DNA of 50,769 nucleotides, taken from positions 1 to 50,769 of IMG/VR virus record IMGVR_UViG_3300046820_001078; one strand, given 5' to 3'. Every line of letters begins with the position of its first letter. Position 1 is the stretch's first letter. Below are positions 1-50,769 of the stretch, in pieces. Below the pieces are notes generated by a model. That model was not told where the DNA came from, did not search any database, and was given only the letters and a program-made list of their open reading frames with translations. Position numbers and translations under genes: made by a program. The DNA is from a virus.

Positions 1-32
1 GCGTAAGCACAGCCCCTTATTATTTAATTGTT

Positions 33-1055
33 TTACTTCTTAAGTGCAACCTTAGCCTTTGGATTCTTTGCGTTCCACTTCTTTGCTAGAGCGTTGTACT
101 GTGCAATGTAGGTAGCCTTTGCAAGATCTGTTGCTGCCTTTGCTGTCGCTGCTGCTGCTGTTGCAGTTGCAGAGTCTGATGCACGACCAGCCTTTTCTGC
201 TGCTAGTGCTGCATTAGCTGTTGCAAGTGCCTGATTTGCTGCTGCAAGTTCTGCATTCTTTGCTGCAAGTTCTGCTGCAATATCACGAACTACAATTGTA
301 GCGCTTACAGAACCAACTGGTGTTGCTAGGCCTGTTACGGCTGTTGCTACAGTTGCATATGCAACTACTGTGATTGATCCAGTTGCAGGAACTGTTACAG
401 TCTGCTCCTTGGTTCCAAGAGTTGCTACTGCTGTGTCTGTTGTCAGCGCTGTTGCCAATGCTGCTCCTGAGCTTGAAACCAAAGTATTAATTGTGGCTCC
501 ACCCTTTAGATTACCAAACACGTCGTATCCAGACACCTTAAGCACCTGTGATGTACCTGCTGCTGCTGATGCAGGAGCAGTTAGTGTAATTGAGTTCAAA
601 GCACCTGCGGTACCTTGTACATAATAAATTGTTGTAGTTCCAGCACGAGTAATCGATACTGATCCCACTGATGTGCTCTTAGTATATACATAAAAATCTG
701 CTGAGTTTCCAGTTCCTGTTGAAACTGAAAGTGTTGAAGAACCGTTTGATGCGGTTACTGGTGCTGCTGATGTTGCTAGAGCAGGAACAATTGTCGCATT
801 AACTGCAACTGCTGTTACTACTGTGCCAGTATCTACTGATGTTACAGCGATCTTTAGCGCATCTGCTGCATCGATACTGTTGTCTGCTGGTACTGGTAGT
901 GATACAGGAGTTGTTACTACTGTTCCACCTGTTGCTGCAGATCCCGCCACCGTGAGGGTAACAGTTCCAGCATTAGCCTGAGCTGCTGGCGATACAAGCA
1001 TTGTGCTAGTCAGGGCTGCAGCGATGATTAGCGATACTTTCTTAAATGAATTCAT
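33..1055 (-). CDS. Secreted Ala/Thr/Val-rich protein
   Basis: About 340 residues. The N-terminus is a signal peptide: basic MNSFKK, a hydrophobic stretch and a likely cleavage after QANA. The middle is rich in Ala, Thr, Val and Ser and looks like beta repeats of a surface or adhesion protein. The last 80 residues are Ala/Glu/Lys-rich with a coiled-coil pattern and a basic end. I chose the ATG at 1055 because AAGGAG lies four bases before it; an ATG directly upstream (1058) and one at 1082 are possible. It is the last gene of the left block. The family is not recognised. The composition resembles the C-terminal tail of the subtilase at 1770-2933, so a cell-surface or virion-exposed role is a guess. 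Confidence 0.75.
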   Translation of the reverse strand: MNSFKKVSLIIAAALTSTMLVSPAAQANAGTVTLTVAGSAATGGTVVTTPVSLPVPADNSIDAADALKIAVTSVDTGTVVTAVAVNATIVPALATSAAPVTASNGSSTLSVSTGTGNSADFYVYTKSTSVGSVSITRAGTTTIYYVQGTAGALNSITLTAPASAAAGTSQVLKVSGYDVFGNLKGGATINTLVSSSGAALATALTTDTAVATLGTKEQTVTVPATGSITVVAYATVATAVTGLATPVGSVSATIVVRDIAAELAAKNAELAAANQALATANAALAAEKAGRASDSATATAAAATAKAATDLAKATYIAQYNALAKKWNAKNPKAKVALKK

Positions 1056-1073
1056 CATTCTCCTTATTTTAAT

Positions 1074-1091
1074 CTGATTCATTTGAATCAG
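1074..1091 (-). promoter_or_regulatory. 18-bp perfect inverted repeat before the secreted-protein gene
   Basis: CTGATTCA and TGAATCAG flank a two-base centre. The repeat lies between the stop of the small gene at 1096 and the Shine-Dalgarno site of the secreted-protein gene. It could be an mRNA hairpin separating the two cistrons or a protein-binding site. No U-tract follows, so a classical terminator is less likely. Confidence 0.5.
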
Positions 1092-1095
1092 AAAC

Positions 1096-1281
1096 TTAGT
1101 TTAGTGCAATTACTTTTACTTGAAACGAACACGGATCTCCGCCTTCATCCCATTCTTGCATTTCTTCTTCTGACATTGGGGGACCATCGTGCGTATTGCA
1201 AAATACATCCGAAATCCATCCTCTGTCATATCCATTCTTAAGCCATATTTCAAACTCAAGATGATCCTGGTCTATATCCAT
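1096..1281 (-). CDS. Conserved small acidic phage protein, function unknown
   Basis: 61 residues, strongly acidic, with an EEEMQEWDEGGDPC segment near the C-terminus and a second Cys in FCNTHDGPP. From memory, similar DGPP...EEGGDPC small proteins occur in actinobacterial phages without known function; this is recollection and was not searched. The start overlaps the end of the thioredoxin gene by 10 bases, so the two are translationally coupled. The paired Cys residues could bind metal. Confidence 0.7.
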   Translation of the reverse strand: MDIDQDHLEFEIWLKNGYDRGWISDVFCNTHDGPPMSEEEMQEWDEGGDPCSFQVKVIALN

Positions 1282-1574
1282 TCTGACAACTCCTCAAGCA
1301 AAACATGCTTAGGCTTGGCACCTGTAATTTTCTTTACTGGGACACCAGACTTAAATAGTATCATAGTTGGGATAGTTTGTACATCAAATTCCTCCGATTT
1401 TACTGGATTCTCATCAACATTTAACTTTCCAACCCATAATCCACGCTCTTCTGATATTTCATCTAGGATTGGAGACACCTTTTTGCATGGGCCACACCAT
1501 GGTGCCCAAAAATCAATTAAGACAAGATTGTGAGCGCCTAAAACACCAGCAAAGCTTTCGTCTGTTACTATCAC
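1272..1574 (-). CDS. trxA: Thioredoxin
   Basis: 100 residues, the full length of a thioredoxin. The redox motif W-C-G-P-C is at residues 26-30 after the hydrophobic strand LVLIDFWAP, and the conserved cis-proline is in TIPT (Pro69). It should act as a cytosolic dithiol reductant, for example for ribonucleotide reductase or for keeping phage proteins reduced; no reductase gene is in this window. The start ATG overlaps the stop of the upstream 68-residue gene in an ATGA arrangement, and the end overlaps the next gene by 10 bases, so it belongs to the operon led by the subtilase. Phage thioredoxins are well known; the partner here is unknown. Confidence 0.95.
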   Translation of the reverse strand: MIVTDESFAGVLGAHNLVLIDFWAPWCGPCKKVSPILDEISEERGLWVGKLNVDENPVKSEEFDVQTIPTMILFKSGVPVKKITGAKPKHVLLEELSEWI

Positions 1575-1777
1575 TTGTCTTTTAGCTCCTCTGCTGCTGC
1601 ATTAAATTTATTCATGAAGTTTTGTATAACAAACAAGGTAGTCTCGTGTGCATTCTTAGACATTGCTGAAAATGCTTGCTGATTTCTTTCGTCTTCAGGA
1701 AGTGCTGCAGACCATTTATTGTATAGGTCTGTAGACACTTCTTCAATTATTCCATCTAGAACTGTTTGTTCAGCCAT
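1571..1777 (-). CDS. Small hypothetical protein between subtilase and thioredoxin
   Basis: 68 residues, predicted mostly helical, with no Cys and no membrane segment. It overlaps the subtilase end by 8 bases and the thioredoxin start by 4 bases (ATGA), so it is a real operon member. I do not recognise the family. Confidence 0.7.
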   Translation of the reverse strand: MAEQTVLDGIIEEVSTDLYNKWSAALPEDERNQQAFSAMSKNAHETTLFVIQNFMNKFNAAAEELKDK

Positions 1778-2933
1778 TTAGTTTTGCCAACCACATCGCT
1801 TTAGTTGCAGCAAGCTTGTCCTGTGCAATCTTTAATTCATTTTGATATTGTGTTTCTGCTGCTGCAATTGCTGCATTGACTTGTGCTTGAAGTGCTGCTT
1901 TTGCTGCTGCATCGGCTGCTGCTTTTGCTGCTGCATCGGCTGCTGCTTTTGCTGCTGCATCGGCTGCTGCTTTTGCTGCTGCATCGGCTGCTGCATTATT
2001 AACAGGCGTAGCAGGTGCTGCAGAGGTTGCAGAAGTAATCATCTTTGTAAAAGTGCCTTGTCTTCCAACTGTCTTAATAGCATTGGACTTCATAATATTA
2101 ATTAGCTCAACGCCAGACTTACCAGTATTTGAATACAGTGATAAATATGTTGCTGCTGCCACTTGTGTAGCAGAAGATGTTCCAGCAATATTCTTAGTTA
2201 TATTTCCTGGACCAACTGCTGGCATATTGCCTAGAGCAAAGAAGTCTAATAGAGCAGAATCGTTATTGCTATAAGAAGCAATCTCACCAATTTGATCTAC
2301 GGCTCCAACTGCAACTACATCTGAGATGCATGAAGGCCAATCGATTCTAGAATAATCACGTGCATTACCTGCTGCAGAAAACACTGGAATAGACATTGAA
2401 TTTAGAGATTGAACTGCAGAAACAGTTCTTGGAAATGTTGGGCAGTAATCTGTTCCAGACTTACCAAGCATGCCATTGCTTCCCTGTGAAATAGAAACTG
2501 CCTTTACATTATACTTAGCAGCATTTTCTCTTACCCAAAATAGCGCTGCAGAAATTGTTGATTCACCAGTCGGCTTTCTTAAACCTTCTGGGGTATTAGC
2601 AATAATCTTAATGAAAAGAATCTTAAGTTTAGGGTTGTATTGAACTGCTGTGCTAGCCATAAGAGTTCCATGATCAAAGCCATTTTTAGTAATTAAATCT
2701 GATGGCATAGAAGCAGCTCCGCTGCCTTCTTGAAAGTTAGTTCCGTTAGGACACAAGGCGTATTCTAAGATACAGACTTCGCCTACGACCTTACTTTGAA
2801 GACCTGGGAGTGATGTATCGATTGCTGTGTCTAGGATTGCTAGAACTGGTGCGTCTACACCAGATGCCTGTGAAATTGCTACAGGGGATAGAAGTGATAA
2901 AGTAAGTACCGCCGTGATTAGTTTATTTTTCAT
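1770..2933 (-). CDS. Secreted subtilisin-like (S8) serine protease
   Basis: 387 residues. A signal peptide (residues 1-24) is followed directly by the catalytic domain. The triad is visible: Asp35 in AILDTAID, His88 in FDHGTLMA and Ser253 in AGTSSATQ, with the oxyanion Asn190 in SAAGN. No propeptide of normal size separates signal peptide and catalytic domain. After residue 300 comes an Ala/Lys/Asp tail with tandem AAADAAAK units and a basic helical end. It should act outside the cytoplasm. A promoter (TTGACA, 16 bases, TATACT) ends six bases before the ATG, so the mRNA is probably leaderless. It heads an operon with a small protein, thioredoxin and an acidic protein. Possible roles are host-surface proteolysis, prophage-state fitness or virion protein processing; the context does not decide. 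Confidence 0.88.
   Translation of the reverse strand: MKNKLITAVLTLSLLSPVAISQASGVDAPVLAILDTAIDTSLPGLQSKVVGEVCILEYALCPNGTNFQEGSGAASMPSDLITKNGFDHGTLMASTAVQYNPKLKILFIKIIANTPEGLRKPTGESTISAALFWVRENAAKYNVKAVSISQGSNGMLGKSGTDYCPTFPRTVSAVQSLNSMSIPVFSAAGNARDYSRIDWPSCISDVVAVGAVDQIGEIASYSNNDSALLDFFALGNMPAVGPGNITKNIAGTSSATQVAAATYLSLYSNTGKSGVELINIMKSNAIKTVGRQGTFTKMITSATSAAPATPVNNAAADAAAKAAADAAAKAAADAAAKAAADAAAKAALQAQVNAAIAAAETQYQNELKIAQDKLAATKAMWLAKLNG
1903..1994 (-). repeat. 24-bp tandem repeat in the subtilase tail
   Basis: Three full 24-bp units and most of a fourth lie head to tail, each encoding AAADAAAK. They are nearly identical at the DNA level, which points to recent slippage or expansion. The product is an extended charged Ala-rich helix. 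Confidence 0.9.
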
Positions 2934-2939
2934 ACCCTA

Positions 2940-2967
2940 AGTATACTAAATACAGATGGTTTGTCAA
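2940..2967 (-). promoter_or_regulatory. Promoter of the subtilase operon (leaderless)
   Basis: TTGACA at 2962-2967 and TATACT at 2940-2945, spacer 16 bases. The -10 ends six bases before the ATG at 2933, so transcription should begin at or next to the start codon. The -35 overlaps the stop codon of the upstream 51-residue gene. Confidence 0.8.
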
Positions 2968-3119
2968 GGCTTTTCTTTGTACCACTTTCCTGCGTCTAGA
3001 TCAGACCTATTATTAGTCTTATCTAGTATATTGTATATCATGCCAAGCATTGTTTCTGTAATAATGCTGAGTGCTTCCACTCTTACTTCCAGCTCTTTAA
3101 TTCTTTTAGATTTCCTCAC
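2964..3119 (-). CDS. 51-residue helical protein (GTG start)
   Basis: Found by reading the gap between the subtilase and the Zn-ribbon membrane protein. The frame starts at GTG (3119) and runs 51 codons to TGA at 2964-2966. The N-terminus is basic (KSKRIKEL) and is followed by a heptad-like helix (ELEVRVEALSIITETMLGMI) and a polar end with DAGKWYKEKP. It overlaps the upstream gene by 14 bases, with GATAGGG as a weak ribosome site. Codon use looks like that of its neighbours. Function unknown. Confidence 0.6.
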   Translation of the reverse strand: MRKSKRIKELEVRVEALSIITETMLGMIYNILDKTNNRSDLDAGKWYKEKP

Positions 3120-3477
3120 TATTTGCCCTATCTATTGGTGTTGGTGCAGTAGCAAAGCTACCGCAGAGTAGGCATTCCATATCTAAAAAGTAATTAGATA
3201 TTTCATAATCTACAAAAGTAACTTTAAGTAGCCATACCTGTGAGCCACATGGGCATACATGAGTAGGGGTTCCTCTTAGATCCATAGCCTTATCATAATC
3301 AACTGGGGGGAGATACCCTGGATCGCTTTTAACTATATCCGCAATAGCCTCTTGCACAGCTTCTTCATACTTATCTATGTAATAAATGCCAATCTTAAAT
3401 CTTCTTGCGAACATTCTCAGAAAAAATGCTGACAAGATGACCGAAATAATGATTGAAATGATAAATGCAATTTTCAT
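3106..3477 (-). CDS. Membrane-anchored zinc-ribbon protein
   Basis: 123 residues. One N-terminal membrane helix (residues about 3-25) is followed by a basic RRFK stretch, which predicts a cytoplasmic C-terminus. The C-terminal half has CPCGS and CLLCGS, two Cys pairs about 30 residues apart, as in a zinc ribbon. The segment RGTPTHVCPCGS resembles, from memory, conserved actinophage proteins of unknown function. A -10 hexamer ends six bases before the ATG, predicting leaderless translation. Confidence 0.75.
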   Translation of the reverse strand: MKIAFIISIIISVILSAFFLRMFARRFKIGIYYIDKYEEAVQEAIADIVKSDPGYLPPVDYDKAMDLRGTPTHVCPCGSQVWLLKVTFVDYEISNYFLDMECLLCGSFATAPTPIDRANSEEI

Positions 3478-3483
3478 TATGTA

Positions 3484-3512
3484 ATTATACCTTAAACCTG
3501 GATGTATGTATA
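3484..3512 (-). promoter_or_regulatory. Probable promoter of the Zn-ribbon membrane protein gene
   Basis: TATAAT at 3484-3489, 17-base spacer, and a weak -35 TATACA at 3507-3512. The -10 ends six bases before the ATG at 3477, as at several other genes in the window. Confidence 0.6.
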
Positions 3513-4049
3513 GGGTGGTGCCACGCTCATATTAAATTCAGTTGCTGCTTCTAATGCAGCCTTAAGTCTAAGTCTAGGGTTCTTTTGATTCTTTGTTGCG
3601 TATAGTGCTCCAAGAGCTATCTGTCCGCCGCTTCCTTCTGCCATATAGTTTACAACATTTTCGCCAACATGAAAGTCTTCATCTATGGTAAATAGTCTAC
3701 CGCAGACTCCAACGATAAAGATTCCACCAGTATCTTCTTCTGAAGATGATCCTATGCTTCCATAGCCGTTATCTTTAAACGCAACCTTTACAGAGTCAAT
3801 AAACTTTGTTCTCATAAACTTATCAAGACCAGAGTTTGTTTTAGTTGGAGTATATTTTGGTGGTGTCCACGAGTATTGTAAGATCTGACCCATTCTAAAT
3901 GAATCTGTGAATGCTATTCCGTATTGACCAACTTTAAAACACTTTGGCTCTCTTCTGGATATGATCCACCCAGTTTTATCATCTGATGCAGCATGATCGG
4001 AACCCATATATACGGTTCCGTTTTGAGCAATAGCAACTATGCATGTCAT
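3492..4049 (-). CDS. Proteasome/HslV-like Ntn hydrolase
   Basis: 185 residues beginning MTCIVAIAQNG. After removal of Met1 the N-terminal residue is Thr, the nucleophile of proteasome beta and HslV subunits. Asp18 in MGSDHA equals mature Asp17, and Lys36 in REPKCFKV lies close to the catalytic Lys33 position. The late MAEGSGGQIALGAL segment matches the conserved GSGG turn of the family. Members form barrels that degrade peptides; no cognate ATPase is in the window, so it may act alone or with the host ATPase. The promoter TAGACA-17-TATACT ends six bases before the ATG. Similar Ntn hydrolases are known in actinophages. Enzymatic activity is inferred. Confidence 0.82.
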   Translation of the reverse strand: MTCIVAIAQNGTVYMGSDHAASDDKTGWIISRREPKCFKVGQYGIAFTDSFRMGQILQYSWTPPKYTPTKTNSGLDKFMRTKFIDSVKVAFKDNGYGSIGSSSEEDTGGIFIVGVCGRLFTIDEDFHVGENVVNYMAEGSGGQIALGALYATKNQKNPRLRLKAALEAATEFNMSVAPPYTYIQV

Positions 4050-4055
4050 GTTTTC

Positions 4056-4084
4056 AGTATACTATTTCTAAAATTATTTGTCTA
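4056..4084 (-). promoter_or_regulatory. Promoter of the Ntn hydrolase gene (leaderless)
   Basis: TAGACA at 4079-4084, 17-base spacer and TATACT at 4056-4061. Six bases separate the -10 from the ATG at 4049. The -35 overlaps the stop region of the upstream gene. Confidence 0.72.
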
Positions 4085-4400
4085 TTTTGGGTATATCATC
4101 AGCGTCAAAATGGATGCCGATATGCTCTAATTTAATTAGGGATTCCTCTAGGTCAGACTTCACATGTATTAATTCCTGCAAGGCATCGTAGTACTTTTGC
4201 TTCCATTCATCAAGGTCTTTCTCTAATTTATAAAGTTTTATTTGAAGATCTTTAAGCTCAATTAAAAGTCCATCATGCATTTTTTCAGCAAGTCTTTGAA
4301 CTTCCTTTTTCTTGCTTTGCTTATAATTAAAGAAAACTCCTATTAATCCACTGCAAAGAGCGGCAGATAGAGTTACAAGTAGTTGGGTAAGATTGAGCAT
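4074..4400 (-). CDS. Membrane-anchored coiled-coil protein
   Basis: 108 residues. One membrane helix lies at residues about 5-24, followed by KQSKKKE and a long charged coiled coil (residues about 35-95) rich in Leu, Glu and Lys. The layout (one N-terminal membrane anchor plus coiled coil) fits a scaffold, sensor or spanin-like protein, but it sits away from the endolysin. A TATAAT lies ten bases before the ATG with no clear -35. Function unknown. Confidence 0.7.
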   Translation of the reverse strand: MLNLTQLLVTLSAALCSGLIGVFFNYKQSKKKEVQRLAEKMHDGLLIELKDLQIKLYKLEKDLDEWKQKYYDALQELIHVKSDLEESLIKLEHIGIHFDADDIPKIDK

Positions 4401-4430
4401 TATATATACAATTATACCCTATAAATATGT

Positions 4431-4667
4431 TTAAACGAACAGCTCTGAAGCCTTAATGTCATCGCCAACATACTTCTTCTTGGCTATATAATCTTTTACT
4501 GTTTCATGTCCATATTGTCTACCAGATAAAATAATTGTCCATCTAGGCTCAAACTTACTTGTGATGCATGTCTCGCACATCAATAGATTAATTGGTAGCA
4601 GACTTGATCTTTTTAAATTTAAATTTGCCTTGCTCTTATTACAAGAATAACATAATACTTTTTCCAT
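4431..4667 (-). CDS. Small zinc-binding protein
   Basis: 78 residues with CYSC near the N-terminus and CETC about 25 residues later, a four-Cys zinc-ribbon pattern. The rest (RWTIILSGRQYG...VKDYIAKKKY) is basic and could contact nucleic acid. The ATG shares its first base with the stop of the upstream gene (TAATG), so translation is coupled. Function unknown. Confidence 0.72.
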   Translation of the reverse strand: MEKVLCYSCNKSKANLNLKRSSLLPINLLMCETCITSKFEPRWTIILSGRQYGHETVKDYIAKKKYVGDDIKASELFV

Positions 4668-4861
4668 TAATTTTCCTCCGTGTTGATAATTCCAATTTCA
4701 TTTGAAACAATGAAATCACTTGCATCAAAAAGTTCAACTACATCCTCGTATCCATCATTGTATCTTATTGAAGACATATAGGCTCCATGTGATACTATTA
4801 CCCCATATCTTTGTTCAGGGATAATATAGACTATAGATGCTACATCACCTTGTTCTTCCAC
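4667..4861 (-). CDS. Small hypothetical protein (probable GTG start)
   Basis: I place the start at GTG 4861 (64 residues), because GGAGGGG lies about eight bases before it and the overlap with the upstream gene falls to 17 bases. An ATG at 4894 would give 75 residues and a 50-base overlap. The product is a small beta-rich protein with an IRYNDGYEDVVELFDASDFIV core. No family is recognised. Confidence 0.65.
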   Translation of the reverse strand: MEEQGDVASIVYIIPEQRYGVIVSHGAYMSSIRYNDGYEDVVELFDASDFIVSNEIGIINTEEN

Positions 4862-5168
4862 CTGGCTTCCCCTCCAACTCGACTCGTACCCCATATGATT
4901 CTAGGATCCTTTTAACCATCTCGATATAATCTATAACTCTCATTCTCATACTGCCATCGTATTGCGAAAAATTATCTTCATATAATCTTATTGCTAAAAA
5001 TTCAGGATACTTTACAATATCCATCTGTAAGTCGTGTGCAGGGCTCTTTAGCTCTCTCACTTTTTTTGCCATTTCTTTTGTATAAAAAACTGGCTTGTTT
5101 GCTTCTCCAGTCCATTGGTTAATTCCATGCTGGAAATGATTCTTATCTTTATCTATAAAGTTAGCCAT
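4845..5168 (-). CDS. Conserved hypothetical phage protein
   Basis: 107 residues. The core segment FLAIRLYEDNFSQYDGSMRMRVIDYIEMVKRILESYGV is a well-formed amphipathic helical region and recalls small proteins seen in other actinophages, without known function (memory only). The start overlaps the WhiB gene end by 8 bases. No catalytic motif is seen. Confidence 0.7.
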   Translation of the reverse strand: MANFIDKDKNHFQHGINQWTGEANKPVFYTKEMAKKVRELKSPAHDLQMDIVKYPEFLAIRLYEDNFSQYDGSMRMRVIDYIEMVKRILESYGVRVELEGKPGGRTR

Positions 5169-5469
5169 GGAGCACCTTTAACTTTTTATTTATCTCTTTG
5201 GTTTTGTGTGAATTCTTTGATTTATCTGGTGTTCCAGAGCTTAAATAAACTCCACCCCAAACCCCATAGTTGTCTGACTCTGTTCCGTACTTATAGCACA
5301 TAGCTATAACTGGGCATGACATGCATGCCTGGTCAATGCTTTTTGCTATGTTAACATCTGTTTCGTAGGAATCGAAAAACAGGTTGGTTTCCATGCCTAA
5401 GCACAACGCAAGATCTTGCCATTGTAATAAATCTTTATCTATTCCTAGACTATTTAAAAATTTTGACAT
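5161..5469 (-). CDS. WhiB-family iron-sulfur transcription regulator
   Basis: 102 residues from the ATG at 5469. Four cysteines (23, 49, 52 and 58) form the C...CxxCxxxxxC ligand set of a [4Fe-4S] cluster. The G-V-W-G-G turn (69-73) and the basic C-terminus (KSKNSHKTKE) are the WhiB hallmarks for sigma-factor contact and DNA binding. WhiB proteins occur only in actinobacteria and their phages, so this is the best host clue. In mycobacteriophage TM4 a WhiB protein represses the host WhiB2; the target here is unknown. A longer frame starts at 5535, but it would overlap the upstream gene by 86 bases; the ATG at 5496 is an alternative. Confidence 0.9.
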   Translation of the reverse strand: MSKFLNSLGIDKDLLQWQDLALCLGMETNLFFDSYETDVNIAKSIDQACMSCPVIAMCYKYGTESDNYGVWGGVYLSSGTPDKSKNSHKTKEINKKLKVLHG

Positions 5470-5644
5470 ATTGTGTTGGGAGCTTCCATAGCCCATCGTT
5501 ATTGATTGCAAACTCTTCTGCAATACCCCATCCATTTCTGAATAGACCTTTTTTATTTGTAAAGCCAGAATTGTTTTTCTTCCAAATAACTAAAGAATAG
5601 TTATCCCAAAAAGATTGAACCTGTTTTGAGTTAGATCTTTTCAT
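5450..5644 (-). CDS. Small hypothetical protein
   Basis: 64 residues from the ATG at 5644, which has AGAGG five bases before it; an in-frame TTG at 5680 would add 12 residues. The aromatic-rich core (VQSFWDNYSLVIWKK, NGWGIAEEF, GLWKLPTQYVK) suggests a compact folded domain. It overlaps the WhiB gene by 20 bases and lies 51 bases after the tRNA-Leu gene, so both may share the tRNA promoter. Function unknown. Confidence 0.6.
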   Translation of the reverse strand: MKRSNSKQVQSFWDNYSLVIWKKNNSGFTNKKGLFRNGWGIAEEFAINNDGLWKLPTQYVKIFK

Positions 5645-5695
5645 AAAGACCTCTACTCCTAGTTCGGTTAAGTTAAGCAATGAACTTCCTGTCTA

Positions 5696-5781
5696 GTACC
5701 CATAATCGGATTTGAACCGATACTCCACGGTTGGAGGCAAATTTTAAGTCTGCTGCGTCTGCCAATTCCGCCATACGGGCA
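5696..5781 (-). tRNA. tRNA-Leu (TAA anticodon)
   Basis: The minus strand folds as a class II tRNA. A seven-pair acceptor (TGCCCGT with ATGGGTA, two G-T pairs), an anticodon stem GCAGA/TTTGC around the loop CTTAAAA (anticodon TAA), a variable arm and the T arm with GGTTCAAATCC are present. The 3' CCA is not encoded. It reads the UUA codon, common in this AT-rich genome but likely rarer in the host. It has its own consensus promoter. Confidence 0.93.
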
Positions 5782-5795
5782 TAGTGCTTAGTATT

Positions 5796-5824
5796 ATTAT
5801 ACCGTGGCGAAACAGACATGTCAA
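5796..5824 (-). promoter_or_regulatory. Consensus promoter for tRNA-Leu
   Basis: TTGACA at 5819-5824, a 17-base spacer and TATAAT at 5796-5801, an exact sigma70/SigA-type consensus. Predicted transcription begins about seven bases before the mature tRNA. The -35 overlaps the stop codon of the 48-residue gene. Confidence 0.88.
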
Positions 5825-5967
5825 CTGTTTTTAGATATTTTTATTACCTTAACAGATTTAATTTCATCGTCTACATTAAATATATCAGATATATACTCCC
5901 TAGCATCTGCTTCTGAAAAAGCATCCACTTCGGCTAAAACTTCTAGTTTTATGCTGTATTTATCCAT
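5821..5967 (-). CDS. 48-residue hypothetical protein
   Basis: Found by reading the gap between tRNA-Leu and the 96-residue membrane protein gene. The frame starts at ATG 5967 and has 48 codons to TGA at 5821-5823. The product is acidic with a beta-alpha-beta look (YSIKLEVLAEVDAFSEADAREYI, then DDEIKSVKVIKIS). Codon use matches the neighbours. The gene lies 15 bases after the upstream stop. Function unknown. Confidence 0.68.
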   Translation of the reverse strand: MDKYSIKLEVLAEVDAFSEADAREYISDIFNVDDEIKSVKVIKISKNS

Positions 5968-5982
5968 AAGATAATTATAGCA

Positions 5983-6273
5983 TTACTTTGCAGCTTTTTT
6001 ATCTACTGCTGAAAATGCTGCATTAATTTCTGCTACAGTTAATTTGCCGTCATCCAGGAAACCTCGTGCAAGCCTTTCAACTACGGTGGCAACGCCAAGA
6101 GTACCTGCTAATATAACTGCTTTGTAGGTTTCAATTCCTACAACCGCACCTGCTCCAATTACGGATAATCCAGATGCTGCAAATACTGCAATTATTCGCA
6201 TAAAAATATTATTTATGCTTGCAATTGCTCCTGATCCTACCTGAGTTGGCTCTTCAATATATGCCTTTGCCAT
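5983..6273 (-). CDS. Small membrane protein, holin-like
   Basis: 96 residues with two hydrophobic segments (residues about 22-48 and 52-66) and a charged C-terminus. The C-terminal part contains DDGKLTVAEINAAF, the same DGKL-type unit that is repeated in the large secreted protein at 6443-9052. Size, membrane segments and clustering with another tiny membrane protein fit a holin or holin partner, although the endolysin gene is 6 kb away. GAGGAA lies about six bases before the ATG. Holin function is inference. Confidence 0.68.
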   Translation of the reverse strand: MAKAYIEEPTQVGSGAIASINNIFMRIIAVFAASGLSVIGAGAVVGIETYKAVILAGTLGVATVVERLARGFLDDGKLTVAEINAAFSAVDKKAAK

Positions 6274-6275
6274 TT

Positions 6276-6446
6276 TTATTCCTCTTCTCTATTTCTAATT
6301 GAATATGTTATTATCCATATAACTAAAGTCATTATAATTGCATATCCAACTATTGTTTTTGCTGATCCATCTAGAACTACCCAAGCAATAAACATGCCCA
6401 GGAGAGTCCAAAGTTGATCTATTACATCCTTGATTAACTTCATCAT
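6276..6446 (-). CDS. 56-residue two-helix membrane protein, holin candidate
   Basis: Found by reading the gap. The ATG at 6446 overlaps the stop of the upstream gene in an ATGA arrangement and has AAGGAG six bases before it. The product has a short polar start, a hydrophobic helix (LWTLLGMFIAWVVL), a turn with DGSAK, a second helix (VGYAIIMTLVIWIITY) and the charged end RNREEE. This is the layout of a small class II holin. The next gene starts three bases after its stop. Lysis function is inferred only from topology. Confidence 0.68.
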   Translation of the reverse strand: MMKLIKDVIDQLWTLLGMFIAWVVLDGSAKTIVGYAIIMTLVIWIITYSIRNREEE

Positions 6447-9052
6447 GGCTTTCTCCTTCTCATACCCTTGGATTCACCAGAGGATCCTCCTCCACCTGAC
6501 CCGCCAGAATTGCCCCCGCCTGAGCTTGAGCCTCCTGTAGATCCTCCAGTGGAACCTGCTGCAGCCCCAACGGCGTTCATAGCCGCTCCTGCTGCCACAA
6601 CTGTTGCAACAACCATATCTGTTGCTTCTTCTCTTTCTTCTTTCGTCATATCTGCGCCAATACTACCAAGTGCTGCTAATGCAGCTCCTGGGTTATTAAA
6701 TAATTCTGCTGCAAATGCTGCTGGATCTGATACCAATTCAACTTGAACAGCAACCTCTGCTGTAATAACAACAGATTCACCATTTTCAGATGTGCGAACA
6801 TCTACTGGTGTTTCTGGAGGTAAATCTGCCAATTTAATTCCAGCCTCTGCTACCTGCTCTTTAGTAAGATTTTTACCTTCTGGAACTGATTGAATTAATG
6901 CATCAGCAATAATATCTTTTTCTGCTTCAGACAACTTGCCATCTGAGCTAGCCAATGCAACAATTGCTGCAACATCTTCTTTTGATACTTCTCCATCTGA
7001 GGCAAGTGCTTTTAACACTGCTTCTTGATCTGCTACTGAAACTTTACCATCTGCTGCTAATGCTTCAATTAATTGATTAGTTTCTTTTGCATCAATTTCT
7101 CCATCTGCTGACATTGCATCTGCAATATCTGCAACTTCTGTGCTATCTAATTTACCGTCTGCTAATGCATCATCAACAGTATTATTTACATCTTCTTTTG
7201 ATCCCGCCTCTGGCTCAACGGCTGGTGGTTCTTCTGCAGGTGGTTCTTCTGCAGGTGGTTCAACGGCTGGTGGCTCAACGGCTGGTGGTTCTTCTGCAGG
7301 TGGTTCTTCTGCAGGTGGTTCTTCTGCAGGTGGCTCTTCTGCAGGTGGTTCAACGGCTGGTGGCTCTTCTGCAGGTGGTTCAACGGCTGGTGGCTCAACG
7401 GCTGGTGGCTCAACGGCTGGTGGCTCAACGGCTGGTGGTTCAACGGGAGCGGGTGGAGTAGGAACTACTACAGGAGTTGGGGCAGGAATAGAATTAATAA
7501 CTGTCTGTGCTGTTTCAATAATTGTTGGTGCAGTTAATACTTTTTCAACTGCAGTAGATACAACTGCAAGTGCTGCAACTTTATTTGTTAAATCTGTATT
7601 TGCAGTAGATAATGCTGTTATTGTATTATTTGAAACAGTTGCAATTGGAGCAATTGGCGTATTGCTTGCTGTATTTGCTGCTACAACTGTTGTAATTGCA
7701 GAGTTTAATGTTGCAATTTGTGCATTTGCTGTTTCAATTGCTGCTTGTACTGTAGCGGTATTTGGATCTGGAATTGGTGTAAATGTTGTACCTTGGCTTA
7801 TAGTTCCATTAAATCCAGGCCCAGAATTAGTGTCTTGAATTGCTGTTACTGATCCACCAGTAGTTTCTCTTACATTAAATCTAGTTCCATTAGGAATTGG
7901 CCCAGTTACATTTACATCTGCTGACCATGCTCCATCTGCTGGGTTGACGTCAGCATTAAATCTAATTTGTGTCATTTGTGTATCAGCAGTCATTTGTGGG
8001 TATGGTCTTACATCCCATGCAATAGATAATGTATTTGTGGTTGTTGAATAAGTAACTCCAGAGCCATTACTCCATGTAGTCCAGTCATATCCTGCTATAG
8101 AAATAGAAGGAGCATTGGGAGTTGAATAATAGTTTCCGCCTTCATTTACTCCAAAGGTAATTGTTGCATTAGATCCAACATAGACATTTGAATAAGTTAC
8201 TCCGCCCATTTGTAAATTAAATGGAAGAATCATTCTAACTCCAGCATCGTCTGTATTTTCCAGAACATTCCGTGTTGTGCCAATTGTGGCCACTAGAGCA
8301 TTTACTGCATCCTGAGCATTATTAATTGCAATATTTGCTTGGGTTAATTGTGTTTGTGCTTCTGTCCGTGCAGGTGTTACCGCTGCTACCGCCGTAGTTG
8401 CTGTAGCAACTGTTGCGGTGGCCGTATCTATTGCTGTCTGTGCGGTTTGAACTAAAGCCGTGGCTGTTTCTGATTGAGCAATTTCTGTTGCAATTGCTGC
8501 AGCAACTTGAGCTACCGTTGTAGGGGCTTCTGTCATTAAAGGAGTTGCTGTAGATATTACTGTGGCTGTTGCAGAATCTATGGTAGTAACGGCTTGCGTT
8601 ACTATTGTTTGTGCTGCTGTAACTTCTGGTGCTTGAGTTGTGGCTGCCACTGGTATCGCAGCTACGGATTGAGTGACCGATGCTACTGTTGAAGTAACTG
8701 TCTGAGTAACTGCTGTTGCTGTTTCTACAGCTGAGGATACATTTGAAACTTCTGCTACCGAAGCGGTGGCTGCTGTAACTGCTGTATTTGCTGCTGCTAC
8801 AGCAGTATTAGATGCTGCTACTGCTTGAACCGCTGTTGCTACTGTTACTGTTGCTGTATCTGATGCTGCTACCGCTTGTGCAACTTCTGTTGCAGCCGTT
8901 GTAAGTGCTGTGTTAACTGCTTGTTGTGCAGGGCTTACTACTACTTGTTCAGCTGGTGCTGGGACTTCGTCTGCGTATGCATTATTTGGGCCAAAAAGGA
9001 AAAGCCAGCCAATTATAAAAAGGCTGGTAGCGAATAAACGAATTCTGGTCAA
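6443..9052 (-). CDS. Large secreted repeat protein with EPPA repeats and DGKL units
   Basis: 869 residues, starting at TTG (9052) with GGAGG eight bases before it. Residues 1-27 are a signal peptide ending AYA. Then come an Ala/Thr/Val-rich helical region, a globular beta domain (residues about 265-420, rich in Tyr, Trp and Asn, lectin-like in look), a second Ala/Thr region, about 16 tandem five-residue VEPPA/EEPPA units, five DGK/DGE-type units of about 18 residues that resemble EF-hand or dockerin calcium loops, and a Gly/Ser-rich tail ending in RRRKP. It precedes two holin-like genes. A role as a surface, adhesion or virion-decoration protein is possible; no known family is recognised as a whole. 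Confidence 0.8.
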   Translation of the reverse strand: MTRIRLFATSLFIIGWLFLFGPNNAYADEVPAPAEQVVVSPAQQAVNTALTTAATEVAQAVAASDTATVTVATAVQAVAASNTAVAAANTAVTAATASVAEVSNVSSAVETATAVTQTVTSTVASVTQSVAAIPVAATTQAPEVTAAQTIVTQAVTTIDSATATVISTATPLMTEAPTTVAQVAAAIATEIAQSETATALVQTAQTAIDTATATVATATTAVAAVTPARTEAQTQLTQANIAINNAQDAVNALVATIGTTRNVLENTDDAGVRMILPFNLQMGGVTYSNVYVGSNATITFGVNEGGNYYSTPNAPSISIAGYDWTTWSNGSGVTYSTTTNTLSIAWDVRPYPQMTADTQMTQIRFNADVNPADGAWSADVNVTGPIPNGTRFNVRETTGGSVTAIQDTNSGPGFNGTISQGTTFTPIPDPNTATVQAAIETANAQIATLNSAITTVVAANTASNTPIAPIATVSNNTITALSTANTDLTNKVAALAVVSTAVEKVLTAPTIIETAQTVINSIPAPTPVVVPTPPAPVEPPAVEPPAVEPPAVEPPAVEPPAEEPPAVEPPAEEPPAEEPPAEEPPAEEPPAVEPPAVEPPAEEPPAEEPPAVEPEAGSKEDVNNTVDDALADGKLDSTEVADIADAMSADGEIDAKETNQLIEALAADGKVSVADQEAVLKALASDGEVSKEDVAAIVALASSDGKLSEAEKDIIADALIQSVPEGKNLTKEQVAEAGIKLADLPPETPVDVRTSENGESVVITAEVAVQVELVSDPAAFAAELFNNPGAALAALGSIGADMTKEEREEATDMVVATVVAAGAAMNAVGAAAGSTGGSTGGSSSGGGNSGGSGGGGSSGESKGMRRRKP
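6860..7190 (-). repeat. Five DGK/DGE (EF-hand-like) protein repeats
   Basis: Five units follow the pattern [AS]-D-G-[KE]-[LIV]-x3-[DE] at 17-20 residue spacing. The DNA units are diverged, so the repetition is old and under protein-level selection. The Asp-Gly-x-hydrophobic-x3-Glu pattern resembles half of a calcium-binding EF loop, but the usual first Asp residues are not all present. Confidence 0.75.
7209..7443 (-). repeat. 15-bp tandem repeats encoding VEPPA/EEPPA
   Basis: About 16 head-to-tail 15-bp units, in two main versions that differ in the first residue (Val or Glu). The product is a proline-rich stalk. Near-identical units imply frequent copy-number change. The repetition also keeps other frames open on both strands. 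Confidence 0.93.
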
Positions 9053-9064
9053 CTAATGACCCTC

Positions 9065-9094
9065 CTAAGTAATGCAATATTTTTGCTTACTTAG
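9065..9094 (-). promoter_or_regulatory. Leader hairpin before the large secreted protein
   Basis: CTAAGTAA and TTACTTAG form the outer arms and GCAA/TTGC the inner arms of a hairpin ending next to the GGAGG ribosome site. A TATAAT lies just upstream at 9097-9102 with no good -35. If that -10 is used, the hairpin begins within a few bases of the mRNA 5' end and could affect stability or translation. Confidence 0.5.
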
Positions 9095-9111
9095 TAATTA
9101 TACCATCAGTG

Positions 9112-9300
9112 CTATTTAGGATTATCTGTTTTGTAAAAACCGTTTCCTTTAAACTGTATGCCAAACGGAGTAAAGTGTCTTATCATTTCTGCTTTACATT
9201 CTTCGCAAACGTAGCCTGGATCATCTTCAGATATGGAACGTGTAACAGATAGTAAAGGGTGCAAGTCGTTGTCTTGGCACTTATATTCATAGATAGGCAT
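9112..9300 (-). CDS. FmdB-like small zinc-ribbon protein
   Basis: 62 residues starting MPIYEYKC, the typical start of FmdB-family putative regulatory proteins. It has CEEC in the middle and a conserved-looking end GIQFKGNGFYKTD, as in that family. The first Cys pair is degenerate (only C8, with His14 nearby), so metal binding may differ. A consensus promoter ends six bases before the ATG. The precise function of the family is not established. Confidence 0.82.
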   Translation of the reverse strand: MPIYEYKCQDNDLHPLLSVTRSISEDDPGYVCEECKAEMIRHFTPFGIQFKGNGFYKTDNPK

Positions 9301-9306
9301 TGTATA

Positions 9307-9335
9307 AATATACTATATATGTATGCTATTGTCAA
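9307..9335 (-). promoter_or_regulatory. Promoter of the FmdB-like gene (leaderless)
   Basis: TTGACA at 9330-9335, a 17-base spacer and TATATT at 9307-9312. Six bases separate the -10 from the ATG at 9300. It faces away from the plus-strand gene that starts at 9358, and the two promoters are interleaved. Confidence 0.82.
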
Positions 9336-9345
9336 CATAAAATGC

Positions 9346-9351
9346 TATAAT
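9346..9351 (+). promoter_or_regulatory. -10 element of the plus-strand sulfotransferase-like gene
   Basis: TATAAT ends six bases before the ATG at 9358, which again predicts a leaderless mRNA. The bases at the expected -35 (9323-9328) do not match the consensus, so the promoter may be weak or need an activator. Confidence 0.6.
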
Positions 9352-9357
9352 CAATAT

Positions 9358-10002
9358 ATGAAATCCTTTTATTACTTACACGTGAGCAAGTCTGGCGGCA
9401 GGTTCTTGTACGAATACGTTTTAAAAGATCTAATAGATATTACAAGAGATACAGATATAGAATACCTTTTCCCTAAAACCAAAGATATCAACTGGACTCA
9501 TCATGGCTGGAACAGCTTAATATCTGACGATACTTATATAATATCTTCCTTAAGAGATCCAGTAGAGGCAATAGTAAGCTATAGACTTCAGCACGGTGGA
9601 TTAACAGATAAGGAGCATCTATTTGCCAGCCTTTATCAAATTACAAATATACAGTCTAGAAGCTTCATTCATTGGGAAAACAACACAATAGACCCAGAGC
9701 AAGACATAAAGTTTGACGAAGATTTAATTATGTCTAGACTTAAAAGAATTAATATGCTGATTGATTCTAAAGACATTAATATAAAAACTTATAATAAAAT
9801 TAAAAAAGAAATTGCAGATAAAGTTGGCATTAAAAATGTTGAGTATACATACAATATGAGCGATACAGATTTATTTAAAACAAACGGAGTAAAAGATTTT
9901 TGTGATTCTCTTACTAAAGAAGAAATTGATTTAATTAAAGAGGCCAACTACATGGATGTAAAACTATATGAGGCAGCTAAGAGCCTTTTCTCCCCCATTT
10001 AA
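9358..10002 (+). CDS. Sulfotransferase-like protein
   Basis: 214 residues from the ATG at 9358. HVSKSGGRFLYEY at residues 8-20 matches the HxxKtgG loop that binds the 5'-phosphosulfate of PAPS, and SLRDPVEAIVSYR near residue 65 matches the RDP...S 3'-phosphate site of Golgi/heparan-type sulfotransferases. The rest is diverged and helical. The family moves sulfate from PAPS to a hydroxyl or amine of a sugar or protein. This is the only plus-strand gene; it converges with the DUF2061-like gene and overlaps it by 26 bases. An APS-kinase-like gene lies 250 bases further, which could supply PAPS. The acceptor is unknown. It looks like an inserted moron gene. Confidence 0.65.
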   Translation: MKSFYYLHVSKSGGRFLYEYVLKDLIDITRDTDIEYLFPKTKDINWTHHGWNSLISDDTYIISSLRDPVEAIVSYRLQHGGLTDKEHLFASLYQITNIQSRSFIHWENNTIDPEQDIKFDEDLIMSRLKRINMLIDSKDINIKTYNKIKKEIADKVGIKNVEYTYNMSDTDLFKTNGVKDFCDSLTKEEIDLIKEANYMDVKLYEAAKSLFSPI

Positions 10003-10186
10003 CTTTATTCCAACCACGCTCATGGAAGTAATAAAGAATTGTTTTTGTTAGTACCTCAAAACCTGCAATTGATGCAGCAGTTACTGCTTTATGTGTTATA
10101 AAATATGACAATACAAAAGTATCTGCCGTACCAATTATACGCCAAGTAATAGCCTTTAGTGCTGATCTTTGTTTAGTTACTTTCAT
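9977..10186 (-). CDS. DUF2061-like small membrane protein
   Basis: 69 residues. The pattern R..LKAITWRIIGTADTFVLSYFIT, then GFEVLTKTILYYFHERGWNK, is that of DUF2061, a two-helix membrane family of unknown function. The HER.W motif is present. It overlaps the convergent sulfotransferase-like gene by 26 bases and the small frame at 10173-10256 by 14 bases. Confidence 0.85.
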   Translation of the reverse strand: MKVTKQRSALKAITWRIIGTADTFVLSYFITHKAVTAASIAGFEVLTKTILYYFHERGWNKVKWGRKGS

Positions 10187-10256
10187 CTTTATCCTTAAAG
10201 TAAAGTTTTGCTTCTTTATCTGCTAGATCATTATTTAAAAAGAAATTAGAGACCAA
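10173..10256 (-). CDS. Possible 27-residue micro-ORF (TTG start)
   Basis: A frame of 27 codons from TTG 10256 to TAA at 10173-10175 fills the gap between the APS-kinase-like and DUF2061-like genes. Its reading (NNDLADKEAKLYFKDKDESN at the end) looks like real protein, and it overlaps both neighbours in operon style. There is no strong ribosome site. It may instead be non-coding spacer. Confidence 0.35.
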   Translation of the reverse strand: MVSNFFLNNDLADKEAKLYFKDKDESN

Positions 10257-11007
10257 GTTCTTTGCGTTTTTCAGTAGCCGAAATAGCATGAATCGTTGCC
10301 CCCAAATCTACTTGCTCAATCTTATATCCTACGTCACGACCATAAACAATATTAGTGATGTTAGGTAGTCTTAGAACTAATGCTCCATCCATAAATTCAT
10401 CCTTGGCAATATACTCTTTAACCTCATCAAATTTAAGTGGGTCTTTTTCGCTTGTCTTATATGTATTGCGAACACCAAGTAGTACCTGTTCTGTTCTCTT
10501 GCCCGCCTCTTTATATAGAGCATGGTGTCCTTCGTGCCAAGGTTGGTAGCGACCAAGCATTAATGTAGTTGGCGCAGACCAGTCATGTAACTTAAACTCT
10601 TCAATGATTACTGAAGCTTTTTTGTTTGGGTCTAGTCTGTGGTTCATAAACATCCAACTAAACTTAGTAGGCTTTTCAAACATCTTGTTGGTGTCTTCAA
10701 ATCTACCCTCTTCAATTGTATCCATAAATATTAATATGTCTGGCTGGCCAAATGCAGATCTTGTTAGCTCTGTTGGGCATACAAAATCTACTACGACTGG
10801 AGCAACACCTTGCTTAGATATAAGTCTAGCCATCTCGCCCATACGACGTGCTTGCTCTAGTCTATCTTCTGGCGTAAAACCAAGATCAGAATTTACAGTG
10901 GCTCTTACCTCATCTGCATTTAAATGAATAGCGTTGATTCTCTCTTTAAGTGCCTTTGCTAGCTCTGTCTTACCAGATCCTGGCAAACCTATAATCTGAA
11001 TTATCAT
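10246..11007 (-). CDS. APS-kinase-like / nucleotidyltransferase fusion
   Basis: 253 residues with two domains. Residues 1-135 resemble adenylylsulfate kinase (CysC): the P-loop GLPGSGKT at 7-14, RRMGEMARL, VDFVCPTELTR (the FISP loop position) and IFMDT. Residues 145-253 are a cytidylyltransferase-type fold with GRYQPWHEGH (HxGH at 158-161) and ISATEKR (242-248). The first domain would phosphorylate APS to PAPS or a similar small nucleotide. The second would transfer a nucleotidyl group; ATP sulfurylase belongs to the same superfamily, but the motif here is nearer NMN and glycerol-phosphate transferases. It overlaps the thermonuclease gene by 4 bases and sits next to a sulfotransferase-like gene. 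The substrate is inference. Confidence 0.8.
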   Translation of the reverse strand: MIIQIIGLPGSGKTELAKALKERINAIHLNADEVRATVNSDLGFTPEDRLEQARRMGEMARLISKQGVAPVVVDFVCPTELTRSAFGQPDILIFMDTIEEGRFEDTNKMFEKPTKFSWMFMNHRLDPNKKASVIIEEFKLHDWSAPTTLMLGRYQPWHEGHHALYKEAGKRTEQVLLGVRNTYKTSEKDPLKFDEVKEYIAKDEFMDGALVLRLPNITNIVYGRDVGYKIEQVDLGATIHAISATEKRKELGL

Positions 11008-11417
11008 TTTTTATCCTTATAAGATGCTCTTGCTTTTGCTAGCGCATCAAAGTCTTTTACCTTAGTATCTCCAAGGTAACCCCAAGCATGTCCTGCAGCA
11101 ATCATTTCTTCATTAATAGACTTATCTGATCCATCCAGGAACACCCAGCCTAAAATTCTTCCGTACTTTTCAGATGAATCCATTTTTTCTGTTTTGATAA
11201 CAACTGTTTTAGCAGAATCAATTGCATGCTTCAAAAATGCCTTGGCTTCGAGCCCTAATGCTTTCTCTACCTTATCTGATGTTCTGGATTCTGGTGTATC
11301 AATACCAGCTAATCTAACTCTAGACGTAAAAGATATGTCAAAGCCAAGATCTATGTCTACGTCAATTGTGTCTCCATCTACAACCTTAGATACTTTTTTT
11401 ACATAATATTCAAACAT
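11004..11417 (-). CDS. Thermonuclease (staphylococcal nuclease family)
   Basis: 137 residues. It begins DGDTIDVDIDLG and RLAGIDTPE, with YGRILG further on. The catalytic residues fall at the same numbers as in staphylococcal nuclease: Asp21, Arg35, Asp40, Glu43 and Arg87. No signal peptide is seen, so it probably acts in the cytoplasm on host DNA or RNA, unlike the secreted staphylococcal enzyme. It overlaps the GMP reductase-like gene by one base (TAATG) and the kinase fusion by four. Likely roles are nucleotide salvage or host genome degradation. Confidence 0.93.
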   Translation of the reverse strand: MFEYYVKKVSKVVDGDTIDVDIDLGFDISFTSRVRLAGIDTPESRTSDKVEKALGLEAKAFLKHAIDSAKTVVIKTEKMDSSEKYGRILGWVFLDGSDKSINEEMIAAGHAWGYLGDTKVKDFDALAKARASYKDKK

Positions 11418-12433
11418 TATACTCTGTTACCTGATTCTTTAATTGATTGAGGAGATACTTCTATATACTCCAATGTTTTTTGTAAGCCTTTTATATCCGA
11501 TGATCCTGAATATGTAAATGCGCTTCTGACATTATTAAGTATATTATATATACCTTCTAATGCTGGGCCTTTAGATTCTACTTCTCCAGTTACACCTTCA
11601 AAGCTAATTATAGGATTCTTTACATCCTTTAGCCCTCTTTCTTTCAGTATGTATTCTCTTGATGCTAACCCGCTAAGGTAGTATTTGCCATCTATAGAGC
11701 CACACTCATCATGGCCTGCCAACATAGAGCCTAACATTACTGCACTAGCTCCAGCTCCTAAAGCCTTTACAATATCACCAGAGTTTTTAATTCCTCCATC
11801 TGCCACTATTCCATTGACTGTATCATTTTTTACGTGCTCGTATATGTTCATGATAGATGATAGTGTTGGTGCACCAAAGCCAGTCATAAGCCTTGTAGTA
11901 CATGCTGCACCGCCTCCAATACCAACCCTCACAGAATCAGCCCCAGCATCCATAAGCATCTTGTATGCACCATATGATGCAACATTACCACACATTATAT
12001 GTGTGCTTGATGGGACCATTGCTCTTAAAGCAGATATAGAGTCTGCAGCTACCTGCAAATGACCGTTAGCAATATCTAAGAGGATAATCTTAATTCCTTG
12101 GGAAGTAATCATATTTACTGTCTTGTTGTCATAGATATCTGCAATGTTTATAGATATACCTATTCTATGCCTATTAATATCATTAGCTTTTTTTATTTTT
12201 TCATTTATGCTTTCTGATCTACAAGTCATTCCAATCGATCCAGATTTACTTACTGCATAAAGCATGTCATGCGAAGATATAGACTCCATTGGAGCTGAAA
12301 TTATTGGGCTAATCATCTCAATAATTGCATCTGGATTATTTGGATTTCCAATTTTTGTAGTAAGATCTATTTTAGACCTGCTTACTATTGGAGATGAGTC
12401 ATGAGGCATCAATAAAATGTCATCAAAACACAA
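11417..12433 (-). CDS. GMP reductase / IMP dehydrogenase homologue
   Basis: 338 residues, a TIM barrel without CBS domains. FDDILLMP and SAPME are at the start, the flavin-independent NAD(P)H fold has GADSVRVGIGGGAACTTR with catalytic Cys178, and ADGGIKNSGDIVKALGAGASAVMLGSMLAG is the phosphate-binding part. CTTR followed by TGFGAP is nearer GMP reductase (GuaC) than IMP dehydrogenase. The reaction would be GMP plus NADPH to IMP plus ammonia, or the reverse-direction oxidation of IMP. The annotated start is TTG (12433); no ATG fits, and the frame stays open upstream, so the true start is uncertain. It is part of the operon with the nuclease and the kinase fusion. Confidence 0.88.
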   Translation of the reverse strand: MCFDDILLMPHDSSPIVSRSKIDLTTKIGNPNNPDAIIEMISPIISAPMESISSHDMLYAVSKSGSIGMTCRSESINEKIKKANDINRHRIGISINIADIYDNKTVNMITSQGIKIILLDIANGHLQVAADSISALRAMVPSSTHIMCGNVASYGAYKMLMDAGADSVRVGIGGGAACTTRLMTGFGAPTLSSIMNIYEHVKNDTVNGIVADGGIKNSGDIVKALGAGASAVMLGSMLAGHDECGSIDGKYYLSGLASREYILKERGLKDVKNPIISFEGVTGEVESKGPALEGIYNILNNVRSAFTYSGSSDIKGLQKTLEYIEVSPQSIKESGNRV

Positions 12434-12464
12434 GCCATTTAAAGAGGTATTTTTTTTAATTTTA

Positions 12465-13103
12465 TTACTTCTTCTTTGTTGTTGGGTTTGTTTCTGTCTT
12501 TACAGCAGCCTTTTTAGCTGCTGGCTTGGCAGGTGCTGCTTTCTTTGCTGGTGCTGGTGCCAACTTGTTTAGTAGTGGGGCATCTTCTTCTCCAGCATAT
12601 ACTGGTCGTCCCCAACCAACAACTGCATTAAGTAGTTTCTTTTTGTTATCCTTGACATATCCACGAGTTTTCTCTACGCACATTCCGCCGTTGCGCTGAT
12701 CTCCCTTAGCAGTCCCTGAAGTGTTTCCTTCAATAACCTGGATTGTTCCGTCGCCATTGTTCTTAATGCAAAGACCGACATGCGAGATACGATTGACGCC
12801 ATCATCTGGAAAATCAAAATAGATCCAGTCTCCTGCCTGCGGATCATCATTACGAGCATCCGACCATCTTTCATTCTTCTTGAACCAGTCAGATGCTGCT
12901 ACTGTTGCTGCACTCTTAGGATACTTCTTTGGATCTAGGCCTGCAGTAAATGCACACCATGAAACAAATGACTGGCACCATGGAAGAAAGTTTGCACCTG
13001 TCCACTTACCATATTTTGTCTCATTATCTTTTGGACCTTCAATTGTCCCAATTTCTTTCTTTGCAACCTCAATGATTGCTTCAAGGCTTCCTTTTACTGA
13101 CAT
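12465..13103 (-). CDS. Endolysin with CHAP amidase/endopeptidase domain
   Basis: 212 residues. The N-terminal CHAP domain (residues about 5-165) has catalytic Cys43 in LPWCQSF, His108 in ISHVGLC and the following IEGN acid/amide. It should cleave peptidoglycan peptide or amide bonds at lysis. There is no signal peptide, so it needs a holin. The C-terminus (residues 170-212) is a Lys/Ala/Pro-rich basic tail like those of histone-H1-type or wall-binding linkers, with no known binding domain. GGGAG lies about eight bases before the ATG. A TATAAT at 13146-13151 lies upstream with a poor -35. Confidence 0.9.
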   Translation of the reverse strand: MSVKGSLEAIIEVAKKEIGTIEGPKDNETKYGKWTGANFLPWCQSFVSWCAFTAGLDPKKYPKSAATVAASDWFKKNERWSDARNDDPQAGDWIYFDFPDDGVNRISHVGLCIKNNGDGTIQVIEGNTSGTAKGDQRNGGMCVEKTRGYVKDNKKKLLNAVVGWGRPVYAGEEDAPLLNKLAPAPAKKAAPAKPAAKKAAVKTETNPTTKKK

Positions 13104-13145
13104 TTTTTTTCTCCCATTTCTAATATTAATGCACTTAATGTCTTT

Positions 13146-13151
13146 ATTATA
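13146..13151 (-). promoter_or_regulatory. Possible -10 element upstream of the endolysin gene
   Basis: GGTATAAT lies about 42 bases before the endolysin ATG, inside the end of the upstream gene. The sequence at the -35 position does not match the consensus. The leader carries GGGAG as a ribosome site. Confidence 0.45.
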
Positions 13152-14070
13152 CCATTTTTAATTTTTGTTCTATGTGCCTATAAAGGTCTTCTGCGGCATG
13201 AATATGCCAATGGAAGCCATTATGAGCCCCTCTACCATTATTCTTAACCCTGTCTGCGGCAATATTGAATAGCATTTCATCACTAATCTCTAGGTGACAG
13301 GTGACCTTTTCGTCTAATGGAGCCACAATATCTCCCTGCCTTACCCATGAATTTGCTTCTATCCAGCAGTAATTTTTATGATACCCAGGGTATTTTTTTT
13401 CAATTTGCTGGTATAGCCCACCTTGATATTTTTGATTCCAAACGCTCCAAGTAAAAATAATATTATTAGTTTCACAGTACTGTTCTAGTGCATCAAGCAT
13501 AATCCTATCATAAAAAAAAGCAAGTTTATTTGAAATTATTTCTTCTGCTGCATACGGAGCCTTAGCATATTTTGCTACGCTATATAGGTATATGTCTGTG
13601 CTTAATATGTAACTATCTTCGGTTTCAGGAGAATTAAACGTTTTGGCCTGCTTCATGTTAGAAGGAGCATTTTCCATTTCTCCAGATAAATACGGGTATG
13701 CAAATCTATTCATTGGGAATAAGGCAACAATTGCTTTAGGGTTTCCGTATTTTTTAAAATAAAAAAAACATTTGGCTATCTGCCCTGCCATAGAATCTCC
13801 TCCAGTTGCTAAGGAAGAGAAACTTAAATTTAATTTCTTTGACAATATATCTGTGTATACATACTCTAGTGGAAGTCCATCACCTCTAGTAAATGAATCT
13901 CCTATAAATAACATATCAGCTTTATTTTCAAATGGCTGGCTTCTGTATCCAAGATTATTTTTAGCATACTCAATAGGGATAATGTCCTCGCTATGTATTC
14001 CATACCCAGCCAGCCTTATATCTTGTATTAAAAGATTTTCCCAATTTAGCATATCGCTATCTTTTGACAT
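13147..14070 (-). CDS. SGNH/GDSL-like hydrolase (paralogue A)
   Basis: 307 residues. Block I is FIGDSFTRGDG (Ser in GDS, near residue 58). A Gly-rich ATGGDS segment follows as possible block II, and FPMNRF gives a block III Asn. The C-terminal HNGFHWHIHAAED carries the late His, though not in the classical DxxH form. The fold would make it an esterase, deacetylase or acyl transferase acting on a sugar or lipid. It shares several blocks with the gene at 15672-16652 (YFKKYGNPK...LFP, a YC...TW.VW segment and H.WHIHA), so the two are paralogues flanking the carbamoyltransferase. No signal peptide is seen. GAGAGAG precedes the ATG. The substrate is unknown. Confidence 0.75.
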   Translation of the reverse strand: MSKDSDMLNWENLLIQDIRLAGYGIHSEDIIPIEYAKNNLGYRSQPFENKADMLFIGDSFTRGDGLPLEYVYTDILSKKLNLSFSSLATGGDSMAGQIAKCFFYFKKYGNPKAIVALFPMNRFAYPYLSGEMENAPSNMKQAKTFNSPETEDSYILSTDIYLYSVAKYAKAPYAAEEIISNKLAFFYDRIMLDALEQYCETNNIIFTWSVWNQKYQGGLYQQIEKKYPGYHKNYCWIEANSWVRQGDIVAPLDEKVTCHLEISDEMLFNIAADRVKNNGRGAHNGFHWHIHAAEDLYRHIEQKLKMV

Positions 14071-14099
14071 TTGCTCTCTCTCTATAATTTAATTAATTG

Positions 14100-14171
14100 T
14101 ACCCCTGGCTGGGATCGAACCAGCGACCTACAGATTAGAAGTCTGTTGCTCTTCCGCTGAGCTACAAAGGT
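14100..14171 (-). tRNA. tRNA-Arg (TCT anticodon)
   Basis: The acceptor ACCTTTG pairs with CAGGGGT with two G-T pairs, and the discriminator is A. The anticodon stem ACAGA/TCTGT holds the loop CTTCTAA, giving anticodon TCT (codon AGA). The T arm has GCTGG/CCAGC. CCA is not encoded. It lies four bases after tRNA-Met and shares its promoter. AGA is common in this phage and probably rare in the host. Confidence 0.93.
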
Positions 14172-14175
14172 TCAG

Positions 14176-14249
14176 TGCGGCAGGTAGGACTCGAACCTAC
14201 GATTACCGAATTATGAGTTCGGGGCTTTAACCAACTAAGCTACTGGCGC
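14176..14249 (-). tRNA. tRNA-Met (CAT anticodon)
   Basis: The acceptor GCGCCAG pairs with CTGCCGC except for one C-C mismatch. The anticodon stem CCGAA/TTCGG holds CTCATAA (anticodon CAT), and the T arm is GTAGG/CCTAC. It lacks the three G-C pairs of an initiator anticodon stem, so it is an elongator Met tRNA or, if lysidine-modified, tRNA-Ile2. Its 5' half overlaps the end of the carbamoyltransferase gene by 23 bases. Confidence 0.88.
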
Positions 14250-15675
14250 CTGTTATTATATTATACCCGTAGTGCGCCTGCCAGTCAATAGCATCTTGCT
14301 CATCATTTAATAAAGGCTGACCTTTAATATTTAAACTAGTATTTAAAAGTACTGGACATCCAGTATCCCAATACCACTTTCTCAAAAGCATGTGCAGCCC
14401 TGGATGTTGATCTCTATTTACTGTTTGTACTCTAGAAGTTCCATCTTTATGAACAACTGAAGGTATCTTGTCTGGCTGTTTACACTTAACAGTATATTGC
14501 ATATAAGGAGAGGCAAAGTCCATGTCAAACCATTCACTTGCAAACTCTTCTAAAACTACTGGTGCAAAAGGCCTGAATTGCTCTCTCTGCTTAATCATAT
14601 TAACTTTGTCTTTAATGTTTGGATCTCTAGGATCAGCCAATATACTCCTGTTACCTAGAGCTCTAGGACCATATTCTGCTCTTCCAGTTGCCACCGCCGC
14701 TATTTTATTGTTCTTTAGCTCTGCAAGTATTTTATTGATTGGATATTCGCCACCCATGTCGTAGCCCAAATACGGTGTCTTCCACTCTAGATGTTTACCA
14801 TAAAGAGCGGCTGCCGCTCCTAATGATGAACCAGCATCTCCTGGGTTTGGCATAATCCATATGTCCTTAAATATCTTCCAAAGCAATGTGTTTGCTGATG
14901 AGTTTAATGCACATCCACCCATAAAAACCAGATTGTCTTTGCCAGTAATTGATTTAGCCATACGCATAAAATCATTTAGTCTTTGTTCGTAAACAACTTG
15001 AACTGCAGCAGCAATGTCAAACCTATCTTGATCTGACAATATGGGGCCCCAGTCATTTATTCCTTTATGAAAATTATATTTTTGATGGCTATATGAGGGG
15101 AAGTAAGAATCTACATCCTTGTAGTATCTTGTCCAATCACCGTAGGCAGCCATTCCCATCATAATATATTCTTCTTGGTTTGGCATTAGCCCTATAAGCT
15201 TAGTAAATGCTGAATAGAATAAGCCAAAGCTTACTGGATAATTTTGCTTATATTTAAGACTAATGTTTTCCCCATCTCCTACCCAAATAGTAGATGTATT
15301 GTATTCTCCTATAGCATCAAGAACTACTATAGCCGCATTATTAAATTGGCTGGTGTAATATCCAGCTGCTGCATGTGAGTAGTGATGGCTAAATGATTTC
15401 CTTGGAACTCCTGGCAAGTCGAACTTGGGCTTCCAGTCTCCAAAACCACCCCTTAGAAATAGCCTAGAGGCCTTTAGAAGCGGTTTCTCGTAGTAGGCTA
15501 TGTGGTCTGGTCTACCGTAAGACAATGCGTCTTGAATCAGGCTATCGTTAATATACCAGTCATTTTTTTGCTTACTATATCTTTCTGAATGACCAGCAAA
15601 CAATATCTCCCCATCTTTAATTAAAGATACTGAAGCATCATGCGAAGTTTCATTTATTCCTAATATTATACTCAT
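14227..15675 (-). CDS. NodU/CmcH/TobZ-type O-carbamoyltransferase
   Basis: 482 residues. The N-terminal Kae1-like domain starts GINETSHDAS and has HSERYSKQKND, the metal-binding cluster HHYSHAA (His97, 98 and 101) and DAIGEYN (Asp120). The C-terminal YrdC-like half has GPRALGNRSILADPRD, QREQFRPFAP and LLNTSLN. The family uses carbamoyl phosphate and ATP to make carbamoyl-adenylate and moves the carbamoyl group to a hydroxyl of an antibiotic, Nod factor or, in some viruses, 5-hydroxymethylcytosine. At 482 residues it is shorter than usual (550-600). It overlaps the SGNH gene by four bases at its start. Its stop codon lies inside the tRNA-Met gene. The substrate here is unknown. Confidence 0.93.
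   Translation of the reverse strand: MSIILGINETSHDASVSLIKDGEILFAGHSERYSKQKNDWYINDSLIQDALSYGRPDHIAYYEKPLLKASRLFLRGGFGDWKPKFDLPGVPRKSFSHHYSHAAAGYYTSQFNNAAIVVLDAIGEYNTSTIWVGDGENISLKYKQNYPVSFGLFYSAFTKLIGLMPNQEEYIMMGMAAYGDWTRYYKDVDSYFPSYSHQKYNFHKGINDWGPILSDQDRFDIAAAVQVVYEQRLNDFMRMAKSITGKDNLVFMGGCALNSSANTLLWKIFKDIWIMPNPGDAGSSLGAAAALYGKHLEWKTPYLGYDMGGEYPINKILAELKNNKIAAVATGRAEYGPRALGNRSILADPRDPNIKDKVNMIKQREQFRPFAPVVLEEFASEWFDMDFASPYMQYTVKCKQPDKIPSVVHKDGTSRVQTVNRDQHPGLHMLLRKWYWDTGCPVLLNTSLNIKGQPLLNDEQDAIDWQAHYGYNIITGASSLVG
14260..14288 (-). promoter_or_regulatory. Promoter for the tRNA-Met/tRNA-Arg pair
   Basis: TTGACT at 14283-14288, a 17-base spacer and TATAAT at 14260-14265. It lies wholly inside the 3' end of the carbamoyltransferase gene and is placed to start transcription a few bases before tRNA-Met. 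It may also feed the SGNH gene downstream. Confidence 0.82.
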
Positions 15676-16652
15676 TTATTTGACTCAATCTCTTCAATAA
15701 AAAACTCTGCTATATGCGTATGTCTATGTATACCCCAGTGATGTCTTGAGTGCCTATTGACATCTGATGCTAAATCCCAATTCAACCCGTGCTTTTCTCT
15801 AAGTTCTGAGTGACAATCTACAAAATCTGTGCACTTATCGCTGTCATCATGATATGGATTAAAACTAGATAAATTATAAGGCTGTCGGCCTGGCAAATGC
15901 ATCCTATCATAAAATAGATCCTCTTCTCTAGAATGCCAATATTTATTTTCTACAGAAATAAAGTTTTCATATTCATGATCAATATCCTTTAATGCAAATT
16001 CTGTTGGTATGTCCCACGTTGACCATATTAATTTAATTCCAGCGACTTTGCAGTACATTTCAAGAAATTTAATATGCTGCATAGAAAAGGCAACTGCAGT
16101 TTCAACTGGGATTACATCCTCTGCTTTATAAGGTAATTTTGAATATTTTTCATCTAAGTTATGAGATATATGCATTGTAGCATTAAAGGTTATTGGCTTT
16201 GCGTTATCTAAATTTTCTTTATTCAGATGAGATTTTTTATTTAAATGATTTTTTGAAATAACATGTAATGGGCTTGAGTATATTTGCATTCTAGTTGGTT
16301 CTGGGAAAAGACAAATTAGTATTTTGGGATGCCCATAGTTTTTAAAGTATGAAAATAAATGATCTACTAAAAATGGTGTGCTTCTTCCTGTAGATGATAG
16401 ATTATGATATGGCAAATTAAAATGATTTGCAACTTGTACTCCCCAAGACATTTGCTCTGGAACACCAACTCCATATGAAAATGAGCAACCCATTATGACT
16501 ATGTCTGCGTGATCAGATAACTCTGGGGATCGCAAGCGAAAAGAATTAGCTTCGTAAAAATTTGTATCCGCCTCGTGTTTCCCACCAATGTCTTCCATGT
16601 TATATTTTGTTTGATTGTAAGATATTTTAAAATCCTCTAGGATTTTTTTCAT
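15672..16652 (-). CDS. SGNH-like protein (paralogue B)
   Basis: 326 residues from the ATG at 16652 (a TTG at 16655 is also in frame). Block I is VIMGCSFSYGVGVP, where GCS replaces GDS but keeps the Ser. LSSTGRS resembles block II, but the block III position reads FPEPTR and lacks the Asn. The C-terminus has HHWGIHRHTHIAEF. It is a clear paralogue of the gene at 13147-14070. The altered blocks suggest changed activity, for example transferase or binding. It overlaps the carbamoyltransferase start (ATGA), so the two are co-translated and probably work on the same molecule. The 85-base gap before it has only a weak GGGAAAACCC hairpin and no clear promoter. Confidence 0.72.
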   Translation of the reverse strand: MKKILEDFKISYNQTKYNMEDIGGKHEADTNFYEANSFRLRSPELSDHADIVIMGCSFSYGVGVPEQMSWGVQVANHFNLPYHNLSSTGRSTPFLVDHLFSYFKNYGHPKILICLFPEPTRMQIYSSPLHVISKNHLNKKSHLNKENLDNAKPITFNATMHISHNLDEKYSKLPYKAEDVIPVETAVAFSMQHIKFLEMYCKVAGIKLIWSTWDIPTEFALKDIDHEYENFISVENKYWHSREEDLFYDRMHLPGRQPYNLSSFNPYHDDSDKCTDFVDCHSELREKHGLNWDLASDVNRHSRHHWGIHRHTHIAEFFIEEIESNK

Positions 16653-16737
16653 CAATAGATAAATGGGTTTTCCCTATTCTTTCTCTTAAATCTATTTCTA
16701 TTAAATATTTTATATAAATAGTATTTAATTTTTAAAA

Positions 16738-16971
16738 TCATGGCTTTGTAATTACTCCCTCAACTATTTGCTGCACATACTCTGAGAAATGCTTTCTGAC
16801 ATTACCAGCTGGACGTGATCCAAATGTGTCCCAAATCCTTTTGTATTCAATTACATTATAGTATGTAGTTGGGCATAAGGTTACTCCGTTATATGCTTTA
16901 AGTGTTGTAGGAAGTGGCACATGTTTTGTGCAGCACTTACATTCTTTTGCTCTTTCTTGGTACTCGCTCAT
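16738..16971 (-). CDS. Small Cys-rich protein following the terminase
   Basis: 77 residues with CKCC near the N-terminus and one more Cys at TLCP, so a small zinc site is likely. The C-terminal half is helical (YNVIEYKRIWDTFG, VRKHFSEYVQQIVEG). It overlaps the terminase large-subunit stop by four bases and is translationally coupled to it. Function unknown; HNH activity is not supported, since no HNH motif is seen. Confidence 0.68.
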   Translation of the reverse strand: MSEYQERAKECKCCTKHVPLPTTLKAYNGVTLCPTTYYNVIEYKRIWDTFGSRPAGNVRKHFSEYVQQIVEGVITKP

Positions 16972-18770
16972 ATTATCTCCATATTTTCTATCGATCTGGC
17001 TAAACTTTCAGGCATTCTTGGTGCTCTAATCATATTATATACATTTTCAACTTCTCCATCGCTAACTGCAAAATCATTATCATAGCTCATAGATTCGTAG
17101 TCATGAATCTTTATCTCTTCGTCTCTTCGCATTCTAGTCCTGCTTATTGAATTATATACTGCTCCGCATACAGCATCTGCTAAATCCTTTGATCCTTTTC
17201 TTGGGTGGTCAACCTTATCTCTCATAATTCTTAACTGAAGCAATTCATCTATTAGTAATGGTATATGAGGCCCAGACAATCTTTCTTCTAAAACTACCAT
17301 TGCCATATCGTCATAATGTTTTTTTGCGACAGACAGAATCTCTGTATTGATGCCATATTGTTTTAGTTGTTGCATCATATCATGAGAGTTCCATCTGTCA
17401 AACGTACACATCTTGATATTAAAACCCCTAGTTCTTAGGGCAAGTATGTAATCTTTTACTTCAGAAAAATCTACAGATTTATCTGGTGTCGGGGTCCAAA
17501 ATCTAACTGCATCAATTTCTACAATTGGTGCTGGCTGAGAATAAGTATCCGTAACTTTTACTTCTACCCATTTATTAACATGCCCCATAGCCACTGCACA
17601 ATGATCATGCTTCTGTGCTAAGTCTACATGTATAAAATAATCTTTTTCTAGATCTGGTTTAAACCAATCTTCAAGTCTTCCAAACTTATCCACTGCTAGG
17701 CTAGCTTGATTGAAAGCCTTTTCAATCTTTTCTCTAGATTTAAAGAATGCATCAACTGCATCGGATGGCATACAGGCAAATCTACCAAGAGCATCTGACG
17801 AATTTTTGTGAAAGGCTACAGTAAAGTCAGTAATCTTTTTTGTTGGGTTAACTTCCCATGTAGGTCTCTTAAGTGCAAACACTCTTGGATACACATACGA
17901 GACTATGTGGTCTTCTTCCCAAGCTACCTCAAACTCATTGCCTTCTGTGCCATCTGGTAGATCTTGATCTAGCTTTAGTATTTCAGTTCTGATAACAGTT
18001 TCTTTTTCTGCTATGACTGACTCATAAAATTTTTGGATTGGATCGTTTTTAAAACGTGGGAATGAAAGCAGAATTACTTTACCTACATCTGGGAAACGTG
18101 AATCAACTGAAGCTCTATACATGTCGTATATGGCATCTGCTGTTTTAGCCTGGTCATGTCCGCTTGTATTTTCTGTTGCAAATCCAGAAATTTCATCAAG
18201 AATCACAACCATTACGTTATATCCTTCCCAGGCTTCTCTTTCTGAGTGACCCGAATGAACTGTTATTGATTTATCAAATTTAATTTCTGAGGCCTTGTCA
18301 GTATATTTACCAGCAAACCAGGGTGAGACTTCGATTCTCATTTTAAATCCCTTAAAGAAAACGTTGTTTGCCTGCTGAGCATTGATAGCAATGTTAAGAA
18401 TATCTATTGCATCTCTAGGCGGTTTACCATAATATGCTGCTGGGTCTTTAAGGCATAGCAACAGATAAACTATGTAGGCTACTGCAATAGTCGATGAGTA
18501 ATCTTTGCCTGAGCCCTTACCAAGCTGAGCAATAACTTCAACACAGGTCTGCTTAAACATCTTTTTCCCTTGCTCTTCTCCATAAAGCTTAATAAGGGTT
18601 GACTCTTTATATATCTGAGAGCTTCTAGCAATCAGTGTATATTGGTTTTCAGAAAGTGGTGGTAGGCCTAAGTAGTCTGGGCTAGTCACAAATGTCTGCA
18701 GATCAACTGGGCGCTCTTCAAACTCATCGCCATCTAATATTTCTATAAATTCTGAAAAATCAAGAGACAT
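16968..18770 (-). CDS. terL: Terminase large subunit
   Basis: 600 residues from the ATG at 18770; a longer frame to 18836 would run deep into the oxygenase gene. The N-terminal ATPase has Walker A QLGKGSGKD (residues 82-90) and Walker B VVILDE (Asp192, Glu193). The C-terminal RNase-H-like nuclease has HVDLAQKHDH (Asp383), TFDRWNS, and a final Asp in KDLADAVCG. It packages DNA into the prohead through the portal. It is near the replication genes, not next to the portal or capsid genes, which are outside the window. The start overlaps the oxygenase gene by 11 bases. Confidence 0.93.
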   Translation of the reverse strand: MSLDFSEFIEILDGDEFEERPVDLQTFVTSPDYLGLPPLSENQYTLIARSSQIYKESTLIKLYGEEQGKKMFKQTCVEVIAQLGKGSGKDYSSTIAVAYIVYLLLCLKDPAAYYGKPPRDAIDILNIAINAQQANNVFFKGFKMRIEVSPWFAGKYTDKASEIKFDKSITVHSGHSEREAWEGYNVMVVILDEISGFATENTSGHDQAKTADAIYDMYRASVDSRFPDVGKVILLSFPRFKNDPIQKFYESVIAEKETVIRTEILKLDQDLPDGTEGNEFEVAWEEDHIVSYVYPRVFALKRPTWEVNPTKKITDFTVAFHKNSSDALGRFACMPSDAVDAFFKSREKIEKAFNQASLAVDKFGRLEDWFKPDLEKDYFIHVDLAQKHDHCAVAMGHVNKWVEVKVTDTYSQPAPIVEIDAVRFWTPTPDKSVDFSEVKDYILALRTRGFNIKMCTFDRWNSHDMMQQLKQYGINTEILSVAKKHYDDMAMVVLEERLSGPHIPLLIDELLQLRIMRDKVDHPRKGSKDLADAVCGAVYNSISRTRMRRDEEIKIHDYESMSYDNDFAVSDGEVENVYNMIRAPRMPESLARSIENMEII

Positions 18771-19359
18771 TGTTAAAACCCTTTGGAACACGCACCAAGT
18801 TAAATAGGTGACTTGAATGTGAGTATCTGATGTCACTTTTAACTTCTTGTACCTGATGTCTGCAGTGCTCTTGTGAGCTATGTATTACAAGGTCCCCCGC
18901 TTTTGGGTAGTATGTTACATCTTGATTAGAGTAGTATATTTCTCCGCCTTCAAAATCATTTAAATACATTATTAGTCCAGCAATACTATTTTCTGCGGTG
19001 TCAAAGTCTTCGCCTTCTTTTAAATTTTGGCTTGCTTTAATAACATCTAAAAAATCAAAATTATCTGTGTGGTGTGGCCCTACCCAACCTTTTTTCATTC
19101 TAGTTGCTGCTAATGAATTACCTAAATAAACACCGCTATCTAGCATATCAGACAGTCTTTTACTTATTGGTATAAATTTATCTATAGACATGTGTGCAGT
19201 TTCTGCACCCTGACTACCTTCATTAAAATGCCCTACCCATTTTTCTTCAGGAATGGATTCAATATCTTTTAATATTTCAATTCTTTCTTGTGCAGAAATG
19301 AAATTAGGGTAGACATAAATATCTTCTCCAAGTTTAATTGATCCATTAAGATCAAGCAT
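18760..19359 (-). CDS. 2OG-Fe(II) oxygenase, prolyl-hydroxylase-like (between terminase genes)
   Basis: 199 residues. The metal triad is His97-x-Asp99 in GPHHTDNFDF and a distal His168 in CRHQVQEV, and Arg178 in DIRYSHSSH would bind 2-oxoglutarate. EGGEIYY and PKAGDLVIHSS are the typical double-stranded beta-helix strands. It would hydroxylate a protein or nucleobase at the cost of 2-oxoglutarate and oxygen. It overlaps the small-terminase candidate by 8 bases and TerL by 11, so it is part of the packaging operon. The substrate is unknown; a virion or packaged-DNA target is an inference from position. Confidence 0.85.
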   Translation of the reverse strand: MLDLNGSIKLGEDIYVYPNFISAQERIEILKDIESIPEEKWVGHFNEGSQGAETAHMSIDKFIPISKRLSDMLDSGVYLGNSLAATRMKKGWVGPHHTDNFDFLDVIKASQNLKEGEDFDTAENSIAGLIMYLNDFEGGEIYYSNQDVTYYPKAGDLVIHSSQEHCRHQVQEVKSDIRYSHSSHLFNLVRVPKGFNNVS

Positions 19360-19891
19360 CTGCCACCTCTTGAGATATAATAATTGGTTCTACTATTCCT
19401 GTTATTTGAGAAAGACGCTTAGCAACCTCTATTTTGCAATGACTACATGTTGATGTCACTTCTTTTAAGATGCCAACAAGCATCTCCTGCTTTCTTTCAT
19501 TTTCTAATATCTGTGCAGCCATCTCATTATTTTCCAATACGCCAACTGCCTGCAACATCCCAATTCTTTTTGCTTCTATATCGGCTATTAGCTTTAATGT
19601 ACCTGACTTTACACTAAGCTGCCCCTGAGTATCAGCATCCTCTACGGTCTTCCACGCCTCTTTAATAAGTATGTCGTAGTGCTGATCTGCACCCATTAGC
19701 GCTTCTCTAGCACGGTCTCTAACATTAGTATCGTTGTGTACTACTGCCTTCCACTCGTCAATATATCCCAGCACATCTTTTCTGGTCATTCCAGTTATTG
19801 TGGCGATTTGAGTGGCAGAGTTACCCTTAAGTAGCTCTGAAACAACCTTGTTCATCTTGTCAAAGTGTACGGATGGCTCTATTTCTGTCAT
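19352..19891 (-). CDS. terS: Putative terminase small subunit
   Basis: 179 residues. The N-terminus has a helix-turn-helix pattern (LLKGNSATQIATITGMTRKDVLGYIDEWK), followed by a long helical region suited to oligomer formation and a C-terminal CSHCK. Its place just before TerL in the operon and its HTH-plus-helix layout fit a DNA-recognising small terminase. Length is in the usual range. A fully consensus promoter ends six bases before the ATG, so the mRNA should be leaderless. The assignment rests on context and fold pattern. Confidence 0.68.
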   Translation of the reverse strand: MTEIEPSVHFDKMNKVVSELLKGNSATQIATITGMTRKDVLGYIDEWKAVVHNDTNVRDRAREALMGADQHYDILIKEAWKTVEDADTQGQLSVKSGTLKLIADIEAKRIGMLQAVGVLENNEMAAQILENERKQEMLVGILKEVTSTCSHCKIEVAKRLSQITGIVEPIIISQEVADA

Positions 19892-19897
19892 TAAATA

Positions 19898-19926
19898 ATT
19901 ATACTTCTAGTCAACTAAAATGTCAA
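19898..19926 (-). promoter_or_regulatory. Consensus promoter of the packaging operon (leaderless)
   Basis: TTGACA at 19921-19926, a 17-base spacer and TATAAT at 19898-19903, an exact consensus. Six bases separate the -10 from the ATG at 19891, so transcription should start at the A of ATG. The -35 begins directly after the stop codon of the HTH gene. Confidence 0.9.
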
Positions 19927-20073
19927 TTAGCGTTTGACTTTTATTGCAAATTTATCTATATACCTTTGTATGGTCATGGCTGAAACACCACACTCTTTTG
20001 CTATTTCTACTATATTTTTTTTCTGAATAATATATCTATTGTGAAGCCAAGCTTTATCTTGATACAACTTCAT
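19927..20073 (-). CDS. 48-residue helix-turn-helix protein
   Basis: Found by reading the gap between the RuvC-like and small-terminase genes. The ATG at 20073 overlaps the RuvC-like stop (ATGA). The product has a clear homeodomain/resolvase-type HTH (NIVEIAKECGVSAMTIQRYI) and a basic end (KFAIKVKR). It is probably a small DNA-binding regulator; the exact-consensus packaging promoter directly follows its stop. Confidence 0.78.
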   Translation of the reverse strand: MKLYQDKAWLHNRYIIQKKNIVEIAKECGVSAMTIQRYIDKFAIKVKR

Positions 20074-20636
20074 CTCTTTGTCAATTCTTTATTGGCATAA
20101 TGAGCTATTCCAAATGAATCTGCTACGTCAAAGTCGGATACTGATAGGCTATACTTTTTATTAAAGTAGTCCGCCGTCCTTTGCTTTCTCATATTCCTTA
20201 GCTGGTTCTTGTACCATGACTCAGCATATCCTGGATTTGCCAACCTGATCCCAGACTTTTCTTCTTTTGTAGGATTCTTATTCCCAATGTATGCCTGCCA
20301 TGAAGTTGGAGATATTGTTATGACTTTAGCTCCAGTAGACATTAGCTCAGCAATAACTACCCCATACACATAAGACAATTTAATCACAGCGTCTGGAGAC
20401 CTAACCAAAACAGCTCCTTCGACTGCAATATAGTCTGCCTGCAATTCATCCAACATTACATGCATTTTAACTTTGGCATCATATATCTTTTCAAATATGT
20501 CGTTACCAGATAAATTTATTTTACCCCATTTTAATGGCACGTCATTTTCCATTAAGCAAAATGCTATTGAGTTTGTGGATGCATCTATGCCTAAGACTCT
20601 TGACGCCTTAGTCTTTACTAGACTAGCCAATGTCAT
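20070..20636 (-). CDS. RuvC-like Holliday junction resolvase
   Basis: 188 residues from the ATG at 20636; the TTG one codon upstream is also possible. RNase-H-like fold: Asp18 in LGIDASTNS, Glu73 in YIAVEGA and the late acids in SDFDVADSFGIAHYA (about residues 168-173). These match the four-acid metal site of RuvC-type resolvases. It would cut four-way junctions before packaging, which fits its place just before the terminase operon and near RecA and the Cas4-like nuclease. It overlaps the upstream zinc protein by 14 bases. Confidence 0.85.
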   Translation of the reverse strand: MTLASLVKTKASRVLGIDASTNSIAFCLMENDVPLKWGKINLSGNDIFEKIYDAKVKMHVMLDELQADYIAVEGAVLVRSPDAVIKLSYVYGVVIAELMSTGAKVITISPTSWQAYIGNKNPTKEEKSGIRLANPGYAESWYKNQLRNMRKQRTADYFNKKYSLSVSDFDVADSFGIAHYANKELTKR

Positions 20637-20901
20637 CAATGATCCCCATCAAATGCTTTTTGTCTTTTGCATGCCTTGACTTAATGCACTTAGAGCAATA
20701 AGCTTCAGAATTATATCTACTTAAAAATCCTGGGCAGCCCTTGCATTTTCTTGGAGCACCATTTTTAATTGCTTTTTTCTCATAATATTTTTGCATGATT
20801 CTTTTATTGGTTGCAACTCTGCAGCATTCATCTGAACAGTATTTTTGATTATGTGTCTTAGATTCAAAATCTTTACCGCATTCAATGTTTAGACATATCA
20901 C
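20623..20901 (-). CDS. Double zinc-finger phage protein
   Basis: 92 residues. The N-terminal finger CLNIECGKDF...YCSDECC and the later CKGCPGF...YCSKC give two four-Cys sites joined by a basic helix (ATNKRIMQKYYEKKAIK). It is probably a DNA- or RNA-binding accessory protein. It overlaps the Cas4-like gene by four bases and the RuvC-like gene by 14. Function unknown. Confidence 0.75.
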   Translation of the reverse strand: MICLNIECGKDFESKTHNQKYCSDECCRVATNKRIMQKYYEKKAIKNGAPRKCKGCPGFLSRYNSEAYCSKCIKSRHAKDKKHLMGIIDDIG

Positions 20902-21686
20902 TTTGACACCTTCATCAATTCAATTTCTACTGTTCCAGGATTTGATCCCTTAGCCCAACATTCTTTTTTAACTGGACAATAAGTGCAAGGGAGTTTATAC
21001 TTAGTAGCATTTTCAGGTCGCTTTGGCAGATCTCCCTCTTTAAAGTTATCCCATACGTCTCTCATCCACTGAAAAGCATTCTCGATAATCTCTTTATTTT
21101 TATCGTTCATTGAAATTGGAATAATAAGTATCTCTTGAGTATTTTTGTTTTCATATAGAAAGAATCCTTCTTTAGCATTCTTTAGCTTCATATATGTAAG
21201 TAGCTGCAGCATATGGTTGGGAGAAGACTTCATCTCTGCTTGTCTAGTATCCCATACCTCTTGCTTAGCCGTCTTAATTTCTCCAATTACAGTCTCACCA
21301 TCATACTCCATGATCAAGTCTATGAAGCCACGAATTGGAGGGTATTCATTAATAATTTCTTCTTCTTCTGCCCTCCACTCAGGCATAGTCTTAATTAGGT
21401 TTTGCAATCTTTCATGAGCCTGAGTTCCTTGAGCCATATTTGCTACTGCAACAGCATCGTTGTCATCAATGAAAACAGCACCAGTAAATGCCATGTACCA
21501 GTATCTTGGGCATGTGCCATGTCCATACCCCAATGAGCTTGGGCTAAAAGACTTTTTTGTAGTATCCCCATCTGGGCGTTTTGTATTTCTATAAGACTCA
21601 TCAAGCAACTGAGCAAATTTTTCTGGATCAAAGAAGTTGCCAGTATGCTTTTTAAACTTAAGATTTTTTACAATATCTCTAGCCAT
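20898..21686 (-). CDS. Cas4/RecB-like PD-(D/E)XK exonuclease
   Basis: 262 residues. The nuclease core has His91 in QAHERL, Asp123 in GFIDLIMEY, Glu136-x-Lys138 in GEIKTAK and a Gln in HMLQLLTY. Cys59 in GTCPRYWY plus three cysteines near the C-terminus (PCTYCPVKKEC) form the four-Cys iron-sulfur arrangement of Cas4 and AddB-type nucleases. It should resect DNA ends for recombination, working with the phage RecA. No Cas1 or CRISPR array is present. It is directly followed (no gap) by the next gene's product in the same operon. Confidence 0.9.
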   Translation of the reverse strand: MARDIVKNLKFKKHTGNFFDPEKFAQLLDESYRNTKRPDGDTTKKSFSPSSLGYGHGTCPRYWYMAFTGAVFIDDNDAVAVANMAQGTQAHERLQNLIKTMPEWRAEEEEIINEYPPIRGFIDLIMEYDGETVIGEIKTAKQEVWDTRQAEMKSSPNHMLQLLTYMKLKNAKEGFFLYENKNTQEILIIPISMNDKNKEIIENAFQWMRDVWDNFKEGDLPKRPENATKYKLPCTYCPVKKECWAKGSNPGTVEIELMKVSK

Positions 21687-22022
21687 TTATGAGTTGTACC
21701 TAACTACGTATTTAAGTGCATCTACGAGTTTGTCTATGGACTCCTTTACTGAATAATATATGTTCTTTTTATTGTTATTGGCCGTTCCAGCTTTATCTTT
21801 TGCAATTGTAGAGTATACTGAAGCAAGCACAGCAAACTTGGTGGACATTGCTTGGAGCTCCATAATTAAATGTGGTGCTTTAGCAGAAGGCACATCTGGG
21901 TTCATTAGTAATTTAACTACAATAGCTAGCGCCTTATCAAGGTGTTCGTCCTGCATAAACTCATGCAAGTCATTAAACTCTGTAATATCGCTAATTAACT
22001 GTAAGGTATTTTTATCTTCCAT
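21687..22022 (-). CDS. Conserved hypothetical helical protein
   Basis: 111 residues, all-helical by pattern, with no Cys and no membrane segment. Segments such as DKALAIVVKLLMNPDVPSAK and a basic NNNKKNIYYSVKE are seen. Its stop abuts the Cas4-like gene start (TAAATG), and it overlaps the small membrane gene by 11 bases. From its position it may serve recombination or replication. No family is recognised. Confidence 0.7.
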   Translation of the reverse strand: MEDKNTLQLISDITEFNDLHEFMQDEHLDKALAIVVKLLMNPDVPSAKAPHLIMELQAMSTKFAVLASVYSTIAKDKAGTANNNKKNIYYSVKESIDKLVDALKYVVRYNS

Positions 22023-22116
22023 TGCGCTTTATCCTTTTGTCTAATTGATCTATAAATAGACCAAGGGGATACCCGATTGATAAACCCACCACAAATCCAA
22101 ATATAAAAGTTGTCAT
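22012..22116 (-). CDS. 34-residue membrane peptide
   Basis: Found by reading the gap. The ATG at 22116 follows the upstream stop directly (TAAATG). The product is one membrane helix (TFIFGFVVGLSIGYPLGLFI) followed by a basic tail (DKRIKRNGR). It overlaps the next gene by 11 bases. The membrane topology is N-out/C-in by the positive-inside rule. Function unknown. Confidence 0.6.
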   Translation of the reverse strand: MTTFIFGFVVGLSIGYPLGLFIDQLDKRIKRNGR

Positions 22117-22920
22117 TTAAAAAACTAACCTCCATATATCATTGCACTTAACTCCAAAAATCTGCATAGTTATTCTCCTATCTGTATTTAATGTGTTGTG
22201 TGAATAGCCAACCGCATGGTATATTCCACAGTAATGCCAAAACATTCCGCCAGGATAATAATCTATTATTTCTGGGATTGGATTGAGTATTTTATTTTTT
22301 AAAACCTCAGAATTGTGCTCATTTGAATTAAAGTCAAGCATCTTGCAGTGCTTAGCGTAGTCACTGTTTGAGTAAAATCCAATGTCTGGCTGGTCCCATA
22401 TCATAATTCCAGCTCCACTTTTTGGCAATTCAATAGCCAATGTTATTGCAAATGAATCTGTTGCCCCTCCCAAAGAGTCCCACTTATAATTTAAATGTTT
22501 TAATAAGCTGTCACGATGAATTGTTGCAGCTCCACCAACATCGCCATATGGGGATAACGAGCCATCTGCATTTCCATCGGTGTCTCCAAATATATAAAAT
22601 CCTGGCAAAGGAACATCATCAATCAATTCACAGGGCCCAAACATCTCGGTTACTTTTTTCTCTATGATTTCATAAAGGTATTTAAAGTTATCTAGCAGGA
22701 TTTTATTATTATTATTAAATAAATCTATTCGCTCCTGATTTATTACTTCGTCTTCTGGCGGTATTTCTAAATGCGACACAGCTCCCAATGTGTAAAACGA
22801 ATGCCTACTGTTATCTGGCCCACGCTTAATCCATTTATCAGACAATGAGTCAATTATACCTATTGTCTTTTCTACCTCTTCTTTAGTTAAAAGGCTTAAG
22901 TAACCATATCTACTTGACAT
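22117..22920 (-). CDS. 2OG-Fe(II) oxygenase-like protein
   Basis: 267 residues. His135-x-Asp137 in AATIHRDSLL, a distal His235 in GIYHAVGYS and Arg248/249 in DRRITMQ form a complete putative metal and 2-oxoglutarate site. PGGMFWHYCG is the strand before the distal His. A Gly/Asp-rich loop (FGDTDGNADGS) before the HxD is unusual. It lies three bases after the DUF6065-like gene and is one of two oxygenases within 2.7 kb. The substrate is unknown. Confidence 0.75.
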   Translation of the reverse strand: MSSRYGYLSLLTKEEVEKTIGIIDSLSDKWIKRGPDNSRHSFYTLGAVSHLEIPPEDEVINQERIDLFNNNNKILLDNFKYLYEIIEKKVTEMFGPCELIDDVPLPGFYIFGDTDGNADGSLSPYGDVGGAATIHRDSLLKHLNYKWDSLGGATDSFAITLAIELPKSGAGIMIWDQPDIGFYSNSDYAKHCKMLDFNSNEHNSEVLKNKILNPIPEIIDYYPGGMFWHYCGIYHAVGYSHNTLNTDRRITMQIFGVKCNDIWRLVF

Positions 22921-22923
22921 GAG

Positions 22924-23619
22924 TTATTCTTTTTCTTTTTCATAAACTACGTTTAGGTTAATGCTATCGACTTCGTGTTTTCCAATAACTTCTCCCTTAT
23001 GGTTAATCCCCTTTTTATACATTCTTGGCCTGATGCCTTGAGCATTCAATCCCTTTAAATAAGTTATATACTCATAGCTATCCTGAACTCTTTCGAAAGG
23101 CACAAATGAATCCTTCATGGTCACTACTGAATCTTGAATTGATCCTAAAGATATAGGGAGTATGCAAGCAATGTTTGTTCCAGCTGGAATAAAATATTCT
23201 TTGTTTGGGGTATCAATCTTCCAAACAACAGAAAAGGTTCCAGTAAAAACTGATGTAGACAATATTGTACTAAGCACTTGTGCGCCCTCCATGCTTTCAT
23301 TTGGAACTGGCATTGTAACTACACTTGTATTTTCATCAGTTCTAAAGATTAAATTGGTTATAAAAGTTACAGTGCCTTCTCCTCTGCCCACCCAAATACT
23401 ATCCTCTCCTATAACTCCACGTGCACCATTCATTCTCTCGCCATCCCAAATAAATGATATGTCGTGATCAAAATATATTCCGTAGCCAAGTGAGTTGGCC
23501 ATTACTATCGGATGGCAGTTATATGTTTGTGGATGCATCCAATCTCTCTTAATAGATAGTGGCCTAATTTTTGCGGTAGGCTTATCTTTATTATCTACGT
23601 AAACATCTAGGTTATACAT
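22924..23619 (-). CDS. DUF6065-like beta protein
   Basis: 231 residues. NCHPIVMANSLGYGIYF, ISFIWDGERM and a middle part with VVWKIDTPNKEYFIPAGTNIACILPIS resemble the DUF6065 family as I remember it, a beta-rich family of unknown role often found with modification genes. No catalytic triad is obvious. It is packed between two 2OG oxygenases with a 3-base gap and an 8-base overlap, suggesting a joint function. Confidence 0.62.
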   Translation of the reverse strand: MYNLDVYVDNKDKPTAKIRPLSIKRDWMHPQTYNCHPIVMANSLGYGIYFDHDISFIWDGERMNGARGVIGEDSIWVGRGEGTVTFITNLIFRTDENTSVVTMPVPNESMEGAQVLSTILSTSVFTGTFSVVWKIDTPNKEYFIPAGTNIACILPISLGSIQDSVVTMKDSFVPFERVQDSYEYITYLKGLNAQGIRPRMYKKGINHKGEVIGKHEVDSINLNVVYEKEKE

Positions 23620-23917
23620 TATTTTTCTCCCAACATTCTATTAATTCTTCTAAAATTGCCCATTCTATTATACCAAGCCTAACTTTGGATTCAGACCCAA
23701 TAATAATTTTTAATGCTGGATGCATATCTCTATTTACTTTAAAGGTGTCTGTGCATATCTTTGACCACACTTCTTTGTTTAATGTAAACGTTGAACCTGC
23801 CTCTTTATAGTCTACCAAGAATTGATTCCACTGTGCGTCACCCTTTTGGTAATCTCCTCTGCCACTATTTTTTTGAGCCTTAGCTCCATCTCTTTTTACT
23901 TCAGATCTTTCCGACAT
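23612..23917 (-). CDS. Small hypothetical, possible PD-(D/E)XK-like nuclease
   Basis: 101 residues. The basic N-terminus is followed by GRGDYQKGDAQW and FLVDYKEAGSTFTL, where V-D-Y-K could be the D-x-K of a minimal PD-(D/E)XK core, then a helix and a beta strand (ALKIIIGSESKVRLGIIEW). This recalls small phage endonucleases, but the family is not certain. It overlaps the DUF6065-like gene by 8 bases. Confidence 0.6.
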   Translation of the reverse strand: MSERSEVKRDGAKAQKNSGRGDYQKGDAQWNQFLVDYKEAGSTFTLNKEVWSKICTDTFKVNRDMHPALKIIIGSESKVRLGIIEWAILEELIECWEKNNV

Positions 23918-23920
23918 ACA

Positions 23921-24766
23921 CTATCCTTTTACTTCTATAATGTTAGCTGGGATAGATAGTTTAATTATCTGAAGATCCTTTTCTATATAAGATTCTTCTG
24001 TAGCAATATCTTTTAGCAAAGATTCGTTGATGTCTAAAGCATATTTATTTTTCCACTCAAAGTCTGGGTGAACCTCATAATCAATAAATGCTCTTAAAAA
24101 ATATCTATCTGAATTTTTAAATGGCTTCACACCATGATAAAACGGTTCGGTAGATGGCATTATTACTGCATCTCCAGGATGTGGCTTATACATATAGGTA
24201 TTATTAGATACAGAATCATAGACGCATATCTCTCCACCTTCGTATTCATTATTCAAATAAAAGTTAACGGTAGCAACATGCCTATCTCTTTTTGTTTCTT
24301 TTGGTATCGGGAACTCGTCAACATGATACTCCATCATTAAGTTTTTATGCTGAACTTTGGCTGCCATGTCTACGTCATACCTAAAATAATCAATCCAATA
24401 TCTTTTATTCGTGTCAGATAGATCATCCCAGTTTTCTATAAAAGATGGCCATATGCCTTTATCTTCTCTAAATTCATTTAGGTAATCTTCCCTTATAAAC
24501 TTCATACAATCAAGTACCTCTAGGACATACTCTTTTTCAAGTGCTAGTTCTTTGTCGTCTTTTGGATCTATCTGATCTAGGCGTATAGGGTTAGATACCT
24601 TTCTAAAGCCTTGCTCATACCATGCGTTCCAATTAGTAAAGAAAGATATTGGCCTGTCATTTTTCATAAGATCAATAATTTCTTTACTATGCTTAAATAT
24701 ATTTCTATATACAACAATTTGTGGCGCTATAACAATCTTTTTAACAGTGCTAAAGTCTGTGCTCAT
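23921..24766 (-). CDS. 2OG-Fe(II) oxygenase
   Basis: 281 residues from the ATG at 24766, which lies one base after the upstream stop; an in-frame ATG at 24799 would overlap that gene. His148-x-Asp150 in EYHVDEFPIP, EGGEICVY, PHPGDAVIMPS, distal His211 in FYHGVKP and Arg221 in DRYFLRAF make a complete prolyl-hydroxylase-type site. The N-terminal 140 residues are helical and family-specific. It is the third oxygenase in the window and lies close to RecA. The substrate is unknown; nucleobase or protein hydroxylation are both possible. Confidence 0.85.
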   Translation of the reverse strand: MSTDFSTVKKIVIAPQIVVYRNIFKHSKEIIDLMKNDRPISFFTNWNAWYEQGFRKVSNPIRLDQIDPKDDKELALEKEYVLEVLDCMKFIREDYLNEFREDKGIWPSFIENWDDLSDTNKRYWIDYFRYDVDMAAKVQHKNLMMEYHVDEFPIPKETKRDRHVATVNFYLNNEYEGGEICVYDSVSNNTYMYKPHPGDAVIMPSTEPFYHGVKPFKNSDRYFLRAFIDYEVHPDFEWKNKYALDINESLLKDIATEESYIEKDLQIIKLSIPANIIEVKG

Positions 24767-24767
24767 T

Positions 24768-24956
24768 TTATCCCACCTTAACTTCGTTTGAGTGCCCATC
24801 TGGACACTCCCATGCTAAAGTCATTGATTCAGGATCCCAAAAAGCTTCTTCAGCATTTAAATCACATTTAGAGCATGGCTTTACGCCATGTATTGCTTCT
24901 AAGTTTTTCTTACTAACCGCTTGTGGCTTGTTGATAAACTCATTGAGATTTGGCAT
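24768..24956 (-). CDS. Small zinc-ribbon protein
   Basis: 62 residues with CSKC and a later C-P-D-G-H, giving a CxxC...CxxxH zinc site around LNAEEAFWDPESMTLAWE. It overlaps the RecA gene end by 17 bases and is followed directly by the oxygenase gene. Function unknown. Confidence 0.72.
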   Translation of the reverse strand: MPNLNEFINKPQAVSKKNLEAIHGVKPCSKCDLNAEEAFWDPESMTLAWECPDGHSNEVKVG

Positions 24957-25947
24957 TTATTTCCTCAATTAGGGCTCCAGCTACTTCTGGATTTTCTCTA
25001 AGGTATGCTACTGCTTTAGCTCTTCCCTGAAACCGCTCTTTGTTAATGGTATACCATGCTCCGCCTTTTTCAACAAGGCCATACATTTCTGCAACATCTA
25101 GAGTTTCGCCAATGCGATCAACTCCTAAAGATTCTCCTTGGTAATAGAAGTCGTATTGTCCTGAAAGATTAGGGGGGCCGAGTTTGTTGTAATCAATAAT
25201 CCAATTGACTGGCCTGCCAACTCTTTGTTCAATGATCTTGTCACCAACCGCAACGCCCGCTTTAATCGCATTAGCTTCAGCTTCCGAAGACCATAACTTA
25301 ATGACGGTGGAAGAGAAGAACTTAACTGCCATTCCTCCTGTCGGGATATGGGAGGCATGCATAGATCCAAATTGATTTCTTTGCTGTGAGATGAGAACCA
25401 GTAGTGTATTTTTGTTTGCATAGTTTAACATTTTGACTGCATGAGTCATATCCTTTGCTTCTGCTCCGATTTGCTTAGTGTCTTGCAAATCCTTCATTTC
25501 ATTTCCATCTTTTTCAAAATATATACCTGGTAGAAGTGCTGAGATTGAATCAACAACAATTACATCTACGCCAGCTTCCATTAGCTTTACGCCAACGTCT
25601 ACCATATCATTGACTGTCTTAGCCTGAGAATAAATAAGGGAAGAGGAATCTACTCCAAGTTGCTCTGCCCAAGATTGATCATAGGAAGCCTCTGCATCAA
25701 TCCAAGCGCATGTCTTACCCTCTTGTTGTGCAAGTGCTATCATCTGTAGACAGAAAGAAGATTTTCCTGCTGACTTATTCCCCCAGACAAGGACCTGTCT
25801 ACCGTATCCCAGACCGCCCTTCAAGGCAACATTTAATCCGATACTTGGAGTTAGCTGCTTATGAACTTGAACGTTTTGTGCTGACTGGACTCTTGCACGT
25901 GTCTTTGGGTCTAACTTGGCCATTATGTCTTCTAATGAAATAGTCAT
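24940..25947 (-). CDS. recA: RecA recombinase
   Basis: 335 residues, near the bacterial length. Walker A GNKSAGKSS begins at residue 56, VIVVDSISALLP is Walker B, and ISQQRNQFG with PTGGMAVKFFSS are the L1/L2-type DNA-binding loop regions. The C-terminal domain (LVEKGGAWYTINKERFQGRAKAVAYLRENP) is present but lacks the acidic tail. It catalyses strand exchange for phage recombination and repair with the Cas4-like nuclease and RuvC-like resolvase. A promoter TTCACA-17-TATACT lies upstream, with a short leader and a purine-rich ribosome site. Confidence 0.95.
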   Translation of the reverse strand: MTISLEDIMAKLDPKTRARVQSAQNVQVHKQLTPSIGLNVALKGGLGYGRQVLVWGNKSAGKSSFCLQMIALAQQEGKTCAWIDAEASYDQSWAEQLGVDSSSLIYSQAKTVNDMVDVGVKLMEAGVDVIVVDSISALLPGIYFEKDGNEMKDLQDTKQIGAEAKDMTHAVKMLNYANKNTLLVLISQQRNQFGSMHASHIPTGGMAVKFFSSTVIKLWSSEAEANAIKAGVAVGDKIIEQRVGRPVNWIIDYNKLGPPNLSGQYDFYYQGESLGVDRIGETLDVAEMYGLVEKGGAWYTINKERFQGRAKAVAYLRENPEVAGALIEEINAKSQ

Positions 25948-25970
25948 ATATACTCTTTCTTCTCTCTACT

Positions 25971-25999
25971 AGTATACCATTTAAATTAATGGTTGTGAA
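25971..25999 (-). promoter_or_regulatory. Promoter of recA
   Basis: TTCACA at 25994-25999, a 17-base spacer and TATACT at 25971-25976. The leader is about 17 bases with AGAGAAGAAAGAG as ribosome site, so unlike the leaderless genes this one has a short leader. Confidence 0.7.
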
Positions 26000-26010
26000 G
26001 CTTTCTTTAA

Positions 26011-26208
26011 TTAATCTTTTTGCTTTAGCTTAAATAAGAATGTCTGATCTTCTTCATTGTAATCTACCTGAAGCTCTTTATCCTCATTGGTGGCATTTAA
26101 AAAACTTGAAACTGGTAATGATATCTCACCAATTTTTTCGATTGTAGCCACAAGAATTTTAGCAATATTTAGCTGTGCATACACATCTTCAATCTTTACG
26201 TCGCTCAT
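26011..26208 (-). CDS. Small acidic hypothetical protein
   Basis: 65 residues, acidic, with a beta-rich C-terminus (KELQVDYNEEDQTFLFKLKQ). It overlaps the DnaE stop by four bases. No family is recognised; position suggests a replication accessory. Confidence 0.65.
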   Translation of the reverse strand: MSDVKIEDVYAQLNIAKILVATIEKIGEISLPVSSFLNATNEDKELQVDYNEEDQTFLFKLKQKD

Positions 26209-29200
26209 TTTATTTCCTTTACATTCATAGTTCCATCATCTAGTTTTGATAGAACAACCTTACACTTCATTCCCTCACGCATTTTTGCAAGTGTCATCTT
26301 ATACATAGTTGGGAAAGCAATGGCTCTGGTGAGCTCTTTGTTCCTATTAGACAATACTATGTGGCTCATGGTCTTGCCAGCTTTTGTTACATATGGCGTA
26401 AAGTTTACAACCATATACTCATCTTCTTCTAGATCATATTCTTTACGATATAGGTAGTCGACAAACATATCGTTTGAAGATGGATCTATATCTGAAACCT
26501 TAATATATCTTGCAATTCTGTTATCTCCTACAAGAATGAAATACATCTGCCCTACTTCAATTTGCGTTTGCTCATTATGGAAAAGTCCTATTGAACCAGT
26601 CTCATCTACAATCTCTACTCTTGCCCACCCAGTTCCACGCTTAATTCCCTTAACCATTCCAAACATAACAAACGAGCCTAGGTCATCAAACTCTTCAATA
26701 GGTCTAGCCTGCGCTTTTACTCTTGGCGGGATTCCTTCTAGGTTAAATGTTGGTATGCCTAGATACTCATAGTAATTATCTTTTTCATTTCCGTTTCTTG
26801 GATTATCTTTAAATGCTGCTGCACCAATTGCATTGAGTGAACTTATAGCTCTGCTATTAATTCCGCTGCCCTTAGAGGAAGCAATAGAAATAAAATGATC
26901 GTAATTGGTATACGGTCTGTTATCAATAATCTTATTTGCAATGTTGTCGGATATAAACTTTACTTCAGACAATCCAAATCGAATGGCGTTTTCCTGAAGA
27001 GAAAAGTCAAGGCCCGACTCGTTGATATGTGGTAGCAAAACCTTAAGTCCTAGACGCTTGGCCTCAATTAAATATTCGGTCCTAGCATCTTTATCATTTT
27101 CATTTTTAAGAATCGAAAACATGAACTCAAGTGGATAATAAAACTTAAGCCAAGCAGTATAATAACTGAGCATAGAGTAAGCAACAGCATGGGAGCGGTT
27201 AAAAGAATAACCAGCATGAGCTTCAAAGTCATGCCAAAGTGCCTCCGCTTTTTTCTTAGTAATGTGCTCTGAAGCCCCAGCAACAAACCTATCCTTGAAC
27301 TGGTCAAACTCTTTTGCATCTTTTTTCTTTCCAATAATCTTGCGGACCTTATCAGCCTCTGCCCAAGTCATACCACCCAAGTGTACGCATGCCTGCATAA
27401 CTTGCTCTTGATATATAATAACACCATAAGTATTCTCGGTAAAGGGCCTCATGATTGTGTGCATGTAATCTACGGCTTCGTTACCCTGCTTACGCTTAAT
27501 ATATGCTGCTCCAACAGTATTCATGGCTCCTGGTCTTACCAGTGCGTTAGATGCAACTAAATCTTCAAACTTATCAGTTCCCATTTTAATAAGAAGATTT
27601 GTATATGGAGTTGCTTCTGCCTGGAAGACCCCCTTAGTAAATCCTTCACTGAGCATCTTATAAACTTCTGGATCATCAAGCTTTAAATCTGACAACACAA
27701 TATCTTTACCAGTTCTAGACTTAATTGATTTAAGAGTATCAGAGATAACAGATAGTGTCTTAAGTCCTAGTGCATCTAGTTTAATAAGACCAATGTCAGC
27801 AACAGTATCCATGTCATATGCAACAACAGGAATTCTTCCAGAAACTTTGTCTTGTGCATCTTCTCTAGATTCAACTGGTGCAAACTTTCGTAAATCATCT
27901 TTTGCAACTACTACTCCAGCAGCATGTACACCAACAGATCTAATTCTTCCACGCAACCTGTCTGCAAGCCAGACTACCTCTGGGTATTTTGCTCTAAATT
28001 CTTTTGTATTAGGAGAAGAAATAAAGTCTTCAAACGTGTCGATTGACTTCATGGCACGGTTAACCTCTTGAAGTGGAACCATAAAAATTCTTGCAGCATC
28101 ACGAATCACACCCTTATCTTTAAAATAAGTGTATGTCGAAATAGAAGCTACGTGCTTAAACTTCTTCTTAAGGTATTCTTTTACTTCTTTTCTGCGACGA
28201 TCCTCAAAGTCAGTATCGATATCGGGGAAGTCATTTCTTTCTGGGTTAATAAATCTAAAGAACAATAGGTCATATTTGATTGGGTCTACATCTGTAATGC
28301 CCAGCGAATAGCATACAAGGGAGCCAGCAGCAGAGCCACGACCAGGACCAACACGAATGTCATTGTTTTTAGCCCAATCAATCATGTCTGCAATAACTAA
28401 AAAGTATGATGCAAAACTTTTAGAGGCAATGACAGAAAGCTCTTCTTCAACTCTATCAATATAAGTTTGATTATCTGAGAACCCAAGCTTATCTAATCCA
28501 GCATAAGCCATCTCACGAAGCTTATCATCAGCATCTGTTTTAGGAACTGGAAGAAGGTCAAGTCCTTGGTGAAAATCATACTCTGCAATTTTATTTTCAA
28601 TCTCTAAAGTATTCTCATAAATATCCGTACGAGTAATCCCAGCCTTATTAAAGTCTGCCTCAATCTCTTCTCTGGATTGAATAAATAAGTTGTAGTCTTG
28701 AAATGAAATTCTACGATCTGGATACAGATAATTAAATCGTTCCATCATATCTTTAATATTGCGTGACATCTCAAAGTCTGAGTCTTTGTCAATTTTAGGG
28801 GATGTAGATAGGATCAGCAGTGCTTCTTCTAGGATTCTATCTTCTTCTTTAGCAAAGTGTGCATCGCCAGTTGCCACCGCTTTAATTCCGAGTTTATCTG
28901 CTAATTCTAAAAGGGCGGAGTTGATCTCCACAGGGTTATGTGATTGCACTTCCACGTAAAAATCTTGTCCGAAAGTTTTCTTAAAGCCTTTGAGAAGAAG
29001 TTCAGCCTCCTCCATGTTACCTTTATCGATAGCCTTAGTAATGAGTCCATTAAGACATCCGCTGAGAACGATAATACCTTCGCTATAATCATTTAAAACC
29101 TCTCTGTCAATACGTGGCTTGTGATAAAAGCCTTCGTTCCAAGCAAGCTCCTGAAGGATATTGATATTCTCCAACCCCTTTTTATTTTTCGCTAGCAAAA

Positions 29201-29474
29201 TAATATGGTTGTAGGCCTGAATAGATTTATCTGTTTTAGATGATCTATCAAACCTATCGGTTGGAGAAATGTACGCCTCAACACCAAGAATGGGCTTAAT
29301 GCCTGTTTCCTTTGCGGCAATCTGCATATCTCTGTGTGACGAGAGAGTACCATGGTCTGTGATTGCAATCGCAGTTTGTCCAGCATCTAACGCTGCTTGA
29401 CATAATTCTTTTGGTGAATTTAGTCCATCCATTAATGAATAATATGAATGAACATGTAGGTGTGTAAAACTCAT
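26205..29474 (-). CDS. dnaE: DNA polymerase III alpha subunit (DnaE type)
   Basis: 1089 residues from the ATG at 29474, which shares a base with the upstream stop (TAATG). The N-terminal PHP domain keeps its metal ligands: HLHVHS, ITDHGTL, GVEAYIS and GDAHFAKE. The palm has GPGRGSAAGSLVCY and the catalytic acids in FPDIDTDFEDRR. The fingers/thumb and a C-terminal OB fold (VFGMVKGIKRGTGWARVEI) follow. It lacks the extended tau-binding end of E. coli DnaE. This is the phage replicase. The intact PHP site may give 3'-5' proofreading. No sliding clamp or exonuclease gene is in the window, so it may borrow the host clamp. Confidence 0.95.
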   Translation of the reverse strand: MSFTHLHVHSYYSLMDGLNSPKELCQAALDAGQTAIAITDHGTLSSHRDMQIAAKETGIKPILGVEAYISPTDRFDRSSKTDKSIQAYNHIILLAKNKKGLENINILQELAWNEGFYHKPRIDREVLNDYSEGIIVLSGCLNGLITKAIDKGNMEEAELLLKGFKKTFGQDFYVEVQSHNPVEINSALLELADKLGIKAVATGDAHFAKEEDRILEEALLILSTSPKIDKDSDFEMSRNIKDMMERFNYLYPDRRISFQDYNLFIQSREEIEADFNKAGITRTDIYENTLEIENKIAEYDFHQGLDLLPVPKTDADDKLREMAYAGLDKLGFSDNQTYIDRVEEELSVIASKSFASYFLVIADMIDWAKNNDIRVGPGRGSAAGSLVCYSLGITDVDPIKYDLLFFRFINPERNDFPDIDTDFEDRRRKEVKEYLKKKFKHVASISTYTYFKDKGVIRDAARIFMVPLQEVNRAMKSIDTFEDFISSPNTKEFRAKYPEVVWLADRLRGRIRSVGVHAAGVVVAKDDLRKFAPVESREDAQDKVSGRIPVVAYDMDTVADIGLIKLDALGLKTLSVISDTLKSIKSRTGKDIVLSDLKLDDPEVYKMLSEGFTKGVFQAEATPYTNLLIKMGTDKFEDLVASNALVRPGAMNTVGAAYIKRKQGNEAVDYMHTIMRPFTENTYGVIIYQEQVMQACVHLGGMTWAEADKVRKIIGKKKDAKEFDQFKDRFVAGASEHITKKKAEALWHDFEAHAGYSFNRSHAVAYSMLSYYTAWLKFYYPLEFMFSILKNENDKDARTEYLIEAKRLGLKVLLPHINESGLDFSLQENAIRFGLSEVKFISDNIANKIIDNRPYTNYDHFISIASSKGSGINSRAISSLNAIGAAAFKDNPRNGNEKDNYYEYLGIPTFNLEGIPPRVKAQARPIEEFDDLGSFVMFGMVKGIKRGTGWARVEIVDETGSIGLFHNEQTQIEVGQMYFILVGDNRIARYIKVSDIDPSSNDMFVDYLYRKEYDLEEDEYMVVNFTPYVTKAGKTMSHIVLSNRNKELTRAIAFPTMYKMTLAKMREGMKCKVVLSKLDDGTMNVKEIK

Positions 29475-29680
29475 TAGTATCCGCCTAGACATTCGTTTCT
29501 TGTATGATAAAGTCTAATCTTTGTCATTGTTTTTCTATTTGGTGCGTATAATTCTTCTCCGCAACATGCGGCTTTTAAATGCCATTCTTTTGCAAAGAAG
29601 TCATACACCATTCCCTTATAGTCTTTATACTTATTAGCAACAAAAGTATCAAATGGGTCTGGTATTTCGTATGAGATCAT
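29474..29680 (-). CDS. Small Cys-containing protein preceding the polymerase
   Basis: 68 residues with a CCGEEL and a later Cys at NECLGGY, possibly a partial metal site. A basic patch (NRKTMTKIRLYHTR) follows. It heads the polymerase operon, with a promoter that ends six bases before its ATG and whose -35 lies within the preceding terminator hairpin. Function unknown. Confidence 0.68.
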   Translation of the reverse strand: MISYEIPDPFDTFVANKYKDYKGMVYDFFAKEWHLKAACCGEELYAPNRKTMTKIRLYHTRNECLGGY

Positions 29681-29686
29681 TATGTT

Positions 29687-29715
29687 ATTCTACTAAATAA
29701 CACAGGGGCAGTCAA
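29687..29715 (-). promoter_or_regulatory. Promoter of the polymerase operon (leaderless)
   Basis: TTGACT at 29710-29715, a 17-base spacer and TAGAAT at 29687-29692. Six bases separate the -10 from the ATG at 29680. The -35 is within the distal arm and loop of the hairpin at 29703-29728. Confidence 0.75.
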
Positions 29716-29728
29716 TAGACTGCCCCTG
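29703..29728 (-). terminator. Hairpin terminator after the SSB-like gene
   Basis: An 11-bp perfect G+C-rich stem (CAGGGGCAGTC with its complement) closes a four-base loop, 11 bases after the SSB-like stop. It is followed by a short T-rich run (TGTTATTT) and not by a long U-tract. It may work in both directions, but all flanking genes are on the minus strand. Confidence 0.8.
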
Positions 29729-29739
29729 CATATAATTAG

Positions 29740-30417
29740 TTACCAGACTAGGCTGCTGTCTGAGTCTGAAGATGCGGCACTCTCTTGAGATCCGCCTTCT
29801 CCATTAAAGAATGCTTCTTGCTCTGTGTAAGGCAAGTCACGAATTGCTGTTGTTTCTAAGTCATACAGCTCAAGTGCTGATGAATCAAATGGTGCTTCAT
29901 CCTTAGCCAAAGGGATGATTGTGTAGCTTGTGTCTGTCTTTGTGCCAGTACGCTTAATGCGCCACATGAGATTAGTGATTGATCCCATTTCGCCTGCATA
30001 CTCAATTAGTGTTGGAGTGATAGTCTTCCCGCTTGAACCTTGAGAAAGAATTGCTACGTATGGCTCTTCTTTACCATCATCAATAAGTACGTTCATGTAA
30101 AGTCGTGAACGACCCTTCCATCCCGCCTTGTAATCCTTACGGTGTTGTTCGCAACCATAGCACTTGCCTTGATCTTCCATTGAACATAGTGCCTTGCGCT
30201 TATAGTCTTTAGGGTTAGTATGCTCTACGGCAATAAAACCCAAACCATTTTTTTCGTTGTACATCGGTGAGTCTGGATCTAGTTCTTGCAAGAATCGAAC
30301 TTTAACGCTCTCTGCATCTTCTAGCTTTGCCCAACGTGCCTTTGTTCCGTCACCTTCGCTGTATGAAGGCTTGTCCATTACTTGATTTAAGCCCTTTAGG
30401 CCTTTAACGATACCCAT
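29740..30417 (-). CDS. Single-stranded DNA-binding protein-like
   Basis: 225 residues. The middle has a zinc site (CSMEDQGKCYGCEQH) and beta strands typical of a gp32-like OB fold (RLYMNVLIDD, PYVAILSQG, SITNLMWRIKR, SYTIIPL). The C-terminus is an acidic Ser/Asp tail (SDSDSSLVW), as in SSB proteins that recruit partners. It lies between primase and polymerase. A promoter (TTGAAT-17-TATACT) precedes it with a leader of about 40 bases, a small GATGG/CCATC hairpin and an AAGGAG site, and a terminator follows, so it is a single-gene, highly expressed unit. The family is inferred from pattern and context. Confidence 0.7.
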   Translation of the reverse strand: MGIVKGLKGLNQVMDKPSYSEGDGTKARWAKLEDAESVKVRFLQELDPDSPMYNEKNGLGFIAVEHTNPKDYKRKALCSMEDQGKCYGCEQHRKDYKAGWKGRSRLYMNVLIDDGKEEPYVAILSQGSSGKTITPTLIEYAGEMGSITNLMWRIKRTGTKTDTSYTIIPLAKDEAPFDSSALELYDLETTAIRDLPYTEQEAFFNGEGGSQESAASSDSDSSLVW

Positions 30418-30465
30418 TGTATCTCCTTTTTATATAGTTGATGGTGTAAATCCATCTGTTGTTTT

Positions 30466-30494
30466 AGTATATCATATCCATGAGCGATATTCAA
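30466..30494 (-). promoter_or_regulatory. Promoter of the SSB-like gene
   Basis: TTGAAT at 30489-30494, a 17-base spacer and TATACT at 30466-30471. It lies in the end of the primase gene. The predicted leader has an AAGGAG site six bases before the ATG. Confidence 0.68.
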
Positions 30495-31467
30495 TATCTG
30501 ATACTGACTTTTTTATGCATGTCTTTATTTCTTCTTCAGTTAAATCACCCGCATCTTTAGCCTTATTTGGATATATCTCACGATATCCAGACGAAGCCCA
30601 AGAAATATCTTTATTGCGTAGCTTGCTAGAAATAGATCTTCCTAGTTCTCTGCCAGCTTCATCTGCATCTGTCATAATAATTATCTTATTAAAATGTCTA
30701 TTTAATAAGGATTGTTGCTCATTAGACAGGAATCCGCCAAGTGTAGCAACAACATTTGGGAAGCCAGCCTGATGAATTCTTATTGCATCAAAATTAGACT
30801 CACAAACTATTACTTGGTCGCCAATCTTTTTAGCCCTATGTATATTAAATAACGTTTTGCTTTTTGGCAAACTGGTGCTGTTCTTAAAAGTTTTTCCTTC
30901 AATTGATCTGCCAACTATACCAATTGGAATTCCATCTGGACTATGCACTGGAGTAACTACCATGTTCATTGCTGGAGAATATCCAAGATTAAAATGTTTC
31001 ATAGACTCTACGTTAATTCCTCTAGACTCAAGATAAGATCTAGCGCTGACATTGCCAGCAAGATCTGCGTGTAGTCTATCTATGGTTTCTTGAGAAAACT
31101 CTTCGAAAGTAGGTTTGTCTTCAAGCATCTCTTCCATAATCTCATCAAAGTTATTCAAGGCTTCTGTTTCTTTGGCTGCAATTAATCTTAATGACTGAAA
31201 ATCATTTTTATGCATAGTGCGTTTAATTAAATCTATTAGTGTGCCAGTTTCTCCGCATGCAGGATTAAAGCAAATAAATGCTCCAGATGTTTGGCTTACG
31301 CTAAAGCTAGATGTATGTCTATTCGAATGAAAAGGACAATAGCATAGGAAATCATTGCCTGTCTCACCAACAATGTTAAGTCCAATTTCTTTTAGGACTG
31401 ACTTGATATGACTTGGGGCGTATTCCTTGGTATCAATCTGTTTTGAGTTATACCCTCGAATTGCCAT
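30472..31467 (-). CDS. DNA primase (DnaG-like)
   Basis: 331 residues from the ATG at 31467, which has GGAAGGAAGAAGG before it. The CHC2-type zinc finger uses Cys44, His47, Cys66 and Cys71. The TOPRIM part has IVCESNFDAIRI (Glu) and MTDADEAGRELG (Asp-x-Asp). It makes RNA primers on the lagging strand and pairs with the DnaB gene two frames upstream. It lacks the C-terminal helicase-binding domain of bacterial DnaG and is about half the length. It overlaps the 100-residue gene by 76 bases. Confidence 0.9.
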   Translation of the reverse strand: MAIRGYNSKQIDTKEYAPSHIKSVLKEIGLNIVGETGNDFLCYCPFHSNRHTSSFSVSQTSGAFICFNPACGETGTLIDLIKRTMHKNDFQSLRLIAAKETEALNNFDEIMEEMLEDKPTFEEFSQETIDRLHADLAGNVSARSYLESRGINVESMKHFNLGYSPAMNMVVTPVHSPDGIPIGIVGRSIEGKTFKNSTSLPKSKTLFNIHRAKKIGDQVIVCESNFDAIRIHQAGFPNVVATLGGFLSNEQQSLLNRHFNKIIIMTDADEAGRELGRSISSKLRNKDISWASSGYREIYPNKAKDAGDLTEEEIKTCIKKSVSDIEYRSWI

Positions 31468-31694
31468 GCCTTCTTCCTTCCCACATATATCCCGTGAAGA
31501 GTCATTAAGAATCTCCATGTCTCTCCAGTAAACTCTATTGAGAAAGCTGGATCAATATCTAATACTCTTACATATCCTTTGCCACGCATATCTTGCACTA
31601 ATAGGTTCTCATATTGAGGTCTTAAACTTATAATCTGACTATCGTCATTAAACTCTACCTCGATTTGAAATCTTTTAATTCTTTTGTGCGTCAT
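31392..31694 (-). CDS. Conserved hypothetical between helicase and primase
   Basis: 100 residues from the ATG at 31694. It has a basic start, then VRVLDIDPAFSIEFTG and MTLHGIYVGRKKAWQFEGI...LIPRNTP. The last motif recalls conserved actinophage proteins of unknown role (memory only). It overlaps the helicase by 20 bases and the primase by 76 bases; the long overlap is unusual but the alternative starts are worse. Role unknown, probably replication-linked. Confidence 0.65.
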   Translation of the reverse strand: MTHKRIKRFQIEVEFNDDSQIISLRPQYENLLVQDMRGKGYVRVLDIDPAFSIEFTGETWRFLMTLHGIYVGRKKAWQFEGITQNRLIPRNTPQVISSQS

Positions 31695-32922
31695 CTGCAA
31701 ACGGATTTTCGTAAATCTCTTTAACGATACCCCTGTTAATATCCCAATCTAAGAATACACCAAAGTCATGTCCGTGTCTATTCTTTCTAGAAACAATTTC
31801 AATCATATCTGTTCCCTTGTACTTATGAATTGCCATAGCCATATCAGCATCATATTCAATAGCCTTTGACCATGCAACCTGACTCATCATTGGAGGATTG
31901 TCTTGGTCTGTAATATCATCTGCAGTTGCAGCAGTAATATCTATAATAGGAATATTATTTCTGACCGCTAAGTTTTTAAACTCACGAGAAATATTCATGT
32001 TTCGTTCTGTTGGTGCCTTAGAGTTATTGTTATCTGTAAACAACTGATGGTAATCCAAAATAACAATGTCTGGCTTGTGCTGATCTATCTTAGCTTGAAT
32101 TGCATTTGGAGTTACATTTCCAGAGCCTTCATTAGATACCAGAATAAACTTATTCTTATCCGCAAACTTTTTGCTAGACCAACTTCTAAAGTCATCGATA
32201 TTAATATCGCCCTTGGCAAAATCACTAGCCTTAAATAGACCAGAGCCAAGCATTGTATAAATACGGTCACGCATATTCTCTGGAGTCATTTCAAGGGAAA
32301 CAATCATTGGCTTAAATCCCTGCTCCCAAGCCTTGCAGGCTAGATATGAGGTAAACCATGTCTTACCCCTACCTGGCCAGCCAATAGCGACTATAAGGTG
32401 CCCTGGAGCCATTCCAGTGGGGTATGCAAGGTCAATCGACTGGAAGCCAGTCTTAATGCCTGGGGATCCACCCATCTCGGCTGTACGGACCTTCAGGGCC
32501 TCTAAATGCTTAATAGCGTTGTCTGAGTCTGTAACATCTAAGTCACGAACATTATTAGTATATTTATTTAAACTAGAAAGCTGTGACTGAAGTTCTCCAA
32601 TTACTCTGGAGGCAGCATCTTCTTTTAGCATTGATCCTCCACGGATTAAAATGCTCTTTAGTCTGCTGGACAAAAACTCATTCTTTAAATTATCTAAATA
32701 GTAAGCAGTCTCTGCTGTTGCATTTAGGTCTGGCTCAAAGTCTTTAAACTTTTCCTGTAGAATTCCAACTTCTGGGATAGCCTTGAATTGATTATAATAT
32801 GACTTAAGGCCATTCCAAACATCTCCATGAGAAGTAAATAGCTCATCTACATTCTCTGCCATAACAGTGCTAATGTCTTTATTCTTACATATAGCCGAGA
32901 TTAATGTTGCTTCTGTATTCAT
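31675..32922 (-). CDS. dnaB: Replicative DNA helicase (DnaB-like)
   Basis: 415 residues. The N-terminal helical domain is followed by a RecA-type ATPase: Walker A GWPGRGKT at 181-188, PMIVSLEMT, Walker B in DIVILDYHQL, and the DnaB helicase-type IIDITAATA, EYDADMAM and RKNRHGHD segments. It unwinds DNA at the fork and partners with primase. It overlaps the 106-residue gene by four bases. Confidence 0.93.
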   Translation of the reverse strand: MNTEATLISAICKNKDISTVMAENVDELFTSHGDVWNGLKSYYNQFKAIPEVGILQEKFKDFEPDLNATAETAYYLDNLKNEFLSSRLKSILIRGGSMLKEDAASRVIGELQSQLSSLNKYTNNVRDLDVTDSDNAIKHLEALKVRTAEMGGSPGIKTGFQSIDLAYPTGMAPGHLIVAIGWPGRGKTWFTSYLACKAWEQGFKPMIVSLEMTPENMRDRIYTMLGSGLFKASDFAKGDINIDDFRSWSSKKFADKNKFILVSNEGSGNVTPNAIQAKIDQHKPDIVILDYHQLFTDNNNSKAPTERNMNISREFKNLAVRNNIPIIDITAATADDITDQDNPPMMSQVAWSKAIEYDADMAMAIHKYKGTDMIEIVSRKNRHGHDFGVFLDWDINRGIVKEIYENPFADDAQKN

Positions 32923-33239
32923 AGCCCGCCCTCTTCCACCATCTTCTTAGTAGACTCTCGCAGTAGTCGGCGTGTCTCAATATCTTTTTGTAGTTCTATT
33001 CTAGCATTTTCCATTTTATCAAAGTTATAATAAAAGAACTGCAGTGGGTGCCCTGTTTTTTCTAGGCTAAAGTAATAAGACAAGAGATCGTTAGCTTTTT
33101 GAAATCCTACGCTATCAATTACATCTTGCATAGCCCACTTCTCTCTAAATTTATTTAGAGTAGGCATATTACCATATTTCTCCTTGTAGAGATTCTGGTA
33201 ATTAGTCATAAGAATATATGGCTCTTTATTATTTGCCAC
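32919..33239 (-). CDS. Small protein before the helicase, possible loader or accessory
   Basis: 106 residues, helical (NMPTLNKFREKWAMQDVIDSVG, ANDLLSYYFSLEKTGHPLQFFYY), basic and without Cys. Its position and four-base overlap with DnaB fit a replication accessory such as a loader, but no AAA+ motif is present. It overlaps the upstream gene by 11 bases. Confidence 0.65.
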   Translation of the reverse strand: MANNKEPYILMTNYQNLYKEKYGNMPTLNKFREKWAMQDVIDSVGFQKANDLLSYYFSLEKTGHPLQFFYYNFDKMENARIELQKDIETRRLLRESTKKMVEEGGL

Positions 33240-33432
33240 TCTTAAGCTCTTCCTCTACCTCACTTGTTTTTTGAACAAGTTTGCTTTCCACAAATGCGTA
33301 TACTCTTTCGGTAGCGGAATCGACAGTCTCACCAGAACGCACATCATCTTCTACGCCAACATTAATTCTAATGCTTTCATAGTTGCCAAGGTTTCTAGTA
33401 AAAGAAAGATCCACCTTTACTCTTGTTGTCAT
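33229..33432 (-). CDS. Small conserved hypothetical protein
   Basis: 67 residues with a beta-strand start (RVKVDLSFTRNLG, SIRINVGVEDDV) and a helical end (ERVYAFVESKLVQKTSEVEEELK). Its start overlaps the zinc-finger stop (ATGA). It probably belongs to the replication operon. Function unknown. Confidence 0.7.
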   Translation of the reverse strand: MTTRVKVDLSFTRNLGNYESIRINVGVEDDVRSGETVDSATERVYAFVESKLVQKTSEVEEELKSGK

Positions 33433-33542
33433 TTGTGCTCCGCCTTCTTGTGTCTGTTTAATGTATCGCTAGCGAATATGCCCCAGCGAACTTCTATGTC
33501 TCTTTTACAAATATCGCAAGTAACGACTCTACTCTTTTCCAT
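33429..33542 (-). CDS. 37-residue C2H2 zinc-finger protein
   Basis: Found by reading the gap. The frame from ATG 33542 has 37 codons. TCDICKRDIEVRW...TLNRHKKAEH gives two Cys and two His in a C2H2-like spacing. It shares one base with the upstream stop and overlaps the next gene by four bases. It is likely a DNA- or protein-binding accessory. Confidence 0.78.
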   Translation of the reverse strand: MEKSRVVTCDICKRDIEVRWGIFASDTLNRHKKAEHK

Positions 33543-34024
33543 TACTCCGCCTTCCATACTGGGACAAAACCGTCTACGGTCTTAGTATACAATATAAAGC
33601 TGTGTTTGAGAAGAGCCAATAATTCTGCTTTAGAGGGAACATTTTTAGAATGCCCAGCCTCTAAAATATATTGGTGTAAATCTAATATATCTTTATCACT
33701 AAACATATACTTATACCAGCTGTCTTCTGAATTAGATCCTATAGGATAAATTTTTTGTGGAGACCTGATCTTGCCTTCTAGAATATAGTCTTGAATTGTA
33801 ACTCTATGTTTATTTAACATTGAGGCAACCTGAACAATACTATAAGCACTCCCCATATTTTTATCTACTTCTGAATATGGGTAAAGCATTCTTTTCTTAT
33901 CTACATAGGACCAAGCAATTAGCTGATCCTTTGCTCTAGATAAACTAAGAGTCTTATGTATCTTCTCGTTTAAGAAGAAATACCGTACTTCTTTGAGTGA
34001 TTTTCTTCTAGTGTCTCTAGCCAT
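33542..34024 (-). CDS. MerR-like helix-turn-helix DNA-binding protein
   Basis: 160 residues. A MerR/excisionase-type HTH (YSIVQVASMLNKHRVTIQDYILEGKI) lies at residues about 62-87, between a basic N-terminus and a helical C-terminus. No recombinase is in the window, so it is more likely a regulator of early genes or a replication-origin binder. It overlaps the zinc-ribbon gene by 55 bases and the C2H2 gene by one. It is a candidate ligand for the inverted repeat at 35012-35028. Confidence 0.72.
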   Translation of the reverse strand: MARDTRRKSLKEVRYFFLNEKIHKTLSLSRAKDQLIAWSYVDKKRMLYPYSEVDKNMGSAYSIVQVASMLNKHRVTIQDYILEGKIRSPQKIYPIGSNSEDSWYKYMFSDKDILDLHQYILEAGHSKNVPSKAELLALLKHSFILYTKTVDGFVPVWKAE

Positions 34025-34158
34025 TTACCTAACCTATTTGTATGCTTATTCATCATCCAGCGCTTACCGCACATGATGCAAAACAATTCCATATGCATTT
34101 TTTGGGAGAATACTCTGTCTACAAATACTCTACCACCGCATTTATTACACTTGATCAT
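33970..34158 (-). CDS. Small zinc-ribbon protein
   Basis: 62 residues from the ATG at 34158 (ATGA overlap with the phosphoesterase stop). CNKC and CIMC pairs surround GGRVFVDRVFSQKMHMELF, a typical zinc ribbon, and a basic helix follows. It is a common type in phage early regions. Function unknown. Confidence 0.75.
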   Translation of the reverse strand: MIKCNKCGGRVFVDRVFSQKMHMELFCIMCGKRWMMNKHTNRLGKWLETLEENHSKKYGISS

Positions 34159-34955
34159 ACCTGGAAAAACTTTCCATCCACCACGCAAGAGTAGTCTGGG
34201 GATACGTGAATCATTTGGATGTGAGGGTAGTCATTAACAATATGCGCTACTGCAAATCCCTTTTGCCAATCATGATGCTGTGTATACTTCATGCCTGGGC
34301 CCTTTTCGTCACACATGTGACCAATTTCATATCCACGAAGAGTTTCGCCAGCACCATTGTTTCTTAGTTCATAAGTTACCATGTGTGAAGCAATTCTATG
34401 TGAGTGACCACGAATTAAAGATACTTGCATATCCTCCATGTCTTTTCTTGCAGATCCTGTTGCTGCAATTGAAAGTCCGTGGTGAACGTGAATATCTCCG
34501 AAGCGTCGCTTAGGTAGTTCATCGTAATAAATATACTCATAGCCAAGTGAGTCTAGTGACCACAATGCTTCTGGAGTTACTTCATTAATATAGTCTGGAA
34601 GCTTAGCATCTACATAGTTAAAGATACGAATATCGTGATTACCTAAAGCAGAAAATAGCTGTGCATTAGGAAGCATCTCTCTAGTCTTTGCATAAAAATC
34701 TCTTGCACCCTTTGCTTCATGTCGCATCATTGGAACAATTAAGTCACGGCTATCGTTTTTATGAAGTTGCATAAACTCAGCAGAACGGCCTTCTGTGTAT
34801 TTGCTATAGCAAGCCTGATCATCTGTGTCGCCAAGGTAATCTACAACATCTGGCTTAAACCACTTCATGACCTTGAACCATAGCTCAATCATCTTATCAT
34901 CCTGATATGGGAACTGCTGATCTGATGAGAGCATCCATTTTAAATCGTTTGTCAT
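34155..34955 (-). CDS. Calcineurin-like metallophosphoesterase
   Basis: 266 residues. Metal motifs are in order: Asp12 (SSDQQ, with Gln in place of the usual His of DxH), GDTDD with Asp43, GNHD at 105-108, HVHHG and RGHSH at 182-186. The family hydrolyses phosphomono- or diesters, including DNA ends (Mre11/SbcD type). It is the first gene after the repressible-looking promoter at 35010-35037, so it leads the replication block. The changed first motif may alter metal affinity. Substrate unknown. Confidence 0.87.
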   Translation of the reverse strand: MTNDLKWMLSSDQQFPYQDDKMIELWFKVMKWFKPDVVDYLGDTDDQACYSKYTEGRSAEFMQLHKNDSRDLIVPMMRHEAKGARDFYAKTREMLPNAQLFSALGNHDIRIFNYVDAKLPDYINEVTPEALWSLDSLGYEYIYYDELPKRRFGDIHVHHGLSIAATGSARKDMEDMQVSLIRGHSHRIASHMVTYELRNNGAGETLRGYEIGHMCDEKGPGMKYTQHHDWQKGFAVAHIVNDYPHIQMIHVSPDYSCVVDGKFFQV

Positions 34956-34971
34956 ATCTACCTTAATGTTA

Positions 34972-34997
34972 ATAGGCCATGAATATTCATGGCCTAT
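34972..34997 (-). promoter_or_regulatory. 26-bp perfect palindrome in the early leader
   Basis: ATAGGCCATGAAT is followed directly by its reverse complement. In RNA it forms an 11-bp stem with a four-base loop, starting about six bases from the predicted 5' end. It precedes the metallophosphoesterase ATG by 17 bases, with AAGGTAG as ribosome site. No U-tract follows, so an mRNA-stabilising or regulatory hairpin is likelier than a terminator. Confidence 0.7.
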
Positions 34998-35009
34998 AGT
35001 CTAAATCAA

Positions 35010-35037
35010 ATTGTAGCATAGTGCTACAGAATGTCAA
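35010..35037 (-). promoter_or_regulatory. Early promoter of the replication block
   Basis: TTGACA at 35032-35037, a 16-base spacer and TACAAT at 35010-35015. It lies 10 bases after the stop of the lectin-like gene and precedes about 15 kb of replication and recombination genes. The inverted repeat at 35012-35028 overlaps its spacer and -10. Confidence 0.82.
35012..35028. promoter_or_regulatory. 17-bp operator-like inverted repeat
   Basis: TGTAGCA and TGCTACA with a three-base centre. It covers the -10 and spacer of the early promoter, the classical place for a repressor site. No second exact copy was noticed in the window. Confidence 0.6.
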
Positions 35038-35047
35038 TACCTAATTG

Positions 35048-35470
35048 TTAACTGCAAGCAATCCAATGAACCCAAATAGTCCCGTTTGCTGATGCACCAG
35101 CTGAGAGCATCTGTACAGTAAATTCCGTTGTGGTTACAGCGGTTACGACTGGCAGATACTTATCTTTTACAAAGTCTGCTGAAGATGGCTGCCATATTGA
35201 ACAAACAACATTGGGCCTAGATGTAAATGATTTTTTAAATTTAATTGTAGATTTACCAGTGTTCGATGTATTACATGGAACCTTTTCTCTTCCAGACTCA
35301 ATTTCTGTAGTCCTAGGCTTATTTGCGTCTTCTCCGCCGCCCGCAGGAGCGTCATTAATACTATTAGATAAGCTATTAATAATATTTATGTTAGACACAA
35401 TGTTAGACAATAACTCTGATGTTATTGGATCTCCTGGATTTACAGGCATTGGTTGTAATTGTTCTGCCAT
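35048..35470 (-). CDS. H-type-lectin-like tail protein
   Basis: 140 residues from the ATG at 35470. The C-terminal 75 residues (TIKFKKSFTSRPNVVCSIW, then VTAVTTTEFTVQML and a final TIWVHWIA) follow the H-type lectin pattern, a small beta sandwich that binds GalNAc-like sugars in invertebrate agglutinins and some phage tails. The N-terminus (NPGDPITSELLSNIVSNINIINSL) looks like a trimer or attachment helix. It is the last gene of the tail module and would bind host surface glycans. The match is by pattern only. Confidence 0.72.
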   Translation of the reverse strand: MAEQLQPMPVNPGDPITSELLSNIVSNINIINSLSNSINDAPAGGGEDANKPRTTEIESGREKVPCNTSNTGKSTIKFKKSFTSRPNVVCSIWQPSSADFVKDKYLPVVTAVTTTEFTVQMLSAGASANGTIWVHWIACS

Positions 35471-35474
35471 TTTT

Positions 35475-35624
35475 TTAGTTCTCCTCTGGCTCCGCAGTAT
35501 TTTGTGATTGCTGAAGCTGTGTAATTTCTGCACGAAGAACTGCAATATGCGTCTCATATTGTGAGACAAGCTCGCCGATTCTTTGTTGTAGTGCGGTTAC
35601 TACTAACTCTAATTTATTATCCAT
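35475..35624 (-). CDS. 49-residue coiled-coil protein
   Basis: Found by reading the gap between the lectin-like and Zn-ribbon genes. ATG 35624 has AAGGAG five bases before it. The product is a single long amphipathic helix (LELVVTALQQRIGELVSQYETHIAVLRAEITQL), a likely oligomer-forming coil. It lies four bases upstream of the lectin-like gene and shares its promoter. It may join to, or chaperone, the tail tip. Confidence 0.75.
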   Translation of the reverse strand: MDNKLELVVTALQQRIGELVSQYETHIAVLRAEITQLQQSQNTAEPEEN

Positions 35625-35646
35625 TATATCTCCTTGATAGATTTAC

Positions 35647-35675
35647 AGTATACCATTACGGTGTATTTGTGTCTA
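35647..35675 (-). promoter_or_regulatory. Promoter for the coiled-coil and lectin-like genes
   Basis: TAGACA at 35670-35675, a 17-base spacer and TATACT at 35647-35652. The leader is about 17 bases with an AAGGAG site. It would express the tail-tip genes apart from the long tail operon. Confidence 0.7.
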
Positions 35676-35859
35676 GCCCATTATTGGCAAAATATGACTC
35701 AGTTGTCATCTCTTCTTCTGTAATACCCTCATGCCTAGCAAAGGATTCCACTAGCTGGGTTCCGCAATCTGGACATATGGCATACGCATTATTCAGATCT
35801 AATCTGTCTGCGTATAGCTCTTTGTCATCTATGCATACTGCACAAAAGAATTTAAACAT
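35656..35859 (-). CDS. Small four-Cys zinc-ribbon protein in the tail module
   Basis: 67 residues with CAVC near the start and CPDC in the middle, a zinc ribbon, followed by an acidic C-terminus (EGITEEEMTTE). Its ATG shares a base with the fibre stop (TAATG). Function unknown; it may aid fibre assembly or be a separate regulator. Confidence 0.7.
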   Translation of the reverse strand: MFKFFCAVCIDDKELYADRLDLNNAYAICPDCGTQLVESFARHEGITEEEMTTESYFANNGLDTNTP

Positions 35860-38429
35860 TATCTAGACTCCAAATCTAATATTTTTTGTTCCATTATATT
35901 AATTTTTTCTTTTAGTTCTCTAACTATTGGTATTAAAAGCATTGGTATTTTTTGTTCATTCTTAAGAGATGTTGGTTGTCCGTTCAAATTTCTTTGCACA
36001 AACATACCTAGCCCAGCATCCTCTAAATCTTCTACTATTGGTCCAAATCCATGCTGGCCCCAAACTTCTGGCTCTGTTTCTGGATGGTTATGTTTATAGG
36101 TATAGAATGCTGGATTTATATCAAGCACCCTGTCGTAATATGATTTTGGAGCGTATGTAATGTTTTCTTTAAATCTTCTTGATGATGTATCATTTACAAG
36201 CCCTCCTCCTGCTATATACCTATAGTCTCTTGCCCTAATATCGTTTCTAATTTCTGCTGCGTAACTTCTGGATCCTGAGTCGGCTGCAAACCTAAACACG
36301 TTTGTATCTGTATTTACATAGAATGATGTTGTAGCTCCTCCTCTAGGGTTTCCAGCGTTTAGAGTATACGCTCCATTATTAGAATCATATCCAATTAGTA
36401 CCTTGTTGCCAAATATTATTCTAGGGAGCTTTGAAGTGCTTGCGGTTAGATCTGCATTGCCAAGAACAAAACCACCAACTTCACCATCTGTGAATACTCC
36501 TCTAATTCCACTGATTGTTCCTGTAGTAATTTTAGTTGCATTTATATTAAATGCAGAAATAAAATCAGTAACAACAGCATCTGCAGAAAGCGTTCCAGTG
36601 CGTATTATCCCACCAGAAATTGTTGTTTCCGTTGTAGTATTATTTATTGCATTTACAATTGCCTGTCTGTCAAAACTTGTTTTGGGAAGGGCGGCATCAG
36701 CTATGGCTTTAGCTGCAGCTGCAGCAGTTTTAGCTGTAGCAGCATCTGTTGCAGCAGTCTGTGCGGAAGTTGCTGCGGTAGAAGCTGAGCTAGCTGCGCT
36801 AGTAGCCTTTGTATCAACTGCAGTTAGCTGTGCAGAAGTTGCATATCCAGCAACGCTTGTACCTGAACCAAATACTGCTCCAGTTGCATACAGTGTTCCG
36901 TCTGTTCCTACTCTAAATTTTGCATTTGCGTCTGGGGTATTATTTCCAGCCCACATTACGAAGTTGCCAGAAGATTTTAAATAAATACTTTGTGCTGCTG
37001 TTGAGCCTACTTGTATTTGGCCCGTGCTGTCTAATATAACATTGTTTTTTGATAAGGTGTTTCCGCTAAGATTCCATCCACCAATAGACCCAGCGTTAGC
37101 TGTTATTGTTCCAGTTGCCGCAGCAATGGTAACAGAGTTAACTCCACTAGCAACTTTAAGACCAGTAGAGTTTAATGCAAATCCGTCTCCAGTTAAATTT
37201 CCAGTTGCAGAATCAATAGTTCCATTGTAGATAGAAGCCTTGTTGGTTGTCATATATATATTGCCGCTAAATATTCCGCCTTTAGCATTTATATCACCAT
37301 CGACAGTTAATTTAGCGCCATCCCACAAAAGATAGTTTGCGGTTGGGCCACCAACTTTAAACAGAGCAGACTGATTAGAGTCTATGTGCCAATAGTTACT
37401 TGCATTGAAGGCTAATCCTCGTTTGCCAGTTTCTATTCCATATCCAAATTTAAATGCAGTTGAATCGGCATCAGTAGGATTTGCTTTTGCTCTAAAAAAC
37501 CCAGTAACATCTACTGTGCTTGCAATATAAGGAGTTCCACCAACAACAACATTTGATCCAGCAACATAACTAGAAGATGTGTTATTGTATTCATCATATG
37601 TTGCAACTGCTATTTCATAAGTTAATCCAGCCCCTAGTCCTGCAAGCCTGTAAGAGGTTCCAGTTCCAGGAGAGTCTGCATATGAATAGCTTGAGGCAGG
37701 AGTGGTCACTGGCCTAAATCTTATTCTGTATCCACGTATTCCACCTCCAGTAATTGCTGGCCAGGATATATTTGCATATCCGTTAAAACCTACAGTTCCA
37801 GTGGTATCTAGTCCGCCAGATGTATCAACTGAAGATACATTTGCTGGGCCAGTTATATCAACAACAATTGGATCTGTTGCTTTAAATGGACCGTAGGGAA
37901 CACTTTTCTTTCTGTAATCTTGATCTCTTGTGTCTACACGTATCCATCTATTGGCAGTATTTGAAACAAGGATCGTTGCTGAGTTTCCGTTTCCATTCCA
38001 GACTAAATATTCTTCTCCAGCAAATGCTCCAGTTAAACTTTCATATATTTGTATATCTATAAGCCATTTATTTGCAGCTAATGCTTTATCAATTAAATCC
38101 CATTTTACTCCATAAGAAAGAAGCCCTGGAGTAACAACTAAATTGGTTACTGGCTGAGTTAAGTCGGGAGTTTGCAAAGTAACAACAAAGTTAGGTGATC
38201 TTTTCCCAGGGATAAGGTTAGCTGAATTATTTGGGTCAGAGTATAAATACGAAAATGAAAATTGGTATTTGCCATTCATTACAACGGGAAGATCTGATTT
38301 TTTAACAGTAAATGCATCTGCAGTTTTTGTACTAGCGGCTTTTGCTGCTTCTGCATTTGTTTTACTTAAGTCTGCTGGTATATATCTTCCGCTTACTGGA
38401 TCATAGCTGCCTGGTGAATATTTATCCAT
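35859..38429 (-). CDS. Tail fibre with FN3 domain and S74 intramolecular chaperone
   Basis: 856 residues. After an N-terminal attachment part comes a fibronectin-III-like domain (residues about 190-300, GPANVSSVD...ISWPAITGGGIRGYRIRF), beta-helix-like repeated strands, and a Thr/Ala heptad region. The last 110 residues are an S74/endosialidase-type chaperone: RRFKENITY with the preceding Ser pair as the cleavage site, then Y.Y, GPIVEDLE and a long C-terminal coiled coil. This chaperone trimerises the fibre and then cuts itself off. It should be a receptor-binding or side-fibre protein. It overlaps both neighbours by one base. Confidence 0.85.
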   Translation of the reverse strand: MDKYSPGSYDPVSGRYIPADLSKTNAEAAKAASTKTADAFTVKKSDLPVVMNGKYQFSFSYLYSDPNNSANLIPGKRSPNFVVTLQTPDLTQPVTNLVVTPGLLSYGVKWDLIDKALAANKWLIDIQIYESLTGAFAGEEYLVWNGNGNSATILVSNTANRWIRVDTRDQDYRKKSVPYGPFKATDPIVVDITGPANVSSVDTSGGLDTTGTVGFNGYANISWPAITGGGIRGYRIRFRPVTTPASSYSYADSPGTGTSYRLAGLGAGLTYEIAVATYDEYNNTSSSYVAGSNVVVGGTPYIASTVDVTGFFRAKANPTDADSTAFKFGYGIETGKRGLAFNASNYWHIDSNQSALFKVGGPTANYLLWDGAKLTVDGDINAKGGIFSGNIYMTTNKASIYNGTIDSATGNLTGDGFALNSTGLKVASGVNSVTIAAATGTITANAGSIGGWNLSGNTLSKNNVILDSTGQIQVGSTAAQSIYLKSSGNFVMWAGNNTPDANAKFRVGTDGTLYATGAVFGSGTSVAGYATSAQLTAVDTKATSAASSASTAATSAQTAATDAATAKTAAAAAKAIADAALPKTSFDRQAIVNAINNTTTETTISGGIIRTGTLSADAVVTDFISAFNINATKITTGTISGIRGVFTDGEVGGFVLGNADLTASTSKLPRIIFGNKVLIGYDSNNGAYTLNAGNPRGGATTSFYVNTDTNVFRFAADSGSRSYAAEIRNDIRARDYRYIAGGGLVNDTSSRRFKENITYAPKSYYDRVLDINPAFYTYKHNHPETEPEVWGQHGFGPIVEDLEDAGLGMFVQRNLNGQPTSLKNEQKIPMLLIPIVRELKEKINIMEQKILDLESR

Positions 38430-39319
38430 TATAAAAATCCTAAGTCTATTTTATACTCAATGTCCATTTCTACTCCGAGTGTTTTAACTAACGGTGTAGA
38501 TAGTACTGATCTGCTTATTAATCCATACTGGCTATTATATCTATCTTCGTCATTCAATCTTAGCCCATCTAATAAAACATTTGTAGCTCCTGAAGATTTA
38601 GCTTTAGCGCCTACTTCTATTGTAGTAATTTTAGAAAAATCTGTTGGCCCAGTAGATGAGAATGCAGAGTTAAATAAACTAGATAATTTAGCTGGCAACG
38701 AAATTTTATTACCAACTGTTGAGTATCCAGGGAATCTTATTTCTTTATAGTTAGTCGGTGAGCTATAGAATCTAGCGTAAATATAATCTAGATTCAAGTC
38801 TGTTTGATGAAAAGCAAAAGTCATTGAGTCATCTACTCCATATCCAGAAAGATCAAAAATAGTATCTAGGCTGTATGATTTTGATTGTCCTGCAGGTGCT
38901 GTAATAGAAAAATACGATGAACCTATTCTTGGAGTTGGTGTCGAAACTGATAATGGCTGTTCCCCAGCTGAATCTTTCCACTGTGTGGTATTTTCAAATG
39001 ACGATATGTATTTAGAAGAGTAGTCTGTGTTTTGCGTAAATGCTGTTGGGAAAATTCCAATTTCTGATATAACCCCTTCAACATCTGTAGGAAGTGTGGT
39101 TTTATAAACTACAGAATATGTTGTTACTCCAGTTGCTGTATTTGTTTGTATGTCAGTGCTCCCAAGGAAGACTCCCGATCTATAAAATTCAAATTGCATG
39201 TCTGAGTCATTTAGTGTTGGAGCCTGAGATCCTATTCCTACAGCTATGTCCTTTTGATTAAAATTAAGTCCACTTGCTAAATAAGATGTTATAAATCTTT
39301 TACCAAATTTTGTTATCAT
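38429..39319 (-). CDS. Minor tail/baseplate structural protein
   Basis: 296 residues. It starts with MITKFGKRFITSYLASGLNFNQKDIAVGIGSQAPT, a pattern seen at the N-terminus of phage tail-tip proteins that hold fibres, and a Ser/Thr-rich beta domain follows (AGQSKSYSLDTIFDLSGYG, FYSSPTNYKEIRFPG), similar in look to carbohydrate-binding jelly rolls. It overlaps the fibre start by one base and the 135-residue gene by four bases. No enzymatic motif. Structural role from context. Confidence 0.75.
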   Translation of the reverse strand: MITKFGKRFITSYLASGLNFNQKDIAVGIGSQAPTLNDSDMQFEFYRSGVFLGSTDIQTNTATGVTTYSVVYKTTLPTDVEGVISEIGIFPTAFTQNTDYSSKYISSFENTTQWKDSAGEQPLSVSTPTPRIGSSYFSITAPAGQSKSYSLDTIFDLSGYGVDDSMTFAFHQTDLNLDYIYARFYSSPTNYKEIRFPGYSTVGNKISLPAKLSSLFNSAFSSTGPTDFSKITTIEVGAKAKSSGATNVLLDGLRLNDEDRYNSQYGLISRSVLSTPLVKTLGVEMDIEYKIDLGFL

Positions 39320-39723
39320 ATTATTACTACCCCTTTTACAATCTCTCCTACACTATTTTTAACTTCAAAAGTAACTCTGAGTAGTCTGTTGTTATTTGCA
39401 TCATAGTATACTTCTGGATCAGTTATCGTTTGACCAGAAGAATATCTTTTGCCAGTAGTTCCAATCAATACTATGTCCTCTAAATTTGGTGCATCAGATA
39501 AGTCATATACTTCATCATCTGTACCATCGCCTAAATCATCAGGGTCTCCATCGTCGTCTGGAGATGAAGCAACATAGGTTTTGTCTACCTGATTAGTATA
39601 TACGTTGACAACATCGTACTGATCTGTTTTTAATATTCCAATTAGGGGTGAGTCCATTGGTAGCTGCACTTTAACTCCGCCAGCAACCTGGGATTTACCT
39701 ATTCTTGGATTCTTTTTAGCCAT
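39316..39723 (-). CDS. Small acidic structural protein in the tail module
   Basis: 135 residues. The middle is a very acidic Asp/Gly stretch (SPDDDGDPDDLGDGTDDEVYD) that could bind cations; a beta domain follows. It sits 20 bases after the tail hub gene and overlaps the next gene by four. Function unknown, probably tail tip. Confidence 0.68.
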   Translation of the reverse strand: MAKKNPRIGKSQVAGGVKVQLPMDSPLIGILKTDQYDVVNVYTNQVDKTYVASSPDDDGDPDDLGDGTDDEVYDLSDAPNLEDIVLIGTTGKRYSSGQTITDPEVYYDANNNRLLRVTFEVKNSVGEIVKGVVII

Positions 39724-39743
39724 ATTAAGATTCTACCATTTCA

Positions 39744-42700
39744 TTAAACATAAATCGACCTGCAGGTAAGTTTTGTAGATGGGGACTGGCTATATCCTTG
39801 CTCGATATCTAGGACTATGTATTTACCAGCCGTTTTACCAGTATCTTCAGTTGAATAGACTGTATTGTTTGGATAAGATATTTCAACCACATCGCCTGTT
39901 TCAATAATAGGATTTGGGAACACATCTATTTGAATGACTGTCTGCTGCTTAGACCATTGAGTTTTCATCCAATCGGAAAGCTTTTTAGCCTCAGACTCTT
40001 TTTGTATCCACATAGATTCAAATGCAACCTGCTCATCATTTTTGGTGGCAGATAGTTCTGGATCAATATATTCAAACGGGTCGAGTGGGGCTACTGTTTC
40101 TCCTACTACAATAAAACTTTTTTGTCCGCCGTCTGCTAAATCAACAAACGCCCCAGTGTTATTTAAAATATATGCATCAATTCCAAACGAGTTTGCGTCA
40201 TACCCAAGCAAGGTGACGTTGGGGTTTAATATTATTTGAGGATACTTAACAAATCCTGGTCTGGTTGCATACTTAGTAGATATTTTTTTAATCTCTCTGG
40301 CAACTGGCCCAAATTCTTTTATCCATGGGCTTGATATTGTAGATGCAGATCCTACGGCTGTAAAATCACCAAACACATTCTTTAGTTCTGTAGCTGACCC
40401 AACATATGATCCGTAATTGTCGTAAGAATAAGAGCCAGCAAAGTCCTCCTTCTTTAATGATGCTGTATAAACATAATCAAATGCGGACTCTCCCTCAATG
40501 GCAATTAAAGATATTCTATTATTTAATGTCAGTGCTTCAGTGTCTGTTGCCGTTATAACTGAGTTATTAAACTTAATCTTAAATATTAGCTTACCAGCAG
40601 TTGCTTTAGATACTCTTACATCTACTCTATAAAATTCTCCACCAGATACTCCAGTAATAGATGTGTCTTCTGTTTTCTGAGTGTCAGAAACTGGTGTTTC
40701 TACACCATTGACAACTTTAACTAATTGAACGTCTCTGTAATTCAAGCCTTTATTTGCAACATTTTGGGAAGTTCCAATTTTTAAAATATATCCGTTTAGT
40801 AAATCTGCAGAAAGGCCTATGCCTAGTCCAGCAGAAACAAACTGCTCTCCCGTTGTTCTTCCGTTAGAAGACTTAGCAAGCTTAAAGAATAGGGCTGTTC
40901 CTATTGAAAAATATGTTTGTGTTGTAAAAGAGGGGCTAGGCGAGATTGTAGCGCAGTGATATTCTTTCTTGGATGTTGGCGCAACCATTGTAAGCAGCGA
41001 TCTAGATACAGATTTCCCAGATCCATCTGTTTGCCTTAATGAAAATACTCCTGGGTCTGCAGCGTTTGTCTTTGCAGATAGGTTCAGCTTAGACCCAAGC
41101 CACTCTGCCTTTAAGTCATCAATATTTACATTATGAGATTCTCCGACACCAACGCCCTTGCCAGTAGCATTAAATGCATTTCTTTCTTTGATTCTATATC
41201 TAAGCGTAGGCTTAAAAGAATTTATTTTACTTTCACCAAGAAACTTTGCAATATCTGAGTCTGATGTTATCCATTTATATTCAAGAAGTTTACCTGCGAT
41301 AGGAACCAATGGCTCATAGCTAAATTCAATTGCATCGTACTCAATTATTTCATTGTTAATTAAGAAATAGCCAGATTTATTATAAAAAGATGTATCTGCT
41401 AAATCGCTGTAAACGCTAATTGGAGACAGTGAGACTACTCCTTTGGGAGCATCTGTTTCGGCTGGCGCCGTAGCTAACAAAGTAGTCTGCAGCGCAGCTG
41501 CACCAATTGCGGCTGGTGGAGAAACATAAAGATTATCGGAAGATCCGCTATAGTTTGTACTAATGATTGGAGTGTATATTACCTTTACTGCTTTAACAGA
41601 AGGAACTGTTTCTTTAGTTAAAGATATTATATTAGCAATGTTTGAGCCCTTGGTTTCGCTTCTAAATTTAAAACTAGATCCCCTTGTTTTATCAAACAAA
41701 TAATCTCTAGGATAAAACTGCAGGATGTCATTGTTATCAAATGTTGCTATCATCTGTGTATCTCTACATAGATCTTGAATGTGTTGCCATACAGTTTTTG
41801 TATCTTCTGTAAACCAATATAATGGGACTATAGTAGCAGAGTCAACTTTGTTTGGATCTGCTTTACCGTATGTATTAAAATTATATCCCGTAAACCCCAC
41901 GCTATCTAGCAACCTTCTAATAATTGCTTGTGATGGTGCATTTTGAATAACAATGTCTGGGGCTAGAATTTCTTGCAAGAACTTTGCTCCGTCTAATCCC
42001 TGGATATCAATGTCTCCAAATTCAGACAAGGTAAAGGAGTCTATATAAAATACTCCCTGCGGGATAACATCATCTCCTATTTTATTAAATGGAGTGACCT
42101 TTACATTCTTATATAGATTAATATTATCTTTATTGAATGGCATTGTTTTATCATACTCAATGCCTTTTTTATCGTAGCCCTCAAGCGACATAGATAAGGC
42201 ATTTGCAGTTACAGATCCGACTGGGACAATGCCAGATGAATCATCAGATGAGGTTTTTGAAACTTGAAAAGAAACTATTCTATTTGATACATCCTGTATA
42301 TATCTGGCTCCGACTTCTATTACTCCAAGGTAGGAGTCAGCAACGCTAATTGTATTTACTGCTACAATGACTTTTTTAACATTGACTGGCGCAGAGGGTG
42401 TTGTAAATTTTGTAGTAGACCATGAGGATCCATTCCAGTATAACTGAAATACTCCATTATCTGGCACAACTCCATTTGTGGATATTGTTGTTTCAGCACC
42501 AGCGTGATCCTGTATTTTAATGGACCATGTAGACGGCTTAGAATAAGATGTCTCAAATTTAACAAGTACCGTATTCGCAACAGCAGTTTTTGCTACTGGG
42601 TACTCTACCGTAAAACTAAAATTATCTAAAATTGTTCCTCCAGATTTAGGAGATACCCAGAATTTATATTGATTTTTTGGGCTAGAAAAATAAGTTCTTA

Positions 42701-43013
42701 CTGGAAGGTCTGAAGAAACGTTGTATTTTGGAATGCTATTAACTACGTTCTTATTTAAAATAAAATACTTTATGCCTGCTACGCTAGGTCTTCTTGGGTC
42801 AATTATACTTGTAAGTGGAAATAGTTTTTTAAATGGCTGGTATGTTTGCTTTGTTATTGGATCTGTTTGAGTTGCAGTATCGGCTGGTGTGGCTGTAACC
42901 ACAGCATCTAAAATTAAATCGTTCATATTATATTCTAGCCAGCATCCGCCTGACATTGAATATGATGCAGATGTATTTAGTTTATCTAGAGTTGACTGGC
43001 TTACTGTTTGCAT
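39744..43013 (-). CDS. Large tail-hub/baseplate protein
   Basis: 1089 residues from the ATG at 43013, which shares a base with the stop of the previous gene. The order fits tail hubs: an N-terminal part with beta strands, a hub-type core (GVFYIDSFTLSEFGDIDIQGLDGAKFLQE, then IIRRLLDSVGF), a lectin/LamG-like insert (residues about 650-860, YFSIGTALFFKLAKSS, RVSKATAGKLIFKIKFN), and a C-terminal strand part with QIDVFPNPIIETGDVVEI. It would close the tail tip and hold fibres. The hub family is inferred from gene order and fold pattern. Confidence 0.78.
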   Translation of the reverse strand: MQTVSQSTLDKLNTSASYSMSGGCWLEYNMNDLILDAVVTATPADTATQTDPITKQTYQPFKKLFPLTSIIDPRRPSVAGIKYFILNKNVVNSIPKYNVSSDLPVRTYFSSPKNQYKFWVSPKSGGTILDNFSFTVEYPVAKTAVANTVLVKFETSYSKPSTWSIKIQDHAGAETTISTNGVVPDNGVFQLYWNGSSWSTTKFTTPSAPVNVKKVIVAVNTISVADSYLGVIEVGARYIQDVSNRIVSFQVSKTSSDDSSGIVPVGSVTANALSMSLEGYDKKGIEYDKTMPFNKDNINLYKNVKVTPFNKIGDDVIPQGVFYIDSFTLSEFGDIDIQGLDGAKFLQEILAPDIVIQNAPSQAIIRRLLDSVGFTGYNFNTYGKADPNKVDSATIVPLYWFTEDTKTVWQHIQDLCRDTQMIATFDNNDILQFYPRDYLFDKTRGSSFKFRSETKGSNIANIISLTKETVPSVKAVKVIYTPIISTNYSGSSDNLYVSPPAAIGAAALQTTLLATAPAETDAPKGVVSLSPISVYSDLADTSFYNKSGYFLINNEIIEYDAIEFSYEPLVPIAGKLLEYKWITSDSDIAKFLGESKINSFKPTLRYRIKERNAFNATGKGVGVGESHNVNIDDLKAEWLGSKLNLSAKTNAADPGVFSLRQTDGSGKSVSRSLLTMVAPTSKKEYHCATISPSPSFTTQTYFSIGTALFFKLAKSSNGRTTGEQFVSAGLGIGLSADLLNGYILKIGTSQNVANKGLNYRDVQLVKVVNGVETPVSDTQKTEDTSITGVSGGEFYRVDVRVSKATAGKLIFKIKFNNSVITATDTEALTLNNRISLIAIEGESAFDYVYTASLKKEDFAGSYSYDNYGSYVGSATELKNVFGDFTAVGSASTISSPWIKEFGPVAREIKKISTKYATRPGFVKYPQIILNPNVTLLGYDANSFGIDAYILNNTGAFVDLADGGQKSFIVVGETVAPLDPFEYIDPELSATKNDEQVAFESMWIQKESEAKKLSDWMKTQWSKQQTVIQIDVFPNPIIETGDVVEISYPNNTVYSTEDTGKTAGKYIVLDIEQGYSQSPSTKLTCRSIYV

Positions 43014-43462
43014 TATACTTCTTCCAGTGCAATAGTTACATCCCAAAATGCTTGTGCTGTATCCGCCGCTTTTCCCTTTACATTTCGTTTAATTAAATTA
43101 AATGAGCATGAGGTAAAGCTTGCGGCAAAGTCTTCTGTTCTGGCAGAATTATAGGCTATACGAACATTAAATGTACCTTGTCCTTTAGCGCTTAAATAAA
43201 ATGTCTTTAAGTCTTCTGCTCCCCAGCCTCCGTCAACGGTCATAGTGGAGTAGGAGGGAACCATGGTCCAGGAAGTAGATACGTTCTTCTTATCGGCTAT
43301 AAACAGCTTTCTAAGGCTTCCATTGGCCATTCTAGAGGTCTGCTCAAAGCGCTGAACATCTACAGATACGGGTGACCTATTATGTTCAGTTAGTTTTTGC
43401 CAGGCGTTATTGGCATCCTGTATAAACAGTGCTGAGCCTACTGGTAAAAATAAAGCTGCCAT
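43013..43462 (-). CDS. Small distal-tail protein
   Basis: 149 residues, all beta by pattern, after the tape measure and before the hub, the place of a distal-tail (Dit-like) or tail-completion protein. FNVRIAYNSARTEDFAASFTSCSFNLIKRNVKGKA is a central sheet segment. It overlaps the tape measure start/stop by one base and the hub by one base. Dit function is inferred only from order. Confidence 0.72.
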   Translation of the reverse strand: MAALFLPVGSALFIQDANNAWQKLTEHNRSPVSVDVQRFEQTSRMANGSLRKLFIADKKNVSTSWTMVPSYSTMTVDGGWGAEDLKTFYLSAKGQGTFNVRIAYNSARTEDFAASFTSCSFNLIKRNVKGKAADTAQAFWDVTIALEEV

Positions 43463-46400
43463 TATATGTTTTTCCCCTGTCCAACCATTTTAACATTAAT
43501 CTTAGCCTTTTGTCCAATAACAACTTCAGCCTTTTTGATAATCATATTTGACAATGCTTCGACATCCATTCCTTCAGATGCATATATGTTTTGGTTCACA
43601 ACATATGAATTCCCAGAAGCAGTTCCTTCCTTCATATTGTATTGTGCTTTATTAAAATTATATCTAGGAGATGCGGCAGCCAAAGTTTTCATTACATCGT
43701 TTGGCATAATATTAGCACGGTTCTTTAAGTGAACCATTTCTGGACCATTTTCTCCAACAAGATACATTCCTGGCATTCCGCCCTGTACTCCAGTTGCAGC
43801 CTTACCCATAAATACTATGTTTCCATTTTTCTGGCTCTTGCCATATCTTTGGCCATTCCAAATAAATGTTTCATTTAACTGAAGGTTTTCTCTTTTGCCA
43901 ATTGCTTCTCTTGCTTCCGCATTTAAAACCTTTGTCTTTACGCCATTAAATGTTTTTTCTTCCATGCTCTTTGAATAATCACCAGACACTGCGATATCTT
44001 TTCTAAGTGGAGCCTTGGCATTTGGATTCTTAATTGCATCATAAACATCCTTAAGTGTCTTGCCACCAGTTATCTTTAATGCATCAATTCCTGATTGCGC
44101 TCCAGACTTAGAAAGTACTGAAAGTGCATTTGTAGTTGGATCTATTGGAACCTTTTTGCCATCTTTTCCTACTGTGTAGCGATCCATCTTTTTACCAGTT
44201 GCTGCTTCATAATCTGCGACTAATGCAGATGCTGCTTCTTTATTCTTCTTAACATAATCCTCAATAGATACTCCAGCAAGCTTAGCGTTTGCATAAAGAG
44301 CGGTCATTGAATTATTAACCTTATCTATGGCAGCTAATTGCTTATCATACTTATCTCTAATTTTATCTAGGCTGTCTCCAGCTAATGCTGCACTGTCTGC
44401 AAGCTTTTGCTGCTTATTGCCCATAGCTTCAATTGCTGCCTTAAGTGGAGCATTTGCAGCTTCATTTGCTTTATCAATTGCCTTAGTTTGAGACTCTGTT
44501 TGTTGCTGGGTTGTTAATGTTTCTAAGTCCAGTCTAAGCTCTTGTGCCTTCTGGGTATCTCCGCTTGCTGCAGCATTCTGCATCTGCATTCTTGTTTTTT
44601 CAATTTCTCTTCCAAGGTCTGCGTCTGCCTGTGCAGCAGTTAATGCTTTCTTTCTAGCTTCAGCTAACTTATTATTTGCCTCAATCTGCTTATTAAGTGC
44701 AGACAGTTTATCTCTGTCTGATATTTGCTGCGCTGCAGTTTGTCCCTTGAGTGCTTTCGTATAAGATGCAATTTGGCCTTTTAGTTTTTCTAGGTTTTCG
44801 TATTGACCCTTAAGGATACCTTCTTTGTTAGTCTTTTGTACTGACTCGCTAACAGAGCTAAATAGGTTAGCTGCTACTGCAGCCTGCTCAGCATTTAGCT
44901 TTGAAAGATCTCCCTTAAATCCTAGAGCCTCTAGTCTAATCTTCTGCCATGTGCTAACAATAGTATCTGATCCATTAATCATCTTTTTAACTTCTGGATT
45001 TGTCTTAGCTATTTCATCTACTGTGCCCTGAGTTATTTTAGTAGTAGCTTCCTTAGAAGTATTTAGCTGATCTATCATAATCTTTTCAGCTTCAGTGTAT
45101 GACAATGACTTTGTCTTCCCGCTTAAATCTTTTGCTACAAGGCGTTCTCTCTTTGCAATAAGGTCATTAATTCCAGTCTCAGTTGCCATCAAGGCTGTGT
45201 TAAGTGATGCTGCCTTTTCTTTATTTCCTTGGTCTCTTGTATCCTTACCAAAGCTAGTTACAGAAGATACTGCAGCTGTTTGTGCATCCGTAATATTCTT
45301 GAAGTCTTTGTTACCCATTGTTGCAGTAATTGATTGGTCTTTCTTATTTGAAAGCTGAAGCATTGTATAAACCTTTTTAGTTGCTTCTTCAGCAGACATT
45401 CCAGCAGCTATAAGCTGCTCTTTAATTCTGCGTACTGCATCTGGAACTTTATTCGATGGCTGGCGATCAAGCGCTTTAATTTGCTCCCCAAATGTTTCTT
45501 TAACTTCTACCTTGAGTTTCTTATATTCTGCAATAGTCATTTGGAATGGGGTACCGCCATCCTTCATGCTTTCGTAAACAAGTTTGTTTGCAGCTGCCAT
45601 ATCTTTTGAATCTTGGATGGTATCTTTTATCTTTGCGCCAAAGTCTGTGAATCTTAGGTTGGCTTTTTTAGCCGCTTCTGCAGTCATACCAAATGTAGAT
45701 ATGTTAAGGGTTTGCCCTTCTTTATAATGCTTCCATGCTTTGTATCCAACATAAACTGCAGCTGTTACTGCTGCAAGTGGTGCGACTAATCCAGCTGCTG
45801 CCGCTGCAGTAGCTCCAAATCCTGCGGAAGCTAATCCTGCTGTTGCGGCACTTGCTGCTGCACGTGTTGCAACCATTTTCCCTGCGCCCTTTATCAGTGA
45901 TGGGCCAGCCATTGAGCCGACCATACTTCCCATCATTGCACCATTTTGTCCGCCAAGTTTATCTCCAATAGCATATCCTGCTGCCATACCACCAAGTGAT
46001 CCAGCCATCATACCAATTCCACCGCCACCAAGTTCTGGGTTTACAATACCCTTTGCTTTCATATATTGAACTGGATGTGCCATTGCTGATGTAGAATAAC
46101 GAGCATTTGCCATAAAGGATCTTCTAATTGCTTTATCTGCTCTAGATGCTGGTACCTCTTTACCACTTCTATCGATATACGCTGGATTAAAAATTGGTCC
46201 TGGGGCGCTAGCAGCTATTGTTTTTTGTTCTCCAATTGTATTTTTACGATTCTGTATCATTCCAGCAGTTCTAAATCCTGAGTCTTTTATTTTAGTTCCC
46301 AGTGCATTTATGCTTGCTGATATATCTGAGGCTGCAATTTTAGCTCTTGTTATTAATTTTGTAGAAGATGTTTTAAGTCCATTAGTTATGGATAGCAATG

Positions 46401-49400
46401 CGGAATCAATTGCCATGTTAAATTGTCTAAGCGGAAGTTTTAGTCCTGGTGCATACGGCAAAGATCCTTGAAGGCCATAAGCATTTGTTCTTACTCCGCC
46501 GTTTCCGACTATAGTTGTTTTTGCTACAGATAATGGCCCAGGTGTAATTACTCTTGCAGGTGCAGGTGCTGGAACCTTTCCTGCTGCTAAGTTATTTAAA
46601 TAAAGTTGACCTAAAGCCCTTTGGCTAGGGTCTCCTGATTTAAGAAGTCTCTTTGCTTGCCCTTGAGATGTAATTTGACTTACATCTGTAATCTTTTCTC
46701 CATAAAAATCTTTGCTTCTCTTGATCATTCCACCAAGTGCAAATCCTGGTATTATCTTTCCGCTCTGTGAAGGACTAAATATTTCTGGGCCCTTTTCTCC
46801 AACAACATAATTTTGTCCTGGAGATACTGGACCACCCATTTCTCTCTTGCCATCAATACCGAAGATCTTCTTCTGAAGCTCTGCAGTCATTGGTGTATTC
46901 TTTTTAGAATCCCAATTTAAATATTTATTTCTAAGTATGTCTTTGTCTATTGGAGAAAGCTGTCTTATAACATTCCTGTCACCGAATAGATCTGATGCGG
47001 CTAATCTAATAACTGCATCTAGTGAATCTGGCTCAAGTGCTCTTTGAAGTGAACCGTCTTTACCCTTAACATAGCCATAAGGCTTTTCTTTTGCTAGTGC
47101 AGCAGCAAACTTATCGTAAAGTAATTTTTGTGTATTTTTTCTTAATCCAGAATTAGCAAATAGGGTCTCTGCCATTTGAATTGAAAGTGAATTAACTCCC
47201 CATGGAGCTGACTCATACATGCTTGGTTTAGGTGCACCTGTTGGTCCAAAGCCTGCACCAATTTTTCTCATAGCTACGCCCTTTAAGACGTTGCCAATTA
47301 AGCCTCCACCATTAAATCCATTTAGAGGAGTTTTAAAAGAATTGTCTGAAAGAGATATTGCATGTCCTCTTTGTCTAATTCTTAGTTCTGCTTCTTCCTT
47401 TAGCTTTTTAAGTGCGGCGGGAGTAAGAGCCTTTGGTGCTGCAACTTTAACTGCAGAATGAATTCCGTGGAATTCTTCCCAGTTTACTTTTCTTCCATCT
47501 TTAAGTCTCTGAATCATTGCTGCATATACAGCAGACTCTTGTGCATTTAATTGACCTAGAGATTTGGCTACTGTTTCTTCAAGTCTTGGCAATACCTCAT
47601 CTATCTCATCGATCATTGCCTTATGATATTGCTTTGGAGTCATTCCCTTTGGAATAGCTAGAGTAGATTCAGCAAAGAATCTTCTTGCTCCGCCCTTTAC
47701 TCCTAGCAGATTAATATTTGCTTGGTCTTTCATTGAAGTCATATTTTCTTCATACGTTCTCTTGCCAGATGCCATCTTAAATACACCAGCAGTACCTACG
47801 TCATTTAATGTGCTTCCATAAAGATTGTCTGGGCTTAAATCTCTGTCTCCTCTTAAGTTAGCTGCAACTAATTGCTTGAAATAATCTTGTTTTGTAAATT
47901 CTCCAGATGCTTTTGCAAATGCTTCATCGTAAGGAGATTCTAAAACCAATAGCTTTCTTCTGCCTGCTGGATCGGTAGGATCAATCATTGTTCTAATTTC
48001 TTGCTTAGGAGCATTTAGTCCATGAGCTTCTCTAGCAATAATAGTTGCTCTTTGTTCTGCAAGTGCTGCTGTCTCATCCATTACTGGCTTAACAAATACT
48101 CTTGTGCCATCTGCCTTTTCATATAGTCCGCCAATACCTGGAACAGGGAAGCTTCTTCCTGTTGATGGAGATATTAACTTGCCAAAATCTGTTGGAGGCA
48201 TTGCTGCAAATCGGCTAGCTTTGAGCCCAGCATCAATCTCTTCCATATTAAGTCTAGCTTTTCTTTGTGTTTCTACTGCTTTTATTCCTCTAGGCATTCC
48301 AAGGAATAGGTTGCCGTAATTTCGCTTACCAGATTTTACTAAACCGCCAAGTATTCCGCCAGCGTTTCTACGTGCACCAGCAATCTTTTGAGCTATAGCT
48401 ACTCTAGGGTTTGCGGCGGCAACTCTAGGATTTGTAGCCTTTAATGCTACTGTGTTGGCTCTCAGATATTTTGCAAGCCCTAGTGGTACTGGTCCAGGAC
48501 CTTTCCATTTACCAGTTTTAATAAACTCCTTAATTTTTTCTTTATTTAATAAGAAGTCGTCTGCATCTTCAAACCCTAATCCTTGTGCTATGTGATCAGC
48601 ATGAGCCTTAGCTTCTTGTGAAAATACAGGAGATATATCATTTACGCCAACTGTTTTTCTTAAATCTTCACCAATTAAATTAAATCTATCGTGTCCAGCT
48701 TCACCAAAATATCCCTTATGACCCCTTGATTGCTCTATTGGAACAAAGTGCGCTCTGTGTGCCCACTCATCTGAAGATGCTCCTGGGAAAACCGAATCAA
48801 CCATCAATGCCATTTGCTTTCTAGCTTGTACATCCTTAGTGCCAGAAGCTGCTCTTTTTTGTTGCTTAGTTGATCCAGACGGCAATATCATATGAGGATA
48901 TTTAGCCTCTAAATATTTAGCATGTGCTGTGTGATAATCCATTCCAGCTTCGCCGTTGCTTGCAACAAATAGCTGGTGTGATCTTCTAGCAACCACATCT
49001 ATAGCTCTAGCTTCTGCAACTGCACGTTGCATTGTCATTCCAGGCACATGTCTAAATAACGCATCAGCATTATTTAATACAATTCCTGGTCGTCTTAATT
49101 CTTCATAGCTATCTCCAGTGAGATTATCTACATACCTATAAGCTTCTTCTAATTTTTGTACAGAAAGCGCTTCATCTGCAAATAACTTATTACCATAATT
49201 TCTTTTCTTTGGAATTACCAATCCGCCAAGGACTCCGCCCATACTTCTAAATTCAATTCTTCTCTTTGTTGAATTTGCCTTATCATACGCCGCTTGATTT
49301 TCAGAATATGTTTTTGGGTCTACAACTGTTTCGCCTGGAGTTAATACAGCATCTATTTTGCCTCCGCCATTCATTCCATAGCTTTGCTTTGCACGTTCTA

Positions 49401-50769
49401 CTAGCTCTGGATTGTTTCTAGAAGCTTCTTGATTTAATACAAACCCTCCAAGTGGGACTCTGGCTGGGGTATTGTCGTAGTTAATTGATGTGTCACCTGG
49501 GACAACTGCTCCGTGCTTTTCTGGCTCGTACACTCCACCAGTTCTTCCACCAGCATTAAGTCTTCTAGGCTTTGTTGTTTGAATGCTATATCCAGCGCCA
49601 GAAGTTCTGACTCCCAGACCACGAGCAATTGAATCTACAAGTTTAGAAGTTTCTGTTTTATGGAAAAGTTCTTTCATGTTTGATTTACCAGCTGCGCTTA
49701 CAACTGGCTGTGTTGTCAAAGGAACTGTGGCCAGGCTAATGTTTCTAGCTTGTGCTGTTGCAACTCCTTGTGCAGTTTGCACCATCATTGCCTCTACTTG
49801 TGCATTTAATGCAAATATCTTTGCTCTTGCTGCTTCTACTGTGATCTTGCCAGCCTGTAGCTGCTTAACAATTAATGCCGTTTCATCCGCCGCCAAAGAA
49901 GTTATCTTTGTCATTTGAGGCAATAGCGCTTGGTATGAATCTGTTAGTGATGCTGTAACTGTTCCAGTAGCAGCAACCTCGGCTTTAAGCTGTGCTATTT
50001 CTGCCTTTGATTGCATGGCTAAAGCTGCAGTCATGGAATGCCACTTGGCAGCTTCTGCTGCAACTATACCATTTGAAACTCCATTTACAGAAGTTACTCC
50101 ATTAATTCTTGGCAGATCATCGTTCATGTATGTTTGCGCTGAATTTGAAAGTCTTAGGTTTACTGGCTTAGGACCAGGAACAGTTGAGAATATTGTTTCG
50201 TCTGCTCTTTGCTGAGGGGTTTTAGATCCAGTTGGAATTACGTGAGACATATCTCTTGAATAGGCTTTGCCTACTAAAGGATTTTCTTTGTCTACAATTC
50301 TTCCTCCACCTCGCATAACAGTATTACCGCCTACTGTAGACATGCTGTTTGAAGTAGCAACTGTTGCAGACATTGCATTTTGTCTTAGCTTTTCAAATGA
50401 GGCAGCTAATGTCATGACTGCGTCAGAAAATGTTGCGGCAGCTTTTGTATCGCTATAAAATGCTTGCTCTACAGTTTCAGCAGCAGCTGAGGCTGCCATT
50501 AATTCTGGTGTTAATAACTTAAATCCAGTTCCACCCTTACCAATATTTTTAAGAGCAAATATGCCCTTGATAATATATCCAAAGAAGTTGGCAAGCACAC
50601 CAGTTAACATGATGATTGGTCCAGCAATTGCTGTTAAGCTTCCTATAAATCCTAATACTGCTTTAATTGGGCCAGGAAGGTTTCCAATAAATTTAACAAT
50701 TCCGTCAATAGCATTTAATACAAATGTTCCTACTTTTAGGAACTGTTCGCCAATTACTGCTAGGTCTGC
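43462..50769 (-). CDS. Tape measure protein (5' end outside the window)
   Basis: The minus frame is open from 43462 to the window edge, at least 2,435 codons; an in-frame ATG at 50610 is not the start, since 53 more codons (ADLAVIGEQFLKVG...IKAVLGFIG) precede it. The upstream part has hydrophobic segments, and the centre has Gly/Ala-rich membrane-like stretches (45700-46050). GGVLGGLV...KRNYGN modules recur near 49200 and 48330, and VGE.GPE motifs, common in tape measures, lie near 46790 and 43750. By the usual 0.15 nm per residue the tail exceeds about 350 nm. The middle (48190-47690) holds a possible kinase-like domain (see findings). C-terminal coiled coils follow (45500-44300). Confidence 0.9.
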   Translation of the reverse strand, partial: ADLAVIGEQFLKVGTFVLNAIDGIVKFIGNLPGPIKAVLGFIGSLTAIAGPIIMLTGVLANFFGYIIKGIFALKNIGKGGTGFKLLTPELMAASAAAETVEQAFYSDTKAAATFSDAVMTLAASFEKLRQNAMSATVATSNSMSTVGGNTVMRGGGRIVDKENPLVGKAYSRDMSHVIPTGSKTPQQRADETIFSTVPGPKPVNLRLSNSAQTYMNDDLPRINGVTSVNGVSNGIVAAEAAKWHSMTAALAMQSKAEIAQLKAEVAATGTVTASLTDSYQALLPQMTKITSLAADETALIVKQLQAGKITVEAARAKIFALNAQVEAMMVQTAQGVATAQARNISLATVPLTTQPVVSAAGKSNMKELFHKTETSKLVDSIARGLGVRTSGAGYSIQTTKPRRLNAGGRTGGVYEPEKHGAVVPGDTSINYDNTPARVPLGGFVLNQEASRNNPELVERAKQSYGMNGGGKIDAVLTPGETVVDPKTYSENQAAYDKANSTKRRIEFRSMGGVLGGLVIPKKRNYGNKLFADEALSVQKLEEAYRYVDNLTGDSYEELRRPGIVLNNADALFRHVPGMTMQRAVAEARAIDVVARRSHQLFVASNGEAGMDYHTAHAKYLEAKYPHMILPSGSTKQQKRAASGTKDVQARKQMALMVDSVFPGASSDEWAHRAHFVPIEQSRGHKGYFGEAGHDRFNLIGEDLRKTVGVNDISPVFSQEAKAHADHIAQGLGFEDADDFLLNKEKIKEFIKTGKWKGPGPVPLGLAKYLRANTVALKATNPRVAAANPRVAIAQKIAGARRNAGGILGGLVKSGKRNYGNLFLGMPRGIKAVETQRKARLNMEEIDAGLKASRFAAMPPTDFGKLISPSTGRSFPVPGIGGLYEKADGTRVFVKPVMDETAALAEQRATIIAREAHGLNAPKQEIRTMIDPTDPAGRRKLLVLESPYDEAFAKASGEFTKQDYFKQLVAANLRGDRDLSPDNLYGSTLNDVGTAGVFKMASGKRTYEENMTSMKDQANINLLGVKGGARRFFAESTLAIPKGMTPKQYHKAMIDEIDEVLPRLEETVAKSLGQLNAQESAVYAAMIQRLKDGRKVNWEEFHGIHSAVKVAAPKALTPAALKKLKEEAELRIRQRGHAISLSDNSFKTPLNGFNGGGLIGNVLKGVAMRKIGAGFGPTGAPKPSMYESAPWGVNSLSIQMAETLFANSGLRKNTQKLLYDKFAAALAKEKPYGYVKGKDGSLQRALEPDSLDAVIRLAASDLFGDRNVIRQLSPIDKDILRNKYLNWDSKKNTPMTAELQKKIFGIDGKREMGGPVSPGQNYVVGEKGPEIFSPSQSGKIIPGFALGGMIKRSKDFYGEKITDVSQITSQGQAKRLLKSGDPSQRALGQLYLNNLAAGKVPAPAPARVITPGPLSVAKTTIVGNGGVRTNAYGLQGSLPYAPGLKLPLRQFNMAIDSALLSITNGLKTSSTKLITRAKIAASDISASINALGTKIKDSGFRTAGMIQNRKNTIGEQKTIAASAPGPIFNPAYIDRSGKEVPASRADKAIRRSFMANARYSTSAMAHPVQYMKAKGIVNPELGGGGIGMMAGSLGGMAAGYAIGDKLGGQNGAMMGSMVGSMAGPSLIKGAGKMVATRAAASAATAGLASAGFGATAAAAAGLVAPLAAVTAAVYVGYKAWKHYKEGQTLNISTFGMTAEAAKKANLRFTDFGAKIKDTIQDSKDMAAANKLVYESMKDGGTPFQMTIAEYKKLKVEVKETFGEQIKALDRQPSNKVPDAVRRIKEQLIAAGMSAEEATKKVYTMLQLSNKKDQSITATMGNKDFKNITDAQTAAVSSVTSFGKDTRDQGNKEKAASLNTALMATETGINDLIAKRERLVAKDLSGKTKSLSYTEAEKIMIDQLNTSKEATTKITQGTVDEIAKTNPEVKKMINGSDTIVSTWQKIRLEALGFKGDLSKLNAEQAAVAANLFSSVSESVQKTNKEGILKGQYENLEKLKGQIASYTKALKGQTAAQQISDRDKLSALNKQIEANNKLAEARKKALTAAQADADLGREIEKTRMQMQNAAASGDTQKAQELRLDLETLTTQQQTESQTKAIDKANEAANAPLKAAIEAMGNKQQKLADSAALAGDSLDKIRDKYDKQLAAIDKVNNSMTALYANAKLAGVSIEDYVKKNKEAASALVADYEAATGKKMDRYTVGKDGKKVPIDPTTNALSVLSKSGAQSGIDALKITGGKTLKDVYDAIKNPNAKAPLRKDIAVSGDYSKSMEEKTFNGVKTKVLNAEAREAIGKRENLQLNETFIWNGQRYGKSQKNGNIVFMGKAATGVQGGMPGMYLVGENGPEMVHLKNRANIMPNDVMKTLAAASPRYNFNKAQYNMKEGTASGNSYVVNQNIYASEGMDVEALSNMIIKKAEVVIGQKAKINVKMVGQGKNI

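Follow-up and report, generated by a model that had tools for sequence, protein, structure and literature searches.

A putative exported S8 subtilase with no room for a propeptide, encoded by a probable phage of freshwater actinobacteria

The subtilase gene and its neighbours

The window, the whole stretch of 50,769 nucleotides of viral DNA that was analysed (IMG/VR record IMGVR_UViG_3300046820_001078), encodes on its minus strand (1770..2933) a protein of 387 residues, identified from its sequence as a full-triad subtilase of family S8 (hereafter S8) and consisting of a signal peptide, a catalytic domain (residues 24-303; 2025..2864, minus strand) and an Ala-rich tail (1773..2024, minus strand) made up of the last 84 residues, 48% of them alanine. 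Because of this tail, the full-length protein matched no Pfam family at E <= 0.1; with the tail trimmed, it matched PF00082 (E 8e-15, 55 bits against a cut-off of 21.8), and the domain also matched subtilisins in the PDB. An AlphaFold model (pLDDT 88) predicts the subtilisin fold of family S8 and aligns with sphericase 2ixt over 244 residues (VIA-align Z 31.0, rmsd 2.0), a match with which many subtilisins tie. The catalytic residues Asp35 (2829-2831), His88 (2670-2672) and Ser253 (2175-2177, all on the minus strand) stand in the order of family S8 and are accompanied by the oxyanion residue Asn190 (2364-2366, minus strand), and the catalytic domain contains four cysteines (Cys54, Cys61, Cys164 and Cys202). 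All eight of these residues are identical in 83/83 unique S8 sequences, and the loss of the triad in relatives that an earlier note on this DNA had named as evidence against its reading was not seen. The 50 unique S8 ORFs from the third scan described below, two of which are fragments (55 and 202 residues) and seven of which are shared with the 83, have the same triad, asparagine and cysteines wherever the ORF spans the position. S8 is presumably an active protease.

A Sec-type signal peptide was read from residues 1-23 (2865..2933, minus strand) and aligned with those of 36 relatives. The likely cleavage site, placed by eye from S-Q-A, leaves about 12 residues before the catalytic aspartate, and since this aspartate is residue 35 of the precursor, no propeptide fits between signal peptide and domain. 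In canonical secreted subtilisins, a propeptide of about 75 residues separates the two; the S8 precursors are too short for it, the median being 38 residues through the catalytic aspartate, that residue included. When the first start codon is taken, the distance to the aspartate ranges from 33 to 91 residues among unique relatives, the long N-termini in that range probably being start-codon artefacts. A crude rule recognised a signal-peptide-like N-terminus in 122/124 S8 sequences, from which export of the protein is predicted. The earlier description of a secreted, full-triad subtilase with almost no propeptide thus agrees with the PF00082 match, the triad, the signal peptide and the position of Asp35.

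On the same strand, S8 is followed by p68 (68 residues; 1571..1777), a thioredoxin with the motif WCGPC (1272..1574; PF00085, E 9e-25) and p61, a conserved small protein of 61 residues (1096..1281). The genes overlap by 8 nt (S8/p68), 4 nt (p68/thioredoxin) and 10 nt (thioredoxin/p61), and the proposed operon of S8, a thioredoxin and two small proteins stands as the earlier note described it. Neither p68 nor the thioredoxin has a signal peptide by eye, and p68 had no match in phages. Beyond p61 is sec349 (33..1055, minus strand), a secreted protein with its own ribosome site, whose model has two Ig-like beta-sandwich domains and helices in its C-terminal part; a tblastn search of the phage collection with sec349 gave no match, nor did a search of 101 host-family genomes with it as single query, which was run without a positive control. 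Upstream of S8, also on the minus strand, are the small protein p51 (2964..3119), p123 (3106..3477), which has a hydrophobic N-terminus and CxCG/CxxCG motifs, and an HslV-like Ntn hydrolase (3492..4049; phrog_1040, E 3e-18), the latter two with leaderless promoters of their own. The HslV-like protein, encoded in the same gene run as S8, begins MTCIVAI.

Farther off, at 6443-9052, is the gene for sec869, a secreted protein of 869 residues with a signal peptide; its match to TIGR04320, the SEC10/PgrA surface exclusion domain, is weak (E 4e-4; 19.7 bits, the cut-off being 70). The CHAP endolysin that had been reported earlier was confirmed at 12465-13103, about 9.5 kb from S8; in one related locus (L005), whiB and an ORF similar by eye to this endolysin are found about 3 kb upstream of S8. 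The earlier note had also called S8, sec349 and sec869 similarly Ala-rich, which stands as to composition (48% in the S8 tail, 24% in sec349 and 19% in sec869) but not as to the tail, which is optional: fewer than 20 residues extend past the domain in 40/83 unique relatives (38/83 by a cruder length rule). A surface-sorting motif common to the S8 tail and the C-terminus of sec349 was considered and rejected, as the ends differ by eye and those 40 relatives are tail-less.

Conservation, promoters and divergence in related phages

Three samples of loci were compared: 80 loci kept of 82 relatives from a scan of viral contigs for the S8 domain; the best 80 of 333 relatives found with the upstream HslV-like protein as query, a sample not chosen by S8; and the best 80 of 164 relatives found with a divergent HslV-like query, no HslV start being shared between the second and third scans. 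S8 occupies the same slot in 78/79 evaluable loci of the second scan (L136 is too short and L114 has no S8) and is present in 74/77 of the third, the exceptions being L232, L233 and L258, which do contain p68; L236, L257 and L259, which extend no more than 402 nt beyond the HslV-like gene, were left out of the 77, and all of these counts are of related contigs, some near-identical and therefore not independent. S8 is a near-core gene of its phage group. The stable gene order is HslV-like, p123, p51, S8, p68, thioredoxin, p61, sec349, broken by contig-end cuts and by p51 or p108 calls that are missing in some loci; the operon for which a search in related phages had been advised is thus present there with its order conserved. 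In some relatives (L062 at 7132-7665; L063, L064, L068 and others), p68 and the thioredoxin are separated by about 500 additional nt. The four S8-less loci (L114, L232, L233 and L258) all keep the thioredoxin and p68, and some phages must therefore manage without S8. A functional tie between S8 and the thioredoxin was not supported: the latter lacks a signal peptide, and in 4/4 of these loci it is found together with p68.

Judged from its upstream sequence, S8 is leaderless, in agreement with the earlier description: a promoter TTGACA-16-TATACT (2940..2967, minus strand) has its -10 element ending 6 nt before the ATG, and a ribosome-site word was found in 0/87 unique S8 upstream regions. A scan of promoters overall returned 25 promoter-like sites versus 24.3 in shuffles, the S8 site being second-best (11 of 12); as this total is no better than that of shuffles, position and conservation carry the case for the S8 promoter. 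A -10-like hexamer at exactly 6 nt, a spacing that was first noticed and only afterwards counted, precedes 8 of the 57 window ORFs examined, where 0.26 would be expected from density (Poisson 5e-10). These eight starts, all on the minus strand (2933, 3477, 4049, 5967, 9300, 19891, 29680 and 39723), form a leaderless phage promoter class. The spacing is conserved among the relatives for three of the eight genes: of the 87 unique S8 upstream regions, 33 have the hexamer at 6 nt and 19 at 7 nt, the rest being outside the pattern at these spacings, and it is at 6 nt in 82/94 for p123 and 70/97 for the HslV-like gene. The start of sec349 is ordinary, with the hexamer at 6 nt in 0/81 and a ribosome site in 79/81. 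In L114, the S8 promoter is kept and runs directly into p68; L232, L233 and L258 have neither the S8 gene nor its promoter, and their p68 directly adjoins p51 or overlaps with it.

Median identities, computed among 71 sequences from the 1274 pairs whose HslV-like proteins have an identity of 0.90-0.93, are 50% for S8, 57% for p68, 74% for thioredoxin, 80% for p61 and 48% for sec349; thioredoxin and p61 are fair yardsticks of divergence, which the HslV-like protein is not, since the HslV-based samples were selected for HslV similarity. At close range, the dN/dS of S8 is 0.066 and 0.071 (12 and 34 non-independent pairs), and S8 is under purifying selection at short distance. Identity in S8 correlates with identity in p51 (r = 0.74), less with p68 (0.38) and hardly with sec349 (0.19); the correlation between p68 and thioredoxin is 0.47.

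These comparisons bear on two alternative roles. The first, which the earlier note had suggested, is that S8 matures the phage's own exported proteins sec349 and sec869, whose genes are adjacent or nearby and which, like S8, are Ala-rich and have signal peptides. However, sec349 is kept in all three S8-less loci that reach it (L114, L233 and L258), its identity barely follows that of S8 among the 71 sequences, and each of the four sec349 clusters occurs together with a single S8 cluster of 24, so that sec349 alleles must have been exchanged independently of S8. The retention of sec349 without S8 and the independent alleles argue against S8 and sec349 as an enzyme-substrate pair, and a maturation role is improbable. 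The second concerns the fold of S8. The propeptide-less subtilase ASP of Aeromonas sobria is served by an external chaperone, ORF2, which is exported and encoded downstream. By analogy, p68 could be the missing folding chaperone or an inhibitor of S8, being encoded directly downstream with an 8-nt overlap, and ASP is likewise described as propeptide-less in the passages of PMC9549277 that deal with it. The candidate is a very poor one: by eye, a signal peptide is present in 0/39 unique p68 sequences, p68 is kept in 4/4 S8-less loci, and its identity correlates less with S8 than with thioredoxin. The correlations and the S8-less loci led us to reject a partnership between S8 and p68.

Absence of the calcium-A loop and the problem of folding

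The segment from the active-site His88 to Phe107 at the next strand has 20 residues (2613..2672, minus strand), nine fewer than where a subtilase has retained the calcium-A loop, and the same length was found in 123/123 unique phage relatives. The best PDB match of the S8 family profile was 6ube, a 266-residue engineered BPN' to which the segment aligned gap-free; as we read its length and letters, 6ube carries the 75-83 deletion of calcium-independent BPN', with which S8 would then share its length through the His-helix segment. In the profile alignment, the nine residues absent from S8 coincide with the calcium-A loop of canonical subtilisins (BPN' 75-83; 20 versus 29 residues). In contrast to the engineered enzyme, S8 is natural and its signal peptide abuts the domain; mature BPN' is aligned only from its residue 24 on, its first 23 residues staying unmatched (chain range 24-272), and S8 has four cysteines, whereas subtilisins have none according to a statement in PMC9549277. 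Helix 88-99 is unbroken in the predicted model of S8.

Subtilisin is the standard example of a protein whose folding depends on its propeptide. Loss of the loop alone does not mean loss of the prodomain, since the loop is also missing from two long subtilases of the probable host family (L095 and L096) in which 77-95 residues precede the catalytic aspartate. Proteinase K likewise combines the absence of this loop with a prodomain. Absence of the loop may be a requirement for unaided folding, but is not sufficient. In the folding experiments described in PMC4865297, deletion of residues 75-83 made BPN' less stable, but its helix became continuous and it unfolded and refolded much faster; an engineered 22-87 disulfide accelerated the folding of loop-deleted BPN' by 700-850-fold, and the folding of Sbt-70 was still sped up by the prodomain by >10^7 per molar. 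Two disulfides are probable in S8, given its four invariant cysteines, which might pair as Cys54-Cys61 and Cys164-Cys202. Because of the loop gap, the unbroken helix of the model and these cysteines, we read S8 as a putative natural prodomain-independent subtilase, probably braced by disulfides.

Propeptide-less subtilases are presented as rare exceptions in PMC9549277, which speaks of only two in the passages concerned; ASP, which shares with S8 the combination of secretion and no propeptide, is assigned there to the kexin subfamily and differs from S8 in this respect. The subtilases of the isolated phages SP-15, Goe3 and Moorella MTATph1 have the S8 domain in common with that of the window (26-28% identity), but 46-76 residues precede their catalytic aspartate and their His-to-strand segment has 29 residues. 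Those of SP-15 and Goe3 have no signal peptide by eye, in contrast to the signal-peptide-like N-terminus of S8, and that of MTATph1 has a short hydrophobic start; S8 therefore does not belong among phage proteases of the intracellular-subtilisin type, which lack a signal peptide. The best NCBIfam model for the domain is that of the T7SS mycosins (TIGR03921, E 2e-6), at 27.1 bits far below the cut-off of 278.75, and the PatA/PatG cyanobactin protease model TIGR03895 scores 25.7 against 421.05. A literature search limited to open-access papers and narrow terms recognised no paper on a phage-exported subtilase.

Cellular relatives and the proposed role

Of 24 pattern matches in a scan of genome contigs, which requires near-exact peptide patterns and is not a census, one proved to be a relative: it is a short secreted S8 encoded by a Nanopelagicaceae MAG. 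One gene on that contig is, we assume, proC-like, and the others look cellular. Matches to S8 at E <= 0.001 were found in 26/201 genomes of this family, and of 15 S8 ORFs examined, 11 are shorter than 340 residues with 28-46 residues before the aspartate, while the His-to-strand segment has 20 residues in 13 and 24 in two. The short ones (L082 and its family) resemble the phage S8 in having about 300 residues, a signal-peptide-like N-terminus followed by the domain, and the 20-residue segment, but they are only 30-40% identical to it, and their 294-329 residues leave no room for a tail; their loci (2.4-7.5 kb) contain no match to the other phage operon proteins nearby. In a quick tree with long-branch warnings, the phage S8 sequences form one group beside cellular S8 with weak support (SH-aLRT 67). 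By sequence, the nearest cellular kin among those found are thus the short secreted subtilases of the Nanopelagicaceae. An alignment query of sec349 matched 4/201 genomes, convincingly only G122 (L185). The homologue in G122 (L185; also L189) sits beside cellular-looking genes, and the phage sequences fall into four allele clusters. As the window also encodes WhiB and a DnaE 58% identical to those of Streptomyces phages, and as S8 and sec349 have kin in that family, the host is likely one of the Nanopelagicaceae and the virus probably a phage of freshwater actinobacteria. Cultured phages of Nanopelagicales are 39 kb in size according to PMC10202952, the main text of which names no subtilase, although its annotated genes include some that degrade host proteins; the main text of PMC6802176 contains no protease terms and cites thioredoxin as a defence against reactive oxygen.

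From these relatives, a history may be sketched that falls somewhat short of even odds: in a secreted subtilase lineage found in Nanopelagicaceae and near-core in their phages, the calcium-A loop would have been lost, then the prodomain, and two disulfides fixed, permitting export and folding without foldase or zymogen and an enzyme that is active at once at the infected cell's surface. The same relatives suggest a nutritional role, in which S8, as a copy of a host scavenging enzyme, would degrade external protein and the peptides would feed the infected cell; its nearest kin do stand among ordinary genes in the family of the Nanopelagicaceae MAG, and the phage group lies beside host-family S8 in the tree. 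Nevertheless, an enzyme that is almost never missing from the phage gene run would seem to serve a core step and not to be an optional aid, and we consider the nutritional role unlikely.

The reading we prefer, with a probability of roughly 0.45, is that S8 is a minimal exported subtilase with its own leaderless promoter that folds without a prodomain and cuts envelope proteins of the infected cell. Transcribed from that promoter, S8 would leave the cell by the host Sec pathway and have its signal peptide removed, then fold outside the membrane without a prodomain, as may be possible with the fold braced by two probable disulfides and free of the calcium-A loop, which makes the folding barrier higher. 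Thereafter, it would most likely cut envelope proteins of the infected cell, whereby a protein coat would be cleared ahead of release or receptors removed. Envelope proteins are the most likely substrate on grounds of topology, by which a nutritional or virion role would appear no different. That S8 travels in the particle as a virion or entry protease is even less probable than a maturation role. Two weak BFVD matches, named as baseplate wedge and tail fibre proteins (rank 31 with E 7e-5 and rank 32 with E 4e-4), might point to it, but S8 stands alone as a protein, begins with a Sec-type signal peptide and is encoded about 35 kb from the recognised tail genes of the window.

If S8 is exported and active, its retention by almost every member of a common phage group would point to an envelope-directed step outside the standard lysis models. 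The calcium loop was once removed by hand by engineers, and S8 may show how such enzymes fold unaided; nature would then have built what protein engineers made by hand. A large natural family without propeptide or calcium loop would also offer dozens of ready-made test cases for folding.

Two other genes of the window were noted in passing. The ORF at 5983-6273 matches phrog_26427, labelled 'nuclease' (E 3e-25), a label that may be wrong, as the product looks membrane-embedded by eye. At 14227-15675, the phage carries a carbamoyltransferase gene (PF16861, PF02543).
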